Assembly: GCA_022482815.1 (NCBI GenBank)
Contig: JAKVOM010000001.1
Span: 496,001 to 560,000, forward strand
DNA: 64,000 nucleotides
Source: Acidaminococcus sp.
Lineage (GTDB): Bacteria; Bacillota; Negativicutes; Acidaminococcales; Acidaminococcaceae
Direction of reading: 5' to 3'
The notes beneath the pieces were generated by a model that was not told the DNA's origin, did not search any database, and worked only from the letters and a program-made list of their open reading frames with translations. This document shows positions 1 through 64,000 of this stretch, piece by piece. A program made the translations under genes and the position numbers. Position 1 is the first letter of the stretch. Each line of letters opens with the position of its first letter.

Positions 1-1087
1 CATAATTGTTAGGCTTGATATATGAAGTATACTGATTCTTCTTCAGCCAGACCAAGTTCTCTTCGCTTTCATAGCCTGCATCGGCTACAATGTTTGCAAA
101 TTTCTGACCGAAGTGGGCTTCAAATCCTTCAAGAAAAGGAATGAGTGTCCGCATATCTGTGGGATGTGCACTCACATCTGCAAACAAGGTAAAACCGGAA
201 TTGTTTGCATATTGGACATTGTATCCCGGCTTTAAGGCGCCATTAAGCATGGCATCTTCTTTCATCCTCATAAAGGTAGCATCCGGGTCTGTTTTGGCAA
301 AGCTGTTCCGTTCCCCACAGATGTGAAGCTGCTTCGTATACACCTTAAGCCGTTTGAGATAGTTAGCTAAAATCTCATAGTACTTCTGTAGAATGGTCTT
401 TCTTTTCCCACATCCGTGAACAAACTCGATTCCCTCAGCCCGCTTTATGACAAGCAGTTTTTTTAGGAGCTTCTTTAAATGACGGATGTGGAAAGTGTTT
501 CCGTAACAGACCTTGATTCCGAAACGTTCCTCGATTTCGGGAACCAGTTGCTCCAGTTTCTCTATGAGTTTGTTCTGGCTGCCTAAGACTCTGTTTTTCC
601 AAACAAATTTGTACTTGTTTGCCACAGATTCAATTTTTGTCCCATCGATGAACAGGCTATCCAGAGTGATGAAACCGCGAGCCAGCAGCCATTTATCCAT
701 CTGAATCATGAGTTTCTTGATACATGGTTTTAGATGGAGGGAACAAAATCTTGCAATGGTTGCATTATCCGGAGCTTTTTTCCCATCTAAGAGAAACATG
801 AAATGAGTGTCTCTTTTACAGGATTGCTCTATCTTACGCGAACCACGAATTCCTTCCATACATGCATAAATGACGATTTCCAGCAGCTGAATTGGTGACG
901 TTAATTTATTCTCGACATGAGAATACGTGTCATACAATGCCTTTACATCCATCCCTTCTACCATGGCACGCACCAAGCGAACAGGATCGTCATTAGGGAT
1001 TTGTACTTCAAAATTTAGAGGAAGAAAAAGTTGATAAGAACTACCAATTTTTGTATAATCCTTTTGTGTAGGTTTGTTTTTTTGCAT
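1..1087 (-). CDS. IS1182-family transposase, N-terminal 362 residues (partial)
   Basis: The frame is open from the ATG at 1087 to base 1. The protein starts MQKNKPTQKDYTKIG and has the N-terminal transposase domain of the IS1182 group (about residues 20-120, including GSRKIEQSCKRDTHF). A DDE-type catalytic core follows. The first Asp lies in LDSLFIDGTKIES and the second in IVADAGYESEENL near the window edge. The catalytic Glu and the C-terminus are outside the window. No stop or frameshift is visible in the part present, so the copy may be intact. It acts by DNA cleavage and strand transfer at the element's ends. Family is assigned from these motifs by eye; the exact IS name is not determined. 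Confidence 0.85.
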   Translation of the reverse strand, partial: MQKNKPTQKDYTKIGSSYQLFLPLNFEVQIPNDDPVRLVRAMVEGMDVKALYDTYSHVENKLTSPIQLLEIVIYACMEGIRGSRKIEQSCKRDTHFMFLLDGKKAPDNATIARFCSLHLKPCIKKLMIQMDKWLLARGFITLDSLFIDGTKIESVANKYKFVWKNRVLGSQNKLIEKLEQLVPEIEERFGIKVCYGNTFHIRHLKKLLKKLLVIKRAEGIEFVHGCGKRKTILQKYYEILANYLKRLKVYTKQLHICGERNSFAKTDPDATFMRMKEDAMLNGALKPGYNVQYANNSGFTLFADVSAHPTDMRTLIPFLEGFEAHFGQKFANIVADAGYESEENLVWLKKNQYTSYIKPNNY

Positions 1088-1175
1088 ATTTAAATTCTAC
1101 ACCAAGGCGCGGTCTCATTCAATGAGGCCGCGCCTTGCTTTTGATACAAAAGAGGCCGTCGCAAAATGCGACAGC
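1..1175 (-). mobile_element. IS1182-type insertion sequence, partial (cut by window edge)
   Basis: The element carries a transposase reading leftward off the window. Its upstream side holds two GC-rich inverted repeats: one at about 1103-1136 (AAGGCGCGG.../...CCGCGCCTT) and one at about 1152-1175 (GGCCGTCGCA...TGCGACAGCC). The second resembles the terminal inverted repeat or terminator seen at ends of this type of element. The outer boundary is uncertain because the other end lies outside the window, so no target duplication can be checked. It sits 120-200 bp past the stop codon of the neighbouring Fe-S protein gene. Confidence 0.75.
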
Positions 1176-1297
1176 CCCACTGTTTTAAGGTCTTTTTTTA
1201 TTTTTTTAATTTTGGGGACGAAAATCATAAAAAAATCAATTTTTTCTAAAAGGTCATAAAAGTGATAGTTTTCTTATCTTTTTATACCACAAAATTT

Positions 1298-2218
1298 TCA
1301 ATGTTCGTCGATGTACTTCGACACTCTGGAATGATATTCATCGAGTGTATCTGTCCGAACCTCCGTCTTTCTGCCAAAAATAAGGTCCGGCATATATCTG
1401 GCGCGCTTGCCGGCAGAAAACATGGCACGCTCACAGCCGATACAATAGACAACCACATCGTCACAGGGAAACTCATTCGCCCTCCTTTTGATGCGGCGCT
1501 CTACTTCTTCATTGGGGACATACCCATAAAAGTTATCGCCGCAGCACTCGGACGTCATACCGTGATGCTTAGCCTCGACGACTTCGATGTTCATTTTCTT
1601 AAGAAGACTGCGAATAGCCGCATGAACCTGCGGCTTATGACGATACCCGCAGGAGTCGTGAACCGACATCTTTATGCCATGGTAGTCAGGCAATTTCAGG
1701 TCATCAAAGCTGTCAATAACCTCCCAGAACGAAATCGTACGAATTCCGGCATAAAGGGAACGGAAACGACGGTCACAGCCGGCACAGTTATTGATAATGA
1801 CAGACCCTTCCGGCAGTTTAGGATCATGGTGGCAGCACAAATTGTGAAATTTGACATCACCCAGATGCTCGCTCAGCATCTGAAGCATCAGAGGCGGCAG
1901 TTCCGGCTTATACACACTGAGGGCACAGCCCGGATTAAAATAACACTTATCCCGGTCAATGTCAGAGATGGCAATACTGCTTCTCACCTTCTCAGGACTA
2001 TGAGCAGCACCGGTCGGACATACGCTGGAGCAAGTACCGCAGTCGATACACTTTGCGGCATCCACCTGGTAGTGACTGGCACCCATCGAAATAGCATGTA
2101 CCGGACACAACCTTACGCAGGCGCCGCATTTGATGCAGGCATCTGAAATTTCAAAATGGAACTTATCCTCTACCCCGGTTATCACCGGAGCTGCCGGACA
2201 AATATGGGATTTTTCCAT
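1298..2218 (-). CDS. 4Fe-4S ferredoxin-type protein with CCG cysteine-rich domain
   Basis: 306 residues. Two classic 4Fe-4S motifs lie at the N-terminus: C28-C31-C34-C38 (CIKCGACVRLCP) and C57-C60-C63-C67 (CIDCGTCSSVCP). A Cys-rich C-terminal half contains CCHHD, NNCAGC, DSCGY, ECCGDNF and CIGCE segments. These resemble the CCG domains of heterodisulfide-reductase-B-like and glycolate-oxidase iron-sulfur proteins. A role as cytoplasmic electron carrier or subunit of a redox complex is inferred; no partner flavoprotein is adjacent. The start has a good ribosome site (GGAGG, 7 bp away). It is transcribed divergently from the thioesterase gene, and the two promoters overlap at their -35 boxes. 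Substrate and partner are unknown. Confidence 0.8.
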   Translation of the reverse strand: MEKSHICPAAPVITGVEDKFHFEISDACIKCGACVRLCPVHAISMGASHYQVDAAKCIDCGTCSSVCPTGAAHSPEKVRSSIAISDIDRDKCYFNPGCALSVYKPELPPLMLQMLSEHLGDVKFHNLCCHHDPKLPEGSVIINNCAGCDRRFRSLYAGIRTISFWEVIDSFDDLKLPDYHGIKMSVHDSCGYRHKPQVHAAIRSLLKKMNIEVVEAKHHGMTSECCGDNFYGYVPNEEVERRIKRRANEFPCDDVVVYCIGCERAMFSAGKRARYMPDLIFGRKTEVRTDTLDEYHSRVSKYIDEH

Positions 2219-2259
2219 AGTTTTCCTCCATTCACTTCCGTTTAATTCGTTTTTATTTT

Positions 2260-2288
2260 ATGATACCCATCCGACTTATTGTTTTCAA
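2260..2288 (-). promoter_or_regulatory. Promoter of the Fe-S protein gene
   Basis: Read on the minus strand, TTGAAA (2283-2288) and TATCAT (2260-2265) are separated by exactly 17 bp. The start codon follows about 40 bp downstream with a GGAGG ribosome site. The -35 box occupies the same bases as the -35 box of the opposite promoter. Confidence 0.65.
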
Positions 2289-2309
2289 GGGTCCGGTTTC
2301 CTGTATAAT
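2282..2309 (+). promoter_or_regulatory. Promoter of the thioesterase gene
   Basis: TTTTCA (2282-2287) and a perfect TATAAT (2304-2309) are 16 bp apart. The -35 hexamer overlaps that of the divergent Fe-S gene promoter, so RNA polymerase should not be able to occupy both at once. Confidence 0.6.
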
Positions 2310-2390
2310 AGGAGTATCATACAAGCATGATATTTCCTACATTTTGATGAAACTCATCGCAAGTCTTTCCATACTGAAGGAGGAATCCCT

Positions 2391-2786
2391 ATGATTATTA
2401 CTATCAAACCAAATTCCAAAGGTACGGCTGAAATGCGCTGCACCAAAGAGAATACGGCTGACCGCTATGCCAAAGGCACCGTTCCCGTATTTGCCACACC
2501 GGCCCTCGTCGGTCTGATGGAGGACGCCGCCGTACGCGCCATCAAGGATCAGCTGCTCGAAGGGTATACCACCGTCGGCGGCGGCATGAATTTAAAGCAC
2601 TTGGCAGCTACGCCAATCGGCCTTACGGTACGCGCCGAAGCGACGCTCATTAGTCAGGACCGCAAAAAGCTGACTTTTTCCATCAAGGCCTGGGACGACA
2701 AGGATCTCGTTGGGGAAGCCGAACATGACCGCTTTATCGTGGAAAAAGATAAGTTTCTGGAAAAAGCCTACAGTAAAGTCAAATAA
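2391..2786 (+). CDS. Hot-dog fold acyl-CoA thioesterase, FlK-like
   Basis: 131 residues, a single hot-dog domain. Candidate catalytic residues are T36, E44 and H70. Their spacing (8 and 26) matches the Thr-Glu-His triad known from fluoroacetyl-CoA thioesterase FlK. Surrounding motifs are VFATPALVGLMEDAA and GGGMNLKHLAATPIG. Proteins of this family hydrolyse small acyl-CoA thioesters in the cytoplasm; the actual substrate cannot be read from sequence. A very strong ribosome site (GAAGGAGG) precedes the ATG at 2391. The gene is a single transcription unit ending in the hairpin at 2925-2970. Confidence 0.85.
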   Translation: MIITIKPNSKGTAEMRCTKENTADRYAKGTVPVFATPALVGLMEDAAVRAIKDQLLEGYTTVGGGMNLKHLAATPIGLTVRAEATLISQDRKKLTFSIKAWDDKDLVGEAEHDRFIVEKDKFLEKAYSKVK

Positions 2787-2924
2787 AAAAGCGCTTTTGG
2801 CATATAGCTTTTGGCCTTGTCCGGGACAGCATGGTACAGCCTATAGGCGAAGCAAAATGAAAACAAAATTACCACGGCAATTTTCATTCTCCATTGGCTG
2901 ACTGCCACATCTATAGACTATGAG

Positions 2925-2970
2925 AAAGAGGCTGTGAAACAATGAGCAATCATTATTTCACAGCCTCTTT
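2925..2970. terminator. Bidirectional hairpin terminator (GGCTGTGAAA family, copy 1)
   Basis: An inverted repeat, AAAGAGGCTGTGAAA...TTTCACAGCCTCTTT, lies between convergent genes, with A and T tracts on its two sides. The same palindrome recurs with small changes at four further sites in this window. Confidence 0.8.
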
Positions 2971-2991
2971 TACTATGTGAATCGTATCCTC

Positions 2992-3561
2992 TTATTTCAT
3001 TAATTTACTACCGGTGCTCCAGGCAGTACCTGCCTTTTTTCCGACTGTGTAGTAGTCGCCGCGGAATTTGTCAAAAATCAGAGCGTTCACTTTAAGCGGA
3101 TCAATGTTTCCTTCAGCGTCTAATACATCTGCATCTGCCAATACGCCTTTAATCTGTCCAAGTACACGGAAACCATATATAGTATGCTGCAAATCTACCG
3201 CATGGCATTCCAGCGTCACAGGAAATTCTTCGATTACCGGCGCATCCACAAGATTACTCTTCTTTGCAGTAAGTCCGGATTTCGCAAATTTATCTTTATC
3301 CCGATTTCCGGAAACCATACCAAAGAAATCAGCTTCTACGATATGTTTTGCATCGGCGAGAGCCACCGTAAAATCACCGCGCTCCTTGATGTTCTTTGAA
3401 GTCTTATGGCCTTCAGAAATGTTCAGGGCAATCATGTCAGAAGCACAGGCTCCGCCCCATGCAACATTCATGACGTCCACAGTCCCATCCGGTCCGTAGG
3501 TTGCGACCATGAGAACCGGCATCGGGAAAATGTAAGGTTTAATGTCCATTCTGCGTTTCAT
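2992..3561 (-). CDS. Flavin reductase-like domain protein
   Basis: 189 residues from MKRRMDIKPYIFPMPVLMV. I chose the ATG at 3561 rather than an upstream in-frame one at 3603 because AAAGGAG lies 9 bp before it. The domain is the FMN-binding split-barrel flavin reductase fold: the N-terminal PVLMVATYGPDGTVDVMNVAWGG strand pair, then NISEGHKTSKNI and FTVALADAKHIVEADFFG. Such proteins bind FMN and are reductases or flavoredoxin-like electron carriers in the cytoplasm. A distant paralogue lies at 52184-52705. It stands alone between a terminator and the 3.6 kb hairpins; no partner oxidoreductase is adjacent. Substrate is unknown. Confidence 0.85.
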   Translation of the reverse strand: MKRRMDIKPYIFPMPVLMVATYGPDGTVDVMNVAWGGACASDMIALNISEGHKTSKNIKERGDFTVALADAKHIVEADFFGMVSGNRDKDKFAKSGLTAKKSNLVDAPVIEEFPVTLECHAVDLQHTIYGFRVLGQIKGVLADADVLDAEGNIDPLKVNALIFDKFRGDYYTVGKKAGTAWSTGSKLMK

Positions 3562-3626
3562 TATTCTTCTCTCCTTTAAAAATAAAATCATATTGTTCCT
3601 CATTCAAGCTGTGCTCAATACGTAAA

Positions 3627-3720
3627 CAAGCAGATAACCGTGCGGGATTGCGCCTTGATTCCGCCAGTTATCTGCTTGCACAGAGAAATAAACTTTTCCG
3701 ATACATTTCTCTGCAAAATT
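3627..3720 (-). terminator. Two tandem hairpins downstream of the alcohol dehydrogenase
   Basis: Hairpin 1 (about 3628-3677) has a 12-bp perfect stem, CAAGCAGATAAC/GTTATCTGCTTG, around a 26-nt loop. Hairpin 2 (about 3680-3716) pairs CAGAGAAAT with ATTTCTCTG. On the minus strand the first is followed by TTTACG, a weak T tract. They lie between the alcohol dehydrogenase stop and the flavin reductase start. They are probably a terminator, or an attenuator in the leader of the downstream gene. Confidence 0.5.
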
Positions 3721-3801
3721 TTGGAAGAGGAGACTATTACACAAAAGTTGATTTGAGATGGCGATTCAGCAATCACCGTTTTTAATCAAAATAAAGTGAT
3801 T

Positions 3802-4983
3802 TCAAATTGAAGGGTTCTTTGAAATGGCTTCTTGTAAAACAGCGAGCAGTTCGGCATCCGAAATTTCAGCAGGAATAGCATTGAACGGACGCTGTGCTCT
3901 GATTTTTGGCAGCAAAGACAGCAGAGATACATCTTCCGGAAGCAGGTCACCAAGACCAGGCATCCCAATTTTTTGATTTAAGGAAGTCACTGCTTCCGCC
4001 AAAGTATCTCCCACATCTGCCTTTGATGACACAGAAATACCCATGGCTGACAGAATCTTGCCTGCACCAACCGGGTTTACTTTTCCTACCCATCTTAATA
4101 CGGCCGGCATGACAACTGCGCATGCCCTTCCGTGTGCGATATGAAATTCACCGCCCAATGCCTGGGCAATAGCATGGGATAACTGGGTAGATGCGTTTGA
4201 AAAAGCAAGTCCGCCGAGGACAGCCGCGAAAGCCATGTTTTCCCTGGCAGAAATATTTCCGCCATCCTGAACGGCGTTCACCAAATTGTCGTGGATAAGG
4301 CGAATCGCCCTTTCAGCCAGAACATCGCTGATTGGATTTGTACAATTGCATGTCAACGCGTCGCATGCATGAGCAAATGCATCCATTCCCGTCGCAGCAG
4401 TTAAGGAAGCCGGCATAGAAAGGGTAAGTTCCGGATCCACAACTGCAAACGTCGGAGCGAGTTCCTTAAAGGAAATAGAGGCCTTGCGTCTGCCTTTCCG
4501 CGTATCCGTGATCACTGAAAAACTGGTAACCTCACTGCCTGTACCCGCTGTAGTCGGCACCAGATACATCGGCTTAAGAGGCTGCAGCTTCAAGGAACAC
4601 GGCGCAAAATATTGATGGATTGGCATGGGATTGGTCAACAAAAGATTCACTACCTTAGCAGAATCCAGAACACTTCCGCCGCCAATTCCGACAACACAGT
4701 CGACCTGCTCCTCACGGGCAATTTCGGCTGCTTTCTCGACCGCCGCATCAGTAGGATCAGAGGGAATCCCACTTTGACACAAGAAGCGAATTTTCAAGTC
4801 GGTTAGGGCTTGCGTCAGTCGAGAGAGTACACCGGATTTTTCCACGCTTCTTCCGTGGAGAATCAGCACATGGCGGCAGGACTGCTCTGAAAGGAGCCTG
4901 CCAAGTTCATCGAAAGCACCTCTTCCAAACAGAAGAGGTGCTCCGATGTGTTTATAAAGACAGAGGTTTCGAGCTAAAGACAT
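3802..4983 (-). CDS. Iron-containing (group III) alcohol dehydrogenase
   Basis: 393 residues, the usual length for the family. The NAD(P)-binding GGGS motif is at 101-104. The four metal ligands expected for iron-type dehydrogenases are D201, H205 (MDAFAHACDAL), H270 (LSHAIAQALGG) and H284 (HIAHGRA). The enzyme should interconvert an alcohol and an aldehyde or ketone using NAD(P)H in the cytoplasm. It is the last gene of a three-gene minus-strand operon, 32 bp after the MaoC gene. Sitting with a CoA-acylating aldehyde dehydrogenase, it could convert a hydroxy acid or alcohol to the aldehyde that enzyme takes (inference). The best ribosome site (AAGGAG) is 13 bp upstream, rather far. Physiological substrate is not known. 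Confidence 0.9.
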   Translation of the reverse strand: MSLARNLCLYKHIGAPLLFGRGAFDELGRLLSEQSCRHVLILHGRSVEKSGVLSRLTQALTDLKIRFLCQSGIPSDPTDAAVEKAAEIAREEQVDCVVGIGGGSVLDSAKVVNLLLTNPMPIHQYFAPCSLKLQPLKPMYLVPTTAGTGSEVTSFSVITDTRKGRRKASISFKELAPTFAVVDPELTLSMPASLTAATGMDAFAHACDALTCNCTNPISDVLAERAIRLIHDNLVNAVQDGGNISARENMAFAAVLGGLAFSNASTQLSHAIAQALGGEFHIAHGRACAVVMPAVLRWVGKVNPVGAGKILSAMGISVSSKADVGDTLAEAVTSLNQKIGMPGLGDLLPEDVSLLSLLPKIRAQRPFNAIPAEISDAELLAVLQEAISKNPSI

Positions 4984-5015
4984 TACAGAAAAAGATCTCC
5001 TTTTATTACGATTTA

Positions 5016-5501
5016 CTACACAGCTTTCTTGTCTGCATCCACAGGATTATTCATCATGCGAACGATAATACCCGCAGCAACGAGTTCATCCCGCTGATTC
5101 AGGACATCATACTGCCAGGTAAAGATTCCCTTTCTGGGGTTACTGGTTAAGTGTTTCTCCTTAAGGGTCATCTTGAGACGAATCGTATCATTGATCATGA
5201 CCGGTTTCAGGAACTTCCAGTCCTTCACTTCCAGGAACACGGAATGGAAGCAGCCCAACCGCATGTAGAGTCCGTTTGCGATAGCAAGCGTGAGCATCCC
5301 ATGAGCAATTCTGTGGCCAAAACGAGTCTTGCTGGCATACACATCACTGGTATGCAGTTCGTTGAAATCTCCTGTAAGTCCGGCAAATTGAAAGATATCT
5401 GAATCTGTAATCGTGCGGCTGGCAGTCTCAAAGATGTCGCCAACTTCTACATCACCGTAAAAGAGTTCAGATTTATAGTTTTTCACTCTTCTCAGCCCCA
5501 A
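5016..5501 (-). CDS. MaoC-like (R)-specific enoyl-CoA hydratase
   Basis: 161 residues with one MaoC hot-dog domain. The hydratase signature is intact: GLTGDFNELHTSDVYA with D45, N47 and H50, followed by FGHRIAHGML. Family members add water to trans-2-enoyl-CoA, or dehydrate 3-hydroxyacyl-CoA, in the cytoplasm. The start overlaps the end of the upstream aldehyde dehydrogenase gene by 10 bp, which suggests translational coupling. A hydratase in this operon implies that the acyl-CoA made by the dehydrogenase, or an intermediate on the way, passes through a 2-enoyl/3-hydroxyacyl stage (inference). Confidence 0.88.
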   Translation of the reverse strand: MGLRRVKNYKSELFYGDVEVGDIFETASRTITDSDIFQFAGLTGDFNELHTSDVYASKTRFGHRIAHGMLTLAIANGLYMRLGCFHSVFLEVKDWKFLKPVMINDTIRLKMTLKEKHLTSNPRKGIFTWQYDVLNQRDELVAAGIIVRMMNNPVDADKKAV

Positions 5502-6871
5502 ACTTCATCAGGAGTAGGAATATGAGCATTGTCATTCGTGTAAGCGATACGGCTTACGTTGATGAGGTGCTTATAGTCAAGGTTTTCACTGATGCTGTTA
5601 TTGCCCCAGCTGCCGCAGCCCAGCGTGCCCGTAGGAGCAAGACCGTTGGTGTAAGCACCGCCCAGACCGGAAGAACCAATGCCATTAACCAGGAAACGGG
5701 AAACCGGCAGTCTCATAGCAGCTTCCTTGATATGAGCATCCGTGAAGGAATGCAGGCTCACACTGTGACCACGTCCGTCCATAGCGAGGTTTGCATCAGC
5801 AATATCAATGGCCTCATCCCAGGTATCATAGGTATACAGTGCCATAACAGGGAACATCTTTTCTCTGCCGAGCACGTCCATCTTGCCGGGTCCCTTAGCT
5901 CTGACAACAATGGTACGAGTCCCTTCCGGAAGCTTGATGCCGGCAATATTAGCGATGAATTCAACAGACTGACCTACAACATCTTTTCTGAACTTACCAT
6001 CGATAAACGTAGCATTGCGGACTTTTTCTGCTTCTTCTTCGTTATCGATGTAATAAGCGCCGTTCTTTCTCAGTTCGGCAGCCATTTCGTCTACCTTTTC
6101 CTTCGGGCAGATAATAGCCTGTTCGCAAGTGCAGGAAATGCCGTTATCGAAGATTCTGCCTTGAATAATTTTGGGAGCTACAACAGCCAAGTCTACATCG
6201 CGGTCAACCAGGCACTGGTTGTTGCCGGCGCCGACACCGTAAGCAGGCTTTCCGCTTGCATAAGCAACCTTTACCATGCTGGCACCACCGGTAGAAATGC
6301 AAACATCGGTCGATCTCATTACAGCTTGGGAAATTTCCAGAGACGGCTTTTCAACGCAGATCAGCAAATCTTCAGGAGCGCCAACTGCCTTCAGAGCCTG
6401 ACGCATATATTCGACACACTTAAAGGTACTCTTCTTAGCTCTGGGATGCGGGCAAACAATCATGGAGTTTCTGCCTTTCAGCGTAATCATTCCGTTATGG
6501 GCAGGAGTCATGGTCGGGTTCGTCGTCGGAGTAATGCAGCCGACAACGCCGATTGGTTTTGCAACCAATACGAGGCCTTCATCCTTCAGTTCCTTGATAA
6601 CGCCTACGCTCTTTTTGTTTCTCAAATGCCACCAGGTTGCCATCGGTTTATTGCGGTTCTTGGCAATCTTATATTCTACCGTACCCATGCCGGTTTCTTC
6701 AGCGGCCATAGTTCCTAATTCAACAGCATTGTCATAAACAGCTTTACCAATTGCTTTTACAACCCGATCTACCTGAGCTTGATCATACGTTTCAAAAATC
6801 TTTTGAGCAGCTCTGGAACGAGCGATCAGCCCATCTACATATGCCTGCACATCATTCATTTCTTCACTCAT
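5492..6871 (-). CDS. CoA-acylating aldehyde dehydrogenase
   Basis: 459 residues, aldehyde dehydrogenase superfamily. The catalytic region reads FDNGISCTCEQ, with C237 as the likely thiol nucleophile. This NG-x-x-C-x-x-EQ pattern is typical of acetylating/acylating enzymes (EutE, SucD and sulfoacetaldehyde dehydrogenase types) rather than acid-forming ones. It should oxidise an aldehyde to its acyl-CoA with NAD(P)+, or run in reverse. It is the first gene of the minus-strand operon, with AAAGGAG placed well before the ATG. It is expressed from a promoter whose -10 box abuts a palindromic operator shared with the divergent permease. Which aldehyde it uses (succinate semialdehyde, sulfoacetaldehyde or a short aliphatic one) cannot be decided from sequence. 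Confidence 0.88.
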   Translation of the reverse strand: MSEEMNDVQAYVDGLIARSRAAQKIFETYDQAQVDRVVKAIGKAVYDNAVELGTMAAEETGMGTVEYKIAKNRNKPMATWWHLRNKKSVGVIKELKDEGLVLVAKPIGVVGCITPTTNPTMTPAHNGMITLKGRNSMIVCPHPRAKKSTFKCVEYMRQALKAVGAPEDLLICVEKPSLEISQAVMRSTDVCISTGGASMVKVAYASGKPAYGVGAGNNQCLVDRDVDLAVVAPKIIQGRIFDNGISCTCEQAIICPKEKVDEMAAELRKNGAYYIDNEEEAEKVRNATFIDGKFRKDVVGQSVEFIANIAGIKLPEGTRTIVVRAKGPGKMDVLGREKMFPVMALYTYDTWDEAIDIADANLAMDGRGHSVSLHSFTDAHIKEAAMRLPVSRFLVNGIGSSGLGGAYTNGLAPTGTLGCGSWGNNSISENLDYKHLINVSRIAYTNDNAHIPTPDEVWG

Positions 6872-6906
6872 GATAAGTTCTCCTTTCGTGCTTTCACGTT
6901 ACGTAG

Positions 6907-6926
6907 TATGTAGAACGTTCTATGTA
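6907..6926. promoter_or_regulatory. Operator 1: palindrome TAGAACGTTCTA
   Basis: The 20-bp site TATGTAGAACGTTCTATGTA contains the perfect 12-bp palindrome TAGAACGTTCTA (6911-6922). It begins 1 bp downstream of the -10 box of the aldehyde dehydrogenase promoter, so a bound protein would cover the transcription start. An identical 20-mer stands in the same place at the divergent permease promoter. Confidence 0.75.
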
Positions 6927-6927
6927 A

Positions 6928-6955
6928 AGTATAGCAAGAATAAAATATTTTGCAA
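6928..6955 (-). promoter_or_regulatory. Promoter of the aldehyde dehydrogenase operon
   Basis: On the minus strand TTGCAA (6950-6955) and TATACT (6928-6933) are spaced by 16 bp. Operator 1 follows at once. The 577-bp divergent region between the two operators (about 6960-7360) holds no gene I can support. Confidence 0.65.
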
Positions 6956-7363
6956 CCCCCAATTTTAAAAAAATTCAGATTATATTTTTCCTACTATAAA
7001 TCAATGAGCCAAATTTCCCATCGGAGATATCTATATCTTTATTTCCTAATCTAAGGAAAAGATTCCCTGCAAGAATAATGTGCTGCCTTTCAGGTACCCA
7101 CAATTCCCAAGTCCTTCTCCCCACGGATCAGACAGCCTGGAACGGCCGCTGGCCTGTAAAATACAACATCTAAAGGGTTTTACTCATTTATTACTCCAGG
7201 TAGTAGTTTTCCAAATTCAGCACGATTTATTCGAAACAGTTTGTAAAGGATCTACTTTATACATTGGAAAAAATAGAAGTTTCACTTTAGTTGGAATAAA
7301 TGAAACAGATATACCGTCTTTTCATTTTATAAAATTTCTGTAAAAAATTATTTACTGAAAATA

Positions 7364-7392
7364 TTGACTTTTATTTCGTTCGAGAGTAACAT
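7364..7392 (+). promoter_or_regulatory. Promoter of the GntP-type permease gene
   Basis: TTGACT (7364-7369) and TAACAT (7387-7392) are spaced by 17 bp. Operator 2 begins 1 bp after the -10 box, mirroring the arrangement at the divergent operon. Confidence 0.65.
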
Positions 7393-7393
7393 C

Positions 7394-7413
7394 TATGTAG
7401 AACGTTCTATGTA
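7394..7413. promoter_or_regulatory. Operator 2: identical palindrome TAGAACGTTCTA
   Basis: This is identical over 20 bp to operator 1, about 490 bp away. Together they indicate that one transcription factor controls the permease and the enzyme operon. No regulator gene lies next to the module in this window. Confidence 0.75.
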
Positions 7414-7448
7414 GTGTATCTGAAAATTCATTCAAGGAGGTCTTTTCC

Positions 7449-8753
7449 ATGTCAATCTCTGTAATTGGGCTTGTCCTTAGTCTTCTGCTCCTTATCTATC
7501 TCGCGTTTAAAGGGCACAGTACTATTTGGATTGCCCCCGTCTGCTCCCTTGTCATTGCAATCTTCGGCAGTATGAATCTGGTGGATACAATTCTCAAGAC
7601 TTACATGGCAGGAGCCGCTAAATATTTTCAGACCTGGTTCCCCGTCTTCTTCCTCGGTGCTGTTTACGGCGCCGTGATGGATAAAACAGGTGCTGCTAAA
7701 TCTTTGGCTAACAAAGTTATTCAAATTATCGGTGAGAAACATGCCATTGCAGTTGTTGTAGCAATTGGTCTGTTACTGACGTACGGCGGCGTAAGCTTAT
7801 TCGTTGTTGTATTCGTTACTTATCCAATTGCTTACGAACTTTATAAGGCTGCCAATCTTTCCAGAACCTTGATTCCAGGCGCCATCGCCCTGGGTACTTA
7901 CGGCGTCACCATGACGTGCTTCCCTGGGACCCCTTCTATTCAGAACCTGATCCCGACTGAATACCTTGGAACAACTCCAACTGCAGCACCGCTGCTCGGT
8001 ATTATTGCCGGCATCATGATTTTTATTCCTGGTTATATCTATCTGCAGCACCGCGCTAAACAAACGCGTGCAGCCGGAATGGGATTTGAGGAAGATGAAG
8101 AATATGAAGCTAAAAAGGTAAAAGATGACAGAACCTATCCTTCCTGGCACTGGCTTTCCGGTTTGATTCCTATTTTCTTTGTAATCCTGCTTTTAACAGC
8201 CTTCAAAACACCTGTAGTGCTTGCTCTTCTTGCCGGTATCCTGCTGTGCTGCCTTCTGAACATCAACCAGGGTGAAACATTGCTGGACTCTTTTACTGAA
8301 GGAGCTAAATCTTCCATGCTCCCAATCCTGGCTACCTGCAGCGTCATTGGTTACGGCGCCGTAGTAAAAGCTTCTCCCGGTTTTACAGTTCTGACCGAAC
8401 TTGCCATGAATGTCCCCGGCGGCGTTCTGATTTCCGAAGTCATCGCTATTAACATCCTTTCCGGTGCTACGGGATCCTCTTCCGCAGGTCTTGCCATTTC
8501 GCTGAGTACCCTCGGTCCTACATGGCTGGCACAAGCGGCTGCACAAGGAATCAGCCCGGAAATCGTCCACAGAATTGCAACGGTTGCTTCCGGTGGTCTG
8601 GATACCCTGCCGCATAACGCTCCGACTCAGACGGTGCTGGCACTTTCTCACTGCACCTACAAGCAGAGCTACAAGGATATCTGCTACACCTCCCTTGTAT
8701 TCCCGCTGATTACCGCAACCATCCTCGCAGTTGTACTCACCATTATTTACTAA
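7449..8753 (+). CDS. GntP-family organic acid permease
   Basis: 434 residues, strongly hydrophobic throughout, with about 12 predicted membrane spans and a charged cytoplasmic loop near residues 205-230 (GFEEDEEYEAKKVKDD). The repeat-like segments FPGTPSIQNLIP and SGGLDTLPHNAP, together with GATGSSSAGLAISL, are typical of GntP-type carboxylate and sugar-acid transporters. It should import an organic acid across the inner membrane. Ribosome site AAGGAGG precedes the ATG. The operator shared with the aldehyde dehydrogenase operon suggests it brings in the substrate, or a precursor, for that pathway (inference). The transported compound is not known. Confidence 0.85.
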   Translation: MSISVIGLVLSLLLLIYLAFKGHSTIWIAPVCSLVIAIFGSMNLVDTILKTYMAGAAKYFQTWFPVFFLGAVYGAVMDKTGAAKSLANKVIQIIGEKHAIAVVVAIGLLLTYGGVSLFVVVFVTYPIAYELYKAANLSRTLIPGAIALGTYGVTMTCFPGTPSIQNLIPTEYLGTTPTAAPLLGIIAGIMIFIPGYIYLQHRAKQTRAAGMGFEEDEEYEAKKVKDDRTYPSWHWLSGLIPIFFVILLLTAFKTPVVLALLAGILLCCLLNINQGETLLDSFTEGAKSSMLPILATCSVIGYGAVVKASPGFTVLTELAMNVPGGVLISEVIAINILSGATGSSSAGLAISLSTLGPTWLAQAAAQGISPEIVHRIATVASGGLDTLPHNAPTQTVLALSHCTYKQSYKDICYTSLVFPLITATILAVVLTIIY

Positions 8754-8824
8754 TCACGGGATGTATTCCTTTTCGTTTCACAATTAACTGATTTACAGAT
8801 TTACTCATCCATCTCACCTTAAAG

Positions 8825-8884
8825 AACCAAGACAGCAGTGGTTTATGAGCTTTATGCCCGCAAATCACTGCTGTCTTGGTTTTT
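8825..8884 (+). terminator. Terminator of the GntP-type permease gene
   Basis: A 16-bp perfect stem, AACCAAGACAGCAGTG paired with CACTGCTGTCTTGGTT, is followed by a T tract. Confidence 0.9.
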
Positions 8885-9051
8885 CCATCAGTGCCGGAGA
8901 TTTCTCACCGGATTGACAAACGGATTTTTATGTTACACCTCACTGAGTCGCAGCTATCGCTTTTAATTAGCTCATATTCTGACTTCAGTAATCTGCTTCT
9001 CATTCAATACAAGATTACACAGACTATTTTGCCTGCACGGACAGCCCGCCC

Positions 9052-9100
9052 AACTAAAAAAGACTGCTGCAAAATCATAATGCAGCAGTCTTTTTTAGTT
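9052..9100. terminator. Bidirectional terminator hairpin
   Basis: AACTAAAAAAGACTGCTGC is inverted as GCAGCAGTCTTTTTTAGTT, symmetrical with A and T tracts on both sides. It ends the minus-strand permease gene that stops at 9114. The stretch 8885-9051 holds no supported gene. Confidence 0.85.
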
Positions 9101-9113
9101 GACAAGCGACCCC

Positions 9114-10271
9114 TCACATTGCCCAACGAATCATAAAGCTTCCCATTAATCCGGAAACGACCGAAACGGACACAATACCGGAGATAATAAGTTTCGGCAT
9201 GATGTAGTCCCACATGACTTTGACCTCATCCCCATTGCGGCCGCAGGCATTGGAAACTTCCTGAGCAATCAGGAAAGTGCCCGGAAATCCGAAAAAAGCG
9301 GCTGAAGCAAGGCCGATGGAAAGCCGCCAGCCGAAGTGAAGCAGCCGCCCGACAAGGACGGAAGCCACTACGCACAGGAGGGCGCCCAGGACGAGCACCA
9401 CAGAAAGCGGCGCAATCATGGAAATCAGCATATCCGGCGTGGTCTGGGTCAAGCCGGCAAAGATCATGGTAAAGATGGAAGCCATGACAAAGGTAAAGCC
9501 GTTGGCTTTCACAAGGCAATTTTCTTCGACCAGGCCTATTGCGTGGAAGATAACGCCGGCAATGAGCCCCAGGATCATCCAGTTGATGCCCGTCACCTTG
9601 CTCAGCACGGAGCAAAGATAAGAAATCAAGGCAAGCTTACAGATAATGACATTGGGCTCGCTCATTTTTTCCGGCAGCCTGATCAGCGGCTTTTTCACGG
9701 CATCAGCGGTTTGCTTGACTGCCTGGATCTTGCCGCTGCGGAAGGCGTCCATGTAGCGGTCCCCTGATTTTTTGCAGAAGAAGCTCGCCATCGGAATGCC
9801 GATAAAGCTCTGCGTCACGAGGACGAGGACGCCAAAAATCTTAAGTTCCGGACGACCCGTGATTTCGGCAAGCGGTTCCATGATGAGGTAGGAAATCGTG
9901 GCACCTGCCATAATAGGCGCACTCATCAGGGCATAATAAGTATCGATAAAGAGTTTGCCGATGAAGAAAACACCCAGGCAAATAGCGACAGTGCTTACGA
10001 AAGCAAGAACGACAGTCTTCCATTCTTTCAGAAATTGATCGAAGTTAATGGAAGAACCGATATGGATCATGGCCATGCAGATGGTAATCTTAGCAAATGG
10101 CAGCAGCCCGGAATCGACAAAAAGCGTGCGCGGCACACCATTCCAGAAGGAAATGGTGAAAATAGTGGCACTGACGAGGAACATCGAGATAAAGGCCTTC
10201 GTCTTATCTGCAATAAAGTCGCCGATGGAGTAGACGAGGAACACATAAAACATGGCTAATACTGGATTCAT
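9114..10271 (-). CDS. Polytopic membrane protein, putative carboxylate/amino-acid permease
   Basis: 385 residues with about 10-11 hydrophobic spans and one long hydrophilic loop (about 165-210, RYMDAFRSGKIQAVKQTADAVKKP). The layout, two bundles of spans around a central loop with G-rich segments such as IMAGATISYLIMEP and AAFFGFPGTFLIAQE, recalls sodium-coupled GltS-like carriers. I cannot assign it firmly to that family. It lies 18 bp after an HMG-CoA-lyase-like gene in the same operon, so it may transport that enzyme's substrate (inference). Ribosome site AGGAGG is 11 bp before the ATG. Confidence 0.7.
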   Translation of the reverse strand: MNPVLAMFYVFLVYSIGDFIADKTKAFISMFLVSATIFTISFWNGVPRTLFVDSGLLPFAKITICMAMIHIGSSINFDQFLKEWKTVVLAFVSTVAICLGVFFIGKLFIDTYYALMSAPIMAGATISYLIMEPLAEITGRPELKIFGVLVLVTQSFIGIPMASFFCKKSGDRYMDAFRSGKIQAVKQTADAVKKPLIRLPEKMSEPNVIICKLALISYLCSVLSKVTGINWMILGLIAGVIFHAIGLVEENCLVKANGFTFVMASIFTMIFAGLTQTTPDMLISMIAPLSVVLVLGALLCVVASVLVGRLLHFGWRLSIGLASAAFFGFPGTFLIAQEVSNACGRNGDEVKVMWDYIMPKLIISGIVSVSVVSGLMGSFMIRWAM

Positions 10272-10289
10272 GATACGTGCTTCCTCCTG

Positions 10290-11207
10290 TTACTGACGGC
10301 AGAGCAGACAATCTTGTTTGTCATACAAATGGCTCGTATGGACAGCCCCGGTTTCACTGCACATCGTATTGGCAGCGGCAATCAGTTTTTTCACGTCGTA
10401 ACCGGTATCGTATCCTGCCGCTTCCAACATATTCACGATATCTTCCGTAGGCAGATTATAGTTGCCGGGAATAAAAGCAAACGGGCCGGTACCGACACCG
10501 CCCAGGGAGCCTTCCACAGAGGTAATACCGGATTCCACCGCTGCAAACACGTTAGCAAGTCCCATACCGTAAGCATTGTGGACGTGGATGGACAAGCGTG
10601 ACAGATCTACACTGCCCTTCAGCCCTTCAATGATTTCCCGGACATGAGCCGGTGAGGAAAGACCTGCCGTATCGGCCAGGCTGATTGTGGAAACGCCGGC
10701 AGTCAGTGCCGCGTCGCAGATGTATTTCAGCCGGTCCAGCGTCACTTCATCGCCAAAAGGAGAACCGAAAGAACAAAGCAGACCGATTTTCAGTTTCGCT
10801 CCCCCGGCGCGGCTCAGGATTTCCCGCATATTAGAAAGGGACTGTTCCAGCGTCGTATGAATCAGTTTTTCATTCGTGGCGTCACTGGCTGAAAAGGCAT
10901 ATTGAAGGGAAGTGGCACCTGCCTCAAGTGCCCTTTTGAGCCCCTCTACATCAAAAGCAAGCCCCATGCACTCCACATCCAGATGATGGGCCGCTACATA
11001 CGCCCGGGTTTGTTTCATCACTTCGGCTGCATCTTTCATCTGGGGAACCTTTTCCGGATCGGCAAAATTCACAAGATCCAGGATGCGGGCCCCGCTGTCG
11101 ATCATCATTTTAATATACTGCAGCTTCTTTTCCGTCGGAATCACAAAAGGCTGATGTTCCCAACCGTCGCGAGGACAAGCTTCGACTACACAAATCTTCT
11201 TACGCAT
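10290..11207 (-). CDS. HMG-CoA lyase-like DRE-TIM metallolyase
   Basis: 305 residues from MRKKICVVEACPRDGWEHQ. I prefer the ATG at 11207 over the in-frame start at 11261 because GGAGGG lies 10 bp before it. The fold is the HMGL-like TIM barrel: the first metal site is in EACPRDGWEHQ and the HVHNAYG motif supplies metal-binding His residues. Two features differ from true HMG-CoA lyases. RDGLQ is replaced by RDGWE, and the glycine loop carrying the catalytic Cys (usually GGCPYA) reads LGGVGTGPFAF without Cys. It is therefore probably a related retro-aldol or Claisen enzyme with another substrate. It is the first gene of an operon with the permease downstream. Confidence 0.8.
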   Translation of the reverse strand: MRKKICVVEACPRDGWEHQPFVIPTEKKLQYIKMMIDSGARILDLVNFADPEKVPQMKDAAEVMKQTRAYVAAHHLDVECMGLAFDVEGLKRALEAGATSLQYAFSASDATNEKLIHTTLEQSLSNMREILSRAGGAKLKIGLLCSFGSPFGDEVTLDRLKYICDAALTAGVSTISLADTAGLSSPAHVREIIEGLKGSVDLSRLSIHVHNAYGMGLANVFAAVESGITSVEGSLGGVGTGPFAFIPGNYNLPTEDIVNMLEAAGYDTGYDVKKLIAAANTMCSETGAVHTSHLYDKQDCLLCRQ

Positions 11208-11664
11208 TGTTATACAACCCTCCATACCTTTTATAACTTTCCCCTCAAGAGTCCATGTCACTCGTACAAATAGTGATAAAGTCCATTAAAAATTAAGGAA
11301 AATTTCCCAGGCTCAGCCTGTTTTTTATCCATATTGTAATGATGTCCCCATTCTGCCGTCCAATAGTTATTTTAAATAACTTTATAAGGGTGGTTTATAA
11401 TTTGTAAAAAAAAGGCTGTGAATAATGCACACGCATTATTTCACAGCCCCTTTCACGCAGGTCGCCGGTCGCTGGGCGCGGGGCGCCCGTAGAAGAAACA
11501 TGACCTTTTATTAAGCCAAACCGTCAGGTTTGGCATTCCTTTGGAACCTCTTTCCACGTAGTCGGAAGGAGGAGACCACGAAGTGGCGGAAGATAGTACC
11601 AATCCATGTCTAAATACCATAAGCTAATAGCCGGAAGTGCTTTATCTCTCAGGCTGTCGGCAGC
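11208..11664. repeat. Intergenic repeat island 1
   Basis: There is no gene here. The modules in order are: a short inverted repeat TCACT...AGTGA at 11258-11276 in the leader of the lyase gene; the GGCTGTGAA-family hairpin at 11407-11454; a GGTCGC-type stretch at 11459-11490; and an inverted-orientation copy of the CCACTTCGTGG block at about 11501-11632. That last block holds CCAAACCGTCAGGTTTGG, CTTTCCACGTAGTCGGAAGG and CCACGAAGTGG. The same modules recur in the same neighbourhoods elsewhere in the window. Confidence 0.75.
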
Positions 11665-13059
11665 TCACATCTTCAAAATACGGATCAGCATGAACCAGGC
11701 CAGGCTGTAATACGTCACGACGCCAACAAGGTCCGTCACAGTCGTAATCAAAGGACCCGACGCTACGGCCGGATCGACATGGATGCGTTTAAAAAACATG
11801 GGTACGACGGTTCCGACAAGGCTCGAAATCAGCATGGAAAGCATGAGACTGAGTCCGATGCACAAGGAAATGCTGAAAGCGGTAAAGGCGGGATAATGCT
11901 TTGCCGCCGTAATGTAGATGCCAATTGCGCCCACGGCAATCACACCGAGAATCAGCCCGTTGCAGAAACCGGCTGAGGCTTCCTTGCGGATGAGTTTCCA
12001 TTTTTCGCTGCCGGACAGATTCTCGTCCATGAGAACCCTGATTGTCACCGCCAGGGACTGCGTACCGACGTTGCCTGACATATCGAGAATCATGGACTGA
12101 AACGCCATAATCAGTGTCAGCTTGGCGACCACCTGCTCATACATGCCGACAACTGTGGAGACAAGAACCCCCAAAAAAAGCAGCAAAATGAGCCATGGCA
12201 GTCTTTTTTTGATGGACTGGGACAACGGCTCGTCCAAGTCTTCTTCGGCGCTCAAACCGCCTAATTTTGCGTAATCGTCGCCTAATTCGTCGCCGATGAC
12301 CTCAGCAATGTCACTGGCCGTCACGACGCCCAGGATCTTCTTGTCCTGAGACAACACCGGAATAGATGCTTCTTCGTAGTCCTCGATAATCTGCACGCAG
12401 TCTGAAATCTTTTCGTTGGCGTACACAAAAGGGAAGCCCTTGACAATGATTGTATCAAGCGGCGTATCCCTGCGGGCCACAATGAGATCCTTCAGCGAAA
12501 AGGCACCGGCGTACATGTCGTTCTGGTCCACGACGTAAATGACTGTAATATTATCATTGTCCGCAGCTTCCTTGACGACTTCTTTCATCGCTTCGGGCAC
12601 GGTCATACATTTTTCAACCGTCACAAAGTTCGTCGTCATCCGGGAAGCGATAGTATCTTCGTCAAAGGAAGCCAGGGCTGTCAGTGATTTCCGGATTTCC
12701 GGATTCATCTTGGCCAGCCAGGATGTCTTCTTTTCGCTGTCTGTATTCTTCAGGAAGTCGACAGCTTCATCAGACTCCATGGATGATAAAATGGCAGCAG
12801 CCCGCTCATCAGGCATTTCTCCCAAATACTTTTCTGCATCATCTGTATCTTCGACGTATTCCAGGATTTCGGCCATCCGGTCTACCGGCAAAATCTGGGA
12901 GAGGTGCAGCCGCTCTGCCGGAGTCAATAGCCCGAACACATCGGCAATATCGTTTTCATGGTAATCGGTCAAGGCATTTCGTATCCAGCCTGCATCCTTT
13001 CCTGAACGAATGAGCTGCAAAATCTTTTGGACACGTGCTTCCTGAATTTTCTTTTCCAT
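11665..13059 (-). CDS. mgtE: MgtE-type magnesium transporter/channel
   Basis: 464 residues with the full MgtE architecture. The N-terminal MgtE domain (about 1-130, helical repeats such as MPDERAAAILSSM) is followed by two CBS domains (about 135-255), a connecting helix, and a five-helix membrane domain (about 280-464) containing GNVGTQSLAVTIR and the C-terminal TTVTDLVGVVTYY. It forms a dimeric inner-membrane Mg2+ channel gated by cytoplasmic Mg2+ through the N and CBS domains. It is monocistronic and divergent from the LysR gene. I looked for an M-box riboswitch in the roughly 390-bp upstream region and did not recognise one. Ribosome site GGAGGGG. Confidence 0.93.
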   Translation of the reverse strand: MEKKIQEARVQKILQLIRSGKDAGWIRNALTDYHENDIADVFGLLTPAERLHLSQILPVDRMAEILEYVEDTDDAEKYLGEMPDERAAAILSSMESDEAVDFLKNTDSEKKTSWLAKMNPEIRKSLTALASFDEDTIASRMTTNFVTVEKCMTVPEAMKEVVKEAADNDNITVIYVVDQNDMYAGAFSLKDLIVARRDTPLDTIIVKGFPFVYANEKISDCVQIIEDYEEASIPVLSQDKKILGVVTASDIAEVIGDELGDDYAKLGGLSAEEDLDEPLSQSIKKRLPWLILLLFLGVLVSTVVGMYEQVVAKLTLIMAFQSMILDMSGNVGTQSLAVTIRVLMDENLSGSEKWKLIRKEASAGFCNGLILGVIAVGAIGIYITAAKHYPAFTAFSISLCIGLSLMLSMLISSLVGTVVPMFFKRIHVDPAVASGPLITTVTDLVGVVTYYSLAWFMLIRILKM

Positions 13060-13095
13060 GATTGTCCCCTCCTTTTCTTTATAGATTCCGTGACC

Positions 13096-13124
13096 ATTAT
13101 ATCCCGTAAATTGAAATAATACAA
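13096..13124 (-). promoter_or_regulatory. Promoter of mgtE
   Basis: On the minus strand TTGTAT (13119-13124) and a perfect TATAAT (13096-13101) are spaced by 17 bp. The leader is only about 30 nt, too short for a riboswitch if this is the sole promoter. The remaining divergent region is AT-rich and has one hairpin, CCCAATGCC...GGCATTGGG, at about 13287-13316. Confidence 0.65.
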
Positions 13125-13345
13125 ATTAATTCGTTATAAAATCAAAAAAATAGAGTGCTAATTTCTCCTAATCGTAAAATTTAGGTAAAAATCGCCGATA
13201 AATTGTGAAAATTAACTTTTTTGGCAATAAACACTAAGAAAAAATATTGAATAACAAGAATGGATTTGAGCTTAGTTTCCTCTCCTCCCAATGCCATCCT
13301 CAGATTCGGCATTGGGCCATTATCGCTTAACTTATATAAAAGGGG

Positions 13346-13374
13346 TTGCACTGCGTCCAATAAGGGGTTATCAT
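13346..13374 (+). promoter_or_regulatory. Promoter of the LysR-family regulator gene
   Basis: TTGCAC (13346-13351) and TATCAT (13369-13374) are spaced by 17 bp, upstream of the ATAAGGAG ribosome site of the LysR gene. Confidence 0.6.
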
Positions 13375-13456
13375 GATTTTATAATTATGACTTATAATTT
13401 TTATTTTCAAAATAAAAATTATAAAAGTTATTTATTTTATATAAGGAGTCGCTCCC

Positions 13457-14359
13457 ATGAATTTACCTCAGCTTCACTATTTCAAATGCCTGGCCGAGAC
13501 CCTTCATTACACGCGGACGGCAGAAAAGCTGCATATCTCCCAGCCCGGACTGAGTTACGCCATCCATGAGCTGGAAAAAGAACTCGGAGTCCCCCTTTTT
13601 GAACGCAGGGACCGTCACCTCGCGCTGACGAAATATGGAGAAGTCTTTTACCGCCACATTGATAAGGCACTAAAGGAAATTCAGCTGGCCACAGAAGATG
13701 TTCGTACACTGCAGTCTTACGCCGCCTCCACGATTTCCCTCGGCTACATGTACAGTCTTTCGACTTCCCTCATTCCCAAGGTCACGCAGCGGCTTTCGGA
13801 GAAGGCAGCCAATCGTCCGCTGCATTTTTCCTTCGTGCAGCAGCTGCATAACGAACTCATTGATTCTCTTAAAAGCGATGCCATTGACTTTGCCTTTGTG
13901 GGCGAATCGGACGATCCGGCCATTGAGACAGTACCCATCGAAAAACAAGACTTTTACCTCGTCGTAGCCAAAGGCCACCAACTTGCGAAATACGACAGTC
14001 TCAGCTTCCAGGAGTTCAAGGACTATCCTCTTGTCACGCTGCATCAGACCAGTTCCCTCCGCAGAATCATCGATAAGCAGTACAAAGCACTGGGAGCTGT
14101 TCCTATCGTTCTTGCCGAGACAAAGGACCCGACGACGACGCTCCAGTATATCACGCAGAATTATGGCATCACCATTATTCCTGATCTGCCCAATATGGAT
14201 CAGTTCCCGGTAAAACGTATCCAGATTACAACGCCCGGATTCTGCCGGACGATTTATCTGGCCTGGAAAAAGCAGAATCTCTTCACGGAACCGGTCCGCC
14301 GCATTCTGGATTTCATGGTAAAGGAGTTTGGGAAGAAAACTCTTGATAGCAATAACTAA
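13457..14359 (+). CDS. LysR-family transcriptional regulator
   Basis: 300 residues. The N-terminal winged helix-turn-helix spans about 1-60 (LHYTRTAEKLHISQPGLSYAIHELEKELGVPLFERRDR), with a linker helix and then a substrate-binding domain (about 88-295) of the periplasmic-binding-protein fold. Such proteins bind DNA as tetramers and respond to a small-molecule co-inducer. It stands alone and diverges from mgtE. LysR proteins often control the adjacent divergent gene, but nothing in the sequence ties it to Mg2+. The TAGAACGTTCTA sites at 6.9-7.4 kb do not look like a typical T-N11-A LysR box, so I do not link it to them. Confidence 0.92.
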   Translation: MNLPQLHYFKCLAETLHYTRTAEKLHISQPGLSYAIHELEKELGVPLFERRDRHLALTKYGEVFYRHIDKALKEIQLATEDVRTLQSYAASTISLGYMYSLSTSLIPKVTQRLSEKAANRPLHFSFVQQLHNELIDSLKSDAIDFAFVGESDDPAIETVPIEKQDFYLVVAKGHQLAKYDSLSFQEFKDYPLVTLHQTSSLRRIIDKQYKALGAVPIVLAETKDPTTTLQYITQNYGITIIPDLPNMDQFPVKRIQITTPGFCRTIYLAWKKQNLFTEPVRRILDFMVKEFGKKTLDSNN

Positions 14360-14494
14360 GCCTGAATATATCTGACGGCTAAGGCGCTTTGCTTGGCTGA
14401 GGCGCGCTATCGCTTGGCTAAAAATCGCCAGAGCACCCCAAAAAACTAATCAACCTTATCTTCAGCGACATAGTACGGTTCTTCGCATAGAAGC

Positions 14495-14544
14495 AAAAAC
14501 AGCTGCAGAACCACCATAACTTGGTGTGTTCTGCAGCTGTTTTT
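14495..14544 (+). terminator. Terminator downstream of the LysR gene
   Basis: AAAAACAGCTGCAGAAC... pairs with ...GTTCTGCAGCTGTTTTT, a long perfect stem with a T tract. Confidence 0.85.
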
Positions 14545-14588
14545 CATTATTTTAGAACAAAATTTACCTCAGTAATTTTGCTTCCACC

Positions 14589-14740
14589 GTGTGACCCGCG
14601 ACCAGCGACCAGCAGCTTTTAGCAAACCGCCACAAGATAGTTTGCTAAATCAATAGCTATCATCCACCACTTCGTGGTCCGCCCTTCTTTCGACTTCGTG
14701 AAAGAAGGTGACAGAAGATAGCAAATCTCCTACGTTGATT
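14589..14740. repeat. Intergenic repeat island 2
   Basis: GACC-type tandem modules (14589-14618, ACCCGCGACCAGCGACC) are followed by a plus-orientation CCACTTCGTGG block (about 14650-14720) with the hairpin CTTCTTTCGACTTCGTGAAAGAAG. Flanking short repeats of TTTGCTA (about 14640-14750) bracket it. No gene is present. Confidence 0.65.
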
Positions 14741-14744
14741 TGCT

Positions 14745-14780
14745 ATAAAGAAAAAGCCCTGCAACGCATTCGTTACAGGG
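14745..14780 (-). terminator. Terminator of the ribosomal/rpoA cluster
   Basis: On the minus strand CCCTGTAAC...GTTGCAGGG is followed by CTTTTTCTTT, 17 bp after the rplQ stop codon. Confidence 0.85.
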
Positions 14781-14796
14781 TTGATTCTTTCTGAAA

Positions 14797-15135
14797 TCAG
14801 ATGAGTTCCAGGATTGCCATGTCGGCAGCATCGCCGCGGCGCGGGCTCGTCTTGTAGATACGAGTATAACCGCCGTTGCGGTCCTTATACTTCGGAGCAA
14901 TTTCTTCGAAGAGCTTCTTGGTTGCTTCTTCATCTACGAGGAAGGCCAGAACCTGACGACGGGAAGCCAGGGTGTCCGTCTTTGCCGTCGTGATCAGTTT
15001 TTCAGCCAGACCACTGATTTCCTTAGCTTTGGTTTCAGTGGTTTCAATTCTCTCGTTTTTGAAGAAGGCGGTCAGGACGCTGCGGAACAACGCTTTCCGG
15101 TTGCTGGAATTGCGGCCCAATTTTCTGTATGCCAT
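14797..15135 (-). CDS. rplQ: 50S ribosomal protein L17
   Basis: 112 residues, the usual bacterial length, starting [19 protein letters not shown] and ending with the family's [21 protein letters not shown] segment. It binds 23S rRNA near the exit tunnel on the large subunit. It is the last gene of the alpha-type cluster, 20 bp after rpoA and followed by a strong terminator, so the usual rplM-rpsI pair does not follow here. Confidence 0.97.
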
Positions 15136-15155
15136 GTTTCGTCTTCCTCCTATTA

Positions 15156-16124
15156 TTATTCTTCGGAATTGCGCAGATGCAGGCCCAATTCCTCGATCTT
15201 ACTCTTGACCTCTTCCAAGGATTTGCTGCCCAGGTTGCGGACGCAAATGAGCTCGTCTTCGGTCTTGCTGATAATGTCTTCCACGGTGTTGATGCCGGCA
15301 CGTCTCAGGCAGTTGTTGGAACGAACCGTCAAATCCAGATCATCAATGGACATCTGGAGCACAGAAGACTTCGTACCTTCCTCATCTTCCTTGGTGCCGT
15401 CTTCGCTTCCCTGAATCAGAGGAACGTTGGTCGTCTTGAAGAGAGCCAGATACTTAATCAGAATCTCTGCTGCAGAAGTCACAGCTTCGTCAGGTCCCAG
15501 GCTGCCGTCCGTCCAGACTTCGAGGGTCAGACGGTCGTAGTTGGTGACATTGCCTACGCGCGTATCGGTTACACCGAACTTTACACGCGTAATCGGAGAA
15601 TAGATAGAATCAACAGGGATGAAGCCGATGGGCTGATCCTTGCTCTTGTTCTTATCGGCCTGAACATATCCGCGTCCGAGATCAACGTAGATTTCCATGT
15701 TCAGGGTGGCGTTCTTGTCCATCGTTGCGATATGCAGTTCCGGGTTCAGGACTTCCGTGTCCTGATCGGTAATGATATCAGCGCCGGTGACTTCGCCTTC
15801 TCCGGACTTCTTGATATAGAACGTCTTCGGCTCAAAGGTAGTCTGGTCATCCAGATTTACCTTAAAGCACAGAGACTTGATGTTTAAAACAATATCAGCA
15901 ACGTCTTCCTGTACGCCTTCAATGGTGGAAAACTCATGGAGCACACCATCAATCTTGATTCCCGTTACGGCCATGCCGGTCAGGGAAGAAAGCAGTACAC
16001 GACGCAGACTGTTTCCTAAAGTAATACCGTACCCACGTTCCAAAGGTTCCCAGACGAACTTACCGTAACGCCCGTCGGGGGAAATTTCGTCGACAACAAG
16101 GCTTGGTTTTTCAATTTCCTTCAT
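15156..16124 (-). CDS. rpoA: RNA polymerase alpha subunit
   Basis: 322 residues. The N-terminal assembly domain (about 1-230) includes [19 protein letters not shown]. An acidic linker ([13 protein letters not shown], about 235-250) follows. The C-terminal domain contains [20 protein letters not shown] and ends in [19 protein letters not shown], which binds UP elements and activators. The alpha dimer nucleates assembly of RNA polymerase. It lies 63 bp after rpsD, the largest internal gap of this part of the cluster, which may hold a regulatory leader or internal promoter. Confidence 0.98.
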
Positions 16125-16187
16125 GCGGAAGCCTCCTTTTGCGCATTACCACAATACGCGGTCTCTATAGTGGAGAACAGTATCAAA

Positions 16188-16781
16188 TTACTTGGAGTAC
16201 AGTTCGATGATGAGCTGTTCTTCGATAGGAACATCAATTTCATCACGAACAGGCAGACGGTCAACCTTTCCGCTGAGGTTTTGTCCGTCTACAGAAATCC
16301 AGGCAGGAACAGCATTCTTGCCGAGGGTTTCAGCCATACCCTTGAAGTAAGCAGAACTGCGGCTGCTTTCCATTACGGAAACAACATCGCCTGCTTTTAC
16401 GAGAGCAGAGGGGATATCCAGACGCTTGCCGTTTACGGCAATATGACCGTGGGTTACGAGCTGACGAGCCTGACGGCGCGTATGAGCAAGGCCCATGCGG
16501 TATACGACGTTATCCAGTCTGCGTTCCAACAGGATTAACAGGTTGGTACCGGCAATACCTTCCATCTTCTTAGCTTTTTCATAGTAGCCGCGGAACTGTC
16601 TTTCCAGAATGCCATAAATGAACTTAGCTTTCTGCTTTTCAGCCAGCTGCATACCATATTCACTCTTCTTCTTGAACTGACGCTTCGGCTGACGATGGGA
16701 TTCTTTCATAACGCCCACAAAAGCCGGAGACATGCCCAAGGATCTGCATCTCTTCAGAACCGGAGTCTTATCAATAGCCAT
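16188..16781 (-). CDS. rpsD: 30S ribosomal protein S4
   Basis: 197 residues with the S4 N-terminal domain and an S4 RNA-binding domain (about 88-150, [34 protein letters not shown]). The N-terminus carries only one Cys (LKRCRSLG), so this is the zinc-free form. It is a primary 16S rRNA binder needed for decoding fidelity and, in many bacteria, an autogenous regulator of its operon. It lies 18 bp after rpsK. Confidence 0.97.
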
Positions 16782-16799
16782 CTAACACTTCACCTCCAA

Positions 16800-17192
16800 T
16801 TAAACTCTTCTGCGTTTCGGCGGACGGCAGCCATTATGAGGAATCGGAGTCACGTCTTTGATGGACTCTACTTCCAGGCCAGCAGCCTGCAGAGCACGGA
16901 TAGCGGCTTCACGGCCAGCGCCCGGGCCCTTGACGTAAACTTCAATTCTCTTCAGGCCATGTTCCATAGCGGCCTTAGCAGCCGTTTCGGCAGCCATCTG
17001 AGCTGCGAAGGGAGTGCTCTTGCGGGAACCGCGGAAGCCTTGGCCACCAGCGGATGCCCAGCTAAGGGTTGCACCGGTCATATCAGAGATCGTTACAATC
17101 GTGTTATTGAAGGTGGAGCGAATATGTGCTACACCGGATTCAACGTTTTTGCTAACTTTCCGTTTGTTACGGACAACTTTCTTAACAGCCAC
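16800..17192 (-). CDS. rpsK: 30S ribosomal protein S11
   Basis: 130 residues with the conserved ending [12 protein letters not shown] and the [20 protein letters not shown] stretch. It is a platform protein of the small subunit contacting the mRNA exit region. It lies 18 bp after rpsM in the usual rpmJ-rpsM-rpsK-rpsD-rpoA order. Confidence 0.97.
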
Positions 17193-17210
17193 TCGTGTGA
17201 TCCCTCCTTA

Positions 17211-17573
17211 TTACTTCTTCTTAGCCGCGTTCTTCGGGCCTTTACGCGTACGAGCGTTGTTCTTGGTGTTCTGACCACGGACAGGAAGACCTGCCTTGTG
17301 TCTGCGGCCGCGATAGCAGCCGATTTCCACCAGACGTTTAATATTAAGGGATTCCTCACGGCGGAGGTCACCTTCGATTTTATATTCATGATCCAGGATC
17401 TCACGGAGCTTTGCAATTTCAGCTTCGGTCAGGTCGCGGACACGAGTATCAGGGTTAATTCCGGTTTTGTCCAAAATTTCACGGGACAGGGTCAAACCAA
17501 TACCGTAAATGTACGGCAGAGCGTATTCGATACGCTTGTCTCTCGGCAAATCTACACCGGCAATACGAGCCAT
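17211..17573 (-). CDS. rpsM: 30S ribosomal protein S13
   Basis: 120 residues, beginning [19 protein letters not shown] and ending in the basic tail [13 protein letters not shown] that reaches toward the P-site tRNA. It is a head protein of the small subunit that forms intersubunit bridges. It lies 21 bp after rpmJ. Confidence 0.97.
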
Positions 17574-17594
17574 TCTTTAAAGCACCTCCTTATA

Positions 17595-17708
17595 TCAGCC
17601 TTGTCTTTGTTTATGTTTCGGGTTTTCGCAAATGACCATAACGCGGCCTTTGCGTTTAATAATCTTGCATTTTTCGCAAATGCGTTTTACAGACGGTCTA
17701 ACTTTCAT
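17595..17708 (-). CDS. rpmJ: 50S ribosomal protein L36
   Basis: 37 residues, [20 protein letters not shown] then [17 protein letters not shown]. The C-x2-C...C-x4-H zinc ribbon is intact (C11, C14, C27, H32), so it is the zinc-binding form. It binds 23S rRNA at the base of the L7/L12 stalk. It lies between infA and rpsM in the standard position. Confidence 0.97.
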
Positions 17709-17737
17709 GTTGCTGAACCTCCTCTTGCCAATCCTCT

Positions 17738-17956
17738 TTATTTAAAACGATAAGTGATCCGTCCGCGGTTGAGGTCGTAGGGCGTCAGCTCTACGGTCAC
17801 TCTGTCACCGGGGAGAATCTTAATAAAGTTCATACGTATTTTGCCGGAAATGTGAGCAAGGATTTCGTGATCGTTTTCCAACTTCACACGAAACATAGCG
17901 TTAGGTAAAGATTCCAAGACAGTACCTTCTACTTCAATAGCATCCGATTTAGACAC
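17738..17956 (-). CDS. infA: Translation initiation factor IF-1
   Basis: 72 residues, a single S1/OB-fold domain ([41 protein letters not shown]). It binds the ribosomal A site during initiation. It begins 12 bp after the adk stop. In most Firmicutes map sits between adk and infA, but here there is no room for it. Confidence 0.97.
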
Positions 17957-17968
17957 TTTCCTGCCTCC

Positions 17969-18616
17969 TTACTTTCCTTTCACCGCGGCAACGACATCAG
18001 CATAAACTTTGTCGATAGCTTGGGTGCCGTCAATTTCCTTGTACACGCCTTCCGCCTTGTAATACGCAATCAGAGGAGCTGTTTGGCTATGGTACGCTTC
18101 CAAACGTTTTTTAACAGTGGTTTCTTTGTCGTCATCACGCTGGAACAATTCTCCACCGCATTTGTCGCATACATTTTCCTTCTTCGGAGGGTTATAAACG
18201 ACATGGAAGGTTGCGCCGCACTTCTTGCAGATACGGCGGCCGGTTACGCGGCTGACCAGATCTGCATCCGGAACAGCAATGTTCACGGCAGCGGTCAGTT
18301 TGATGCCCAGGTTCTTAAGAATCTCATCCAGGGCAACAGCCTGTTCCTTCGTACGGGGGAATCCATCCAGAATGAATCCCTTGGCACAATCCGGCTGGCT
18401 TAGCCGTTCCTTGACGATGCCAATGGTGACTTCGTCCGGAACCAGTCCGCCGGCGTCCATATATTTTTTGGCTTCTTTACCCAATTCCGTACCATTTTTC
18501 ACAGCCGCACGGAACATATCTCCCGTAGAAATATGGGGAATCGGGAAATCGGCAACTAATTTTTCTGCTTGGGTTCCCTTGCCTGCGCCGGGAGGTCCCA
18601 TTAAAAGAATATGCAT
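17969..18616 (-). CDS. adk: Adenylate kinase
   Basis: 215 residues, the long form. The P-loop is [10 protein letters not shown] (7-16), the NMP-binding region follows, and the LID (about 125-160) carries a four-cysteine zinc site, CKKCGATF and CDKCGGE. It catalyses ATP + AMP to 2 ADP in the cytoplasm. It lies 11 bp after secY, the usual place in Firmicutes. Confidence 0.97.
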
Positions 18617-18627
18617 GTTTTCCTCTC

Positions 18628-19884
18628 CTATTTCATGAAGCCTTGGTAGTGCCGCATCAATACCATGGACTCTACCTGTTTCATAGTATCAAGCGCTACG
18701 CCTACAACAATAAGTAAGGCCGTGCCTCCGAAGTAAACTCCGGAAATGCCCGTAAGCCAAACAATCAGGTTAGGCATAATGGCAATGAAAGCCAAGAAAA
18801 CGGCTCCGGCCAGCGTAATCCGGTTCATGACCTTATCCAGATACGCAACGGTCGGCTTGCCAGGACGCAGCCCCGGAATAAATCCGCCGTACTTCTTAAT
18901 ATTATCGCACATATCCGGAATGTTCAAGCTTACTGCCGTATAGAAGTAAGTAAAGAACAAAATCAGCAGGATATAAAGCGTCGTCTGTAATGGTGTGCCC
19001 CACTGCAGATACCCGGCAATCTTCTGGACCCAGGGGACCTTGATGAACTGGGCAATCGTAACAGGGAACATCAATACGGAAGAAGCGAAGATGATCGGCA
19101 TTACACCGGCTTGGTTCACCTTCAGAGGAATGTAGGTGGTGTGACCGCCATACATTTTCCGTCCTACAATTCGCTTTGCGTACTGAACAGGGACTTTGCG
19201 GTAAGCCACGGTAATGGCTACGACAAACATGACCATCAGAACAGCAAGGAGAGCAAAGATCAATATATTGAAGATATTGACCGTACCAGCCGACAGGTAC
19301 CGGCCAATGACGGCCAGACCACTAGGCAGGCGGGAAACAATACCGGCGAAGATGATCAGCGAAATACCATTGCCGATTCCTCGTGCCGTAATCTGCTCAC
19401 CGATCCACATCAGCAGAATCGTACCTGCCGTCAAAGTGACGACGATGGTCAGGAAGGAGAAGAAGGTCGGGTTGTTCACAGCAACGCGGAGGCCGTAGGC
19501 CATGCCCATTGCCTGAATGACACCGAGGAAAACAGCCGCATAGCGGTTGATCTTGTTAATCTTCTTGGCTCCTTCAGCTCCTTCTTTGGACCATTCTTCC
19601 AAGGAAGGAATGACTACGGTCAAGAGCTGAGTGATAATCGACGCGTTGATATAAGGAGTAATGCTCATAGCAAATATGGAGAATTTGCTGAGCGCGCCGC
19701 CGGAGAATAAGTCGAGCAGGCCGAACAGGTTTCCATTGTTGAAAAGCTGTTCGATCATCGCTGCATTAACACCCGGAACCGGGATTTGCGTTCCAGCCCT
19801 GAATACTATGAACATCGCAAGGGTAAAACTTAACTTCTTTCGGAGTTCTGTAGCCTGCATCAGGTTATCAAGGGCTGAAGCCAA
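18628..19884 (-). CDS. secY: Preprotein translocase subunit SecY (TTG start)
   Basis: 418 residues with ten membrane spans. It starts with the amphipathic helix [15 protein letters not shown] and includes the plug-helix and gate segments. It is the channel of the Sec translocon in the inner membrane. The start codon is TTG at 19884, directly after the rplO stop codon. AGAGGTGAT, almost the full anti-16S complement, lies about 6 bp before it, which supports the TTG over the ATG eight codons inside. Its position between rplO and adk is standard. Confidence 0.96.
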
Positions 19885-20325
19885 TTAGATCACCTCTACT
19901 TTACCGCCGGCAGCAACAATCTTTTCTTCTGCGGTCTTACTGAAGCCCATGGCCTTCACCGTCAGTTTCTTGGTGAGTTCGCCATTGCCCAGAACACGGA
20001 TACCGTCGCGAATATTCTTTACCAAGCCCTCTTCAATCAGAGAGACAGGATCGACTACTGCGCCGTCGTCAAAGCGATTCAGTACATCTACGTTGATTTC
20101 AGTATAATGCTTGCCGAACTTGTTATAGAAACCGCGCTTCGGCAGACGCAGGTATAACGGCTTTTGGCCACCTTCAAAACCAGGACGCTTTACTCCGCCG
20201 CTGCGGGATTTCTGTCCTTTTTGGCCTTTGCCGGAAGTCTTACCCAGACCGGAACCAAGGCCGCGGCCTACACGGACGCGTGCTTTTTTGGAACCAGGAG
20301 CGGGAGCTAATTCATGTAAATACAT
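19885..20325 (-). CDS. rplO: 50S ribosomal protein L15
   Basis: 146 residues with the typical glycine-rich basic N-terminal extension ([21 protein letters not shown]) and the globular C-terminal L15 domain. It joins the large subunit late and contacts 23S rRNA deeply. Its stop codon immediately precedes the secY TTG start, so the two are probably translationally coupled. Confidence 0.97.
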
Positions 20326-20340
20326 CTGCAGCCCTCCTTG

Positions 20341-20526
20341 TTAAGCCTTAACTTCTTCTACTTTAACCAGGTGTCCAACTTTGTGGAGCATGCCACGCAG
20401 GGTAGCACTGTCTTCCTTGACCACACTGGTACGGATTTTACCCAAGCCCAAAGCTCTAACGGTTGCGCGTTGGTCTTTCGGATAACCGATTAAGCTACGG
20501 GTGAGCGTGATTTTCAGCTGTGCCAT
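20341..20526 (-). CDS. rpmD: 50S ribosomal protein L30
   Basis: 61 residues, a single ferredoxin-like L30 domain ([27 protein letters not shown]). It lies 14 bp after rpsE and 15 bp before rplO. It is a small peripheral protein of the large subunit. Confidence 0.96.
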
Positions 20527-20540
20527 ATCTCGCTACCTCC

Positions 20541-21041
20541 TTAGCCTAACAATTCTTCGACAGTCTTGCCGCGAAGAGCAGCAACGTCTTTAGCGTTCTT
20601 CAGTGCCTTCAGGCCTTCCATCGTAGCTCTTACTACGTTGTTAGGATTGGAAGTGCCCTGGGACTTGGTCAGGATATCCTTGACACCAGCCAGTTCCAGT
20701 ACCGCACGGACAGGGCCGCCGGCGATAACACCGGTACCTTCGAAAGCCGGCTTCAGCAGAACGCGGCCAGCACCATAAACACCGATTACTTCGTGAGGAA
20801 TGGAAGTGCCCTTCAGAGGAACCGTAATGAGGTTCTTCTTCGCATCATCCACGCCTTTGCGGATGGCTTCAGGAACTTCGGCAGCTTTGCCCATGCCCAT
20901 GCCAACCTTACCATTTTCGTCACCGACAACTACCAAAGCAGAGAAGGAGAAACGACGTCCGCCTTTTACGACTTTAGCGACACGGTTGATGAAGACGACT
21001 CTTTCCTTGAAGCCGTCATCTTGTTTTTCGTAATTAGCCAC
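20541..21041 (-). CDS. rpsE: 30S ribosomal protein S5
   Basis: 166 residues. The N-terminal double-stranded RNA-binding domain (about 10-75, [23 protein letters not shown]) is followed by the C-terminal S5 domain. It lies near the mRNA entry channel and affects decoding accuracy. It is 18 bp after rplR in the spc order. Confidence 0.97.
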
Positions 21042-21059
21042 TCTAATGTCCTCCCTCTG

Positions 21060-21431
21060 TTAAAATTCCAAACCAGCTTCGCGGGCTGCTTCAGCCAGAG
21101 CTGCTACACGGCCGTGATACAGGTAACCACCGCGGTCAAATACAACCGTCTTGATACCTTTTTCCAGAGCTTTCTTAGCGATCTCAGTGCCCACTGCCTT
21201 GGCAGCTTCAATATTGCCGCCATAGTTTGCCTTGTTGGCTTTTTCTACGGAAGAGGCGGAAACCAAAGTTTCGCCGGTTTCATCATTGATGATCTGAGCA
21301 TAAATGTTGCTCAGGCTGCGGTACACGTTGAAACGAGGTCTTTCAGCCGTGCCCACAATATTTCTGCGCATGCGCACGTGACGTTTTTGACGTGCTGCAT
21401 TCTTATCTTTCTTGTTCAGCAAGAGATTCAC
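21060..21431 (-). CDS. rplR: 50S ribosomal protein L18
   Basis: 123 residues with a basic N-terminal tail ([19 protein letters not shown]) and the 5S rRNA-binding L18 domain ([21 protein letters not shown]). It recruits 5S rRNA to the large subunit together with L5. It lies between rplF and rpsE. Confidence 0.97.
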
Positions 21432-21447
21432 TCCTTCCTTCTAGAAA

Positions 21448-21996
21448 TTACTTCTTGCCTTTAGCGCCCGCTTTACCTTCCTTGCGGATGATGTGTTCGC
21501 CTACATAACGGATACCTTTGCCTTTGTAAGGTTCAGGAGCACGCAGGCTGCGGATTTCAGCGGCAACAGCACCGACCTTTTCCTTGTCGATACCGGATAC
21601 AATAATCTGAGTCGGAGCCGGAACGTCGAAGGTAATGCCTTCAGGCGGTTCCATTACGCAAGGATGAGAGAAGCCCAACGTGAAGTTGATAGCTTTGCCT
21701 TGCTTAGCAGCACGGTAACCAACGCCCTGGATTTCCAGAGACTTGGAATAGCCTTGCGTAACACCAATGATCATGTTGTTGATCAGGGTACGGGACAGGC
21801 CATGCAGGCTGCGATATTCTTTGTCGTCGCTCGGACGGGTTACAGTGATAACACCATCTTTGAGTTCGACTTTAACTTTTTTGTTGATCTGGCGAGTCAG
21901 TTCGCCTTTAGGTCCCTTTACGGAAACCAGGTTATCATTCACGGTTACCGTGACTTTGTCCGGCACGGTAATCGGTTTAATACCAATTCTAGACAC
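21448..21996 (-). CDS. rplF: 50S ribosomal protein L6
   Basis: 182 residues with two tandem L6 domains. The N-terminal part starts [17 protein letters not shown] and the C-terminal signature is [16 protein letters not shown]. It sits near the factor-binding site of the large subunit. It is 29 bp after rpsH. Confidence 0.97.
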
Positions 21997-22025
21997 TTAT
22001 AAGCACCTCCGGTCCTAGGTTGATC

Positions 22026-22424
22026 TTACCAAACGTAAGCGACAACTTCGCCGCCTAATCCAGCCTTGCGGGCTTCCTTATCAGTCATCATGCCCTTAGA
22101 GGTGGAGATAACGGCAATCCCCAGGCCGCCCAGCACGCGAGGCAGCTGGTCTTTTTGGGTATATACTCTCAAACCGGGTTTGGAGATACGTTTAATGCCG
22201 GAAATAACATGTTCCTTGTTAGGACCATATTTCAGAGTTGCGCGGATCACATCTTGATGCTTTCCGGGAACGACTTCGAAGTCTTTGATGAAACCTTCGC
22301 TCTTCAAGATTTCTGCAATGGCAGCCTTGATTTTGGAGCAGGGGATTTCAACTTTATCGTGATGAACCGAGTTTGCATTACGAATTCTCGTAAGCATATC
22401 GGCGATCGGATCAGTCATAGTCAT
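22026..22424 (-). CDS. rpsH: 30S ribosomal protein S8
   Basis: 132 residues, with the start [15 protein letters not shown] and the C-terminal [26 protein letters not shown] typical of the family. The ATG two codons upstream of the usual MTDPIAD start is used here. It binds the central domain of 16S rRNA and is the known autogenous repressor of spc operons in other bacteria. Confidence 0.97.
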
Positions 22425-22456
22425 TTACGAATGCCCTCCTTCCTGAATATCCGCTC

Positions 22457-22642
22457 TTACCAGCTTGCTTTTTTAACACCGGGGATAGCGCCTTCATAAG
22501 CGTATTTCCGGAAGCAGATACGGCAAATGCCGAATTTGCGCATGTAAGCGTGCGGTCTGCCACAAATCTTGCAGCGATTATATTTACGAACCTTATACTT
22601 AGGTTCCGCCTTCCATTTCTCAATTAATGCGGTCTTTGCCAC
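22457..22642 (-). CDS. rpsN: 30S ribosomal protein S14, zinc-binding type
   Basis: 61 residues, the short C+ form. Four cysteines form the zinc site: [10 protein letters not shown] then CRICFRK (C-x2-C...C-x2-C). It ends in the conserved GVKKASW. This form is usual in Firmicutes and Actinobacteria. It lies 13 bp after rplE. Confidence 0.97.
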
Positions 22643-22655
22643 GGTTTAATCCTCC

Positions 22656-23198
22656 TTATGCGCTGAACGGCATGCCAAGAAGTCTCAGCAGTTCTCTGGC
22701 TTCTTCGTCGGTCTTGGCAGTCGTGACGATGATGACGTCCATACCGCGGACTTTCTCAACTTTATCATAGTCGATTTCAGGGAAAATCAACTGTTCCTTC
22801 AGACCAATGGCATAGTTGCCGCGGCCATCGAAGGACTGAGGGTTGACACCTCTGAAGTCACGTACGCGGGGCAGGGCAAGGTTCATGAACTTGTCCAGGA
22901 ATTCATACATCCGGGTGCCGCGGAGCGTAACCTTTACGCCGATCGGCATACCTTCACGGAGTTTGAATGCTGCGATGGACTTCTTAGCCTTGGTGATGAG
23001 GGGCTTCTGACCGGAAATAACGGTCAGGTCTTCTACAGCGGAGTCAATTGCCTTGCTGTTGGTTACGGCATCACCGCAGCCGATATTGATAACGACTTTT
23101 TCCAGTTTAGGAATTTCGTTGACGTTTTTATAATTGAACTTTTCCATCAAGCCTTTAACGGCTTCGGAAGTATATTTTTCTTGCAGTCTAGTTGCCAT
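22656..23198 (-). CDS. rplE: 50S ribosomal protein L5
   Basis: 180 residues, standard length, with N-terminal ([24 protein letters not shown]) and C-terminal ([23 protein letters not shown]) L5 domains. It binds 5S rRNA and the P-site tRNA at the top of the large subunit. It lies 21 bp after rplX. Confidence 0.97.
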
Positions 23199-23219
23199 GT
23201 GTTAATCCTCCTTCCCGTA

Positions 23220-23549
23220 TTATTTGTCGATAACTTCGCCGCACTTCTTGCAGGCTCTGGCAAAACCGTCACCTACTGCAACTTTCTTAATACGGGTCGG
23301 TTTCTTGCAGGCCGGGCAAATGATCATTACGTTGGAGGAAGCAATCGGAGCTTCTTTCTCAACGATACCGCCCTGCGGATTCTTCTGAGAAGGTTTCGTG
23401 TGGCGCTTTACCACGTTGACACCTTCTACGGTAACTCTGCTCTTCTTCGGGAAAGCAGCGACTACTTTGCCCTGCTTGCCTTTATCTTTACCAGCCAATA
23501 CCACAACGGTATCGCCTTTTCTAACGTGCAATTTAATTGCTTCTGCCAT
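23220..23549 (-). CDS. rplX: 50S ribosomal protein L24
   Basis: 109 residues with the KOW motif near the N-terminus ([35 protein letters not shown]). The C-terminal zinc ribbon-like pair CPACKKPTR...[10 protein letters not shown] is typical of Gram-positive L24. It is one of the assembly initiators of the large subunit. It lies 18 bp after rplN. Confidence 0.97.
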
Positions 23550-23567
23550 CTCTGCGATACCTCCTTA

Positions 23568-23936
23568 TCAGAGCACTTCCGGAGCCAGGGAAATAATCTT
23601 CATGTAATCTCTGTCACGAAGTTCCCGGGCAACCGGCCCAAAAATACGAGTGCCCCGAGGGCTCTTGTCGTCTTTAATCAGAACAGCTGCGTTTTCATCG
23701 AAACGGATGTAGGAGCCATCCGGACGGCGGGTACCCTTCGTGGAGCGTACCACAACGGCCTTTACGACTTCACCCTTTTGGACAACGCCACCGGGTGTTG
23801 CATCCTTAACACTAGCTACAATTACATCACCGATATTAGCGTATCTGCGATAGGAACCGCCTAACACACGGATACACATAATCTTCTTGGCACCGGTATT
23901 GTCGCCAACATTCAGCACCGTCTGTTGTTGAATCAT
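23568..23936 (-). CDS. rplN: 50S ribosomal protein L14
   Basis: 122 residues, [28 protein letters not shown] at the start and [24 protein letters not shown] at the end, both characteristic. It contacts 16S rRNA helix 44 in bridge B8. It lies 39 bp after rpsQ. Confidence 0.97.
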
Positions 23937-23975
23937 GGTTTACCTCCCTTGCTAAGCAGCGCTTAGCAGTCTATC

Positions 23976-24236
23976 TTATTTTGCACGCTCAACGATCTCA
24001 ACAACGCGCCAGCATTTATCCTTGGACAAAGGACGGGTTTGTTCAATCTTAACGACATCACCGATATGTGCGTCATTGTTTTCGTCATGAGCCTTTAATT
24101 TAATCGTATGCATTACGCCTTTTTTGTAAAGAGGATGCTGAACCAGACGTTCAATGGCGACCACAACGGTCTTCTGCATCTTATCGCTAACGACTTTACC
24201 AGTACGCGTAACACGTAAGTTTCTTTCTACAGCCAC
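23976..24236 (-). CDS. rpsQ: 30S ribosomal protein S17
   Basis: 86 residues with the OB-fold motif [27 protein letters not shown] and [27 protein letters not shown]. It is a primary 16S rRNA 5'-domain binder. It lies 34 bp after rpmC. Confidence 0.97.
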
Positions 24237-24270
24237 GGAATGTTGCCTCCTTGCTTGAATTTAACTCCGA

Positions 24271-24465
24271 TCAGGAGTTAATCTCGCGTTCCCGTTGAAC
24301 GGTTTTGATCTGGGCAATGGACTTCTTTACTTCCCTAATCTTCATCGGGTTTTCCAGTTGTCCCGTTGCCATTTGAAAACGCAGGTTAAAAAGTTCGTCT
24401 TTCAGGCCGGCTAACTTAGCATCCAAGTCAGTGCCAGACATTTCTCTGATATCTTTAGTTTTCAT
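24271..24465 (-). CDS. rpmC: 50S ribosomal protein L29
   Basis: 64 residues, two-helix hairpin protein ([39 protein letters not shown]). It lies near the exit tunnel, where it helps dock signal recognition particle and trigger factor. Its ATG overlaps the rplP stop codon (TAATG), so translation is coupled. Confidence 0.97.
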
Positions 24466-24923
24466 TAAGCTTCACCACCTACTCCATTTTCACGCGCGGT
24501 GACTTCGGCATCCAGCTGTTCCTTCGTCACGAAACGGCTCTTGATCGGCAGCTTATTGCCGGCAAGACGCATAGCTTCGCGAGCGATTTCTTCCGTTACA
24601 CCGGCCATTTCGAACATAACGCGGCCCGGCTTTACAACGGATACCCAGTACTCAGGAGAACCTTTACCACTACCCATACGGCTGCCAGCAGCTTTAGCGG
24701 TTACCGGCTTGTCAGGGAAAATTTGAATCCAAACTTGACCGCCACGTTTGATGTAACGGGTCATTGCAATACGAGCAGCTTCGATCTGACGGTTGGTAAT
24801 CCAGGCGGGTTCCAGGGCTACCAGACCATACTCGCCATGAGCAACTCTGTTGCCACGCATTGCACGGCCTTTCATGCGGCCTCTATGTTGTTTACGATGA
24901 AGTACTCTCTTCGGTAATAACAT
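24465..24923 (-). CDS. rplP: 50S ribosomal protein L16
   Basis: 152 residues: [21 protein letters not shown] start, core [28 protein letters not shown]. The C-terminus is 8-12 residues longer than common versions (ENGVGGEA tail). It organises the A-site region of the large subunit. It overlaps the rpsC stop at one end and the rpmC start at the other by single bases. Confidence 0.97.
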
Positions 24924-25603
24924 TATTTCGCCCCTCCTTCTTTTGCTTCAGGAGCTTCTTTTTTTGCAGCGACTTTCGTCGGCAGGATTTCTCCCTTGTA
25001 GATCCATACCTTTACGCCGATGCGGCCGTAAGTGGTATGAGCTTCTGCCGTACCATAATCGATATCGGCACGCAGCGTATGCAGAGGAATGGAACCATCA
25101 CGATAGCTTTCGCTGCGGGCAATTTCAGCACCGCCCAGACGGCCGGAGCAGGTAATCTTGATACCCTTGGCACCCAGACGCATCGTGCGACCTACGCACT
25201 GCTTCATAGCACGGCGGAAAGCGATACGGCGTTCCAGCTGGGAAGCAACGTTTTCAGCAACGAGCGTAGCATCCAGATCCGGGGACTTCACTTCAATGAT
25301 GTTGATATCCAGCTTGCTGTCGGTCAGCTTAGCCAGGTCTTTTTTCAGCAGTTCAATGTTGCTGCCCTGACGGCCGATGACAATACCGGGTTTAGCGGTA
25401 TAGATGGAAATGCGCATCTTGGATTCAGTTCTTTCAATGGCTACACGGGAAATGCCAGCCTGGAACTGTTTATCTTTAATAAAATCACGGATTTTAATAT
25501 CTTCTAAAAGATACTTTTGATAGTCTTTGTCAGCGTACCATTTGGAATCCCAATCATCGATAACGCCAACTCTGAAACCATGTGGATTAACTTTCTGACC
25601 CAC
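24923..25603 (-). CDS. rpsC: 30S ribosomal protein S3
   Basis: 226 residues with an N-terminal KH domain ([18 protein letters not shown], about 60-110) and a C-terminal S3 domain ([31 protein letters not shown]). It lines the mRNA entry tunnel. It ends with a charged Ala/Lys/Glu-rich tail ([13 protein letters not shown]). It lies 27 bp after rplV. Confidence 0.97.
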
Positions 25604-25630
25604 TATTCATTCCCTCCTTCTGACAGGGTG

Positions 25631-25966
25631 TTATTTTTCGGCGACAGCTACAGTCACATGGCTGGAGCGTTTCAGGATCTTGAATGCCTGTCCACGGGAA
25701 CGTGGATGAATTCTCTTCAAGGTAGGACCCTGGTCCACAAATGCATTGGACACCACCAGATTGTCAACATTCATATTAAAGTTATGTTCCGCGTTTGCTA
25801 CAGCAGAGCGAAGAACCTTCTCAATCACTTCAGAACCAACTTTCGGGGTATACTTGAGGATTGCGAATGCTTCATTCACGGATTTGCCGCGGATCAGGTT
25901 GATGACGATACGCAGCTTCCGAGGAGCGATGCGGATATATTTAGCAACTGCTTTTGCTTCTTCCAT
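25631..25966 (-). CDS. rplV: 50S ribosomal protein L22
   Basis: 111 residues with the L22 globular domain and the extended tunnel beta-hairpin ([32 protein letters not shown]). The tip of this hairpin lines the nascent peptide tunnel, where macrolide resistance changes map in other species; nothing abnormal is visible here. It lies 23 bp after rpsS. Confidence 0.97.
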
Positions 25967-25989
25967 CGTATGTATCCTCCTTCCCCAAA

Positions 25990-26307
25990 TTATTTACCGG
26001 CAGCCGGTGCAGCAGGAGCAGCACCTGCAGCTGCTGCCACAGCAGCGGCCTTGTCACCATGACCCTTGAAAAGACGGGTCGGGGCAAATTCACCGAGCTT
26101 GTGGCCGACCATATCTTCCGTAACATACACAGGCACGTGTTTGCGGCCGTCATGTACGGCAATGGTATGACCCAGGAATTCAGGGAGAATTGTAGAACTG
26201 CGGCTCCAGGTCTTAACGACTTTCTTTTCGCCGGCAGCATTAAGAGCATCAATTTTCTTTTTAAGACTTTCTTGGACGTACGGTCCTTTTTTAACAGATC
26301 TCGACAC
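25990..26307 (-). CDS. rpsS: 30S ribosomal protein S19 with Ala/Pro-rich tail
   Basis: 105 residues. The first 85 or so are ordinary S19 ([58 protein letters not shown]). The protein then continues with a low-complexity Ala/Pro tail of about 20 residues ([20 protein letters not shown] + K) that ordinary 90-95-residue S19 lacks. S19 sits in the head of the small subunit contacting S13 and the P-site. The tail would extend from the head surface; its function is unknown. Confidence 0.96.
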
Positions 26308-26335
26308 TGTTCTGTCCTCCTTTCTCGTAGGCTAA

Positions 26336-27166
26336 TTATTTCGTTCTGCGCTTCATGATCAACTTGGTAGAAGCTTTCTTGTTCTTGCGGGTACGAGTAC
26401 CGAAAGCACTCTTGCCCCACGGAGTAACAGGACGCTTACGACCAACAGGGGAGTGACCTTCACCACCGCCATGTGGATGGTCGTTCGGGTTCATTGCAAC
26501 ACCGCGGTTAGCAGGACGAATACCCAGCCAACGAGTACGGCCAGCCTTACCAATGGTCAGGTTTTCGTGTTCAATATTGCCGATTTCACCGATGGTAGCA
26601 CGGCAGTTGATGTGAACCTGACGCAGTTCGCCGGACGGCATACGGAGCAGTGCATAGCTGCCTTCCTTAGCCATCAGCTGAATGGAAGTACCAGCGCTGC
26701 GGCCCAGCTGACCACCCTTGCCGATCTTCATTTCCACGTTGTGTACCATGGTACCAAGAGGAATGTTAGCCAGGGGCAGGCAGTTACCAACTTTGATATC
26801 AGCCTGTGCACCGCTGACTACGGTGTCGCCGACTTTCAGGCCTTCAGGAGCCAGAATGTAGCGCTTTTCACCATCGGCATAGTTCAGCAGAGCAATGTTT
26901 GCGGTACGGTTCGGATCGTATTCGATCGTAGCAACCTTAGCCGGTACATTGTCTTTGTTACGCTTGAAATCAATGATACGATATTGTCTCTTATGACCGC
27001 CGCCCTGATGACGAACCGTCATTTTACCGGTGTTGTTGCGGCCGGCATGCTGGTTCAGTTTAACAACCAAAGGGCGATGCGGCTTATCCGTTGTAATCTC
27101 TTCAAAGGTGGACACAGTCATGCTGCGTCTGGAAGGAGAATACGGATTAAAGCTTTTAATAGCCAT
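26336..27166 (-). CDS. rplB: 50S ribosomal protein L2
   Basis: 276 residues, standard length. The OB-fold and SH3-like core ([33 protein letters not shown]) is present, as is the C-terminal signature [32 protein letters not shown], which contains the conserved His near the peptidyl transferase centre. It lies 21 bp after rplW. Confidence 0.98.
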
Positions 27167-27187
27167 GATTTGACCTCCTTAGACGAA

Positions 27188-27478
27188 TTACATTCCTTCG
27201 AAGAGCGGAATTGTATTACCTTCAGCCAGTTTTACAATTGCTTTCTTGTAATCGGAACGCTTACCTTCATATCTGCCCATGCGTTTTACTTTGCCTTCGA
27301 CACGGACCGTGTTAACCGTCTCAACCTTTACATTGAAGATTTCTTCAATGGCTTGACGGATTTCAGTTTTGTTAGCACCCATAGCTACCACAAAAGTATA
27401 TTTATTATCCTTCATCATATCAGAAGTCTTTTCGGTAACGATAGGTCTGATGATAATGTCGCGAGGATTAGCAGCCAT
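27188..27478 (-). CDS. rplW: 50S ribosomal protein L23
   Basis: 96 residues ([47 protein letters not shown]). It is the exit-tunnel docking site for trigger factor and signal recognition particle. Its ATG overlaps the rplD stop by one base (TAATG). Confidence 0.97.
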
Positions 27479-28107
27479 TATGCGAGCACCTCCTCAATCT
27501 TTTTTACGGCATCTTTAGCCAGCAGTACTTTTTCGGCATTCAGGATGTCGAAAACGTTCAGGCAGTCATTGGAGAGAGCCTTGACCTTGTCAATGTTGCG
27601 GGAAGATCTTTCAACGTTTTCGTTTTCACCATCAGTGATGATGAGAGCCTTCTTATCAGCAGCTTCAAAGCCCTTCAGCATAGCAACTGCATCCTTGGTC
27701 TTCGGAGCATCAAATTTCAGGCCATCTACGACAACCAGTTCACCAGCAGCAACCTTTGCGGACAGAGCGCAGCGGATTGCCAGACGGCGAGCCTTGCGGG
27801 TCATCGTAATTGCATGGGAACGAGGGGACGGTCCAAAGATCGTGCCGCCGCCGACCCACAGAGGAGAACGGACGGAACCGGCTCTTGCACGGCCAGTACC
27901 CTTTTGTTTCCAAGGTTTCTTACCACCGCCACGGACCATGCCGCGAGTCTTCGTCGCATGCGTGCCCTGACGTTCATTTGCTTGCTGCATCACAACAGCC
28001 TGATGAACAACGGGTCCGTTGAATTCTACACCAAAGACGTAGTCCATCAATTCTATTTCTTCACCGGTTTGTTTACCGGTCATATCATAAACTGCTACTT
28101 TCGGCAT
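27478..28107 (-). CDS. rplD: 50S ribosomal protein L4
   Basis: 209 residues with the basic loop that reaches the exit tunnel ([41 protein letters not shown]). L4 is the autogenous regulator of S10 operons in some other bacteria; whether it regulates here cannot be seen. It lies 23 bp after rplC. Confidence 0.97.
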
Positions 28108-28130
28108 TGTAACGCCCTCCTTTCAATAAA

Positions 28131-28793
28131 TTATTTCTTGTTAACTGCTTTTTTGACATCGGGACGAACCGTGTCTCTCAGCAGCAGGAAGGTACCAGCG
28201 GCACCAGGAACAGAACCCTTAACCATGATGAGGTTGCGTTCTGCATCAACTTTGGCAATCGTCAGACGTTGAACGGTAGCACTCGTACCACCCAGACGGC
28301 CAGGTAACTTCTTACCCTTGATAACACGGCCGCCAGGACCGGAATGCATAGGACCATTGGAGCCCGGTTCACGATGAGACTTGGAACCGTGTTTCATAGG
28401 ACCACGTGCAAAGTTGTGGCGTTCAATCGTACCAGCGAAGCCCTTACCGCGGGAAACGCCGATAGCATCAACCAGATCGCCGGCTGCGAAAATGTCAGCA
28501 GCAATCTTGTCACCAACCTTGTATTCGGAAGGTTCAGCCAGACGCAGTTCTCTGACAAACTTAACAGGAGCTACACCTGCTTTATCAAAGAAACCCTTCA
28601 TGGGTTTGTTTACTTGCTTTTCTTTAATATCACCAAATCCGAGCTGAATGGCATTGTAACCATCTGCTTCTTCCGTCTTGTTTTGCAGAACGACGCAGGG
28701 GCCGGCTTCTACAACAGTTACGGGAACGAGCGTACCATCAGCTTCAAAAATCTGGGTCATACCTAATTTCTTACCTAAGATTCCTCTAGCCAT
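28131..28793 (-). CDS. rplC: 50S ribosomal protein L3
   Basis: 220 residues, a little longer than common 205-212-residue forms. It starts [16 protein letters not shown] and has the loop [31 protein letters not shown] that approaches the peptidyl transferase centre. It initiates large-subunit assembly. It lies 12 bp after rpsJ. Confidence 0.97.
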
Positions 28794-28805
28794 AGTCGCA
28801 CCTCC

Positions 28806-29117
28806 TTACGCTTTGATCTCAATATCAACACCAGCAGGAAGATCCAAGCGAGTCAGTGCATCGATCGTCTTAGGTGTAGGTTCCAGGATGTCAACGAGTC
28901 TCTTGTGGGTTCTCATTTCGAACTGTTCACGGGAGTCCTTGTTAACATGAGGGGAACGCAGAATCGTGTAAATGTTCTTTTCCGTCGGAAGTGGAATCGG
29001 GCCGGATACCTGTGCACCCGTGCGCTTTGCGGTTTCCACAATCTTGGAAGCACTCAGGTCAAGTGCTTTGTAGTCATACGCTTTGAGGCGTATACGGATT
29101 TTTTGAGTCTTTGCCAT
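28806..29117 (-). CDS. rpsJ: 30S ribosomal protein S10
   Basis: 103 residues from [20 protein letters not shown]. An in-frame start 30 bp upstream is rejected because GGAGG lies 9 bp before the ATG at 29117, giving the family's normal length. It is a head protein of the small subunit and also the NusG/NusB antitermination partner. It is the first gene of the S10 cluster, 174 bp after tuf, with a hairpin between them. Confidence 0.97.
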
Positions 29118-29233
29118 TCGATAATTCCTCCATTCGCCACGTTTCAATGAACGGACATACTCAGCAGAAGTTCCCTTCGCGATACCGGACCGGAAGCCAT
29201 CTTCTGCCTCATCGCGGGCCCTTTATGCATAAT

Positions 29234-29262
29234 GAATGAGGGGCTTTGGCCAGCCCCTCATT
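29234..29262 (-). terminator. Hairpin between tuf and rpsJ
   Basis: The perfect inverted repeat AATGAGGGGCT...AGCCCCTCATT lies 30 bp after the tuf stop. On the minus strand it is followed by CATTATG, only a weak T tract, so it may terminate partially and let some transcripts run into the S10 cluster. I found no convincing -35/-10 pair between it and rpsJ. Confidence 0.6.
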
Positions 29263-29291
29263 TTGGGCTTTCAAAAAGTTGTTAAAGAAGA

Positions 29292-30485
29292 TTATTCGTC
29301 GATTTCGGTAACAACACCGGCACCAACGGTATGGCCGCCTTCGCGGATAGCGAAACGCAGACCCTTTTCAATAGCAATCGGGGTGATCAGTTCTACGCTC
29401 ATCAGAACGTTATCGCCAGGCATTACCATTTCGGTTCCTTCCGGCAGGTGAGCTACACCCGTTACGTCCGTCGTTCTGAAATAGAACTGGGGACGATAGC
29501 CGTTGAAGAACGGAGTATGACGGCCGCCTTCTTCTTTCGTCAGTACGTAAACCTGACCCTTGAATTTCGTATGAGGATGAATGCTGCCTGGTTTGCTCAG
29601 AACCTGACCACGTTCAACTTCGTTTCTTTCAATACCACGCAGCAGGCAGCCGATGTTGTCGCCGGCTTCTGCTACATCCAGGGTCTTGCGGAACATTTCC
29701 AGACCGGTTGCTACGGACTGTCTCTTTTCAGTCGTCAGACCTACGATTTCGACAGGGTCACCAATCTTGATGGAACCACGTTCAACACGGCCCGTTGCTA
29801 CGGTACCACGACCGGTAATCGTGAATACGTCTTCGACAGGCATCAGGAACGGTTTCGTCAGATCGTGCTGCGGAGTCGGAATGTACTTGTCGACTTCTTC
29901 CATCAGCTTCAGGATGTTCTTCTTTTGTTCTTCGTCGCCTTCCAGAGCCTTCAGTGCGGAACCTACAACGATAGGAACTTCATCGCCGGGGTAATCGTAC
30001 TGGGTCAGCAGGTCACGAACTTCCATTTCAACCAGTTCGATCAGTTCAGGATCGTCGACTTGGTCGGACTTGTTCAGGAATACTACGATTGCAGGTACGC
30101 CAACCTGACGGGCCAGCAGGATGTGTTCACGGGTCTGAGGCATAGGACCATCAGCAGCGGAAACAACCAGGATGGCACCATCCATCTGAGCAGCGCCGGT
30201 GATCATGTTCTTAACATAGTCGGCGTGGCCCGGGCAGTCTACGTGAGCGTAGTGTCTGTTCGGAGTTTCATATTCAACGTGGGCGGTGTTAATGGTGATA
30301 CCACGTTCTCTTTCTTCCGGAGCCTTATCAATATCAGCATAAGCTTCGAAAGTAGCTTTGCAGCCCGGAGTCTCGGACAGTACCTTGGTGATAGCTGCCG
30401 TCAGGGTCGTCTTGCCATGGTCAACGTGACCGATGGTACCAATGTTAACATGGGGTTTCGTTCTTTCAAATTTCTCTTTAGCCAT
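29292..30485 (-). CDS. tuf: Elongation factor Tu
   Basis: 397 residues. GTPase motifs are GHVDHGKTT (19-27), the RGITI switch [13 protein letters not shown] and SALKALEG; beta-barrel domains 2 and 3 follow, ending [11 protein letters not shown]. It carries aminoacyl-tRNA to the ribosomal A site. It lies 41 bp after fusA, the usual end of the str operon. Only one tuf is in the window. Confidence 0.99.
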
Positions 30486-30526
30486 TGTAATATCCTCCTA
30501 AATAAGGGGCTTATTCAGCCAGTTCT

Positions 30527-32605
30527 TTATTCTCCCTTGTTCTTTGCGATGATTGCATCAGCAATGTTCTTGGGGACTTCTTCGTAGTGGTCAACTTCCA
30601 TTGAGTAGTTGCCGCGGCCCTGGGTCTTGGAACGCAGGTCCGTTGCATAACCGAACATTTCAGCCAGCGGAACGAAAGCTCTGATTACCTGAGCACCGCT
30701 TCTGGCTTCCATGCCTTCGATGCGTCCGCGGCGAGAGTTCAGGTCGCCGATGACATCGCCCATGTATTCTTCAGGAACTGTAACTTCAACTTTCATATAC
30801 GGTTCGAGCAGTACAGGGTCAGCCTTGGCAGCACCGTTCTTGAAGCCCATGGAACCAGCAATCTTAAATGCCATTTCAGAGGAGTCGACTTCGTGGTAGG
30901 AACCATCATAAACCGTAACACCGATATCAACCATCGGATAGCCGGCTACGACACCATTTTCCATGGCTTCCTTAACACCGGCTTCAACCGGAGCAATGTA
31001 TTCCTTAGGAATAGCACCGCCGACAATCTTGTTCTCGAACTTGAAGCCAGTACCTGGTTCGAGCGGAGTGAGTTCCAGCCAGCAGTGACCATACTGACCT
31101 TTACCACCGGACTGACGAACGAATTTGCCTTCGCTCTTAACAGTCTTGCGGATGGTTTCACGATAAGCAACCTGAGGAGCGCCCACAGAGCAGTCAACGT
31201 GGAATTCTCTTCTCAGACGGTCAACAATGATATCCAGGTGAAGTTCGCCCATACCGGAAATGATGGTCTGGGAAGATTCAGCATCCGTGCGGACACGGAA
31301 GGTCGGGTCTTCTTCAGCGAGCTTGCCAAGGGCAATGCCCATCTTTTCCTGGTCGGCCTTGGTCTTCGGTTCGATAGCAACGGAAATAACCGGTTCAGGG
31401 AAGACCATGGATTCAAGGATGATCGGATTCTTTTCATCGCAGAGGGTATCACCGGTGGTGGTATCCTTCAGGCCAACGGCAGCAGCGATATCGCCGGCGA
31501 ATACTTCTTCGATTTCTTTTCTATGGTTGGAATGCATACGCAGGATACGGCCGATACGTTCTCTCTTGCCTTTTACGGAGTTGTAAACGTAGGAACCGGC
31601 GGTCAGCGTACCGGAATATACTCTGAAGAATGCCAGACGGCCAACATACGGGTCGGTAGCAATCTTGAAAGCCAGGGCAGCGAACGGAGCATCGTCGCTG
31701 GAAGGTCTTTCTTCTTCCTCACCGGTCTCAGGGTTGGTACCTTTGATCGGGGGAACATCGGTAGGAGCCGGCATATAAGCGATAATGGCATCCAGCAGAG
31801 GCTGAACACCTTTGTTCTTGTAAGAAGAACCGCAGGTTACAGGGAAGAGTTTGCATTCGCATGTCATCTTACGGATGGTGGCGTTGATTTCATCTTCCGT
31901 CAGATCTTCGCCTTCGAGGTACTTTTCCATCAGGTTATCGTCGCCTTCAGCAACGGCTTCGAGCAGGTTCTGACGCCATTTCTGAGCAGCTTCCACATAT
32001 TCATCCGGAATCGGTTCAAATTCTTCGTCTTTACCAAGTTCATCGCCGTATATAATAGCCTGCATCTTCACGAGGTCAATCAGTCCGACGAAAGTGTCTT
32101 CAGCGCCCATCGGGATTTGAATAGGTACTGCGTTAGCACCCAGACGATCCTTCATCATCTGTACTGCGTTAAAGAAGTCAGCGCCCGTCGTATCCATCTT
32201 GTTGATGTAGGCGATACGAGGAACGTTGTATTCTTCTGCCTGACGCCATACCGTTTCAGACTGAGGTTCAACACCGCCTTTGGCGCTGAATACAGCCACG
32301 GAGCCATCCAATACACGCAGGGAACGTTCTACTTCAACGGTGAAGTCAACGTGGCCCGGGGTGTCGATAATGTTAATGGAATGGCCTTTCCAATGGCAGG
32401 TCGTAGCGGCAGAAGTAATCGTAATACCACGTTCTTGTTCCTGAACCATCCAGTCCATCGTAGCGGCGCCGTCATGAACTTCGCCGATCTTATGGGTTTT
32501 ACCGGTGTAGAACAGGATACGTTCCGTGGTCGTAGTCTTACCGGCATCGATATGAGCCATGATACCGATATTTCTAATTTTATCTAAGGGAAACTCTCTG
32601 CCCAC
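30527..32605 (-). CDS. fusA: Elongation factor G
   Basis: 692 residues. GTPase motifs are [15 protein letters not shown] (P-loop), [17 protein letters not shown] and NKMD. Domains II-V follow, including [28 protein letters not shown] in domain IV. It drives translocation. It lies between rpsG and tuf with 41-42 bp gaps, in the standard order. Confidence 0.99.
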
Positions 32606-32647
32606 AGATTACTCCTCCTTGTAATAGGGATCTTTGTAAGTAAGATC

Positions 32648-33142
<495 letters not shown>

Positions 33143-33162
33143 TCATTCAGTGCGTTCAGCCC

Positions 33163-33546
33163 TTATTTCTTAGCTGCTTTCGGACGCTTAGCGCCATACT
33201 TGGAACGGCCTTGGTTGCGGTCTGCAACACCAGCGGTATCCAGTGCGCCGCGAATGATGTGATAACGAACACCAGGAAGGTCCTTGACTCTTCCGCCTCT
33301 GATCAGAACAACGCTGTGCTCCTGCAGGTTATGGCCAATACCAGGAATGTAAGCGGTTACTTCAATACCGTTGGTCAAACGAACACGAGCAACCTTCCGC
33401 AGAGCGGAGTTAGGTTTCTTCGGAGTGGTGGTGTACACTCTCGTGCAGACACCGCGCTTTTGCGGTGAATTTTTTAATGCTGGCGCCGTTGATTTTTGAG
33501 TAATAACTTGTCTACCTTTACGAACCAATTGGTTAATTGTAGGCAT
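33163..33546 (-). CDS. rpsL: 30S ribosomal protein S12
   Basis: 127 residues. The decoding-site segments [13 protein letters not shown] and [25 protein letters not shown] carry lysines at the two positions where streptomycin-resistance substitutions usually occur, so the allele looks wild type. It ends in the basic KRPKAAKK tail. It lies 62 bp after the ybxF-type gene. Confidence 0.98.
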
Positions 33547-33608
33547 TTCGGCACCTCCTTTCTCGAGAATAAGATTTAATGATATGCAAACCCTTCTTGC
33601 GAAGGATT

Positions 33609-33863
33609 TTACCGGGATGAAAGTACTGCGGCAACAGCAGCACCGACGTGTATTCCGCAGGTCTTGCCAAGCTCCTGCATCGTCACTACCGTTTCAACCG
33701 GAATCCCGCGGCTCTCACATAACGACCTGATGGGCGCCGTCACATGCTCATCGGCATCCTCCGCGAGGAGAACGCCAACCGCCTGATTCCTTACGATTGC
33801 CTTCTGCGTTTGTTTGATGCCTGCAACTGCAGGTGCACCCTTTTTTACTTGCTCCAGCAGCAT
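33609..33863 (-). CDS. L7Ae-type RNA-binding ribosomal protein (YbxF-like)
   Basis: 84 residues from [24 protein letters not shown] reject two upstream in-frame starts (33902 and 33884) because a strong GGAGG stands 6 bp before the ATG at 33863 and the resulting length fits the family. It has the L7Ae/L30e fold, with [23 protein letters not shown] and the loop [14 protein letters not shown]. Family members bind kink-turn RNA. In Firmicutes the gene normally sits between rpoC and rpsL. Here it is the first gene of the str cluster, and its own strong promoter lies just upstream. Confidence 0.92.
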
Positions 33864-33908
33864 TCTGCACCTCCGAGAAGACATAGTTGCCCCTTGTGAC
33901 ACTCGTGT

Positions 33909-33937
33909 ATTGTAGCATTACATCCCACCGGTGTCAA
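33909..33937 (-). promoter_or_regulatory. Promoter of the str (ybxF-rpsL-rpsG-fusA-tuf) operon
   Basis: On the minus strand a perfect TTGACA (33932-33937) and TACAAT (33909-33914) are spaced by 17 bp, about 45 bp before the ybxF-type start. This is the best promoter match in the window and fits a highly expressed operon. Confidence 0.9.
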
Positions 33938-34646
33938 GAAATTTATACGCCTTTTGCGCCTTATTTTATGCGCTTCTTTGTTTACACGGTTCCTAGTGTA
34001 TCATGTATACCGGTCAAGGACACGGAATCGCTCGCCGAAAGGGATTTTTCTGTGCATTTTCGCAAAAATTACGAGATAAATCAATTCAGATTGTTACGCT
34101 GTCTTATTGTAATTTTTAATATATTTTATTTTATCTATTCAAAACTTTCATAGACTTTTTTGAAAAATGGACTGCGAAAAAATAAAAAGCGCTTTTGGCA
34201 TATGGCATTTAGCCATAGATTATTGGTACTATCCTCCATCACTTCGTGATTCTCCCCCTTCCGACTTCGTGGAAGGAGGTTATAGAGGAATTCCAAACCT
34301 TACGGTTTGGCTTAAAAAATGGACTGCAAAAATGAAATTTCATTTTTTGCAGTCCATTTTCACGTGCCGCTGGTCGCCGGTCGCCTTAGAAACAAAATTG
34401 CTTCAGCAATTTTGCTTGAGCGAATTAAAACAGCTTTGTAAATTGGATTCACAAAATAACAGCCGCTTTAATTGACCAATTCCTGTTATCCTACTGAATA
34501 CCCACCGCAAGCGGTTCCCCCTCTTATTCGCAAAAACCATGCGAACAAGAGGGCTGGTGCATCTATTTTTGTTTATTTAAAGTAAGGCCGGCATAAAAAA
34601 GCAGTGAAGAAATTTCATTAAAAATTTCTCCACTGCCTCTTTTAGT
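33938..34646. repeat. Intergenic repeat island 3, upstream of the str operon
   Basis: About 700 bp without a supported gene. The first part (33950-34160) is AT-rich. From about 34178 it contains AAAAAGCGCTTTTGGCATATGG; a plus-orientation CACTTCGTG block with the hairpin CTTCC...GGAAGGAGG and AACCTTACGGTTTGG (34210-34315); the hairpin TGGACTGC...GCAGTCCA (34314-34363); a GGTCGC stretch (34365-34386); GCAATTTT-type inverted repeats (34395-34416); and CCCTCTT...AAGAGGG (about 34521-34555). No rpoB or rpoC remnant was seen. Confidence 0.7.
34594..34636 (-). terminator. Terminator of the secreted PDZ protein gene
   Basis: On the minus strand GCAGTG-AGAAATTT... pairs with ...AAATTTCT-CACTGC and is followed by TTTTTT, 10 bp after the stop codon. 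Confidence 0.85.
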
Positions 34647-36020
34647 TTATTCCTTAATACCTGCCGCTTTTTGGTACGGAACAAGGCTGGGGCTCTTTAC
34701 GTGTCCCGGAGTTCCCAAAGGATCGTAAGCTTCGCGGTAAAGAACGCCGATTCTTGTCATCTCCGGACGCCCCTCCCCGAGAAAGACAGGGCCTCTCGTT
34801 TCGCTTGCCTCAACGGCAGCGCGCCGGGCCTTGCTGTCTTCTTCCGGTGCCAGGGCAGCCTTTTCCCTGGGGGTCACCGTAATGGACAGCTCCTTGCCTT
34901 CCTTCGTCTTAAAAAGGAATGTCAGAGGCTTGTTTATCGGTGCGTAATCCATCATGTACGATGCGAAATAAGCCTTTTTCGAGACGTCCGCTCCATTGAT
35001 GGAAAGCAGTTTATCGCCCTCCTTGACAGGCAATAGAGCAGGAAAATCCGCCGTGTTGACGCTTTTTACCTTGGGATTACGACTTTGGTCGTTTCCTGCC
35101 AGGGTGATGCCGTAGTCGTTATGAGGAAGAAGTGCCTGATAGGTAAGGCGTGCAGTCCGGAATACGTGATTTGTAAAATCATCGTCCGCACCTGCCGAGA
35201 GGATTGACTGACCGGGCATGTAGCCATATTTGGTGTGATAGCCCGGCGTAATAATCAGCCAGCTGAAGTCAAGGTCAAGGTAAGTCCCGTCGTCCTGAGG
35301 GCGGAATACAGCCAGTGCTTCTCCATCGTTATGGTAGTTCCGGCCGATATAAGCACTCACAGGATTTGCTCCAAAAGAGTAGACGAAAGGATCCAGCAGG
35401 GTATGGGGTTTCCCCTCTGCATCGTTCCATGCGTTCAGGTTTGCGAGAAACGCATCGCGCAGTCTTTCAGGACTGACGCCGGGGTAATAGACACTATACA
35501 TAGGGCCGTACGGAGCAAGGTCTTTCCGCTCCTTGAGAGCACGAACGCGCTTCGGAAAGTCTTTGAGTGTTTCTTCAAAGAGCCTGCCGTTTTCCTTCGG
35601 CGCTTCGAGCTTCCATTTTTCATGGCTTTCCATCGCTCCGTCCATGATCATACCGGGGACGGAATACCACTGATCCAGACCGGTGTCCACTTTGCCCACA
35701 CGGCTGGTCAGAGATTCGTCGACGGGAAGGTCATAGCGCGTTTTCCCGTCCGTAAGGGTAAGCGAGCCAAACTTTCCTTCGTCCTTGCGCGAAAGGTCCT
35801 GCGCACGCAGGTACCAGGTATTTGAAGCAGGTACAAACTGGAATTCAAAGGTAACAGAACTCAGCGGAAACGTCATCCGCCTGATCTCGGTATTCCCTTT
35901 TTGGACCAGCACCCCATCACGGTCATGAAAAATTGCAGCAAAAGCCCTGGGGAAGCAGGTAACAATCCCCAGGGCCGCAAAAACGCAGGTAACTCCGAAT
36001 TTTTTCCAGGACAGCTGCAT
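34647..36020 (-). CDS. Secreted PDZ-domain protein of unknown function
   Basis: 457 residues. The N-terminus is a signal peptide (basic MQLSWKKFG, hydrophobic VTCVFAALGIVTCF, likely cut after RAFA). The mature part has no family I recognise up to about residue 290. A PDZ-like stretch follows near 300-390 (LLPVKEGDKLLSINGADVSKKAYF, PLTFLFKTKEGKELSITVTPRE), where PDZ domains usually bind peptides or regulate a protease. No Ser protease triad is visible, so it is not obviously an enzyme. Periplasmic or surface location is inferred. It lies 25 bp downstream of the cupin gene, probably in the same transcript, and is closed by a strong terminator. Confidence 0.7.
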   Translation of the reverse strand: MQLSWKKFGVTCVFAALGIVTCFPRAFAAIFHDRDGVLVQKGNTEIRRMTFPLSSVTFEFQFVPASNTWYLRAQDLSRKDEGKFGSLTLTDGKTRYDLPVDESLTSRVGKVDTGLDQWYSVPGMIMDGAMESHEKWKLEAPKENGRLFEETLKDFPKRVRALKERKDLAPYGPMYSVYYPGVSPERLRDAFLANLNAWNDAEGKPHTLLDPFVYSFGANPVSAYIGRNYHNDGEALAVFRPQDDGTYLDLDFSWLIITPGYHTKYGYMPGQSILSAGADDDFTNHVFRTARLTYQALLPHNDYGITLAGNDQSRNPKVKSVNTADFPALLPVKEGDKLLSINGADVSKKAYFASYMMDYAPINKPLTFLFKTKEGKELSITVTPREKAALAPEEDSKARRAAVEASETRGPVFLGEGRPEMTRIGVLYREAYDPLGTPGHVKSPSLVPYQKAAGIKE

Positions 36021-36045
36021 AACAAACCTCCTCGGAGAAAATCAT

Positions 36046-36390
36046 TCAGGCGAGAGTATTCGCAATCAAGGCAATGAATACCAAGTCTTCTTTACCGGTA
36101 TTCTTCAAGCCATGGGTGCCTCCGTCAGCACAGAAGGTGACCGTGCCGGCCTTCACAGGAATCTTTTTATCTTCGTCGGTGTACTCACCTTCGCCCTGAA
36201 GCAGGTAATACGTTTCATTGTTTCCGACATGCTGATGGATAGGCACCGCATCGCCCGGCTTCAGGGTAATGCGCGCAAACAGTTTATTGGCGCCGCCAAA
36301 AGCTGCCGGATCCATGATGATATCTTTGACGATATCGCCGGTTTTCGGATTTTTCGTGACTTCTCTTTTCAGCGTGGTAAATACTGCCAT
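36046..36390 (-). CDS. Cupin-domain protein
   Basis: 114 residues from MAVFTTLKREVTK. I prefer the ATG at 36390 because GGGAGG is 7 bp before it; an in-frame ATG lies 15 bp upstream. A single cupin barrel has motif 1 PGDAVPIHQHVGNNETYYLLQGEGEY (two His and a Glu, as in metal-binding cupins) and motif 2 VKAGTVTFCADGGTHGLKN. Enzyme or sensor role is unknown; many such small cupins bind a metal and a small ligand. Confidence 0.85.
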   Translation of the reverse strand: MAVFTTLKREVTKNPKTGDIVKDIIMDPAAFGGANKLFARITLKPGDAVPIHQHVGNNETYYLLQGEGEYTDEDKKIPVKAGTVTFCADGGTHGLKNTGKEDLVFIALIANTLA

Positions 36391-36511
36391 AATAAGACCT
36401 CCCAAACTCTTTCATGATGCTTGTGATAAGCCAAGACAGGCCGCAGTTTACGGCCACGAAGAAAGGAATTTTTACCCCTTCATGGTTCTATTCTACTCTT
36501 TTTCCTAAAAG

Positions 36512-37003
36512 TTACAATCTTCCGATATGAATGCCGTGGGATGCAGCCTTGCTGACCAGCGCCTTACTGGTTTTATAGACCTTGGCCAGGCCCGAAACCA
36601 GAAGGATGCCCATGGCGATTGCCGTCGCGTCAAGGGCGGCCGAGACAAAAGTATGCATTCCCATGCTGTAGCCATTCAGCATGGTGTAGTTCATCGCACG
36701 GTACAGCGGCAGTCCCGGTACCAGCGGGATGACGCCGGGGATGGAAAAAACGGGAACCGGCTGCCGATACTTGCGGGCAAAGACTTCACTGCAGATGGAG
36801 AGTGCCACCGTACCGGCAAAGTTGCTCAGCATGGAACTGACACCGAAACCGCTGAGCAGCACGATATAGACTCCGAAGCCCACGGCTCCAACGAAGCCGG
36901 CCTGCCAGAGACATTTTTTAGGACAGTTAAAAATCTTGCCGAAAGCCACCGTCCCGAAAAAGGAGCAAATGGTTTTCACAATGATAGAAAACAGAACCGA
37001 CAT
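36512..37003 (-). CDS. ThrE/YjjB-type exporter, small subunit
   Basis: 163 residues with about four to five membrane spans and the family motif IPGVIPLVPGLPLYRAMNYTML. It corresponds to the C-terminal half (ThrE_2/YjjB type) of threonine/serine exporters. It is paired with the larger subunit encoded 33 bp upstream. YjjPB-type pairs have also been linked to dicarboxylate export in Escherichia coli, so the substrate is open. Confidence 0.88.
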   Translation of the reverse strand: MSVLFSIIVKTICSFFGTVAFGKIFNCPKKCLWQAGFVGAVGFGVYIVLLSGFGVSSMLSNFAGTVALSICSEVFARKYRQPVPVFSIPGVIPLVPGLPLYRAMNYTMLNGYSMGMHTFVSAALDATAIAMGILLVSGLAKVYKTSKALVSKAASHGIHIGRL

Positions 37004-37036
37004 GGATGCCTCCTACCCATAATCCATACGTGGAAA

Positions 37037-37804
37037 CTACATATACAAAATCCCAAGGAATGCCGCAATCCCGATGGCGATACCGCCGACCAGGAAGATG
37101 GCCTCCCCTGCCCGGCTGGTTCCGCTGATGAGATCACCGGCCATAAAGTCCCGGATGCCGTTGGTAAAGGCCATACCGGGCAGATACGGCATGATAGCAC
37201 CGCCGATGGCTAATTCCATAACCGTCTGCGGTACGAGCAGCCTGAATAAATACGTAACAATACAAATAATGACACCGGCCATGGTCGTCTCCCAGAAGCT
37301 GCTGGGATGAAACGGCCGGACAAGACAGATAAAGGCCATCGAAAGAAACGATCCCAGAAAACCCGCCAGGAATTCATACGGCCCGCCGCCGATAACTCCG
37401 GCAAAAAAACCACCGGCAAAGCCCGACCACACCATGCTGTACAGTGCGCTCTGGGGCGGCCGGTTACTCAGTTCGTCGAGCATGGCCATTGTTTCGGAGA
37501 AACTATATTCCCACTCAGGCATATGGTACGACATATTATTGACTTCACTGATGAGTGTCAGGTCCGTGCCGCGGCGTGTTACACGGGATACCATGCTGGC
37601 CGCGTCCGTCGACTCGTCCCCGATCATGATCCATGAAGGCGTACTGATAGCGGCGATATCGGTGATGCCGCCCTGAGCACAGATCCGCGCCATCGTGTCC
37701 TCGACGCGGTATGTTTCGGCACCGCTCGTAAGGAGCAGTTTGCCGCAGGTCAGGGCAATCTTCAGCACTTCTTCCTTACTCATGCTTTTAATCGTACTTT
37801 CCAT
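37037..37804 (-). CDS. ThrE/YjjP-type exporter, large subunit
   Basis: 255 residues. A cytoplasmic N-terminal domain carries the family signature TCGKLLLTSGAETYRVEDTMARI and is followed by about five membrane spans including MPYLPGMAFTNGIRD. It corresponds to the DUF1212 (ThrE_1/YjjP) half of the exporter and should act with the small subunit in the inner membrane. It begins 15 bp after the glycosylase-like gene and is probably in the same transcript as galE, the ABC-F gene and the glycosylase. Confidence 0.88.
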   Translation of the reverse strand: MESTIKSMSKEEVLKIALTCGKLLLTSGAETYRVEDTMARICAQGGITDIAAISTPSWIMIGDESTDAASMVSRVTRRGTDLTLISEVNNMSYHMPEWEYSFSETMAMLDELSNRPPQSALYSMVWSGFAGGFFAGVIGGGPYEFLAGFLGSFLSMAFICLVRPFHPSSFWETTMAGVIICIVTYLFRLLVPQTVMELAIGGAIMPYLPGMAFTNGIRDFMAGDLISGTSRAGEAIFLVGGIAIGIAAFLGILYM

Positions 37805-37819
37805 GGCTCAAATCCTCAC

Positions 37820-38512
37820 TTATTTCTCTGCAAAAATCCGGTTCACGGCTTCCCGGAACCGGGCTGCCCCGCCCATCGAAGGATGCGGCACAGCCGTGCA
37901 GGGGACGCCGTACTTCTGGAGCGTCCCTTCGCTTTTGCGTCCGATGGCAATCACCTGCATGCCCGGAACAAGTTCGAGCAGCATGCGGGCAAAAACGATA
38001 CCTTCATCCAGTTCGGCCGGAACCGGCGTCCGATTGGTCAGCAGGGAATCCCCTTTATAAGGATGAAAGGGGAAGATATTCCACAGAATCGTCTGAAAAG
38101 GAGCCAGACCCTGTGCGGCCAGTTCTCCCCACATAACCGTTGCGGTCGGTTCGTTAAAACCCCTTTCCCGCTGCATCCGGTTTAAAAGCGGAGACTCCGG
38201 ATTGCTGGTCCGCCGGTAATCCCAATCCTCCCCGAGCACCACTTCAGGCCGCACGGTAGGATGGTACCCCAGCAAAATCCGTTCACTTGTCATGGCCATA
38301 CCGGAAAAATGACCGCCCTGGTACCCAAGGCCTTCGGCGATGAACAGATACTTTGCTTTTGTACGCAGCGACAGATACCGTTTCAGATTAGCAGCCCGGA
38401 TGACCGGTGCCTCCGGCCCGATATCGCAGGAAGGATCGTAATCTGCCCACGGATTAAAAGCCTTGTCGCTGTGGTACTGCTGCAAGGCTGTAAGCAATGT
38501 TTCGATATCCAT
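37820..38512 (-). CDS. Uracil-DNA glycosylase superfamily protein
   Basis: 230 residues from MDIETLLTALQQYH. The ATG overlaps the ABC-F stop codon (TAATG) and has GGAGG 10 bp upstream, which decides this start over the in-frame one 30 bp upstream. Two superfamily motifs are visible: KYLFIAEGLGYQGGHFSG (about 54-71, resembling the GEAPG loop) and VPHPSMGG (about 204-211, the HPS loop). The usual 4Fe-4S Cys set of family 4/5 enzymes is not seen. Base-excision repair is possible, but the true activity is unproven because superfamily members include non-glycosylases. Confidence 0.75.
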   Translation of the reverse strand: MDIETLLTALQQYHSDKAFNPWADYDPSCDIGPEAPVIRAANLKRYLSLRTKAKYLFIAEGLGYQGGHFSGMAMTSERILLGYHPTVRPEVVLGEDWDYRRTSNPESPLLNRMQRERGFNEPTATVMWGELAAQGLAPFQTILWNIFPFHPYKGDSLLTNRTPVPAELDEGIVFARMLLELVPGMQVIAIGRKSEGTLQKYGVPCTAVPHPSMGGAARFREAVNRIFAEK

Positions 38513-40470
38513 TATTCCAATGCCTCCATGAGGGCTTCCCATTTATCCATAAGGTCGTCGAGAATTTTCTGCTGGTCTTCGTACTCTTTGGCAAGCTCCC
38601 TGCTTTTAGAAAGGTCGGCCTGGTTTTCCGGATCTGCAATCTGCGTGCTCAGCACCTTCTGCAGTGCCTCATACTCACGGATTTTCAGTTCCACATCAGG
38701 CAGCATTTTTTCTGCCTCGGCAGGGCTGTAACGTTTTTTAGGGGCTTCCTGCTGCTTTTCCTCTTTGGGAACCTGCTTTTTAACGGGTTCCGGCGCCTTT
38801 TCCGGAATCTTCTCCGAAGCCTTTTCCTTTTTCTTCGGTGCCGGCTGAGATGTCATACTTTCCCTCTCCCGGCGCTTATCGCGCTCTTCCAGGTAAAAGG
38901 CATAATTGCCGGCGTAATTGACCAGCGTGCCGCCTTCCACGGCCCAGATCCGCTCTGCTACTTCATTGACCAGATAGCGGTCGTGCGTGACGAGCAGCAC
39001 CGTGCCGTCAAAGGTTTCAAGTGCTGCTTCCACAGCTTCCTTGGCTGCGATATCCAAATGGTTCGTCGGTTCATCAAGAAGCAGACAATTGGCCCCGTCC
39101 ATAACGAGCTTTAAAAGCACGAGCCGTGCTTTCTGGCCGCCCGAGAGAGAACCAATCGTCTTAAATACATCTTCGCCGTGGAACATCATACTGCCGAGCA
39201 GCCGGCGCGTTTCTTCGTCCGTCAGCCCGTACTCGGTCAGGAAGTTTTCCATGATGGTCTGCTCCGGCTTCAGGCGTTCGTAGCTCTGTGAGAAATAGCC
39301 GATCTTCACCCGGTTGCCGACTTTGGCTTCGCCGTGAAGGGGCGGAATTTCCTGCAGGATGGTCTTGAGCAGCGTTGATTTCCCGCTGCCGTTCGGCCCG
39401 ATAACAGCGCATTTTTCGCCCCGACGCAGCACCAGATTCACATCTTGTAAGAGCAAACGTTCCGGAAATCCTACATCCAGGTGCTCCAGCATAATGACCT
39501 TTTCAGCCGATTCAGCCGCATGAGGCAGGCGCAGTTCGAAGGTTTCTTCCTTAACAGGGGCGTCGATGCGCTCCAGGCGGTCCAATTGGGACTGCCGTCC
39601 CCGGGCCATTTTGCTCTTGATGCCCGCCTTGAAACGACGGATATAGGCTTCGGTCCGGCGGATATAATCCTGCTGGGCCTCGTAGGCCCGCTCCTGGGAA
39701 AGGATCTGAATATCCTTCTGCTCCAGATAACGGGAATAATTACCCTTGAAACGGTGCAGCGTGCCGCCTTCCATTTCAAGGATACTATCCACGACCGCAT
39801 CCAAAAAGGCGCGGTCATGTGAAATGACGAGCACACCGCCGCGGAACTGGCGCAGATATTTTTCCAGCCATTCCGACATAACAATATCGAGGTGGTTCGT
39901 CGGTTCGTCAAGGACCAGAAGGTCCGGGGAATTTACCAGCGCGGAAGCAAGCATCAGGCGCGTCTTCTGACCGCCCGACAAGTTGTCCGCCCGCCAGTCC
40001 CACGTATTTTCCGGGTACCCCAGACCAATCAGGACCTTTTTAATATTCGCTTCATAGTGGTATCCGTCCAGGTGAGCATACCGGGCTTCTACCCGGCTGT
40101 ACTTAGCCAGTACGTCCTTCAGCTCATCACCCTTTGCTGTACCGCCGGCTGCCTCGAGTTCCTGCATCTGCTGCCTCAGGCGCAGAATATCCGGACAGGA
40201 ACGCTGCATGAATTCACGGATAGTTTCTTCATGAAAATCCTCAAATCCCTGCTGCACATATCCGACGCGAAGCTCTCCGGCAAATTGAATGGTGCCCTTA
40301 TCGGCAAAGGACGGATTCATCAGGCAGCGCATGAGCGTCGTCTTGCCGCTGCCGTTCACACCGACAAGGCCCACTTTCTCGCCCTGCCGGATGGTAAAAC
40401 TCACATTATGGAAAATATCATGACTGCCAAAGCTTTTCGCCAGACCGTCTACTGTAACCAGAATATCCAT
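38512..40470 (-). CDS. ABC-F family ATPase (Uup/YfmR-like)
   Basis: 652 residues with two ABC domains on one chain and no membrane segment. Domain 1 has Walker A GVNGSGKTT, signature LSGGQKTR and Walker B LLVLDEPTNHLD. Domain 2 has GPNGSGKST, LSGGQKAR and LLLDEPTNHLD. The inter-domain linker is about 230-320. A long charged tail with coiled coil (about 540-652, EKAPEPVKKQVPKEEKQ and later helices) resembles the C-terminal domain of Uup. ABC-F proteins bind the ribosomal E site and rescue stalled complexes or protect against antibiotics. The ATG overlaps the galE stop codon. Confidence 0.92.
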   Translation of the reverse strand: MDILVTVDGLAKSFGSHDIFHNVSFTIRQGEKVGLVGVNGSGKTTLMRCLMNPSFADKGTIQFAGELRVGYVQQGFEDFHEETIREFMQRSCPDILRLRQQMQELEAAGGTAKGDELKDVLAKYSRVEARYAHLDGYHYEANIKKVLIGLGYPENTWDWRADNLSGGQKTRLMLASALVNSPDLLVLDEPTNHLDIVMSEWLEKYLRQFRGGVLVISHDRAFLDAVVDSILEMEGGTLHRFKGNYSRYLEQKDIQILSQERAYEAQQDYIRRTEAYIRRFKAGIKSKMARGRQSQLDRLERIDAPVKEETFELRLPHAAESAEKVIMLEHLDVGFPERLLLQDVNLVLRRGEKCAVIGPNGSGKSTLLKTILQEIPPLHGEAKVGNRVKIGYFSQSYERLKPEQTIMENFLTEYGLTDEETRRLLGSMMFHGEDVFKTIGSLSGGQKARLVLLKLVMDGANCLLLDEPTNHLDIAAKEAVEAALETFDGTVLLVTHDRYLVNEVAERIWAVEGGTLVNYAGNYAFYLEERDKRRERESMTSQPAPKKKEKASEKIPEKAPEPVKKQVPKEEKQQEAPKKRYSPAEAEKMLPDVELKIREYEALQKVLSTQIADPENQADLSKSRELAKEYEDQQKILDDLMDKWEALMEALE

Positions 40471-41459
40471 TACTCGTCATATCCATGGGGATGACCGCTG
40501 TGCCAGCGCCATGCCGTGGAAACAATTTCCTCGATTGTGCTGTGCTTGGGCTCCCAATGGAGTTCCTTCATAATTTTATCGGAAGAAGCGATGAGCTTAG
40601 CCGGATCGCCGGCACGCCGTTTTTCTTCCTTGACCATGAAATCACGGCCTGTTACTTTCTTGACCGTATCGATGATTTCCCGTACGGAAAAACCATTCTT
40701 CGTACCCAGGTTATAGACGCGGCTGTCCCCGCCGTTTGCCAGATGATCCAGTGCCAGCAGATGGGCAGAAGCCAGATCCTTGACATGGATGTAATCCCTG
40801 AGGCAGGTACCGTCCGGCGTATCATAGTCGGTTCCGAAGATGGAGATAGCTTCCCGCTGTCCCAGTGCAGCCTGGATGGTCAGCGGAATGAGGTGCGTTT
40901 CGGGGCGATGATCCTCCCCGATATTTCCCATAAGGGAAGCACCGGCTGCGTTAAAATACCGCAGCGCCACATAGCGCATATGGTAGGCCATGCTGTAATC
41001 GGAAAGCATTTTTTCAATCATCAGCTTGGTCCGGCCGTAGACATTCGTCGGATGCAGGGGCATATCCTCCGTAATCGGCACGGAAGAAGGTTCACCATAG
41101 ACGGCGGCCGTAGACGAAAAGACAATATTTTCGACACCGCTGACACGCATAGCTTCAATGAGGCCCAGAGTACCTCCGACGTTGTTGTAATAATATTTGG
41201 CCGGATTCACCATGGATTCACCCACCTGGGAGCTCGCGGCAAAATGCAGCACCGCATCGATTTCGTATTCCCCCATAATGTGCTTCAGGAAGGGGACATC
41301 ATGGATATCCCCTTCAATCAGCTGCACCGTTTCCGGCACAGCATCAGCGTGACCCGTACTAAAATTATCAAAGACGATGGGCTTGTAACCGCTCCTGGCC
41401 AGGTCTTCCACCACATGGGAGCCGATATAACCGGCGCCGCCCGTCACCAATACGTTCAT
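40470..41459 (-). CDS. galE: UDP-glucose 4-epimerase
   Basis: 329 residues, extended short-chain dehydrogenase fold. The NAD-binding GGAGYIGSH is at 7-15, the catalytic Ser/Thr region is VFSSTAAVYGEP, and YGRTK supplies the Tyr-Lys pair (about 147-151). It interconverts UDP-glucose and UDP-galactose, feeding envelope polysaccharide synthesis. It lies 14 bp after the phosphohexomutase gene, which makes the hexose-1-phosphate precursor, so the two fit one pathway. Confidence 0.93.
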   Translation of the reverse strand: MNVLVTGGAGYIGSHVVEDLARSGYKPIVFDNFSTGHADAVPETVQLIEGDIHDVPFLKHIMGEYEIDAVLHFAASSQVGESMVNPAKYYYNNVGGTLGLIEAMRVSGVENIVFSSTAAVYGEPSSVPITEDMPLHPTNVYGRTKLMIEKMLSDYSMAYHMRYVALRYFNAAGASLMGNIGEDHRPETHLIPLTIQAALGQREAISIFGTDYDTPDGTCLRDYIHVKDLASAHLLALDHLANGGDSRVYNLGTKNGFSVREIIDTVKKVTGRDFMVKEEKRRAGDPAKLIASSDKIMKELHWEPKHSTIEEIVSTAWRWHSGHPHGYDE

Positions 41460-41473
41460 TCAGTAATTCCTCC

Positions 41474-42838
41474 TCAGGCTTCTTCTCCCTGAATCAAATC
41501 CAGGAGTTCCTTTGTTTTTTGTTCAAGCAGTTCGCGGTCACCGCGGGTTTCAACATTCAGACGAACCACCGGTTCCGTATTGGACTTCCGGATATTGAAG
41601 CGCCATTCGTCATAAACCACACTGAGTCCGTCCAGACGATCCTGGATGCCCGTGGAAAAATGTTTTGCCAATTTTTCAATAACGGCATCGGCGTCTGCCA
41701 CCTTGCGGTTGATTTCGCCGCTGCACGGATATTCCCGGATGCGGGCATCCACCATTTCGGAAAGAGTCATACCGGAAGTGGACAGCAGGGAAATCATCAG
41801 CAGCCAGGGAATCATACCGCTGTCGCAGTAGGAGAAGTCGGCAAAATAGTGATGGGCACTCATTTCACCGCCGTACACTACGCCATCCTTACGCATGCGT
41901 TCCTTGATGAAGGCATGGCCGCTCTTGCAGCGAACCGGCTGTCCGCCGTTCTTTGCAATGATTTCTTCCGTATTCCAGGTAAGGCGCGGATCATAAAGGA
42001 TCTTGCAGCCCGGATTCCGTTTCAGGAAATATTGGGCAAAAAGACCTACCAGATAATAGCCTTCGATGAACCGGCCATTCTCGTCAAAGAAGAAGCAGCG
42101 GTCAAAGTCACCGTCCCACGCGATGCCGAGATCGGCGTGGTACTTCTTGACGGCTTCGGACGTTGCCGCACGGTTATTCGGCAGCAGCGGATTCGGTACC
42201 CCGTTCGGGAAGTGTCCGTCCGGTTCTGCATTGATAAAGGTAAAATGGCACGGCAGATGAGAAGCCAGTTCCTTGACAATAGGGCCGGCTCCGCCGTTAC
42301 CCGGGTTTGCCACGATGTTCAGCGGTTTAATGGCAGAGATATCAATATAGCCAAGCAGGTGCTTGATATAATCCGGCACGATGTTGACGGACTTGCACGT
42401 TCCCTTCTTAGCCGCTTTCGGATACTTGCTCTCGAAATCAGGATCGGAAACCATTGCGGCCAGTTCCTTCAGGCCCGTGTCTGCAGAAATCGGGCGCGCA
42501 CCGGTACGCACCAGCTTCATACCATTGTAATCGGCCGGGTTATGGCTTGCCGTAATCATCATGCCGCCGTCAGCCTTAAGATGTGCCGTAGCAAAGTACA
42601 TCATTTCCGTACCGCACTGTCCCAGATCGGATACATCGGCACCGGCATCGCAGAAACCGCGTACAGCTGCTTCCGTCAGTTCCGGTCCGCTGAGACGGAT
42701 ATCATGACCGACTACGATATGTTTTGCTTTCAGGAATACGACAAGAGCACGGCCCAGGGCGTAGGCCAGCTCGGCGTTGACCTCTGTCGGGACAACTCCA
42801 CGGATATCATACGCTTTGAAACCTTTTGTGCTGATCAT
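41474..42838 (-). CDS. Phosphomannomutase/phosphoglucomutase
   Basis: 454 residues, alpha-D-phosphohexomutase family. The phosphoserine loop MMITASHNPADYNGMKL has the active Ser at 98. The metal loop is WDGDFDRC, the sugar-binding loop GEMSAHHYF, and the C-terminal phosphate loop RKSNTEPVVRLNVE. It converts hexose-6-phosphate to hexose-1-phosphate for nucleotide-sugar synthesis. The bacterial PMM/PGM branch usually takes both glucose and mannose. It is 12 bp downstream of the gene ending at 42851. Confidence 0.92.
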   Translation of the reverse strand: MISTKGFKAYDIRGVVPTEVNAELAYALGRALVVFLKAKHIVVGHDIRLSGPELTEAAVRGFCDAGADVSDLGQCGTEMMYFATAHLKADGGMMITASHNPADYNGMKLVRTGARPISADTGLKELAAMVSDPDFESKYPKAAKKGTCKSVNIVPDYIKHLLGYIDISAIKPLNIVANPGNGGAGPIVKELASHLPCHFTFINAEPDGHFPNGVPNPLLPNNRAATSEAVKKYHADLGIAWDGDFDRCFFFDENGRFIEGYYLVGLFAQYFLKRNPGCKILYDPRLTWNTEEIIAKNGGQPVRCKSGHAFIKERMRKDGVVYGGEMSAHHYFADFSYCDSGMIPWLLMISLLSTSGMTLSEMVDARIREYPCSGEINRKVADADAVIEKLAKHFSTGIQDRLDGLSVVYDEWRFNIRKSNTEPVVRLNVETRGDRELLEQKTKELLDLIQGEEA

Positions 42839-42850
42839 AAAAACTCCTCC

Positions 42851-43840
42851 TTATCCTTGATATGGCAATGCTTCCTGCGGCATCAAATCGCTGGCCTTGG
42901 CAAATACTTCCCTCAGACCGGATGAGTTGATGACTGCCAGACTGCCATTTTTAATAACAATATCTTTGCGCGTCAGTTCGCGCAGTACAAAGCCAATGGC
43001 AACCATATAATTGAGGCGGTCTTTCTCCTCAAGGGTAAACTGCTCATAATCTTGTTTCGTCTTTACCACATTTTCCAGGAACTCACGCTGCTCTCTGTGA
43101 GCCTTTTTAAGCGCCTTGATATACGTCAGCACGTGCGTCACAACATTCTGCAGGCGTTCGGCGCGGCCTTCAGCCTCGGCCAGGAGCAGGGACTGCCTGT
43201 CTGTTTTGGATTTAAACCGTTTAGCTTCCGTCCGAGTGATTTTCTTCTTACCGTGTTTCCCTTTGAAATACCCTTCCGGCAGCACCTTCGGAAAATTCAT
43301 AACAGCGCTCAGTACCTGTTCTTCATCGATGGGACCGACTTCCGTCGTATAAAGCGGCTGATCCATGATTTGTTCCATGATGAGGCGCGACTCGCCCTCT
43401 TCCATGGCAGCCTGACTGTAGTCGCTCGCGGCACCGCCCTGCAGGGCCAGGATGGTCAGCATCCCCGTCCCTTCTTTATCCAGATGCTTGGCGTAAATCT
43501 CCTTCACTACAGCCACGACTTTCTTCAGTTTGCGAAGCGTCTGCGGCAGCATATGAAGATTCTTATGGCTCTTATACGTAAAATGACCAGGCAGGTTTTC
43601 AATCGAACCAAACAGATTAAAAGCCTTCTCATAGCAGAGCCAGGTGGTCAGCTTGGCCGCGCCCAGTTCTTCCACAAGCGGGAGCAGTTTTTCCATCCTC
43701 TTGTAGAACTTAAAGCGCTCTTCATTATATCGATCCGTAGCTGCCTTGACGACAGCTTCAGGACTATTCGCATTCATATACATCTTCAGTCCGGCAGCAC
43801 CGACACCGGCCGCTGCCCACACAACCAGCGGAATTGGCAT
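42851..43840 (-). CDS. Conserved-looking protein of unknown function with N-terminal membrane segment
   Basis: 329 residues. The N-terminus (PIPLVVWAAAGVGAAGLKMYM) is a single hydrophobic segment with Gly/Ala, followed by a mostly helical, highly charged body. Likely coiled-coil stretches are around 25-60 and 205-290 (KRFKSKTDRQSLLLAEAEGRAERLQN, REQREFLENVVKTKQDYEQF). I recognise no catalytic motif. A strong GGGAGG ribosome site precedes the ATG. It is the first gene before the phosphohexomutase-galE-ABC-F run with a 12-bp gap, so it is probably co-transcribed. An envelope-associated helical protein is the most that can be inferred. Confidence 0.65.
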   Translation of the reverse strand: MPIPLVVWAAAGVGAAGLKMYMNANSPEAVVKAATDRYNEERFKFYKRMEKLLPLVEELGAAKLTTWLCYEKAFNLFGSIENLPGHFTYKSHKNLHMLPQTLRKLKKVVAVVKEIYAKHLDKEGTGMLTILALQGGAASDYSQAAMEEGESRLIMEQIMDQPLYTTEVGPIDEEQVLSAVMNFPKVLPEGYFKGKHGKKKITRTEAKRFKSKTDRQSLLLAEAEGRAERLQNVVTHVLTYIKALKKAHREQREFLENVVKTKQDYEQFTLEEKDRLNYMVAIGFVLRELTRKDIVIKNGSLAVINSSGLREVFAKASDLMPQEALPYQG

Positions 43841-44017
43841 ACAAATACCTCCCTCAGCAGCTTAGCCCCGTTCTAAGTCTGTATTTCTTTAGATTATAAT
43901 GCATAGAGCAAGGAGTAGTCAAAACTCCCGTCCGCCAAGTTTTAAGGGGAGGAAGAGCAGTAACTGCCCTGATAATGCCCCCTTTTGGCAGCATCCGGAA
44001 GTGATGAACAATAGTGT

Positions 44018-44059
44018 GAAAAAAAGTACCTTCGCAGGATGTGCTTCCCACGAAGGTAT
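44018..44059 (-). terminator. Terminator of the 188-residue secreted protein gene
   Basis: On the minus strand ATACCTTCGTGG... pairs with ...CCTGCGAAGGTA and is followed by CTTTTTTT. Confidence 0.85.
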
Positions 44060-44070
44060 TTCGGCTTTCC

Positions 44071-44637
44071 TTATTTTACATCCTTCAGTTTCATGTTTTT
44101 AGTCGTCAGCTCATCTGCTACCTGATCGGTCATTTCTTCAATCAAGTCGCCGACGCTCTTATCCTTGCTGCTGCGCGTATCTACCATGCGGTAAAGCGGC
44201 TCATCATTTTTCGTGACAAAGAAAGTCAGGGACACCAGAGATTCAACCGGATCTCTCTTATCTTCCACAGCCTTGGCAGCTTCTTCTCCGGAAAGCGGCA
44301 CTGTGCCGGCGTAATTGACGATGGTCTGCATCGTAACGGTACGGCGCAGGTATTTATCCGGCAGCATGACGGGGTTGTTGTAAAGATCCACGCCCTCATC
44401 TTTCAGAGACTTTTTAAGATTAATGTAAGTCAGACGAACCGCATCATCGTCCCGCGTAAAGGACGGATTCTGTTTCACAAAATCACTGTCCTGCTTTACA
44501 AGCGTCTTCAGATAAACGACTTTCAGTTTGTTGTAGGCAAATCCTTGTGCTTTTGCCCCATTTCTTTCCGCGCTTACCGTAAACGGCACGGCAAAAAGGC
44601 AAACAAACAGAGTCAGCACAGCCAATATCTTTTTCAT
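44071..44637 (-). CDS. Secreted protein of unknown function, 188 residues
   Basis: The N-terminal signal peptide (MKKILAVLTLFVCLFAVPFTVSA, cut likely after VSA) directs export. The mature part is hydrophilic, without Cys, and contains KLKVVYLKTLVKQDSDF and two alpha/beta-looking halves. I recognise no domain. A strong ribosome site and its own terminator mark it as a single-gene unit. Periplasmic location is inferred. It lies about 130 bp from the first ISL3 copy. Confidence 0.65.
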   Translation of the reverse strand: MKKILAVLTLFVCLFAVPFTVSAERNGAKAQGFAYNKLKVVYLKTLVKQDSDFVKQNPSFTRDDDAVRLTYINLKKSLKDEGVDLYNNPVMLPDKYLRRTVTMQTIVNYAGTVPLSGEEAAKAVEDKRDPVESLVSLTFFVTKNDEPLYRMVDTRSSKDKSVGDLIEEMTDQVADELTTKNMKLKDVK

Positions 44638-44771
44638 GAGAATCCTCCTTGAAAAATCTTCTATATTCGTCTTATTCTACAACGAATACAAGTTTCTTTC
44701 AACGTGAAAGTGGGAAAAGCCGCTGGTCGCATGTCGCTGGCCGCTGGTCGCTCTGGAAGAAGCAAAATTGC

Positions 44772-46230
44772 GGTTCTTCACGGAAATTTGTGGACTAAAA
44801 GACATTTGACTATTGAAAAAGGACATTAACTCCTCCAAAATATAAGCGACGAAACCATACCTTGGGAGGAGAAAATGTCCTTTACTAATTACACTATTCA
44901 AAATAATGCAGAATGTCAAGATGTCTTTTACAATGTCTTCATGCCAGAAGACCCTTTTGATGACAGCCAGGAAATAGTTGTTTGCAGTGAAAAGAAATAT
45001 ACCGACTTCCGTTGTCCCAAATGCGGTCAGAAAATGTATTCCTACGAACCATTTTCCACCTACTTGAAAAGCTTCCCTGCGTATCCTGAGCATACCAGGA
45101 TGATCCGCTTTGAAGGGCATCGTTTCCGTTGCTCCTGCTGCCATGCAACGATCACTGAACCTATTCCTTTTAAATATCCCGGAACTCGCATTACCATGAG
45201 GGCTTCCCTTTGGATTGAGACGCTGCTTCGTAATGGAATCCCTGCCAATGCAATTGCTAAGATGTCAGGAATTCACTGGAGCACGATTCGCTATGTCCAC
45301 AAACAGCTCATGGATGAATCTCTCGATAAATATGAAATGGAATTGGAGCTGACCTCTTACAAGCCCCGTTTCCTGGCCATCGATGAGTTTGCTATCCATA
45401 AGGGACACACCTATGCCACTTGCGTCATGGATTTAGCGACAGGTTATATTCTCTGGGTCGGCAGAGGTCGGGCGATAGCTGACTTCGAGCATTTCTTCAA
45501 GGAATATGATCAGACAAAGCTGACAGAGGTCAAGGCAGTCGCCATGGACATGAACGCTTCCTACAACAAGCTGGTACAAGAACATCTGCCGCAAGCTAAG
45601 GTCGTGTATGATCGTTACCACATGCAGGCTCAATTTGGGAAGGAAGTATTAGGTGTAGTAAGACTTGATGAGGCCAGAATGCATAGGGATAAAGCCAACG
45701 ACATGCAAGAAGCATTAAAAGACGCAAGTGCTGAAGACAAGCCGGCTTTGAAAGAGCGGATATCCGAGGAAAAGAAGAACTACCGCACATTGAAGAAAGT
45801 CCGCTGGCCGTTACTCACCAATGAAGATAGGCTGAATCCTAAGAGCAAAGAAGCGTTGCAGGCCATCTTTGCAGAGCACGAGGATCTGGCAATATGTTAT
45901 TCCATGAAGGAAGAGATGGTAGCCCTCTATGAATTAAGGGACTATGACAAGGCTCTTGCAGGATGGAAGCGCTAGTTTAAAGCTGCACTAGGCAGCGGGA
46001 TTCCGGCCCTGGTTAGGTTTGCTAAGATTAAGCTGCCAAGGATAGACGGTCTGGTGAACCATGCCCTGTACCCGATAAACACAGGGAAGCTTGAGGGTTT
46101 CAACAACAAGATTAAAGTGGCCAAAAGAAGAGCGTACGGATACAGAGATGATGAGTACTTTTTCACGTTAATTCGCTACCTCTCAATTCCGACCGTAAGA
46201 GGTATACTCCCGAAAAAAACGTGAAGAACC
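44772..46230 (+). mobile_element. ISL3-family insertion sequence, copy 1 (1459 bp)
   Basis: The ends are inverted repeats beginning GGTTCTTCACG (left, 44772) and its complement CGTGAAGAACC (right, 46220-46230). An 8-bp target duplication, AAAATTGC, flanks it exactly (44764-44771 and 46231-46238), as expected for ISL3 elements. It has the same length as copy 2 at 59015-60473, with only scattered substitutions. Confidence 0.95.
44875..46224 (+). pseudogene. ISL3-family transposase, broken by an in-frame TAG
   Basis: This is the same 1350-nt reading frame as copy 2, but codon 367 is TAG (45973-45975) where copy 2 has TGG (Trp). The product stops after 366 residues and lacks the C-terminal catalytic Glu region (KLEGFNNKIKVAKRRAYGY). 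The zinc-binding N-terminus (CPKCGQK, CSCCHA), helix-turn-helix and first two catalytic Asp regions (AIDEFAIHKGH, AVAMDMNASY) remain. About ten amino-acid differences separate it from copy 2. It is probably inactive by itself but could be mobilised by copy 2. Confidence 0.93.
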
Positions 46231-46377
46231 AAAATTGCTGCGGCAATTTTGCAGGGAAGGAATAAAACAGGAGCAGAAATTCAGGCTACCGTGAAAAGCT
46301 ACGGATTGCAGCAGGCTATCCTCCGCCACTTCGTGGCCCCACCTCCTTCCGACTCCGTGGAAGGAGGTGACAGAAGA

Positions 46378-46458
46378 AAAGGTACATGACCACAATGAAT
46401 AATCATTGTGTTTATGTACCTTTCAAAAAAAGCCGCCTGCATCCCGGAATGCAGGCGG
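46378..46458 (-). terminator. Two hairpins, the second terminating clpB
   Basis: A first hairpin, AAAGGTACAT...ATGTACCTTT, spans 46378-46424. The clpB terminator, CCGCCTGCAT...ATGCAGGCGG, spans 46433-46458; read on the minus strand it is followed by CTTTTTTT. It is one of the strongest terminators in the window. Confidence 0.9.
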
Positions 46459-46495
46459 TAAATATGCGGTTTTTTAAATGAATTCCACAAAGGAA

Positions 46496-49045
46496 TTACT
46501 TTGCCACGACATCAATCTTGCCGTTTTTCAGTACAATCTCAAGCGTATCGCCGCTCTTGATTTCGCCCTGTACAATCTTCTGGCTGACCACCGTTTCCAC
46601 GGTATGGACAATCAGTCTCTTCAGAGGACGGGCACCGAAGGCCGGATCGAAACCGGTGCGTGCCAGATAATCCACGGCTTCATCGGAAGCAGTCAGCGTA
46701 AGTTCCATCTGGTTATGGAGTCTGTCGCTCAGCTGTTTCAGAATGAGTTTCACAATGCTCTTGATCTGTACTTCGCCCAGCGGTTTGAAGACAACAATAT
46801 CATCGACACGGTTCAGGAATTCCGGACGGAAGGACGAATTAATCAGCAGACGGCGTACTTCTTCGTGACTGATTTCTCCGTTATGTTCCATAATTTCCTT
46901 GGACCCGAGGTTACTCGTCATGATAATGAGCGTATTCTTAAAGTCCACAACCCGGCCCTGACCATCCGTCAGACGGCCATCATCCAGAACCTGCAGCAGC
47001 ACGTTGAAGATATCCGGATGAGCCTTTTCGATTTCATCGAAGAGGATGACGGAATACGGATGACGGCGCACGGCTTCAGTCAGCTGGCCGCCTTCTTCAT
47101 AACCGACATATCCAGGAGGCGCACCAATCAGACGGGCCACCGTATGTTTTTCCATGTATTCACTCATATCAATACGGATAATGCTCTTTTCGCTGTTAAA
47201 GAGTACTTCCGCAAGAGCCTTAGCCAATTCCGTCTTGCCGACGCCCGTAGGTCCGAGGAAAATGAAGGAGCCAATGGGTTTGTTCGGATCCTTGATACCG
47301 GCACGAGCACGTACCACAGCCTCGGATACAGCCTTAACGGCTTCATCCTGACCGATGACACGCTGATGAAGGATTTCATCCAAATGAGCCAGTTTCTTCT
47401 TTTCGCCTTCCATCAGACGATTTACAGGAATACCGGTCCAGGTGCTGACCACCTTGGCGATATCGTCTTCATCGACCTCTTCCTTGAGCAGCCGGTTCTC
47501 GGAATGTTCTTCATCTTCGAGCTTCTGCAGTTCTTTCTGCAGGTTCGGCAGACGGCCATATTTTAGTTCGGCCAGTTTGTTCAGGTCATAATCATGCTCG
47601 GCCTGTTCCATTTCCTTCTTGACCTGGTCAATTTCCTTCTTGACCTGACGCACCTTGGCAATACCGGCTTTTTCTTCCTGCCAGCGTTTCATCAGGGCAT
47701 CGTTTTCGGTCTTCATCTTGGCCAGTTCTTCCTTGATCTTTGCCAGACGATCGGCAGACTGTTTATCGTCTTCCTTGGACAGAGCCTGCTCTTCAATCTG
47801 GAGCTGCAGCATCCGGCGGCGGCTTTCATCCAGTTCGGTCGGCATGGAGTCGATTTCTGTTCTCAGGCGAGCCGCAGCTTCATCGACAAGGTCGATGGCT
47901 TTATCCGGCAGGAACCGTTCACTGATATAACGGTTCGAGAGCGTAGCAGCTGCCACAAGAGCCGAATCCTTGATACGGACGCCATGATGGACTTCATAAC
48001 GTTCCTTCAGGCCACGCAGGATGGAAATGGTATCTTCCACGCTCGGTTCCTTAACCAGTACAGGCTGGAAACGGCGTTCCAGAGCACTGTCTTTTTCAAT
48101 ATACTTACGATATTCATTGATGGTCGTTGCACCAATGCAGCGCAGTTCCCCGCGGGCCAGCATCGGCTTCAGAATATTGCCGGCATCCATGGAACCTTCG
48201 GAAGCACCGGCTCCGACAACCGTATGCAGTTCATCGATGAACATGATGATCTGACCGGCCGAATCGGAAACAATCTTCAGCACTTTCTTCAAGCGCTCTT
48301 CAAATTCGCCTCTGTACTTGGCACCGGCTACGAGGGAAGCAAGGTCAAGGGCATAGAGGGTCTTGTTCTTCAAGGATTCCGGTACATCGCCGGCCACAAT
48401 ACGGCGTGCCAGTCCTTCGACAATAGCCGTCTTGCCGACGCCCGGTTCACCAATGAGGACAGGGTTGTTCTTCTTACGGCGGGACAGGATTTCAATGGTC
48501 CGGCGGATTTCGTCATCACGGCCGATGACCGGATCCAGGGCACCTTTTTTAGCCTTTAAAGTCAAATCCTGACCGTATTTTTCAAGGGTCTTTTTGTTCT
48601 GTTCGGCATCCTGGCCGCCCTGGTATTTATCAACCAAACTGCGGATTGCCGAACGGGTGATACCGTACTTCCTGCAAAGGGAAACAGCTTCACTGTCGCC
48701 GTCTTCACACAAGGCGGCGAGCAAATGAGCCCCTGTGATTTCGTTCTGGCCGGCGGCCTTTTCCGCAAGGGCAATGGCACGTGCCAGACCCGTCGTAATA
48801 CTTAATTGATCCGTTCCTTTGACGGACGGAATCTCTTTCAGCTGATGATCCAAATCGGAACTGAACTGGTTTTCATCGGCATGGACATTCTTTAATACAA
48901 AATGAAGAAAGTTGTCCGGCTGGCTGTTCATGGCCGACAGCAGGTGCAGACAGCCTACCTGCTGGTTATAGTTCATGATAGCCTGCTGCTGAGCAGCCTC
49001 CATCAAACTTTTTACCTCATCACTAAAACGTTCTGCTTGCATCAT
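46496..49045 (-). CDS. clpB: ClpB disaggregase chaperone
   Basis: About 849 residues from the ATG at 49045 (a second ATG follows immediately). GGAGG stands 5-8 bp before, and the apparent upstream extension is only the ribosome site read as codons. The parts in order are: N-domain (1-145); AAA+ module 1 with GEPGVGKT and [11 protein letters not shown]; the coiled-coil middle domain (about 400-525) that marks ClpB rather than ClpA/ClpC; AAA+ module 2 with [16 protein letters not shown] and [14 protein letters not shown]; and a C-terminal domain. It threads aggregated proteins with DnaK help. I saw neither a CtsR box nor a CIRCE element upstream. Confidence 0.96.
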
Positions 49046-49165
49046 AAACACCTCCAAAAAGGTCTTTCTGTAATTTTATTGCAACAGTAGGAAGGAAATC
49101 CCCGCTCCTTGTCGAATTGTAGTCATCAGATGTTGTATGCCTTTTGACTGTACAAGGAGGACTTT

Positions 49166-50266
49166 ATGCATTCTTCCATCATTCTTTACCACCTTTTTGA
49201 CGTGGCTGATGAAATCAATCTGAAGATGGTTGAAGCGCTCTGGGCGGCCCGCAATAAGATTGCGTCGCGCCTGCGCTTCGATAATAGTGCGCCCGAATCC
49301 ATTTCCATCCAAAATCCCCCGGTACTCGTGGAACTGGGAACTCACGATATGACCTTTGCCGGAAAAGAATATACCGCGACGATCAATGCGCGGATTTTCG
49401 ACATCGGCGTCGTAAGTCTGATTTTCCATATTGAGCTGCCTGAAGAAATCACGGAGGCAGATTTCACGGATCTTGCCATCGCCGTCGACACCCTTCCCGA
49501 AGATGTTATCCGGGAATATATCGAGGCAGTGACCGATACGATTCGTCCGGCCTGCTCCAAGATGAGGATTTCGGATTTTGACGAGGATTTTGTCGTGTAT
49601 TACTTCCGTGACCCGCTGCCTGATTGGGATTTCCCGCCCATCATGATGAAGGACAAGACCCCGCTCAGCGAGGAAACACGGCGCGATGTCATGGCCAATT
49701 ATTTTTCCTACAGCACCGGCGACATCGTTTACCTGACCTGGGACACGGCGCTGCTCTACGACAAGAGCGGCAGCACAGATCTGCCGGATCTGCTCGAGTT
49801 TGCCAATGCCCAGTTCCTGGAACTGAGGTATTACGACGACGCTTTGCGTAAGGCGATTGACCGGACGTACGACGAAATCGATAACGCCAACGCCCCCGGC
49901 GGTCCAAGCCGCCTCAAGGCATTCCGCCAAATCAGAGCCAACCTGATGGAAGTCATGGCGGATATGAGTATTCTCACCAGCAACGTCGACAACGCCCTGC
50001 AGGTCACCGAAGACGTATTCAACGCCCGGGTCTATGCCCGTTACATGGGCCTGTTGCATGCCGATGTCTGGAGGGAAAACATCAACACCAAGCTTCGCGT
50101 ACTGGAGCGGTGCTACGGCCTGCTCAATACGGAAGTCATCATCCATCGGTTCAGCCGGAAGCTGCACATCATCATCGCCATCCTTGGTATGATCCTGGTT
50201 CTTCTCTTTTTATACACCATACCACACGTCCTCATGCTGCTGACCATGATTTTTGGCAGGTACTGA
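49166..50266 (+). CDS. Membrane-anchored protein resembling the RMND1/DUF155 family
   Basis: 366 residues. A long soluble N-terminal part is followed by one hydrophobic C-terminal segment (about 335-362, LHIIIAILGMILVLLFLYTIPHVLMLLTMIF). The region TALLYDKSGSTDLPDLLEFANAQFLELRYYDDALRKAID and the following helices (ARYMGLLHADVWRENINTKLRVLERCYGLLN) look like the DUF155 family of tail-anchored proteins. That family has yeast Sif2/Sif3 and mitochondrial RMND1 members and bacterial members of unknown function. Assignment is by pattern only. AAGGAGG precedes the ATG. It is a single-gene unit divergent from clpB. Confidence 0.65.
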   Translation: MHSSIILYHLFDVADEINLKMVEALWAARNKIASRLRFDNSAPESISIQNPPVLVELGTHDMTFAGKEYTATINARIFDIGVVSLIFHIELPEEITEADFTDLAIAVDTLPEDVIREYIEAVTDTIRPACSKMRISDFDEDFVVYYFRDPLPDWDFPPIMMKDKTPLSEETRRDVMANYFSYSTGDIVYLTWDTALLYDKSGSTDLPDLLEFANAQFLELRYYDDALRKAIDRTYDEIDNANAPGGPSRLKAFRQIRANLMEVMADMSILTSNVDNALQVTEDVFNARVYARYMGLLHADVWRENINTKLRVLERCYGLLNTEVIIHRFSRKLHIIIAILGMILVLLFLYTIPHVLMLLTMIFGRY

Positions 50267-50306
50267 ATACGAACCAGAACCTACTGGAATTTCCTTACTG
50301 GATAAT

Positions 50307-50342
50307 AAACACCCGGGAAGTCTATTTCACTTCCCGGGTTTT
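50307..50342. terminator. Bidirectional terminator
   Basis: The stem ACCCGGGAAGT/ACTTCCCGGGT is followed by TTTTATTG on the plus strand and GTTTATTATCC on the minus strand. A second weaker inverted repeat, AAAGTCAAAA...TTTTTTGACTTTT, follows at about 50355-50395 just before the convergent gene's stop. Confidence 0.85.
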
Positions 50343-50403
50343 ATTGTACCCTTCAAAAGTCAAAATGTCAAATACTATTTTTGATTTTTTGACTTTTATT
50401 TTT

Positions 50404-51894
50404 TTATTTTTCTTTTGCGGTGTTTTTAGCCGCTTTTTTGCACAATGACTCCAGCTTTTCGCTCTGCTTATTGGCCTTATTACGGGCGTCTTCCGCGTAA
50501 GGAATCACATAGCCGAAAAAGACGAGGGCCTGCACCCCCGCGTTCCGGCCTTTTTCGCGGCGGCTGATGACAAGGGCCGTATCCCGAAGCTGCTGGATGC
50601 GTTCCCACCGTGATATTTCCTTAAGATATTTCCTGCCCCGTCTGCAAAAACGTTCATCCAGATTCTTGGAAAGCTGCTCCATAAAGAGAATCTGACCCAG
50701 AAGCCGCAGTGATGAAATGCGGGGGACGGAAGCAGCGACACCGGGAGCCACGCCTGCCGCGAGAGGCATCGTCTCCGCGCAGAGCCATTCAGCCGTCAGC
50801 GTGCTGTCAAGGCGCGCTTTCCGTGACTCCGACAGCTGCCAGAGTTTCCATACCACAGCGGCAAGGGTGCCTTTCGAAATAGCACGCTGCCAATCCTTTT
50901 CCGCGGCCAGCGCCTTACGTTTCCAAGCCTCTTCCAGGGCCCGGACAGTATAGGTACGGCTGAGTTTCTTCATATACCGTGCCCCATCCTGGGGATGACT
51001 AAGTGCCGCCAGTCCCTGAAGCGCGTCCGTCAGCAGTGCCTTGCCTTCCGCATAAGCTCTCTGAGAAAGCACCGACGTCCCCCATTCCCAAAGAGCAGCC
51101 ACTTCACGAAACGCCTCATAAACATCGGTAACAGCTGCCGAAGAATGCTGCCAGCATGCAGTCAGGGCAGCAAGCGTACGGTCGAGGCGGCTTTCTGTAA
51201 TAAGGCGCCAGGCTGTGAAGGCATCTTCATCCCCCGGAACCAGAGGAAGTGCGGTTTGCTCCTGCAAAGGAACGCGGCTCATGAGGTCGAGAGCGCGCTT
51301 CAGTTTGCTTCGCTTTTCCGGATAAAGCGGAATCTCCTGTGCAAGCTGCGCCGTAAAACGCATCAAGTCGCGTTCCGATCCCTTTTTAAGCTCCAGTTCG
51401 AGTTCCCCGATGGTTTCCTCCCGATTTCCGGCCGAAATTGTTCCATCATCAATAGCCGCTTCTACAACGGTTTGACGGGAAATTTGCAGCAGGGCAATTT
51501 TGCGCGTAAACGCTACCTTGCAGAAAGGCGTGGGAGCGCCGGACGCCGTAAGGGACTTTAAAGCCGCATCAATTTCTGCCCCGAACCCTTCGAAAACCGG
51601 TTCCGCAGAAGGAAGTGCCTGCGTATACTCACCCCGGTCGGTAAACCCGCCGACCGCCTTACCCCGGGTCTTGACGGTACATTCAAAAACTTTTGCGTTC
51701 GTGCAGCGGACCCGATAAGCAAGTCCTGCCCTGGCAAAGGCCTGATCCGGTGTATCATAGTACGCATTTTCCAGATGCAGCGTCTTCCGGCTGCCTGCAA
51801 GGATTTTATCTTTAATGAGAGGGAGGCTGAAAAAACGTGCCCGTGCCCTCGGTGCGGATAATAGTTTCAGTTCCTTTTCCCGTGTATCTTTCAC
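50404..51894 (-). CDS. CYTH-domain protein with helical CHAD-like C-terminus (GTG start)
   Basis: 496 residues. The N-terminal CYTH/triphosphate tunnel domain (about 1-205) has the signature E-x-E-x-K (EKELKL) at 6-11 and alternating acidic and basic strands (YRVRCTNAKVFECTVKTRG, IGELELELKKG, KRSKLKRAL). The C-terminal half is all helical and resembles a CHAD domain, but the usual conserved His and Arg pairs are poorly preserved. CYTH-CHAD proteins are inorganic triphosphatases or polyphosphate-associated. The start is GTG at 51894 with GGGGAG 8 bp before it; no closer ATG exists. Confidence 0.82.
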   Translation of the reverse strand: MKDTREKELKLLSAPRARARFFSLPLIKDKILAGSRKTLHLENAYYDTPDQAFARAGLAYRVRCTNAKVFECTVKTRGKAVGGFTDRGEYTQALPSAEPVFEGFGAEIDAALKSLTASGAPTPFCKVAFTRKIALLQISRQTVVEAAIDDGTISAGNREETIGELELELKKGSERDLMRFTAQLAQEIPLYPEKRSKLKRALDLMSRVPLQEQTALPLVPGDEDAFTAWRLITESRLDRTLAALTACWQHSSAAVTDVYEAFREVAALWEWGTSVLSQRAYAEGKALLTDALQGLAALSHPQDGARYMKKLSRTYTVRALEEAWKRKALAAEKDWQRAISKGTLAAVVWKLWQLSESRKARLDSTLTAEWLCAETMPLAAGVAPGVAASVPRISSLRLLGQILFMEQLSKNLDERFCRRGRKYLKEISRWERIQQLRDTALVISRREKGRNAGVQALVFFGYVIPYAEDARNKANKQSEKLESLCKKAAKNTAKEK

Positions 51895-51954
51895 AACGAC
51901 TTCTCCCCATTTCTACACAGTATATGTGGTTTTATTATATCATGAGGATAATAA

Positions 51955-52137
51955 AGTATGTAGACATCCAGCCTTACGTGTGGGGACGTAAAAGAATTGG
52001 TCAGCGATGAGTGAATCGTATACCCGTGCGGGCGATTGTCCGGGCAAGGCCCAAGAGCAGCAGATTATATCGGATGGAGAGGCTATGGCCTGCGAGCGGA
52101 GAATTCTTTCTCCCTTAGCTTTTATCTTCAATTTTGA
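51955..52137 (+). other. Unexplained GC-rich intergenic stretch, possible structured leader or small RNA
   Basis: It lies between the divergent CYTH and flavin reductase genes, upstream of the latter's TATAAT at 52138-52143. It is richer in GC than the flanks and holds short hairpins such as TTACGT...ACGTAA, CCCG...CGGG and GGAGAA...TTCTCC. An open frame crosses it into the reductase, but it lacks a ribosome site at its start. I could not match it to 6S RNA, SRP RNA, FMN or other riboswitches I know. Confidence 0.3.
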
Positions 52138-52183
52138 TATAATAGCAGTATCCTGTGATTTATTTCTAAAGGAGGAAAAGAGT

Positions 52184-52705
52184 ATGACAAAAGAAAAAAT
52201 GGAACCTTATTCCTGTGCAGAAGCTCTGGTAAAAGCGCTGCCGAAAGGAATTTTATTAACGACGAAAAAGGGCGAGAAAGTAAACTCCATGGTGATTGGC
52301 TGGGGTGCTATCGGCGTAGACTGGGGTAAACCCGTATTTACCGCTTACATCCGGGAAAGCCGCTTTACCAAAGAACTGCTCGATGCCACCGGTGAATTCA
52401 CGGTCAACATTCCTGTCAGCGCTGTTGACCCGCAAATCATCAAAGTCTGTGGCAGCCAGTCCGGCCGTGACATTGATAAGATCGAGGCACTGCACCTGAC
52501 CACGGTACCCGGTGAAAAGGTAAATGCTCCCGCCATTAAGGAACTGCCGCTGACGCTGGAATGCAAGGTTTTGTTCCGGCAGCTTCAGGATCTCAAGAAT
52601 CTCGATGCGGCTGATCAAAAATGGTATCCTCCTTTTAAAGAAGGAAAGCCTGACCGTCACATCATGTATGAAGCAGAAATCGTTGCTTCTTACCTTGTAA
52701 GATAA
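52184..52705 (+). CDS. Flavin reductase-like domain protein (second copy)
   Basis: 173 residues from MTKEKMEPYSCAEALVKALP. I chose this ATG over a frame extending to 52007 because AAAGGAGGAAAAG lies just before it. The flavin reductase/flavoredoxin split barrel is present: PKGILLTTKKGEKVNSMVIGWGAIG, FTAYIRESRFTKELLDATGEFTVNIP. The last 25 residues include WYPPFKEGKPDRHIMYEAEIVASYL. It is probably an FMN-binding electron-transfer protein. It is distantly related to the gene at 2992-3561. The next gene starts 12 bp after it, probably co-transcribed. Confidence 0.85.
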   Translation: MTKEKMEPYSCAEALVKALPKGILLTTKKGEKVNSMVIGWGAIGVDWGKPVFTAYIRESRFTKELLDATGEFTVNIPVSAVDPQIIKVCGSQSGRDIDKIEALHLTTVPGEKVNAPAIKELPLTLECKVLFRQLQDLKNLDAADQKWYPPFKEGKPDRHIMYEAEIVASYLVR

Positions 52706-52717
52706 AGGAGAGTCCCC

Positions 52718-53146
52718 ATGCTGAAAAAGTTAGCCGCCATTCTTTTTGCCTGTGCACTGCTCATCATGCCGGGCACGCTCCACGCCCAGGAATCGGATAC
52801 GTTGGATACACCGGATCCCGACTGGCAGCTCGTCAACACGGCTGAGGCCGGACACACGTGGGAACTTGATCGTTCTGTCATTATGCAGCGCGGAACGGGC
52901 CGTGTGGCCGGGTACCGGGAAATGATGCCTGATAAATCCTACAAACTGACTCTGGCCCTTTTCTCCCAGGATCACCGCATGGCGCCCATCATGAAACTTT
53001 CCGTGACGGCGGACAACACCATCACGGATCGTTGGCGTGCTAAAGAGGAAGAATGGACGACGATCGAAGCCGGTACGCCCCTTGACAAAGTATACCAGGC
53101 CGTGTGGGCTGCCAAAGTCACACAAACGCTGGAGCCTAAAAAATAA
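52718..53146 (+). CDS. Small secreted protein of unknown function
   Basis: 142 residues. A signal peptide (MLKKLAAILFACALLIMPGTLHA, cut likely after LHA) precedes a mature domain of about 119 residues with PDPDWQLVNTAEAGHTWELDRS and a repeating strand pattern. Its overall look, a Trp-rich N-terminal strand after the signal and then VAGYREMMPDKSYKLTLALF, recalls small secreted proteins common in Negativicutes. I do not recognise a named family with confidence. It follows the flavin reductase gene by 12 bp with AAAGGAG. Confidence 0.65.
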   Translation: MLKKLAAILFACALLIMPGTLHAQESDTLDTPDPDWQLVNTAEAGHTWELDRSVIMQRGTGRVAGYREMMPDKSYKLTLALFSQDHRMAPIMKLSVTADNTITDRWRAKEEEWTTIEAGTPLDKVYQAVWAAKVTQTLEPKK

Positions 53147-53164
53147 TCAGCTTTAAACGTTATT

Positions 53165-53193
53165 TTGTCACCATGTAAATTATCTGTTATAAT
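53165..53193 (+). promoter_or_regulatory. Promoter of tRNA-Arg
   Basis: TTGTCA (53165-53170) and a perfect TATAAT (53188-53193) are spaced by 17 bp, with the tRNA starting 11 bp downstream. Confidence 0.85.
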
Positions 53194-53204
53194 ATATGCG
53201 TTGT

Positions 53205-53281
53205 GCGGTTGTAGCTCAGTTGGATAGAGCATCTGCCTCCTAAGCAGAGGGTCGCGCGTTCGACTCGCGCCAATCGCACCA
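53205..53281 (+). tRNA. tRNA-Arg, anticodon CCT
   Basis: 77 nt cloverleaf. The acceptor GCGGTTG pairs with CAATCGC (one G-T). The D arm is GCTC...GAGC, the anticodon stem TCTGC/GCAGA with loop CTCCTAA, the T arm GCGCG TTCGACT CGCGC, the discriminator A, and CCA is encoded. It reads codon AGG. It is transcribed alone from its own promoter and followed by a terminator of the GGCTGTGAAA family. Confidence 0.97.
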
Positions 53282-53291
53282 GTCAAAATTC

Positions 53292-53339
53292 AAAAGGGGC
53301 TGTGAAATAATGCACACGCATATTTCACAGCCCTTTTTT
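53292..53339 (+). terminator. Terminator of tRNA-Arg (GGCTGTGAAA family, copy 3)
   Basis: AAAAGGGGCTGTGAAATA... pairs with ...TATTTCACAGCCCTTTTT, immediately after the tRNA. Confidence 0.9.
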
Positions 53340-53535
53340 ACGCTTTCCGCAGTCCGCCTGTGGAAGCAAAATGACCAAGGCATTTTGCTGCGAACTCATA
53401 AAATAAAACCTGAAATTTAGGTTATCTGCTAAATTTCAGGTTTTATTTTTTATTCGAATCAAAAGCCTTACCATACTGCTGCAAACGAGGCTAAATGCCA
53501 TAGACCAAAAGTCAAAAGCGCCTTTTTTATTTTTT
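53340..53535. repeat. Intergenic repeat island 5
   Basis: Gap without a gene. It contains CCGCAGTCCGCCTGTGGAAG (about 53347-53366), the perfect hairpin AAATAAAACCTGAAATTTAG...CTAAATTTCAGGTTTTATTT (53401-53450), and a copy of AAATGCCATAGACC...AAAAGCGCC (about 53495-53524). The AAACCTGAAATTTAG hairpin recurs at 60566-60612 and 62404-62451. Confidence 0.7.
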
Positions 53536-53572
53536 CACAACACCTTACCTTATGCCCCACCGGAAGTTCTAC

Positions 53573-54466
53573 TCACCAGTAGAGTTTCATGGCAATAATG
53601 CTGTGGTGTATCAAGTCGGGGATGTAAAGGATTCCGTCCCCTTGGGCAATATCCGCCGGCCCCATGGGAGTATCCCGATATAGCACATGGCGGCTTCCCG
53701 TCTTGAGGTCGATGGCTGTGACAGATGAGCTCTTCCAGTCGGAAACGTAGAGAACCTTTCCATCCGGAGAGAGGGCGGCCCCATCATAAAGACCTGAAAC
53801 GCTGCTAATCTTCTCAAGCTTCGGCGAGGAAGAATGCATATCCCGGATGCGGTAAACTACGTTTTCCTCCATCGGTGTAGCAAAGTCGTGAGGAATCGAG
53901 ACCACGTATAAGGTCCTACCGTCCGTCGCCATTCCATTTGGTCCGGGAACACGAATCCACTTTTCCGGCAAGCGTTTTTCTTTTGTGAGATCGATGCGGT
54001 ATATAAGGTCATTGTTGGTAACGGAAACGTAGAGATAGCGGCCATCATAGGTCATGGCGTTGACACTATCCCCCTGTTCAAAGGAAATGACCTTAGGCTT
54101 TTTCTCAGGATAACGGAGATCAAATTGCTTGATGGTGTCGGTATCGCAGACGAAAAGCTCTACGCCGTCACGCGTGAACAGTCCCAGAGGTTTATGAAGT
54201 TCACCGGCAGCGGGTATCACCGTCTTTGTTACGCCATCCTTTTCATAAAGGACATTGCCCTTGTTTTCATCAGGACGCGGAGTAAGGTTATCAGATTCGT
54301 AGTTGCTGATGAATATACCCCCATCCCAGGGAAATACACTTTCTGCAAAATGAATCCCGTCCCGAATGACCTCCACATCGGCGCAATCGCGTTTCGCTGC
54401 CACAGTGGATGTGAGGGAAAAAGAAAGACAAAGTGCCATGAGGATGGCAGCAATTGTTTTATGCAT
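53573..54466 (-). CDS. Secreted beta-propeller protein (SMP-30/YncE-like)
   Basis: 297 residues from MHKTIAAILMALCLSFS, with a signal peptide ending about TVAA. The ATG at 54466 has GAGAGGTG 6 bp before; an in-frame GTG lies 9 bp upstream. The mature protein has repeated blades with DG-x-x-LYVS-type strands (YDGRYLYVSVTNNDLIYRIDL, TDGRTLYVVSIP, PDGKVLYVSDWKSSSVTAIDL, GDGILYIPDL). This pattern suits a six-bladed propeller as in SMP-30/gluconolactonase or YncE proteins. It is probably periplasmic; ligand unknown. Confidence 0.8.
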   Translation of the reverse strand: MHKTIAAILMALCLSFSLTSTVAAKRDCADVEVIRDGIHFAESVFPWDGGIFISNYESDNLTPRPDENKGNVLYEKDGVTKTVIPAAGELHKPLGLFTRDGVELFVCDTDTIKQFDLRYPEKKPKVISFEQGDSVNAMTYDGRYLYVSVTNNDLIYRIDLTKEKRLPEKWIRVPGPNGMATDGRTLYVVSIPHDFATPMEENVVYRIRDMHSSSPKLEKISSVSGLYDGAALSPDGKVLYVSDWKSSSVTAIDLKTGSRHVLYRDTPMGPADIAQGDGILYIPDLIHHSIIAMKLYW

Positions 54467-54619
54467 TTCATTCACCTCTCACAAAATTGCACGAGCTTAT
54501 GCCCCTGCTCATGAAACTAGTCTGCCAGGAGATTGACAATCTGCCTGCTGTTGCAATCAGCCATGAAGAAGGGGGCGTTGTCGTAGATTTCGATATCCGG
54601 GCGCCACGCCATTTTTCCC

Positions 54620-55498
54620 TCATAGGATTCGATCAATCTTTCCCTCGTATCGCTTGAGGTCGAGAAGCGACTCAACTGTTTTCCCGTCGGTGTGAGAAAA
54701 AAACAGGCTCTTTCCCCTATCAAGCCCGCGAATGGCTTCCATTTCCTCGTGAGAAAGGCTGAAATCAAAAATCTGCATATTTTGTTCCATCCGGTCTTTA
54801 TGAGTGGATTTGACTACAAGAACAATTCCCTGCTGAACCAGAAAACGCAGGGCGACCTGTGCTGCCGTTTTTCCGTATCGATTGCCAATGGATGTGAGCA
54901 ATGGCTGCGTGAATAGATGATTTTTCCCCTCTGCAAAGGGCGCCCAAGCCTCATGGGTGACGTTGTACCGGTTCATAAAGGCATGGGCTTCCTGCTGTTG
55001 GAAAAACACGTGGGTCTCCACCTGATTGACCATAGGTTTAATCTCCACGTAGTGACAGAAGTCCACAAGCCGGTCCGGATAGAAATTCGACACACCGATG
55101 GCGCGGAGCTTCCCCTCCCGGTAGGCTTCCTCCATAGCCCGCCAGCTTCCGTAATAATCGCCGAAAGGCTGGTGGATGAGCATGAGGTCGAGATAGTCGG
55201 TCTGAAGTTTTTCCAGGGAGCGGTCGATGGACTTCTTCGTCTTCTCATACCCTGCATTGTGTACCCAGATTTTCGAAGTGAGGAAGAGCTCGTGCCGGTC
55301 TACCGGCGAAGCGGCCAACGCCTCTCCGATTTCCTTTTCGTTGGCATAGGACTGGGCTGTATCAATGGCCCGATAGCCCACTGTAATAGCATCCTGTATC
55401 ACCTGTCTGCAATGTTCCGGCGAAATTTGATAAGTGCCAAATCCAATCAAAGGCATCGCGATCCCATTCGATAACGTTTTGTATTCCAATGCAATCAC
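54620..55498 (-). CDS. Aldo/keto reductase
   Basis: 292 residues, TIM-barrel oxidoreductase. The catalytic tetrad is intact at D46, Y51 (DTAQSYANE), K76 (LTSKIWV) and H109 (LIHQP). The NADPH-binding C-terminal segment is VVKSTHKDRMEQNMQIFDF. It should reduce an aldehyde or ketone in the cytoplasm. It is followed by about 150 bp of non-coding sequence and lies beside the decayed AEC permease and the second iron-type alcohol dehydrogenase. Substrate unknown. Confidence 0.93.
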   Translation of the reverse strand: MIALEYKTLSNGIAMPLIGFGTYQISPEHCRQVIQDAITVGYRAIDTAQSYANEKEIGEALAASPVDRHELFLTSKIWVHNAGYEKTKKSIDRSLEKLQTDYLDLMLIHQPFGDYYGSWRAMEEAYREGKLRAIGVSNFYPDRLVDFCHYVEIKPMVNQVETHVFFQQQEAHAFMNRYNVTHEAWAPFAEGKNHLFTQPLLTSIGNRYGKTAAQVALRFLVQQGIVLVVKSTHKDRMEQNMQIFDFSLSHEEMEAIRGLDRGKSLFFSHTDGKTVESLLDLKRYEGKIDRIL

Positions 55499-55563
55499 CT
55501 CAAAAATTCTTACTTGATTTCTACATCAATCCAAGCGTATTGAACCTCGCTGCATCTCGCCGC

Positions 55564-55905
55564 CTACTGCCTTGCTCCTTCCTGCACTGACGGTGATGCG
55601 GGCAGCTTTCCTTCTTTCAATCCTACGGCAATCGTAACGATTGTCATGGTCACGACGGCAATGGGAAGTACGAGCATTTTCAGAACGGTGATGCCGCCAT
55701 GCACACATTGAGCATCCCCTCCAGCTCATGCCGAGAAGAAACGAGCCTGAAAGCATCATGGCCAGAGACATCGTCCCCACCATGTAGATAAATTCTGAGA
55801 GAACATAGGGCAGAAGAATATCGGCAAGATAAATGCCGATGGCGGAAATGTATATCCCCATGCCAATATTGATGGGGCTTCTCCAGGTAAAGGACTCGGT
55901 TTCTT
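55564..55905 (-). pseudogene. Remnant of an auxin efflux carrier (AEC) family permease
   Basis: The minus strand reads INIGMGIYISAIGIYLADIL, then LPYVLSEFIYMVGTMSLAMM and LSGSFLLGM, a membrane pattern typical of the sixth to eighth spans of AEC-type permeases. The frame is then lost near 55700 and resumes one base out as ITVLKMLVLPIAVVTMTIVT before a TAG at 55564-55566. The N-terminal half of the gene is absent: upstream the sequence turns into repeat-like DNA (about 55920-56060). So it is a truncated and frameshifted relic. Confidence 0.65.
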
Positions 55906-56081
55906 CTCCGGTTCCCTGAATTAATAAAAACAGGTCCTGAAATTCAAATCTGATTCCAAAAGCGACTTTTGTTTTATTCCGGCCAAAAGCCGAACCAAAC
56001 TACCGGAGGCAAGGCAATCTGACAACTAACGGTCATTCCTTAAATGCGTTTTTAGCTTCCCCGCTTACCGCAGCCATCTGC

Positions 56082-57257
56082 TTACAGACTCTTCTTCAAA
56101 ATTTCAACTACTTCCTTCCGCGTCAGGACTTTATAGCCGCCTTTCAGGATGAACGTAGCATCGGCGATGCCGGGAATCATTTCTTTCGTTACACCCAATT
56201 CGCCGAGATTCATGGCTACTCCTAAATTCCGCATCCAGACTTCCATATGTTCCAGGCCTTCTTTGGCAACTGTTTCATCGTTTTTACCGTCAGGTTCCAC
56301 ACCCCAGACATTCACGGCAAAGCGCTTGAATTTAAAAAGCCCGAATGGCATCAGAAATCGATAGTAAGCCAGAGATACAGCGGAAAGTGTCATTCCGTGC
56401 GTTGCATTCGTATAGGCTCCGACTGCCTGTCCGAGCATATGAACCATCCAGTCTGTCGTTTTGCCTTTCGCAATCAGCGTATTGAGAGCCCACGTTGCAA
56501 TCCACATCAGATTGCTGCGAGCTTCATAATTATCGGGATGCTCCACAGCAATCTTGGAAGAAGCAATCACAGACCGCATAAGTCCTTCCGCAATATAATC
56601 GGACGTGTTGTCGTCGTACCCGGAAAAATATTGCTCGCAGATATGATTGAACATATCATAGATACCGGCCGCCATCTGCCGTTTCGGCAGTGAGAAAGTA
56701 AACTTCGGATTCAGCACGGAAAACTTGGGGAATATACGTTCATCGGCAAAAACCTTGCCAATCTTGAGTTTCGTTTCCGGATTCGTAATCACAGAACCGG
56801 CATTCATTTCAGAGCCCGTTCCAACCATGGTAAGCACGCAGCCTACCGGAATGACGCGCTGCTGCGGAGAAGGTTCTTCCTGTTTCACAAAGAATTTCTC
56901 CCAAGGGTCTTCCGGGCAGTCCGCCGCAGCGGCCACTGCCTTCGCAAAGTCACAACAGGATCCGCCGCCGCAGGCAAGAATCAAGTCTGCATTAGATTCC
57001 CGAGCCGCGGCAATGCCTTCCAACAGTTTAGGATAAGTCGGATTTGGCATAACTCCTGCTACTTCCCTGACAGTCTTTCCGCATGATTTCAGCACATCCA
57101 TCACCTGGTCATAGATGCCATTCTGTTTGATGGAACCGCCGCCGTACACGAGCAGTACGTGATTTCCATAATGGGACAATTCACGGCGCAGGCCCTCCAG
57201 GGCATCATCGCCAAAATATAATTTAGTAGGGTTATAATAGGAAAAATTTCCTAACAT
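56082..57257 (-). CDS. Iron-containing alcohol dehydrogenase, butanol dehydrogenase/YqhD-like
   Basis: 391 residues. The GGGS cofactor motif is at 97-100. The metal ligands are D201, H205 (IYDMFNHICEQYF), H273 (DWMVHMLGQAVG) and H287 (NATHGMTL). The Trp-Met-Val-His context and the N-terminus MLGNFSYYNPTKLYFG place it in the BDH/YqhD branch, which prefers NADPH and broad aldehydes. It is not a close paralogue of the 3802-4983 enzyme. It is monocistronic, with AGGAGG before the ATG. A possible promoter lies at 57300-57329 (TTGGAT, 18 bp, TACAAT on the minus strand). Confidence 0.92.
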   Translation of the reverse strand: MLGNFSYYNPTKLYFGDDALEGLRRELSHYGNHVLLVYGGGSIKQNGIYDQVMDVLKSCGKTVREVAGVMPNPTYPKLLEGIAAARESNADLILACGGGSCCDFAKAVAAAADCPEDPWEKFFVKQEEPSPQQRVIPVGCVLTMVGTGSEMNAGSVITNPETKLKIGKVFADERIFPKFSVLNPKFTFSLPKRQMAAGIYDMFNHICEQYFSGYDDNTSDYIAEGLMRSVIASSKIAVEHPDNYEARSNLMWIATWALNTLIAKGKTTDWMVHMLGQAVGAYTNATHGMTLSAVSLAYYRFLMPFGLFKFKRFAVNVWGVEPDGKNDETVAKEGLEHMEVWMRNLGVAMNLGELGVTKEMIPGIADATFILKGGYKVLTRKEVVEILKKSL

Positions 57258-57359
57258 ACTTCTCTATACCTCCTGATGCACAATATCTTTCCTATGCTAA
57301 TTGTATGAAGCTATGGGAGGTTAATCCAATACTTGTTGTTCATGCTGCTTTATGCTTTA

Positions 57360-57545
57360 GAGGCATAGAAAAATAACTTATGGCATTTAGCCATGGCCTT
57401 CGGCAGATTGGTACTATCTTTCACCACTTCGTGGCCCTCCTTCCGGCTGCGTGGAAGGATACCCCAAAGGAATTCCCAACCTGACGGTTTGGTTTAACGA
57501 AAGGCAATTTTTCTTCCCCGGGCGACCCGCGGCCAGCGACCTGCG
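57360..57545. repeat. Intergenic repeat island 6
   Basis: A plus-orientation block: GGCATTTAGCCATGGCC (57379-57395), TTGGTACTATC, CCACTTCGTGG (about 57423-57433), the hairpin CCTTCCGGCTGCGTGGAAGG, AACCTGACGGTTTGG (about 57479-57493), then GGCGACCCGCGGCCAGCGACC (57522-57542). There is no gene. The following hairpin (57547-57594) continues the same module order. Confidence 0.7.
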
Positions 57546-57546
57546 T

Positions 57547-57645
57547 AAAAGGGACTGTGAAATGATGCACATGCATTATTTCACAGTCCCTTTGATTAAA
57601 AGAGCCCTTCCGTGTGCCGCCAGTAAGACACACAGAAGAGCTCTA
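57547..57645. terminator. Two terminators: GGCTGTGAAA-family copy 4 and the outer-membrane protein terminator
   Basis: AAAAGGGACTGTGAAATGATG... pairs with ...CATTATTTCACAGTCCCTTT at 57547-57594. At 57601-57645, AGAGCTCTTCTGTGTG (minus strand) pairs with CACACGGAAGGGCTCT and is followed by TTTTAATC, ending the gene that stops at 57663. Confidence 0.8.
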
Positions 57646-57662
57646 TAGCGAGGCTTATTTAA

Positions 57663-58271
57663 TTAGAACTTATAGGAAACACCTACGTTGACGCCGTGTG
57701 TCTTCACATCGGTATCACCGCTGAAGTCTTTATACTTGCTATCGTTGTAGGATACGTTTGCTTCCCAATTATCCGTAATGGCATAGCCCATACCTACTTC
57801 ATACTGCGTGATGGTATTGCCGTAGCCAACCTTGCCCCAACCCGTCAATCTGTCCGTCAAAGGCAGACGGCCGATGGCACCAACCTGGAAGCCATTGGTA
57901 TTATCCGTATAATCACGGTGGTCAGCACGGTTGCGAACGTAGCCGCCAAAGCCATACAGATACGGATTAAACTGATAAACCAAGTTGACCTGATGGGACT
58001 GCACGGAAGCGTCATCATCGCCTTCATGAGCAGAATAGACATAATCAAGAGCCAGATTATCCCCAATACCGACAGCAGCGCCCGCACGATAACGAGTATC
58101 TCCGTCGAAGTCTACCGTATGACCATCACGTTTTCCTTTGATAGAAGAACCGAGGGTTATGTTTGCGTCAATCTGAACTTTACCCGGCGTAATATCTGTC
58201 ATTGGAGAAGCGCCGGCAACACAGACAGGAAGAAGCCCTGCCGCGACGACAGCTGCAAGTATTTTTTTCAT
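57663..58271 (-). CDS. Outer-membrane beta-barrel protein
   Basis: 202 residues from MKKILAAVVAAGLLPVCVAGA (signal peptide). The ATG at 58271 has GAGGAGG about 10 bp before; an upstream in-frame start at 58307 would break the signal peptide. The mature part alternates polar and hydrophobic residues in about eight to ten strands (VQIDANITLGSSIKG, RAGAAVGIGDNLALDYVYSA, HQVNLVYQFNPYLYGFGGYV, WGKVGYGN, YEVGMGYAITDNWEANVSYN). It ends in ...VSYKF, with the terminal Phe expected for BAM-dependent insertion. This is direct evidence that the host has an outer membrane. A -10 box (TATAAT, minus) lies at 58318-58323. Confidence 0.85.
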   Translation of the reverse strand: MKKILAAVVAAGLLPVCVAGASPMTDITPGKVQIDANITLGSSIKGKRDGHTVDFDGDTRYRAGAAVGIGDNLALDYVYSAHEGDDDASVQSHQVNLVYQFNPYLYGFGGYVRNRADHRDYTDNTNGFQVGAIGRLPLTDRLTGWGKVGYGNTITQYEVGMGYAITDNWEANVSYNDSKYKDFSGDTDVKTHGVNVGVSYKF

Positions 58272-58323
58272 GGGATCTATGCCTCCTCTGATTAGATTCA
58301 TATTCACAAGTAGATATATTATA

Positions 58324-58728
58324 TCCTATTTTTACATTTTTTTAAAGAGACAGACCCATAAGACTAAAAAATATCACATTTCCGTCATAAATTAGAAGAA
58401 AAAACGGTGCTTCTGCCACAGGTTCCATTTGTCAAAAGAATTAGTATGTATACCCCGTATATGTATATTGACGTTTTTTCTCCGGTCAATCGTAAGGCCC
58501 TGCTATTTTCTTGTTTTATTTCTTCAATAGTTATTGAATCTCTTAAATAGTTAAATTATGCAGCACTATGAAATGTGGGAGAGATATTTCAAATTTTTAT
58601 TTATTTTTTCATATACCCCCCTTCCCTATTTGAAATAAATCTGATATAATACAGCCAAGCAAAAATATCAAAAGAAATTTTACCTCTGGGAATATACTGA
58701 TACTGCCCCAGAAAAGGAGGAAACTTAA
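58324..58728. other. AT-rich intergenic region between the divergent outer-membrane and small secreted protein genes
   Basis: No gene was found. It holds the promoter area of the outer-membrane gene on one side. On the other, a TATAAT (about 58643-58648) precedes the small secreted protein gene. A GTATAC...GTATA-type inverted repeat lies at about 58447-58470. None of the dispersed repeat modules occurs here. Confidence 0.5.
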
Positions 58729-58959
58729 ATGAAAAAATTACTGGCACTGGCTGCTGTCGTTCTTACCGTTACCCTGGGCCGCCTCGGTATTGCAGCAGCG
58801 GAAGACAACAACACCGTTCCCCCTCAGAATGGTCCTGCTTACTGTGACGGTGCTTACGGCAACGGATATCATCATCACTATAACGGCAATAATGGCAATG
58901 GTGGGAATTACGGAAGAGGCTATCACCACGGATGGAATAATGGCGGATGCCACTGGTAA
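58729..58959 (+). CDS. Tiny secreted His/Asn/Gly-rich protein
   Basis: 76 residues. A clear signal peptide (MKKLLALAAVVLTVTLGRLG, cut likely after IAAA) precedes a mature peptide of about 51 residues dominated by Gly, Asn, His and Tyr (GNGYHHHYNGNNGNGGNYGR then GYHHGWNNGGCHW). It has six His and two Cys (one near the middle, one three residues from the end). It is preceded by AAAAGGAGG and a TATAAT about 80 bp upstream, so expression looks real. The composition suggests metal binding or an unfolded surface peptide; this is inference only. No homologous family is recognised. ISL3 copy 2 inserted into its terminator. Confidence 0.75.
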   Translation: MKKLLALAAVVLTVTLGRLGIAAAEDNNTVPPQNGPAYCDGAYGNGYHHHYNGNNGNGGNYGRGYHHGWNNGGCHW

Positions 58960-58964
58960 ATGTT

Positions 58965-59014
58965 AAAAATAGGCTGTGAAGAATGCTGCCGCATTTCTTC
59001 ACAGCCTATTTTTT
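58965..59014 (+). terminator. Terminator of the His-rich peptide gene (GGCTGTGAAA family, copy 5)
   Basis: AAAATAGGCTGTGAAGAATG... pairs with ...CATTTCTTCACAGCCTATTTTTT. The last 8 bases, TATTTTTT, are one copy of the IS target duplication, so ISL3 copy 2 sits at the end of the T tract. Confidence 0.88.
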
Positions 59015-60473
59015 GGTTCTTCACGGAAATTTGTGGACTAAAAGACATTTGACTATTGAAAAAGGACATTAACTCCTCCAAAATATAATCGTCGAAACCA
59101 TACCTTGGGAGGAGAAAATGTCCTTTACTAATTACACTATTCAAAATAATGCAGAATGTCAAGATGTCTTTTACAATGTCTTCATGCCGGAAGACCCTTT
59201 TGATGACAGCCAGGAGATTGTTATTTGCAGTGAAAAGAAATATACCGACTTCTGTTGTCCTAAATGTGGTCAGAAAATGTATTCTTACGAGCCATTTTCC
59301 ACCTACTTGAAAAGCTTCCCTGCGTATCCTGAGCATACCAGGATAATCCGCTTTGAAGGGCATCGCTTCCGTTGCTCCTGCTGCCATGCAACCATCACTG
59401 AGCCTACTCCCTTTAAATATCCCGGAACTCGCATTACCATGAGGGCTTCCCTTTGGATTGAGACGCTGCTTCGTAATGGAATCCCTGCCAATGCAATTGC
59501 TAAGATGTCAGGAATTCACTGGAGCACGATTCGCTATGTCCACAAACAGCTCATGGATGAATCTCTCGATAAATATGAAATGGAATTGGAGCTGACCTCT
59601 TACAGGCCCCGTTTCCTGGCCATCGATGAGTTTGCTATCCATAAGGGACACACTTATGCCACTTGCGTCATGGATTTAGCGACAGGTTATATTCTCTGGG
59701 TTGGCAGAGGTCGGGCGATAGCTGACTTCGAGCATTTCTTCAAGGAATATGATCAGACGAAGCTGACAGAGGTCAAGGCAGTCGCCATGGATATGAACGC
59801 TTCCTACAACAAGCTGGTACAAGAACATCTGCCGCAAGCTAAGGTCGTGTATGATCGTTACCACATGCAGGCTCAATTCGGGAAGGAAGTATTAGGTGTA
59901 GTAAGACTTGATGAGGCCAGAATGCATAGGGATAAAGCCAGAGACATGCAAGAAGCATTAAAAGACGCAAGCAATGAAGACAAGCCGGTTTTAAAAGAGC
60001 GGATATCCGAGGAAAAGAAGAACTACCGCACATTGAAGAAAGTCCGCTGGCCGTTACTCACCAATGAAGATAAGCTGAATCCTAAGAGCAAAGAAGCGTT
60101 ACAGGCCATCTTTGCAGAGCACGAGGATCTGGCAATATGTTATTCCATGAAGGAAGAGATGATAGCCCTCTATGAATTAAGGGACTATGACAAGGCTCTT
60201 GCAGGATGGAAGCGCTGGTTTAAAGCTGCACTAGGCAGCGGGATTCCGGCCCTGGTTAGGTTTGCTAAGATTAAGCTGCCAAGGATAGACGGACTGGTGA
60301 ACCATGCCCTGTACCCGATAAACACAGGGAAGCTTGAGGGTTTCAACAACAAGATTAAAGTGGCCAAAAGAAGAGCGTACGGATACAGAGATGATGAGTA
60401 CTTTTTCACGTTAATTCGCTACCTCTCAATTCCGACCGTAAGAGGTATACTCCCGAAAAAAACGTGAAGAACC
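59015..60473 (+). mobile_element. ISL3-family insertion sequence, copy 2 (1459 bp, intact)
   Basis: The terminal inverted repeats start GGTTCTTCACG and end CGTGAAGAACC. The 8-bp target duplication TATTTTTT is exact at 59007-59014 and 60474-60481. It is the same length as copy 1. It contains an uninterrupted transposase and nothing else. Confidence 0.96.
59118..60467 (+). CDS. ISL3-family transposase, full length
   Basis: 449 residues. The N-terminal zinc ribbon has CPKCGQK (about 45-51) and CSCCHATI (about 85-92). A helix-turn-helix region follows (IPANAIAKMSGIHWSTIRYVHKQL). The DDE core has Asp in AIDEFAIHKGHTY and in AVAMDMNASYNK, and Glu in NTGKLEGFNNKIKVAKRRAYGYRDDEYF near the C-terminus. 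It should catalyse cut-and-paste movement of both copies. GGAGG precedes the ATG, and the frame ends just inside the right inverted repeat. Confidence 0.96.
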   Translation: MSFTNYTIQNNAECQDVFYNVFMPEDPFDDSQEIVICSEKKYTDFCCPKCGQKMYSYEPFSTYLKSFPAYPEHTRIIRFEGHRFRCSCCHATITEPTPFKYPGTRITMRASLWIETLLRNGIPANAIAKMSGIHWSTIRYVHKQLMDESLDKYEMELELTSYRPRFLAIDEFAIHKGHTYATCVMDLATGYILWVGRGRAIADFEHFFKEYDQTKLTEVKAVAMDMNASYNKLVQEHLPQAKVVYDRYHMQAQFGKEVLGVVRLDEARMHRDKARDMQEALKDASNEDKPVLKERISEEKKNYRTLKKVRWPLLTNEDKLNPKSKEALQAIFAEHEDLAICYSMKEEMIALYELRDYDKALAGWKRWFKAALGSGIPALVRFAKIKLPRIDGLVNHALYPINTGKLEGFNNKIKVAKRRAYGYRDDEYFFTLIRYLSIPTVRGILPKKT

Positions 60474-60873
60474 TATTTTTTTACGCTGGTCGCTGGTCGC
60501 AGGTCGCTGACCGCGTGTCGCCCGTGGAAAAAAAATGACTAAGGCATTTTTCTTTGAATTTATAAAAATAAAACCTGAAATTTAGAGTAACTGCTAAATT
60601 TAGGTTTTATTTCTTCTATACTGGTTAAATGCTGCTTCATTCTGTTGCAGGTGGAGCTATGTACTGCATGCCAAATGCCGTTATGAAGCACTTTTCCGCT
60701 GCGGCTAGCTGCTACAGGCTATCTGCCTTGGGCTTTACCAAACAATCTGCCCGCACGGATGTACTAGCCACTAGACACTAGCCACTACCCACTCTGCCGA
60801 AGGCCATGCCAAAAGCGCTTTTTATTTTTTGATGGCGCCTTTTACAGCCGCTTTCCCGGCTGCACGACTTTCA
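60474..60873. repeat. Intergenic repeat island 7
   Basis: It follows ISL3 copy 2 with no gene. It holds a GGTCGCTGGTCGCAGGTCGC stretch (about 60485-60527), GTGGAAAAAAAATGACTAAGG, the AAACCTGAAATTTAG hairpin (60566-60612), then GCCATGCCAAAAGCGC (about 60804-60819). Before the IS insertion, the hairpin at 58965-59014 would have been directly joined to this GGTCGC stretch, as in islands 1 and 6. Confidence 0.68.
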
Positions 60874-62094
60874 TCATTTCTCATAAGCAGCTTTTGAAGC
60901 AATATATAGTGGTATAGCTGCCAATTGGGTAATGACGGATACCGCAGCCATGAGAGGCAGACTGATATCATAGAGCGCGCCGAGAACCCAGCTTCCGAGG
61001 AACCAGAAAATTCCGAAGGAAAATTCAAAAATGCCATACCCCGTCGCCCGGCTGGCTTTTGGGACAATCCTGCTGACCGCTGCTTTCAGGATGGATTCCT
61101 GAGCTCCCATACCGACACCCCAGAGGGCAATTCCCACGTAGAGGGCTGGAAGCGAATGGCAAAGGAAAATCAGGATGCCAAAAGGAGCAGAAAGAAGCGT
61201 GGACCAGACGAGCGCCTGCGTTCCTTTACGGTCAAAGAGAAATCCGAAAAATAAGGCGGCAACCGCATCAACCAGCATGGCACCCGCATACAGCAGCGGA
61301 AGGTCATTATCCGGGAGCAGCGCTCCGGCCCCGGCACCAAAACCGGTGTAAGTCCGAGTTACATGCATTAAGATCAGGGAGTAGTCAATGAATCCGAAAG
61401 CAAAGAGACTGATGCCGGCAATGTAAAAGATGAACTGCTTTTTCATGGTAAAAGGAACGTATTCCTTGGGCGCAGGCTCAAAGTTTTCGGGATTCGGGAA
61501 TTTTTGTCTGGTCAGGAACAAAGAAAGCAGTGTCAGTGCACCGGGAATGGCCAGGACAGCGAAGCAGAATCTATACTTGTCATAAGGGGCGGCGCCTGCT
61601 TTATAGCTCATAGAAAAATAGAGCAGCACCGGACCAAGAAATGCTCCGATCTGGTCAAGCAGTTCCTGGATGCCAAAGCTTTTACCTTCTCCAAGCTGGG
61701 TAGCCGCAAAAGACATAATCGTGTCCTTGGATGGTTTCTTGATAGCCTTGCCCGTGCGCTGAATGATTAACAGCGCGCAGGCCGCAACCCAGCCGTGCTC
61801 CCCTACAAGGGCCAGTGCGGGAACGGCAAGTACATCGATGATATATCCGGCAAGGCAGAGCGGCCAGTATTGCCTGGTGCGGTCAGCAAGTCTGCCGAAA
61901 ACGAAGCGCAGGGAATACCCCGCCAGTTCCCCCAACCCTGAAATAAATCCAATGGTTGAGGCAGAAGCCCCCAGAAGTGTCAGATAAGCACCCCGGATAC
62001 TGGAAGCGCCTTCATGGGTCATATCTGAAAGCAGACTGACAATCCCAAACAGCAGAATAAAGGTGGCCGCCGGAGATAATTTCTTCTTGTTCAC
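60874..62094 (-). CDS. Major facilitator superfamily transporter
   Basis: 406 residues with about 12 membrane spans. The loop 2-3 motif is GRLADRTRQYW, as in motif A of the superfamily, and the corresponding loop 8-9 reads GFLFDRKGTQALVW. The N-terminus (SDMTHEGASSIRGAYLTLLGAS) is characteristic of a poorly studied MFS subgroup. Substrate is unknown; it could export or import small molecules. No partner enzyme is next to it. It is a single-gene unit between repeat islands. Confidence 0.88.
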   Translation of the reverse strand: MNKKKLSPAATFILLFGIVSLLSDMTHEGASSIRGAYLTLLGASASTIGFISGLGELAGYSLRFVFGRLADRTRQYWPLCLAGYIIDVLAVPALALVGEHGWVAACALLIIQRTGKAIKKPSKDTIMSFAATQLGEGKSFGIQELLDQIGAFLGPVLLYFSMSYKAGAAPYDKYRFCFAVLAIPGALTLLSLFLTRQKFPNPENFEPAPKEYVPFTMKKQFIFYIAGISLFAFGFIDYSLILMHVTRTYTGFGAGAGALLPDNDLPLLYAGAMLVDAVAALFFGFLFDRKGTQALVWSTLLSAPFGILIFLCHSLPALYVGIALWGVGMGAQESILKAAVSRIVPKASRATGYGIFEFSFGIFWFLGSWVLGALYDISLPLMAAVSVITQLAAIPLYIASKAAYEK

Positions 62095-62532
62095 CGTAAA
62101 TCACTTCCTTAACATGCTGATTCAAATTAAGTATATCATGAGGCAAAGAAGGAAGGATGAAAGGGAGAATAAAGTTTATAAGAAATTTATGAACGAGCTT
62201 CACGCTTTCCGCGGCTTGGTGTGCTCGCCGTCCGCAGCCTGCCTGTGGAAGAAAAATGACCTTTCATTAAACCAAACCGTCAGGTTGGGTATTCCTTTGA
62301 GACCTCCTTCCACGCAGTCGGAAGGAGGAGGCCACGAAGTGGCGGAAGATAGTACCAGTCCAATGCTAAATGCCATAAGCAAAAGGCTAAAAGCACCTTT
62401 TTAAAATAAAACCTGAAATTTAGGTTATCTGCTAAATTTCAGGTTTTATTTTCTATTTTACTTGCATCAAAAGTCCTGCCACACTGCTGCAGACAAGGCT
62501 AAACGCCATATGCCAAAAGCCAAATGCGCTTT
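62095..62532. repeat. Intergenic repeat island 8
   Basis: No gene. Contents: CCGCAGCCTGCCTGTGGAAG (about 62230-62249), then an inverted-orientation block CCAAACCGTCAGGTTGG, CCTCCTTCCACGCAGTCGGAAGGAGG and CCACGAAGTGG (about 62268-62342) that closely matches island 1. The AAACCTGAAATTTAG hairpin (62404-62451) and AAACGCCATATGCC...GCGCTTTTT (about 62499-62533) follow, close to the brnQ stop. Confidence 0.7.
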
Positions 62533-63885
62533 TTATTTTTTCAGCGGTCTTACTCCCGTTGCTTTAACAATCGCAAGGGCAATGACAATACCAAGAAGGC
62601 TCGGCAATATCCAGGCCATACCAGAACTGGAAAGAGGCAGCATAGCATGAAATTTCAGGATGGCAGAGCCAATGCTGCTGGTTTTTACGCTTTCAGGCAG
62701 GACGCTTACGGCGTCACCAATAGCAGCCAGCGTCGTAAGTGCGGCCGGCCACTGATAAATCCTGCGGTCATTTTTGAAGAAAAAGGCCACGTAGGTAGAA
62801 ATAATCAAAGCAATGGCCAAAGGATACGTAAACATCAAGACCGGAATGGCAAGTGCAATAATCTGTGTCAGTCCCACATTGGCCACAAAGAAAGAAAAAC
62901 CGGCCATCAAATAGCAGTACTTTTTAAAACTCAGACTATGCGGAAACGCCGTGGCAAAAGCTTCAGAACAGGATGTTACGAGCCCGATAGCCGTCTTAAG
63001 GCAGGCCAGCGTAACGATGACAGCCTGCAGCAGCATGCCCAGAGGGCCAAAGAAAAACTGCGCGATTTCAGCAAGGGCAATCCCACCGTTGGATGAAATG
63101 CTGAGCCGGCCGAGACTTGTAGCCCCCAGCCAGGTAATAGCCGTATAAATCACTGTCATACAGGCCATGACAATGAGTCCGATTTTAAAGATATCCCGTG
63201 CCATGATGACGGGATCTGTCACGCCCAGACGCTGGACGGTCTGAATCACCACAATGGCAAAGGCGAGGATGGCCAGCACGTCCATCGTATTATAGCCCTC
63301 TTTGAATCCTGTAATATACGGATGGGCCGCATAAGCATCCTGTGGTACAAAATCAGCGAAATTCCCCATGGGATGAATAAGCGCTACCGCAACCAAGATG
63401 GCCAGGAAAATCAAAAAAGCAGGATTTAAAAATTTCCCGATATAGACAACTAGTTTAGAAGGTTTCAGCCCCATCACAAGGGCAATCAGCATAAAGATAC
63501 CCGTGAAAATGGCCATGACAACAGGTTGACTTTCCGGAGAAACAAACGGTGCCACCCCGATTTGGAACGATACGGAAGCGGTTCTGGGGAGCGCAAAACA
63601 GGGTCCGATGGTCAGATAGAGCATAATGATAAAAATCTTGGAATAAAGCGGATGCACCCGATTGGCCAGATCCTGCACACTGACAGCACCGGAAATCCCG
63701 AGAGCAATTAGGCCGATAATCGGCATAAAGACCCCCGTGGAAATAAATCCCCAGTTAGCCAGCCAGAAGTTGGATCCTGCAAGCTGACCCATATGCACCG
63801 GAAAAATCAGGTTTCCGGCGCCGAACATCATCCCAAAGAGCATGGACCCGATAAAGATGGCCTGTGAACGTGTTAGTCTGTTCAT
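62533..63885 (-). CDS. brnQ: Branched-chain amino acid:cation symporter (BrnQ/LIVCS family)
   Basis: 450 residues with about 12 membrane spans. Family landmarks are the N-terminus SQAIFIGSMLFGMMFGAGNLIFPVHMGQ and GPCFALPRTASVSFQIGVAP. It imports leucine, isoleucine and valine with Na+ or H+. It is transcribed alone, its promoter region lying at the right edge of the window. The Stickland-type or amino-acid-fermenting lifestyle common in the family fits such a transporter, but that is inference. Confidence 0.93.
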   Translation of the reverse strand: MNRLTRSQAIFIGSMLFGMMFGAGNLIFPVHMGQLAGSNFWLANWGFISTGVFMPIIGLIALGISGAVSVQDLANRVHPLYSKIFIIMLYLTIGPCFALPRTASVSFQIGVAPFVSPESQPVVMAIFTGIFMLIALVMGLKPSKLVVYIGKFLNPAFLIFLAILVAVALIHPMGNFADFVPQDAYAAHPYITGFKEGYNTMDVLAILAFAIVVIQTVQRLGVTDPVIMARDIFKIGLIVMACMTVIYTAITWLGATSLGRLSISSNGGIALAEIAQFFFGPLGMLLQAVIVTLACLKTAIGLVTSCSEAFATAFPHSLSFKKYCYLMAGFSFFVANVGLTQIIALAIPVLMFTYPLAIALIISTYVAFFFKNDRRIYQWPAALTTLAAIGDAVSVLPESVKTSSIGSAILKFHAMLPLSSSGMAWILPSLLGIVIALAIVKATGVRPLKK

Positions 63886-64000
63886 TACTACAACTCCTTA
63901 ATGCATAAATATAATTATAAAAAAATCCCCTCATGGAACTTGTGCTATTTTGATGTTGTCTTTTTATGTATTTTATTATTTTGCGGTAAGCCCACCGTCT

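Follow-up and report, generated by a model that had tools for sequence, protein, structure and literature searches.

The stretch of DNA analysed here (the window, 64,000 nucleotides, G000:C1:496001-560000 in a genome of 3,057,042 bases and a single contig) carries an identical 20-mer, TATGTAGAACGTTCTATGTA, beside each of two predicted divergent promoters, which raises the question of which regulator would act through this pair of putative operators and which genes would be placed under its control. The first-pass annotation had proposed that the regulon is run from elsewhere and may contain more genes. In agreement with this, a third site (at up to 2 mismatches, genome-wide) precedes a GntR-type gene located beside an acetylene hydratase-like gene.

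The operator pair and its flanking genes

The features of the window that bear on this question are the following, in window positions:

2992..3603, minus strand: flavin reductase-like protein, possible final gene of the operon, after a 198-bp gap
3802..4983, minus strand: iron-containing alcohol dehydrogenase
5016..5501, minus strand: MaoC-type hydratase, with a 10-bp overlap with the aldehyde dehydrogenase gene
5492..6871, minus strand: predicted acyl-CoA-forming aldehyde dehydrogenase (AdhE N-terminal / SauS / acetylating ACDH type), PF00171
6901..6925, no strand: four ACGT-like tetrads with a 7-bp period, ACGT-AGT-ATGT-AGA-ACGT-TCT-ATGT, overlapping operator 1
6907..6926, no strand: operator 1 (the 20-mer), start region of the aldehyde dehydrogenase operon
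6928..6955, minus strand: promoter-like TTGCAA-16-TATACT of the aldehyde dehydrogenase operon (consensus match)
7364..7392, plus strand: promoter-like TTGACT-17-TAACAT of the permease (consensus match)
7394..7413, no strand: operator 2 (the same 20-mer), start region of the permease, with tetrads ATGT-AGA-ACGT-TCT-ATGT at 7395-7412
7449..8753, plus strand: GntP-family-like permease (PF02447, 48.5 bits, cut-off 22.5)

In the window scan the 20-mer was found twice, as annotated (6907-6926 and 7394-7413), and allowing up to 3 mismatches added no further copy; the mean number of matches in 100 dinucleotide-preserving shuffles of the window was 0.00. Its centre, TAGAACGTTCTA, is indeed a perfect 12-bp palindrome, and the sequence flanking the two copies differs, with no similarity between them. 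The -10-like hexamers are TATACT (minus strand, 6933 to 6928) and TAACAT (plus strand, 7387-7392). Exactly one base separates each hexamer from its 20-mer, so that the claimed start 1 bp past the -10 box is confirmed on both sides, the boxes themselves being plausible; measured up to the first tetrad instead, the gap is 2 bp at both operators. Promoter-like matches in the operator region number 3, against a shuffle mean of 2.8, and because this is the chance level the window promoters are at most plausible.

For the aldehyde dehydrogenase, the top NCBIfam models are AdhE, SauS, and acetylating ACDH, each under its cut-off. Among the ten proteins scanned (1298-14359), the sole regulator is a LysR protein at 13457, and thus the annotated lack of an adjacent regulator gene stands. 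The surroundings also include an FlK (fluoroacetyl-CoA thioesterase)-type hotdog thioesterase at window 2391-2786, adjoining the operon. On the other side, a 385-aa membrane-protein-like frame at window 9114-10271 matches no Pfam or NCBIfam model at E<=0.001 and is directly preceded, on the same strand, by an HMGL-like lyase gene (10290-11261).

A third site and the candidate regulator P0001

Exact matches of TAGAACGTTCTA occur only twice in the genome, both at the window operators, with 4 more at 1 mismatch; the 12-mer is therefore not scattered at random, the outcome that the annotation had named as telling against an operator. The extended 18-bp form, AYRTAGAACRTTCTAYRT, is found at up to 2 mismatches in three places, namely both operators and G000:C1:479204-479221. 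This third site, ATGTAGAACATTCTATGT, fits the pattern perfectly on one strand and with a single mismatch on the other. It is situated 184 bp upstream of the gene for P0001 and ~23.5 kb from the operators, and its flanks are unlike those of either window copy. The reversed control of AYRTAGAACRTTCTAYRT gives 0 matches in this genome at up to 1 mismatch and 2 per strand at up to 2, and thus only the level of 0-1 mismatch is clearly above background. At up to 3 mismatches, AYRTAGAACRTTCTAYRT has 7 matches on one strand and 8 on the other, with the three sites among them, against 18 and 17 for the reversed control, and 3-mismatch matches of the 18-mer were dismissed as background, their total being below the control.

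Three of the 1-mismatch 12-mers were rejected as sites of the regulon, those at 1245705 and 1248141 for being devoid of ATGT flanks and near a LysR gene, and that at 1816120 for lying within a 283-aa open frame. The first two (L008) belong to similar upstream sequences 2.4 kb apart that carry TAAAACGTTCTATAC, one copy preceding an intact LysR gene and the other an apparent remnant.

The repeat could instead be a product of chance or a recombinational duplicate devoid of a regulatory role, as insertion sequences do lie nearby. However, the dissimilar flanks of the two copies, the lack of matches in the shuffles, and the presence of a third near-identical site, with different flanks and in front of a regulator gene, render this very improbable.

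P0001 is a GntR regulator of 244 residues encoded outside the window (G000:C1:479406-480137). Its GntR domain (PF00392) scores 63.1 bits against a cut-off of 27, and its FCD domain (PF07729) is a weak match of 20.5 bits, the cut-off being 24.3. The operator contains the core GT-AGA-AC, with outer bases ATGT/ACGT rather than TKGT/ACMA. Among the 11 GntR-domain matches in the genome, P0001 appears to be the best candidate repressor of the operator pair. The genes to its right encode a protein with a molybdopterin-binding domain, a solute-binding protein, and a transport permease, and an ATPase-like frame follows; given their order next to molybdopterin genes, the last three are interpreted as modABC. 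On the left, divergently oriented, are genes for a 749-residue Mo/W-pterin protein (the acetylene hydratase-like protein), MoeA, and MoaC. The intergenic features of this divergon are as follows:

L007:4534-4558, minus strand: hydratase-side array ATGT-AGT-ACGT-AGT-ACAA-AAT-ACGT
ending at L007:4573: promoter-like TTGATT-17-TATAAT (10/12), hydratase side; the array starts at 4558 (minus strand), 14 bp between
ending at L007:4690: promoter-like TTGACA-17-TAGAAT (11/12), regulator side; the third site starts at 4705, 14 bp between
upstream of P0001: putative regulator-site array ATGT-AGA-ACAT-TCT-ATGT
L007:4805-4833: extra promoter-like TTGTGA-17-TATAAT, between the third site and the P0001 start codon

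Promoter-like matches in this divergon number 4 against 2.6 (sd 1.7) in shuffles, not clearly above chance. The spacing described for the window pair does not extend to the regulator divergon, where 14 bp, instead of the 1 bp annotated between box and 20-mer, lie between the -10-like box and the first tetrad.

Two 98% identical insertion sequence copies in the same orientation (G000:C1:484086-485977 and 495297-497178, the latter reaching window position 1178) enclose PTS, murQ-like, nagA-like, and aminotransferase-like frames, named by frame reading, and this stretch separates the regulator locus from the operon. The IS-flanked segment may have been inserted between the two, and no target-site duplication for a composite insertion of this segment (484.1-497.2 kb) was seen.

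From the observed sites, gene order, homologies, and the period-7 enrichment described below, we infer, with a probability of roughly 0.78, that P0001 is a FadR-type repressor that acts through tetrad-array operators on the aldehyde dehydrogenase operon, the permease, its own gene, and probably the hydratase-like gene, and that is released by an inducer. Bound over the start region, P0001 would block the aldehyde dehydrogenase/MaoC/alcohol dehydrogenase operon and the GntP-like permease gene. It would repress its own gene from the third site and, probably, the divergent acetylene hydratase-like gene from the weaker array. The inducer would most likely be a metabolite of the imported substrate, of the carboxylate or CoA type.

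The direction of this control and the inclusion of the hydratase-like gene deserve separate consideration. Some GntR proteins are activators, and the promoter-like match at L007:4805-4833 might be the promoter of P0001, in which case the third site would be upstream of a promoter. Nevertheless, the window sites lie at and downstream of the predicted -10 boxes, a position suited to blocking the start of transcription rather than to recruiting polymerase, which makes repression most likely and a role of P0001 as an activator or dual regulator quite unlikely. With regard to the hydratase-like gene, its array is imperfect, with 4 mismatches to the 18-bp operator consensus, and there is a substantial, though minority, chance that the gene only neighbours P0001 and lies outside the regulon. 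Against this, 3/4 of its tetrads fit, and the 14-bp gap to the -10-like box, common to both sides of the divergon, is one reason to include it. Moreover, the gene is present here together with the regulator and the module, although absent from the other class genomes searched (see below). Repression by P0001 that probably includes the hydratase-like gene is thus the reading followed here.

Tetrad arrays with a 7-bp period

The annotation had described each operator as a single palindrome bound by one dimeric repressor. The shared operator is retained, but it appears better described as a series of ACGT-like (AYRT) tetrads at 7-bp intervals than as a single 12-bp palindrome, an array that could hold more than one dimer. 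Adjacent tetrads yield GT-N3-AC, which is the core of the FadR subfamily, and additional half-sites 7-12 nt from the site centre are described in 13 FadR groups (PMC4494728). Since neighbouring tetrads form such FadR-type sites, two P0001 dimers may sit side by side on each operator.

Similar arrays are found near relatives of P0001. The closest one (44%, in genome G302), which adjoins an iron alcohol dehydrogenase gene, is preceded by ACAT-AGT-ACAT-AGT-ACAT, with 5 bp between the end of this array and the start codon. A second relative on the same contig is followed by six tetrads at a 7-bp period, ACGT-TGA-ACGT-TGA-ATGT-TGA-ACGT-TGA-ACGT-AAC-ACGT (L067:7508-7546), located upstream of a frame read as a CoA-transferase. 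Both relatives exceed the FCD cut-off, with 27.0 and 38.2 bits.

Phylogenetic footprinting with the exact operator gave matches at up to 1 mismatch in 16 of 380 class genomes (own included) against 33 for the reversed control, and because the control matches more genomes, the operator consensus outside this genome is background; two congeners have one 2-mismatch place apiece for AYRTAGAACRTTCTAYRT. Moreover, no homologue of P0001 above 44% identity was found in the order, class, and phylum genomes searched. A looser array grammar was tested for these two reasons. A first test, which counted exact triads at any position of 29 homologue loci, found 2 where 0.3 were expected. The array test was then restricted to the 250 bp upstream of each of 31 regulator genes, those of P0001 and of 30 homologues with loci, where the best triad at up to 2 mismatches and period 7 was present in 17/31, against 7.9 (sd 2.2) in a dinucleotide-matched simulation, in a count that includes the loci that suggested the grammar, itself seen post hoc, and genomes that are not independent within a family. 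Periods 4-6 and 8-12 gave 6-11 of 31 against 6.5-8.9 simulated; among periods 4-12, only 7 is enriched before P0001 relatives. With one gene per family, 7/8 families have the array at period 7, a count reached by 1/200 simulations, and periods 5, 6, 8, 9, and 10 give 0-4 of 8; a ninth family matched P0001 but had no locus and was left out of this test. The period-7 count is 5/6 when the own locus and G302 are removed, and 3/4 when G066 and G334 are removed as well (simulated ~0.36 per locus). As a control, 9 of 10 given loci that carry the other GntR domains of this genome (two probably in one frame) gave 2/9 at period 7 against 2.1 simulated, with a maximum of 4/9 at period 8.

The bare pattern AYRTN3AYRTN3AYRT has 12 matches in this genome, equal to the 12 of its reversed control; 5 of them are ATGTTTCACGTGAAACAT, 4 fall in the three operators, and 3 lie elsewhere. 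The five copies of ATGTTTCACGTGAAACAT are at G000:C1:643895-650986 and are probably parS sites. Furthermore, ACGTATGATGTTATACTG is found upstream of homologous GntR genes from three families (L033, L040, L042, L044, L055), as a candidate operator of that group.

These data also bear on the identity of the protein that binds the 20-mers. Regulators can themselves be controlled by others, so that P0001 could be under a different regulator instead of being autoregulated. Two candidates are closer to the operators than P0001, namely the LysR protein at 13457 and, by frame reading, a helix-turn-helix frame at L075:7035-7751, and the genome has further GntR domains. However, the only third site in the genome at up to 2 mismatches precedes a GntR gene and the core of the 20-mer is of the GntR/FadR kind, P0001 relatives in other families carry like arrays, and the nine other GntR loci do not exceed simulations. 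LysR proteins bind T-N11-A sites, and the 20-mer is unlike such a site. Binding by another regulator is thus unlikely, and P0001 is retained as the candidate.

In comparison with known systems, P0001 shares with the FadR-subfamily GntR repressors PdhR, LldR, and GlcC described in PMC4494728 the GntR winged-helix domain and the GT-N3-AC core, as well as one site per promoter of a divergon and the extra half-sites at 7-12 nt. Unlike the TKGT/ACMA boxes given for the subfamily in that source, the putative P0001 sites have ATGT/ACGT, and the FCD match of P0001 is under its cut-off. A second model is NanR of E. coli, three dimers of which bind a three-repeat operator (PMC8012715). It resembles the system proposed here in being a GntR repressor with short repeats less than half a helical turn apart, on which several dimers would sit side by side (inferred in our case), and differs in its repeat, GGTATA instead of AYRT tetrads every 7 bp with a palindromic centre (PMC8012715). 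As a FadR-type divergon the operator pair is unremarkable, but the predicted regulon to which it leads has an uncommon enzyme. At the position equivalent to FadR Arg35, P0001 has a Val residue and the aligned homologues have a residue other than Arg.

The acetylene hydratase-like protein and the proposed pathway

Compared with solved chains only, the 749-residue pterin protein matches acetylene hydratase of Syntrophotalea (Pelobacter) acetylenica (2E7Z) with an E value of 8.7e-236, the next solved chain having 1.9e-57, and shares with it 357/709 aligned positions (50.4%) over nearly the full length. The Fe4S4 cysteines 9, 12, 16, and 46 are kept, together with Asp13, Lys48, Cys141, Trp179, and Trp293, whereas Ile14, Ile113, Ile142, and Trp472 are replaced by Asn, Thr, Leu, and Leu, respectively. 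In acetylene hydratase, Ile14, Ile113, Ile142, and Trp293 line the pocket and Lys48 has a role as well; with the replacements, a more polar pocket is possible. Asp13 is reported as specific for the acetylene hydratase subfamily and Cys141 as strictly conserved, while Trp179 and Trp472 are near the active site and are named in a proposed mechanism, not as a definition of the family (PMC12096430). The same source describes the remaining members of the subfamily as devoid of biochemical characterisation. The protein studied here is called only acetylene hydratase-like, the hydration of acetylene being a putative activity. Catechol dehydroxylases are described as the closest to acetylene hydratase among bis-MGD enzymes (PMC7028382) and hence are relatives of this protein too, which may have an activity of that type.

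The known and putative acetylene hydratases described in PMC7858054 adjoin MarR and LysR genes and transporters, whereas here a GntR gene adjoins. A plasmid search with the hydratase-like protein returned one record, from Rhodococcus opacus (38%), and no GntR-named gene was among the 16 features listed near this homologue in an incomplete gene table. No paper containing both "acetylene hydratase" and "GntR" was found in the literature searched.

With regard to distribution, the hydratase-like protein is present in 1/380 class genomes at E<=1e-150, its own, and is absent from the 379 others. P0001 is likewise found only in its own genome among 63 of the order (E<=1e-25) and 398 of the phylum (E<=1e-40), and in 53/380 of the class at E<=1e-28, the best foreign match being the one at 44%. 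The aldehyde dehydrogenase occurs in 2/63 order genomes at E<=1e-110. The other copy (53%, G004) is set among different neighbours, which by frame reading include a GntR gene of its own and TRAP-transporter-like genes, and no operator at up to 4 mismatches was found in 18 kb of that genome. Within this sample, the regulator, the hydratase-like gene, and the operators are thus accessory in this strain. This agrees with a single acquired system but leaves no orthologous regulon to compare it with.

The fermentation of acetylene uses a hydratase, an acylating aldehyde dehydrogenase, and an alcohol dehydrogenase, and enzymes of the hydratase-like, acylating aldehyde dehydrogenase, and alcohol dehydrogenase kinds are all present here. 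On this basis, a GntR-run hydration fermentation can be put forward as a speculative proposal, in which the GntP-like permease would import an unsaturated substrate, the hydratase-like enzyme would convert it into an aldehyde, and the dehydrogenases would split the aldehyde into acyl-CoA and alcohol. The changed pocket residues and the GntP-like permease lead to the conjecture of a polar, perhaps carboxylated substrate, which would perhaps be a carboxylated alkyne.

The operator pair serves as a tag for its likely regulator and would place two loci ~23 kb from each other in a single regulon, and thus an orphan-looking gene set becomes testable. The link that it would make between the acetylene hydratase-like enzyme and a permease, an aldehyde dehydrogenase, and an alcohol dehydrogenase suggests candidate substrates. 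Moreover, the period-7 tetrad array provides a rule by which the operators of this GntR clade can be searched for. If the proposal is true, this strain would have a GntR-controlled pathway of the acetylene hydratase family, with an enzyme found in 0/379 other genomes of its class at E<=1e-150.
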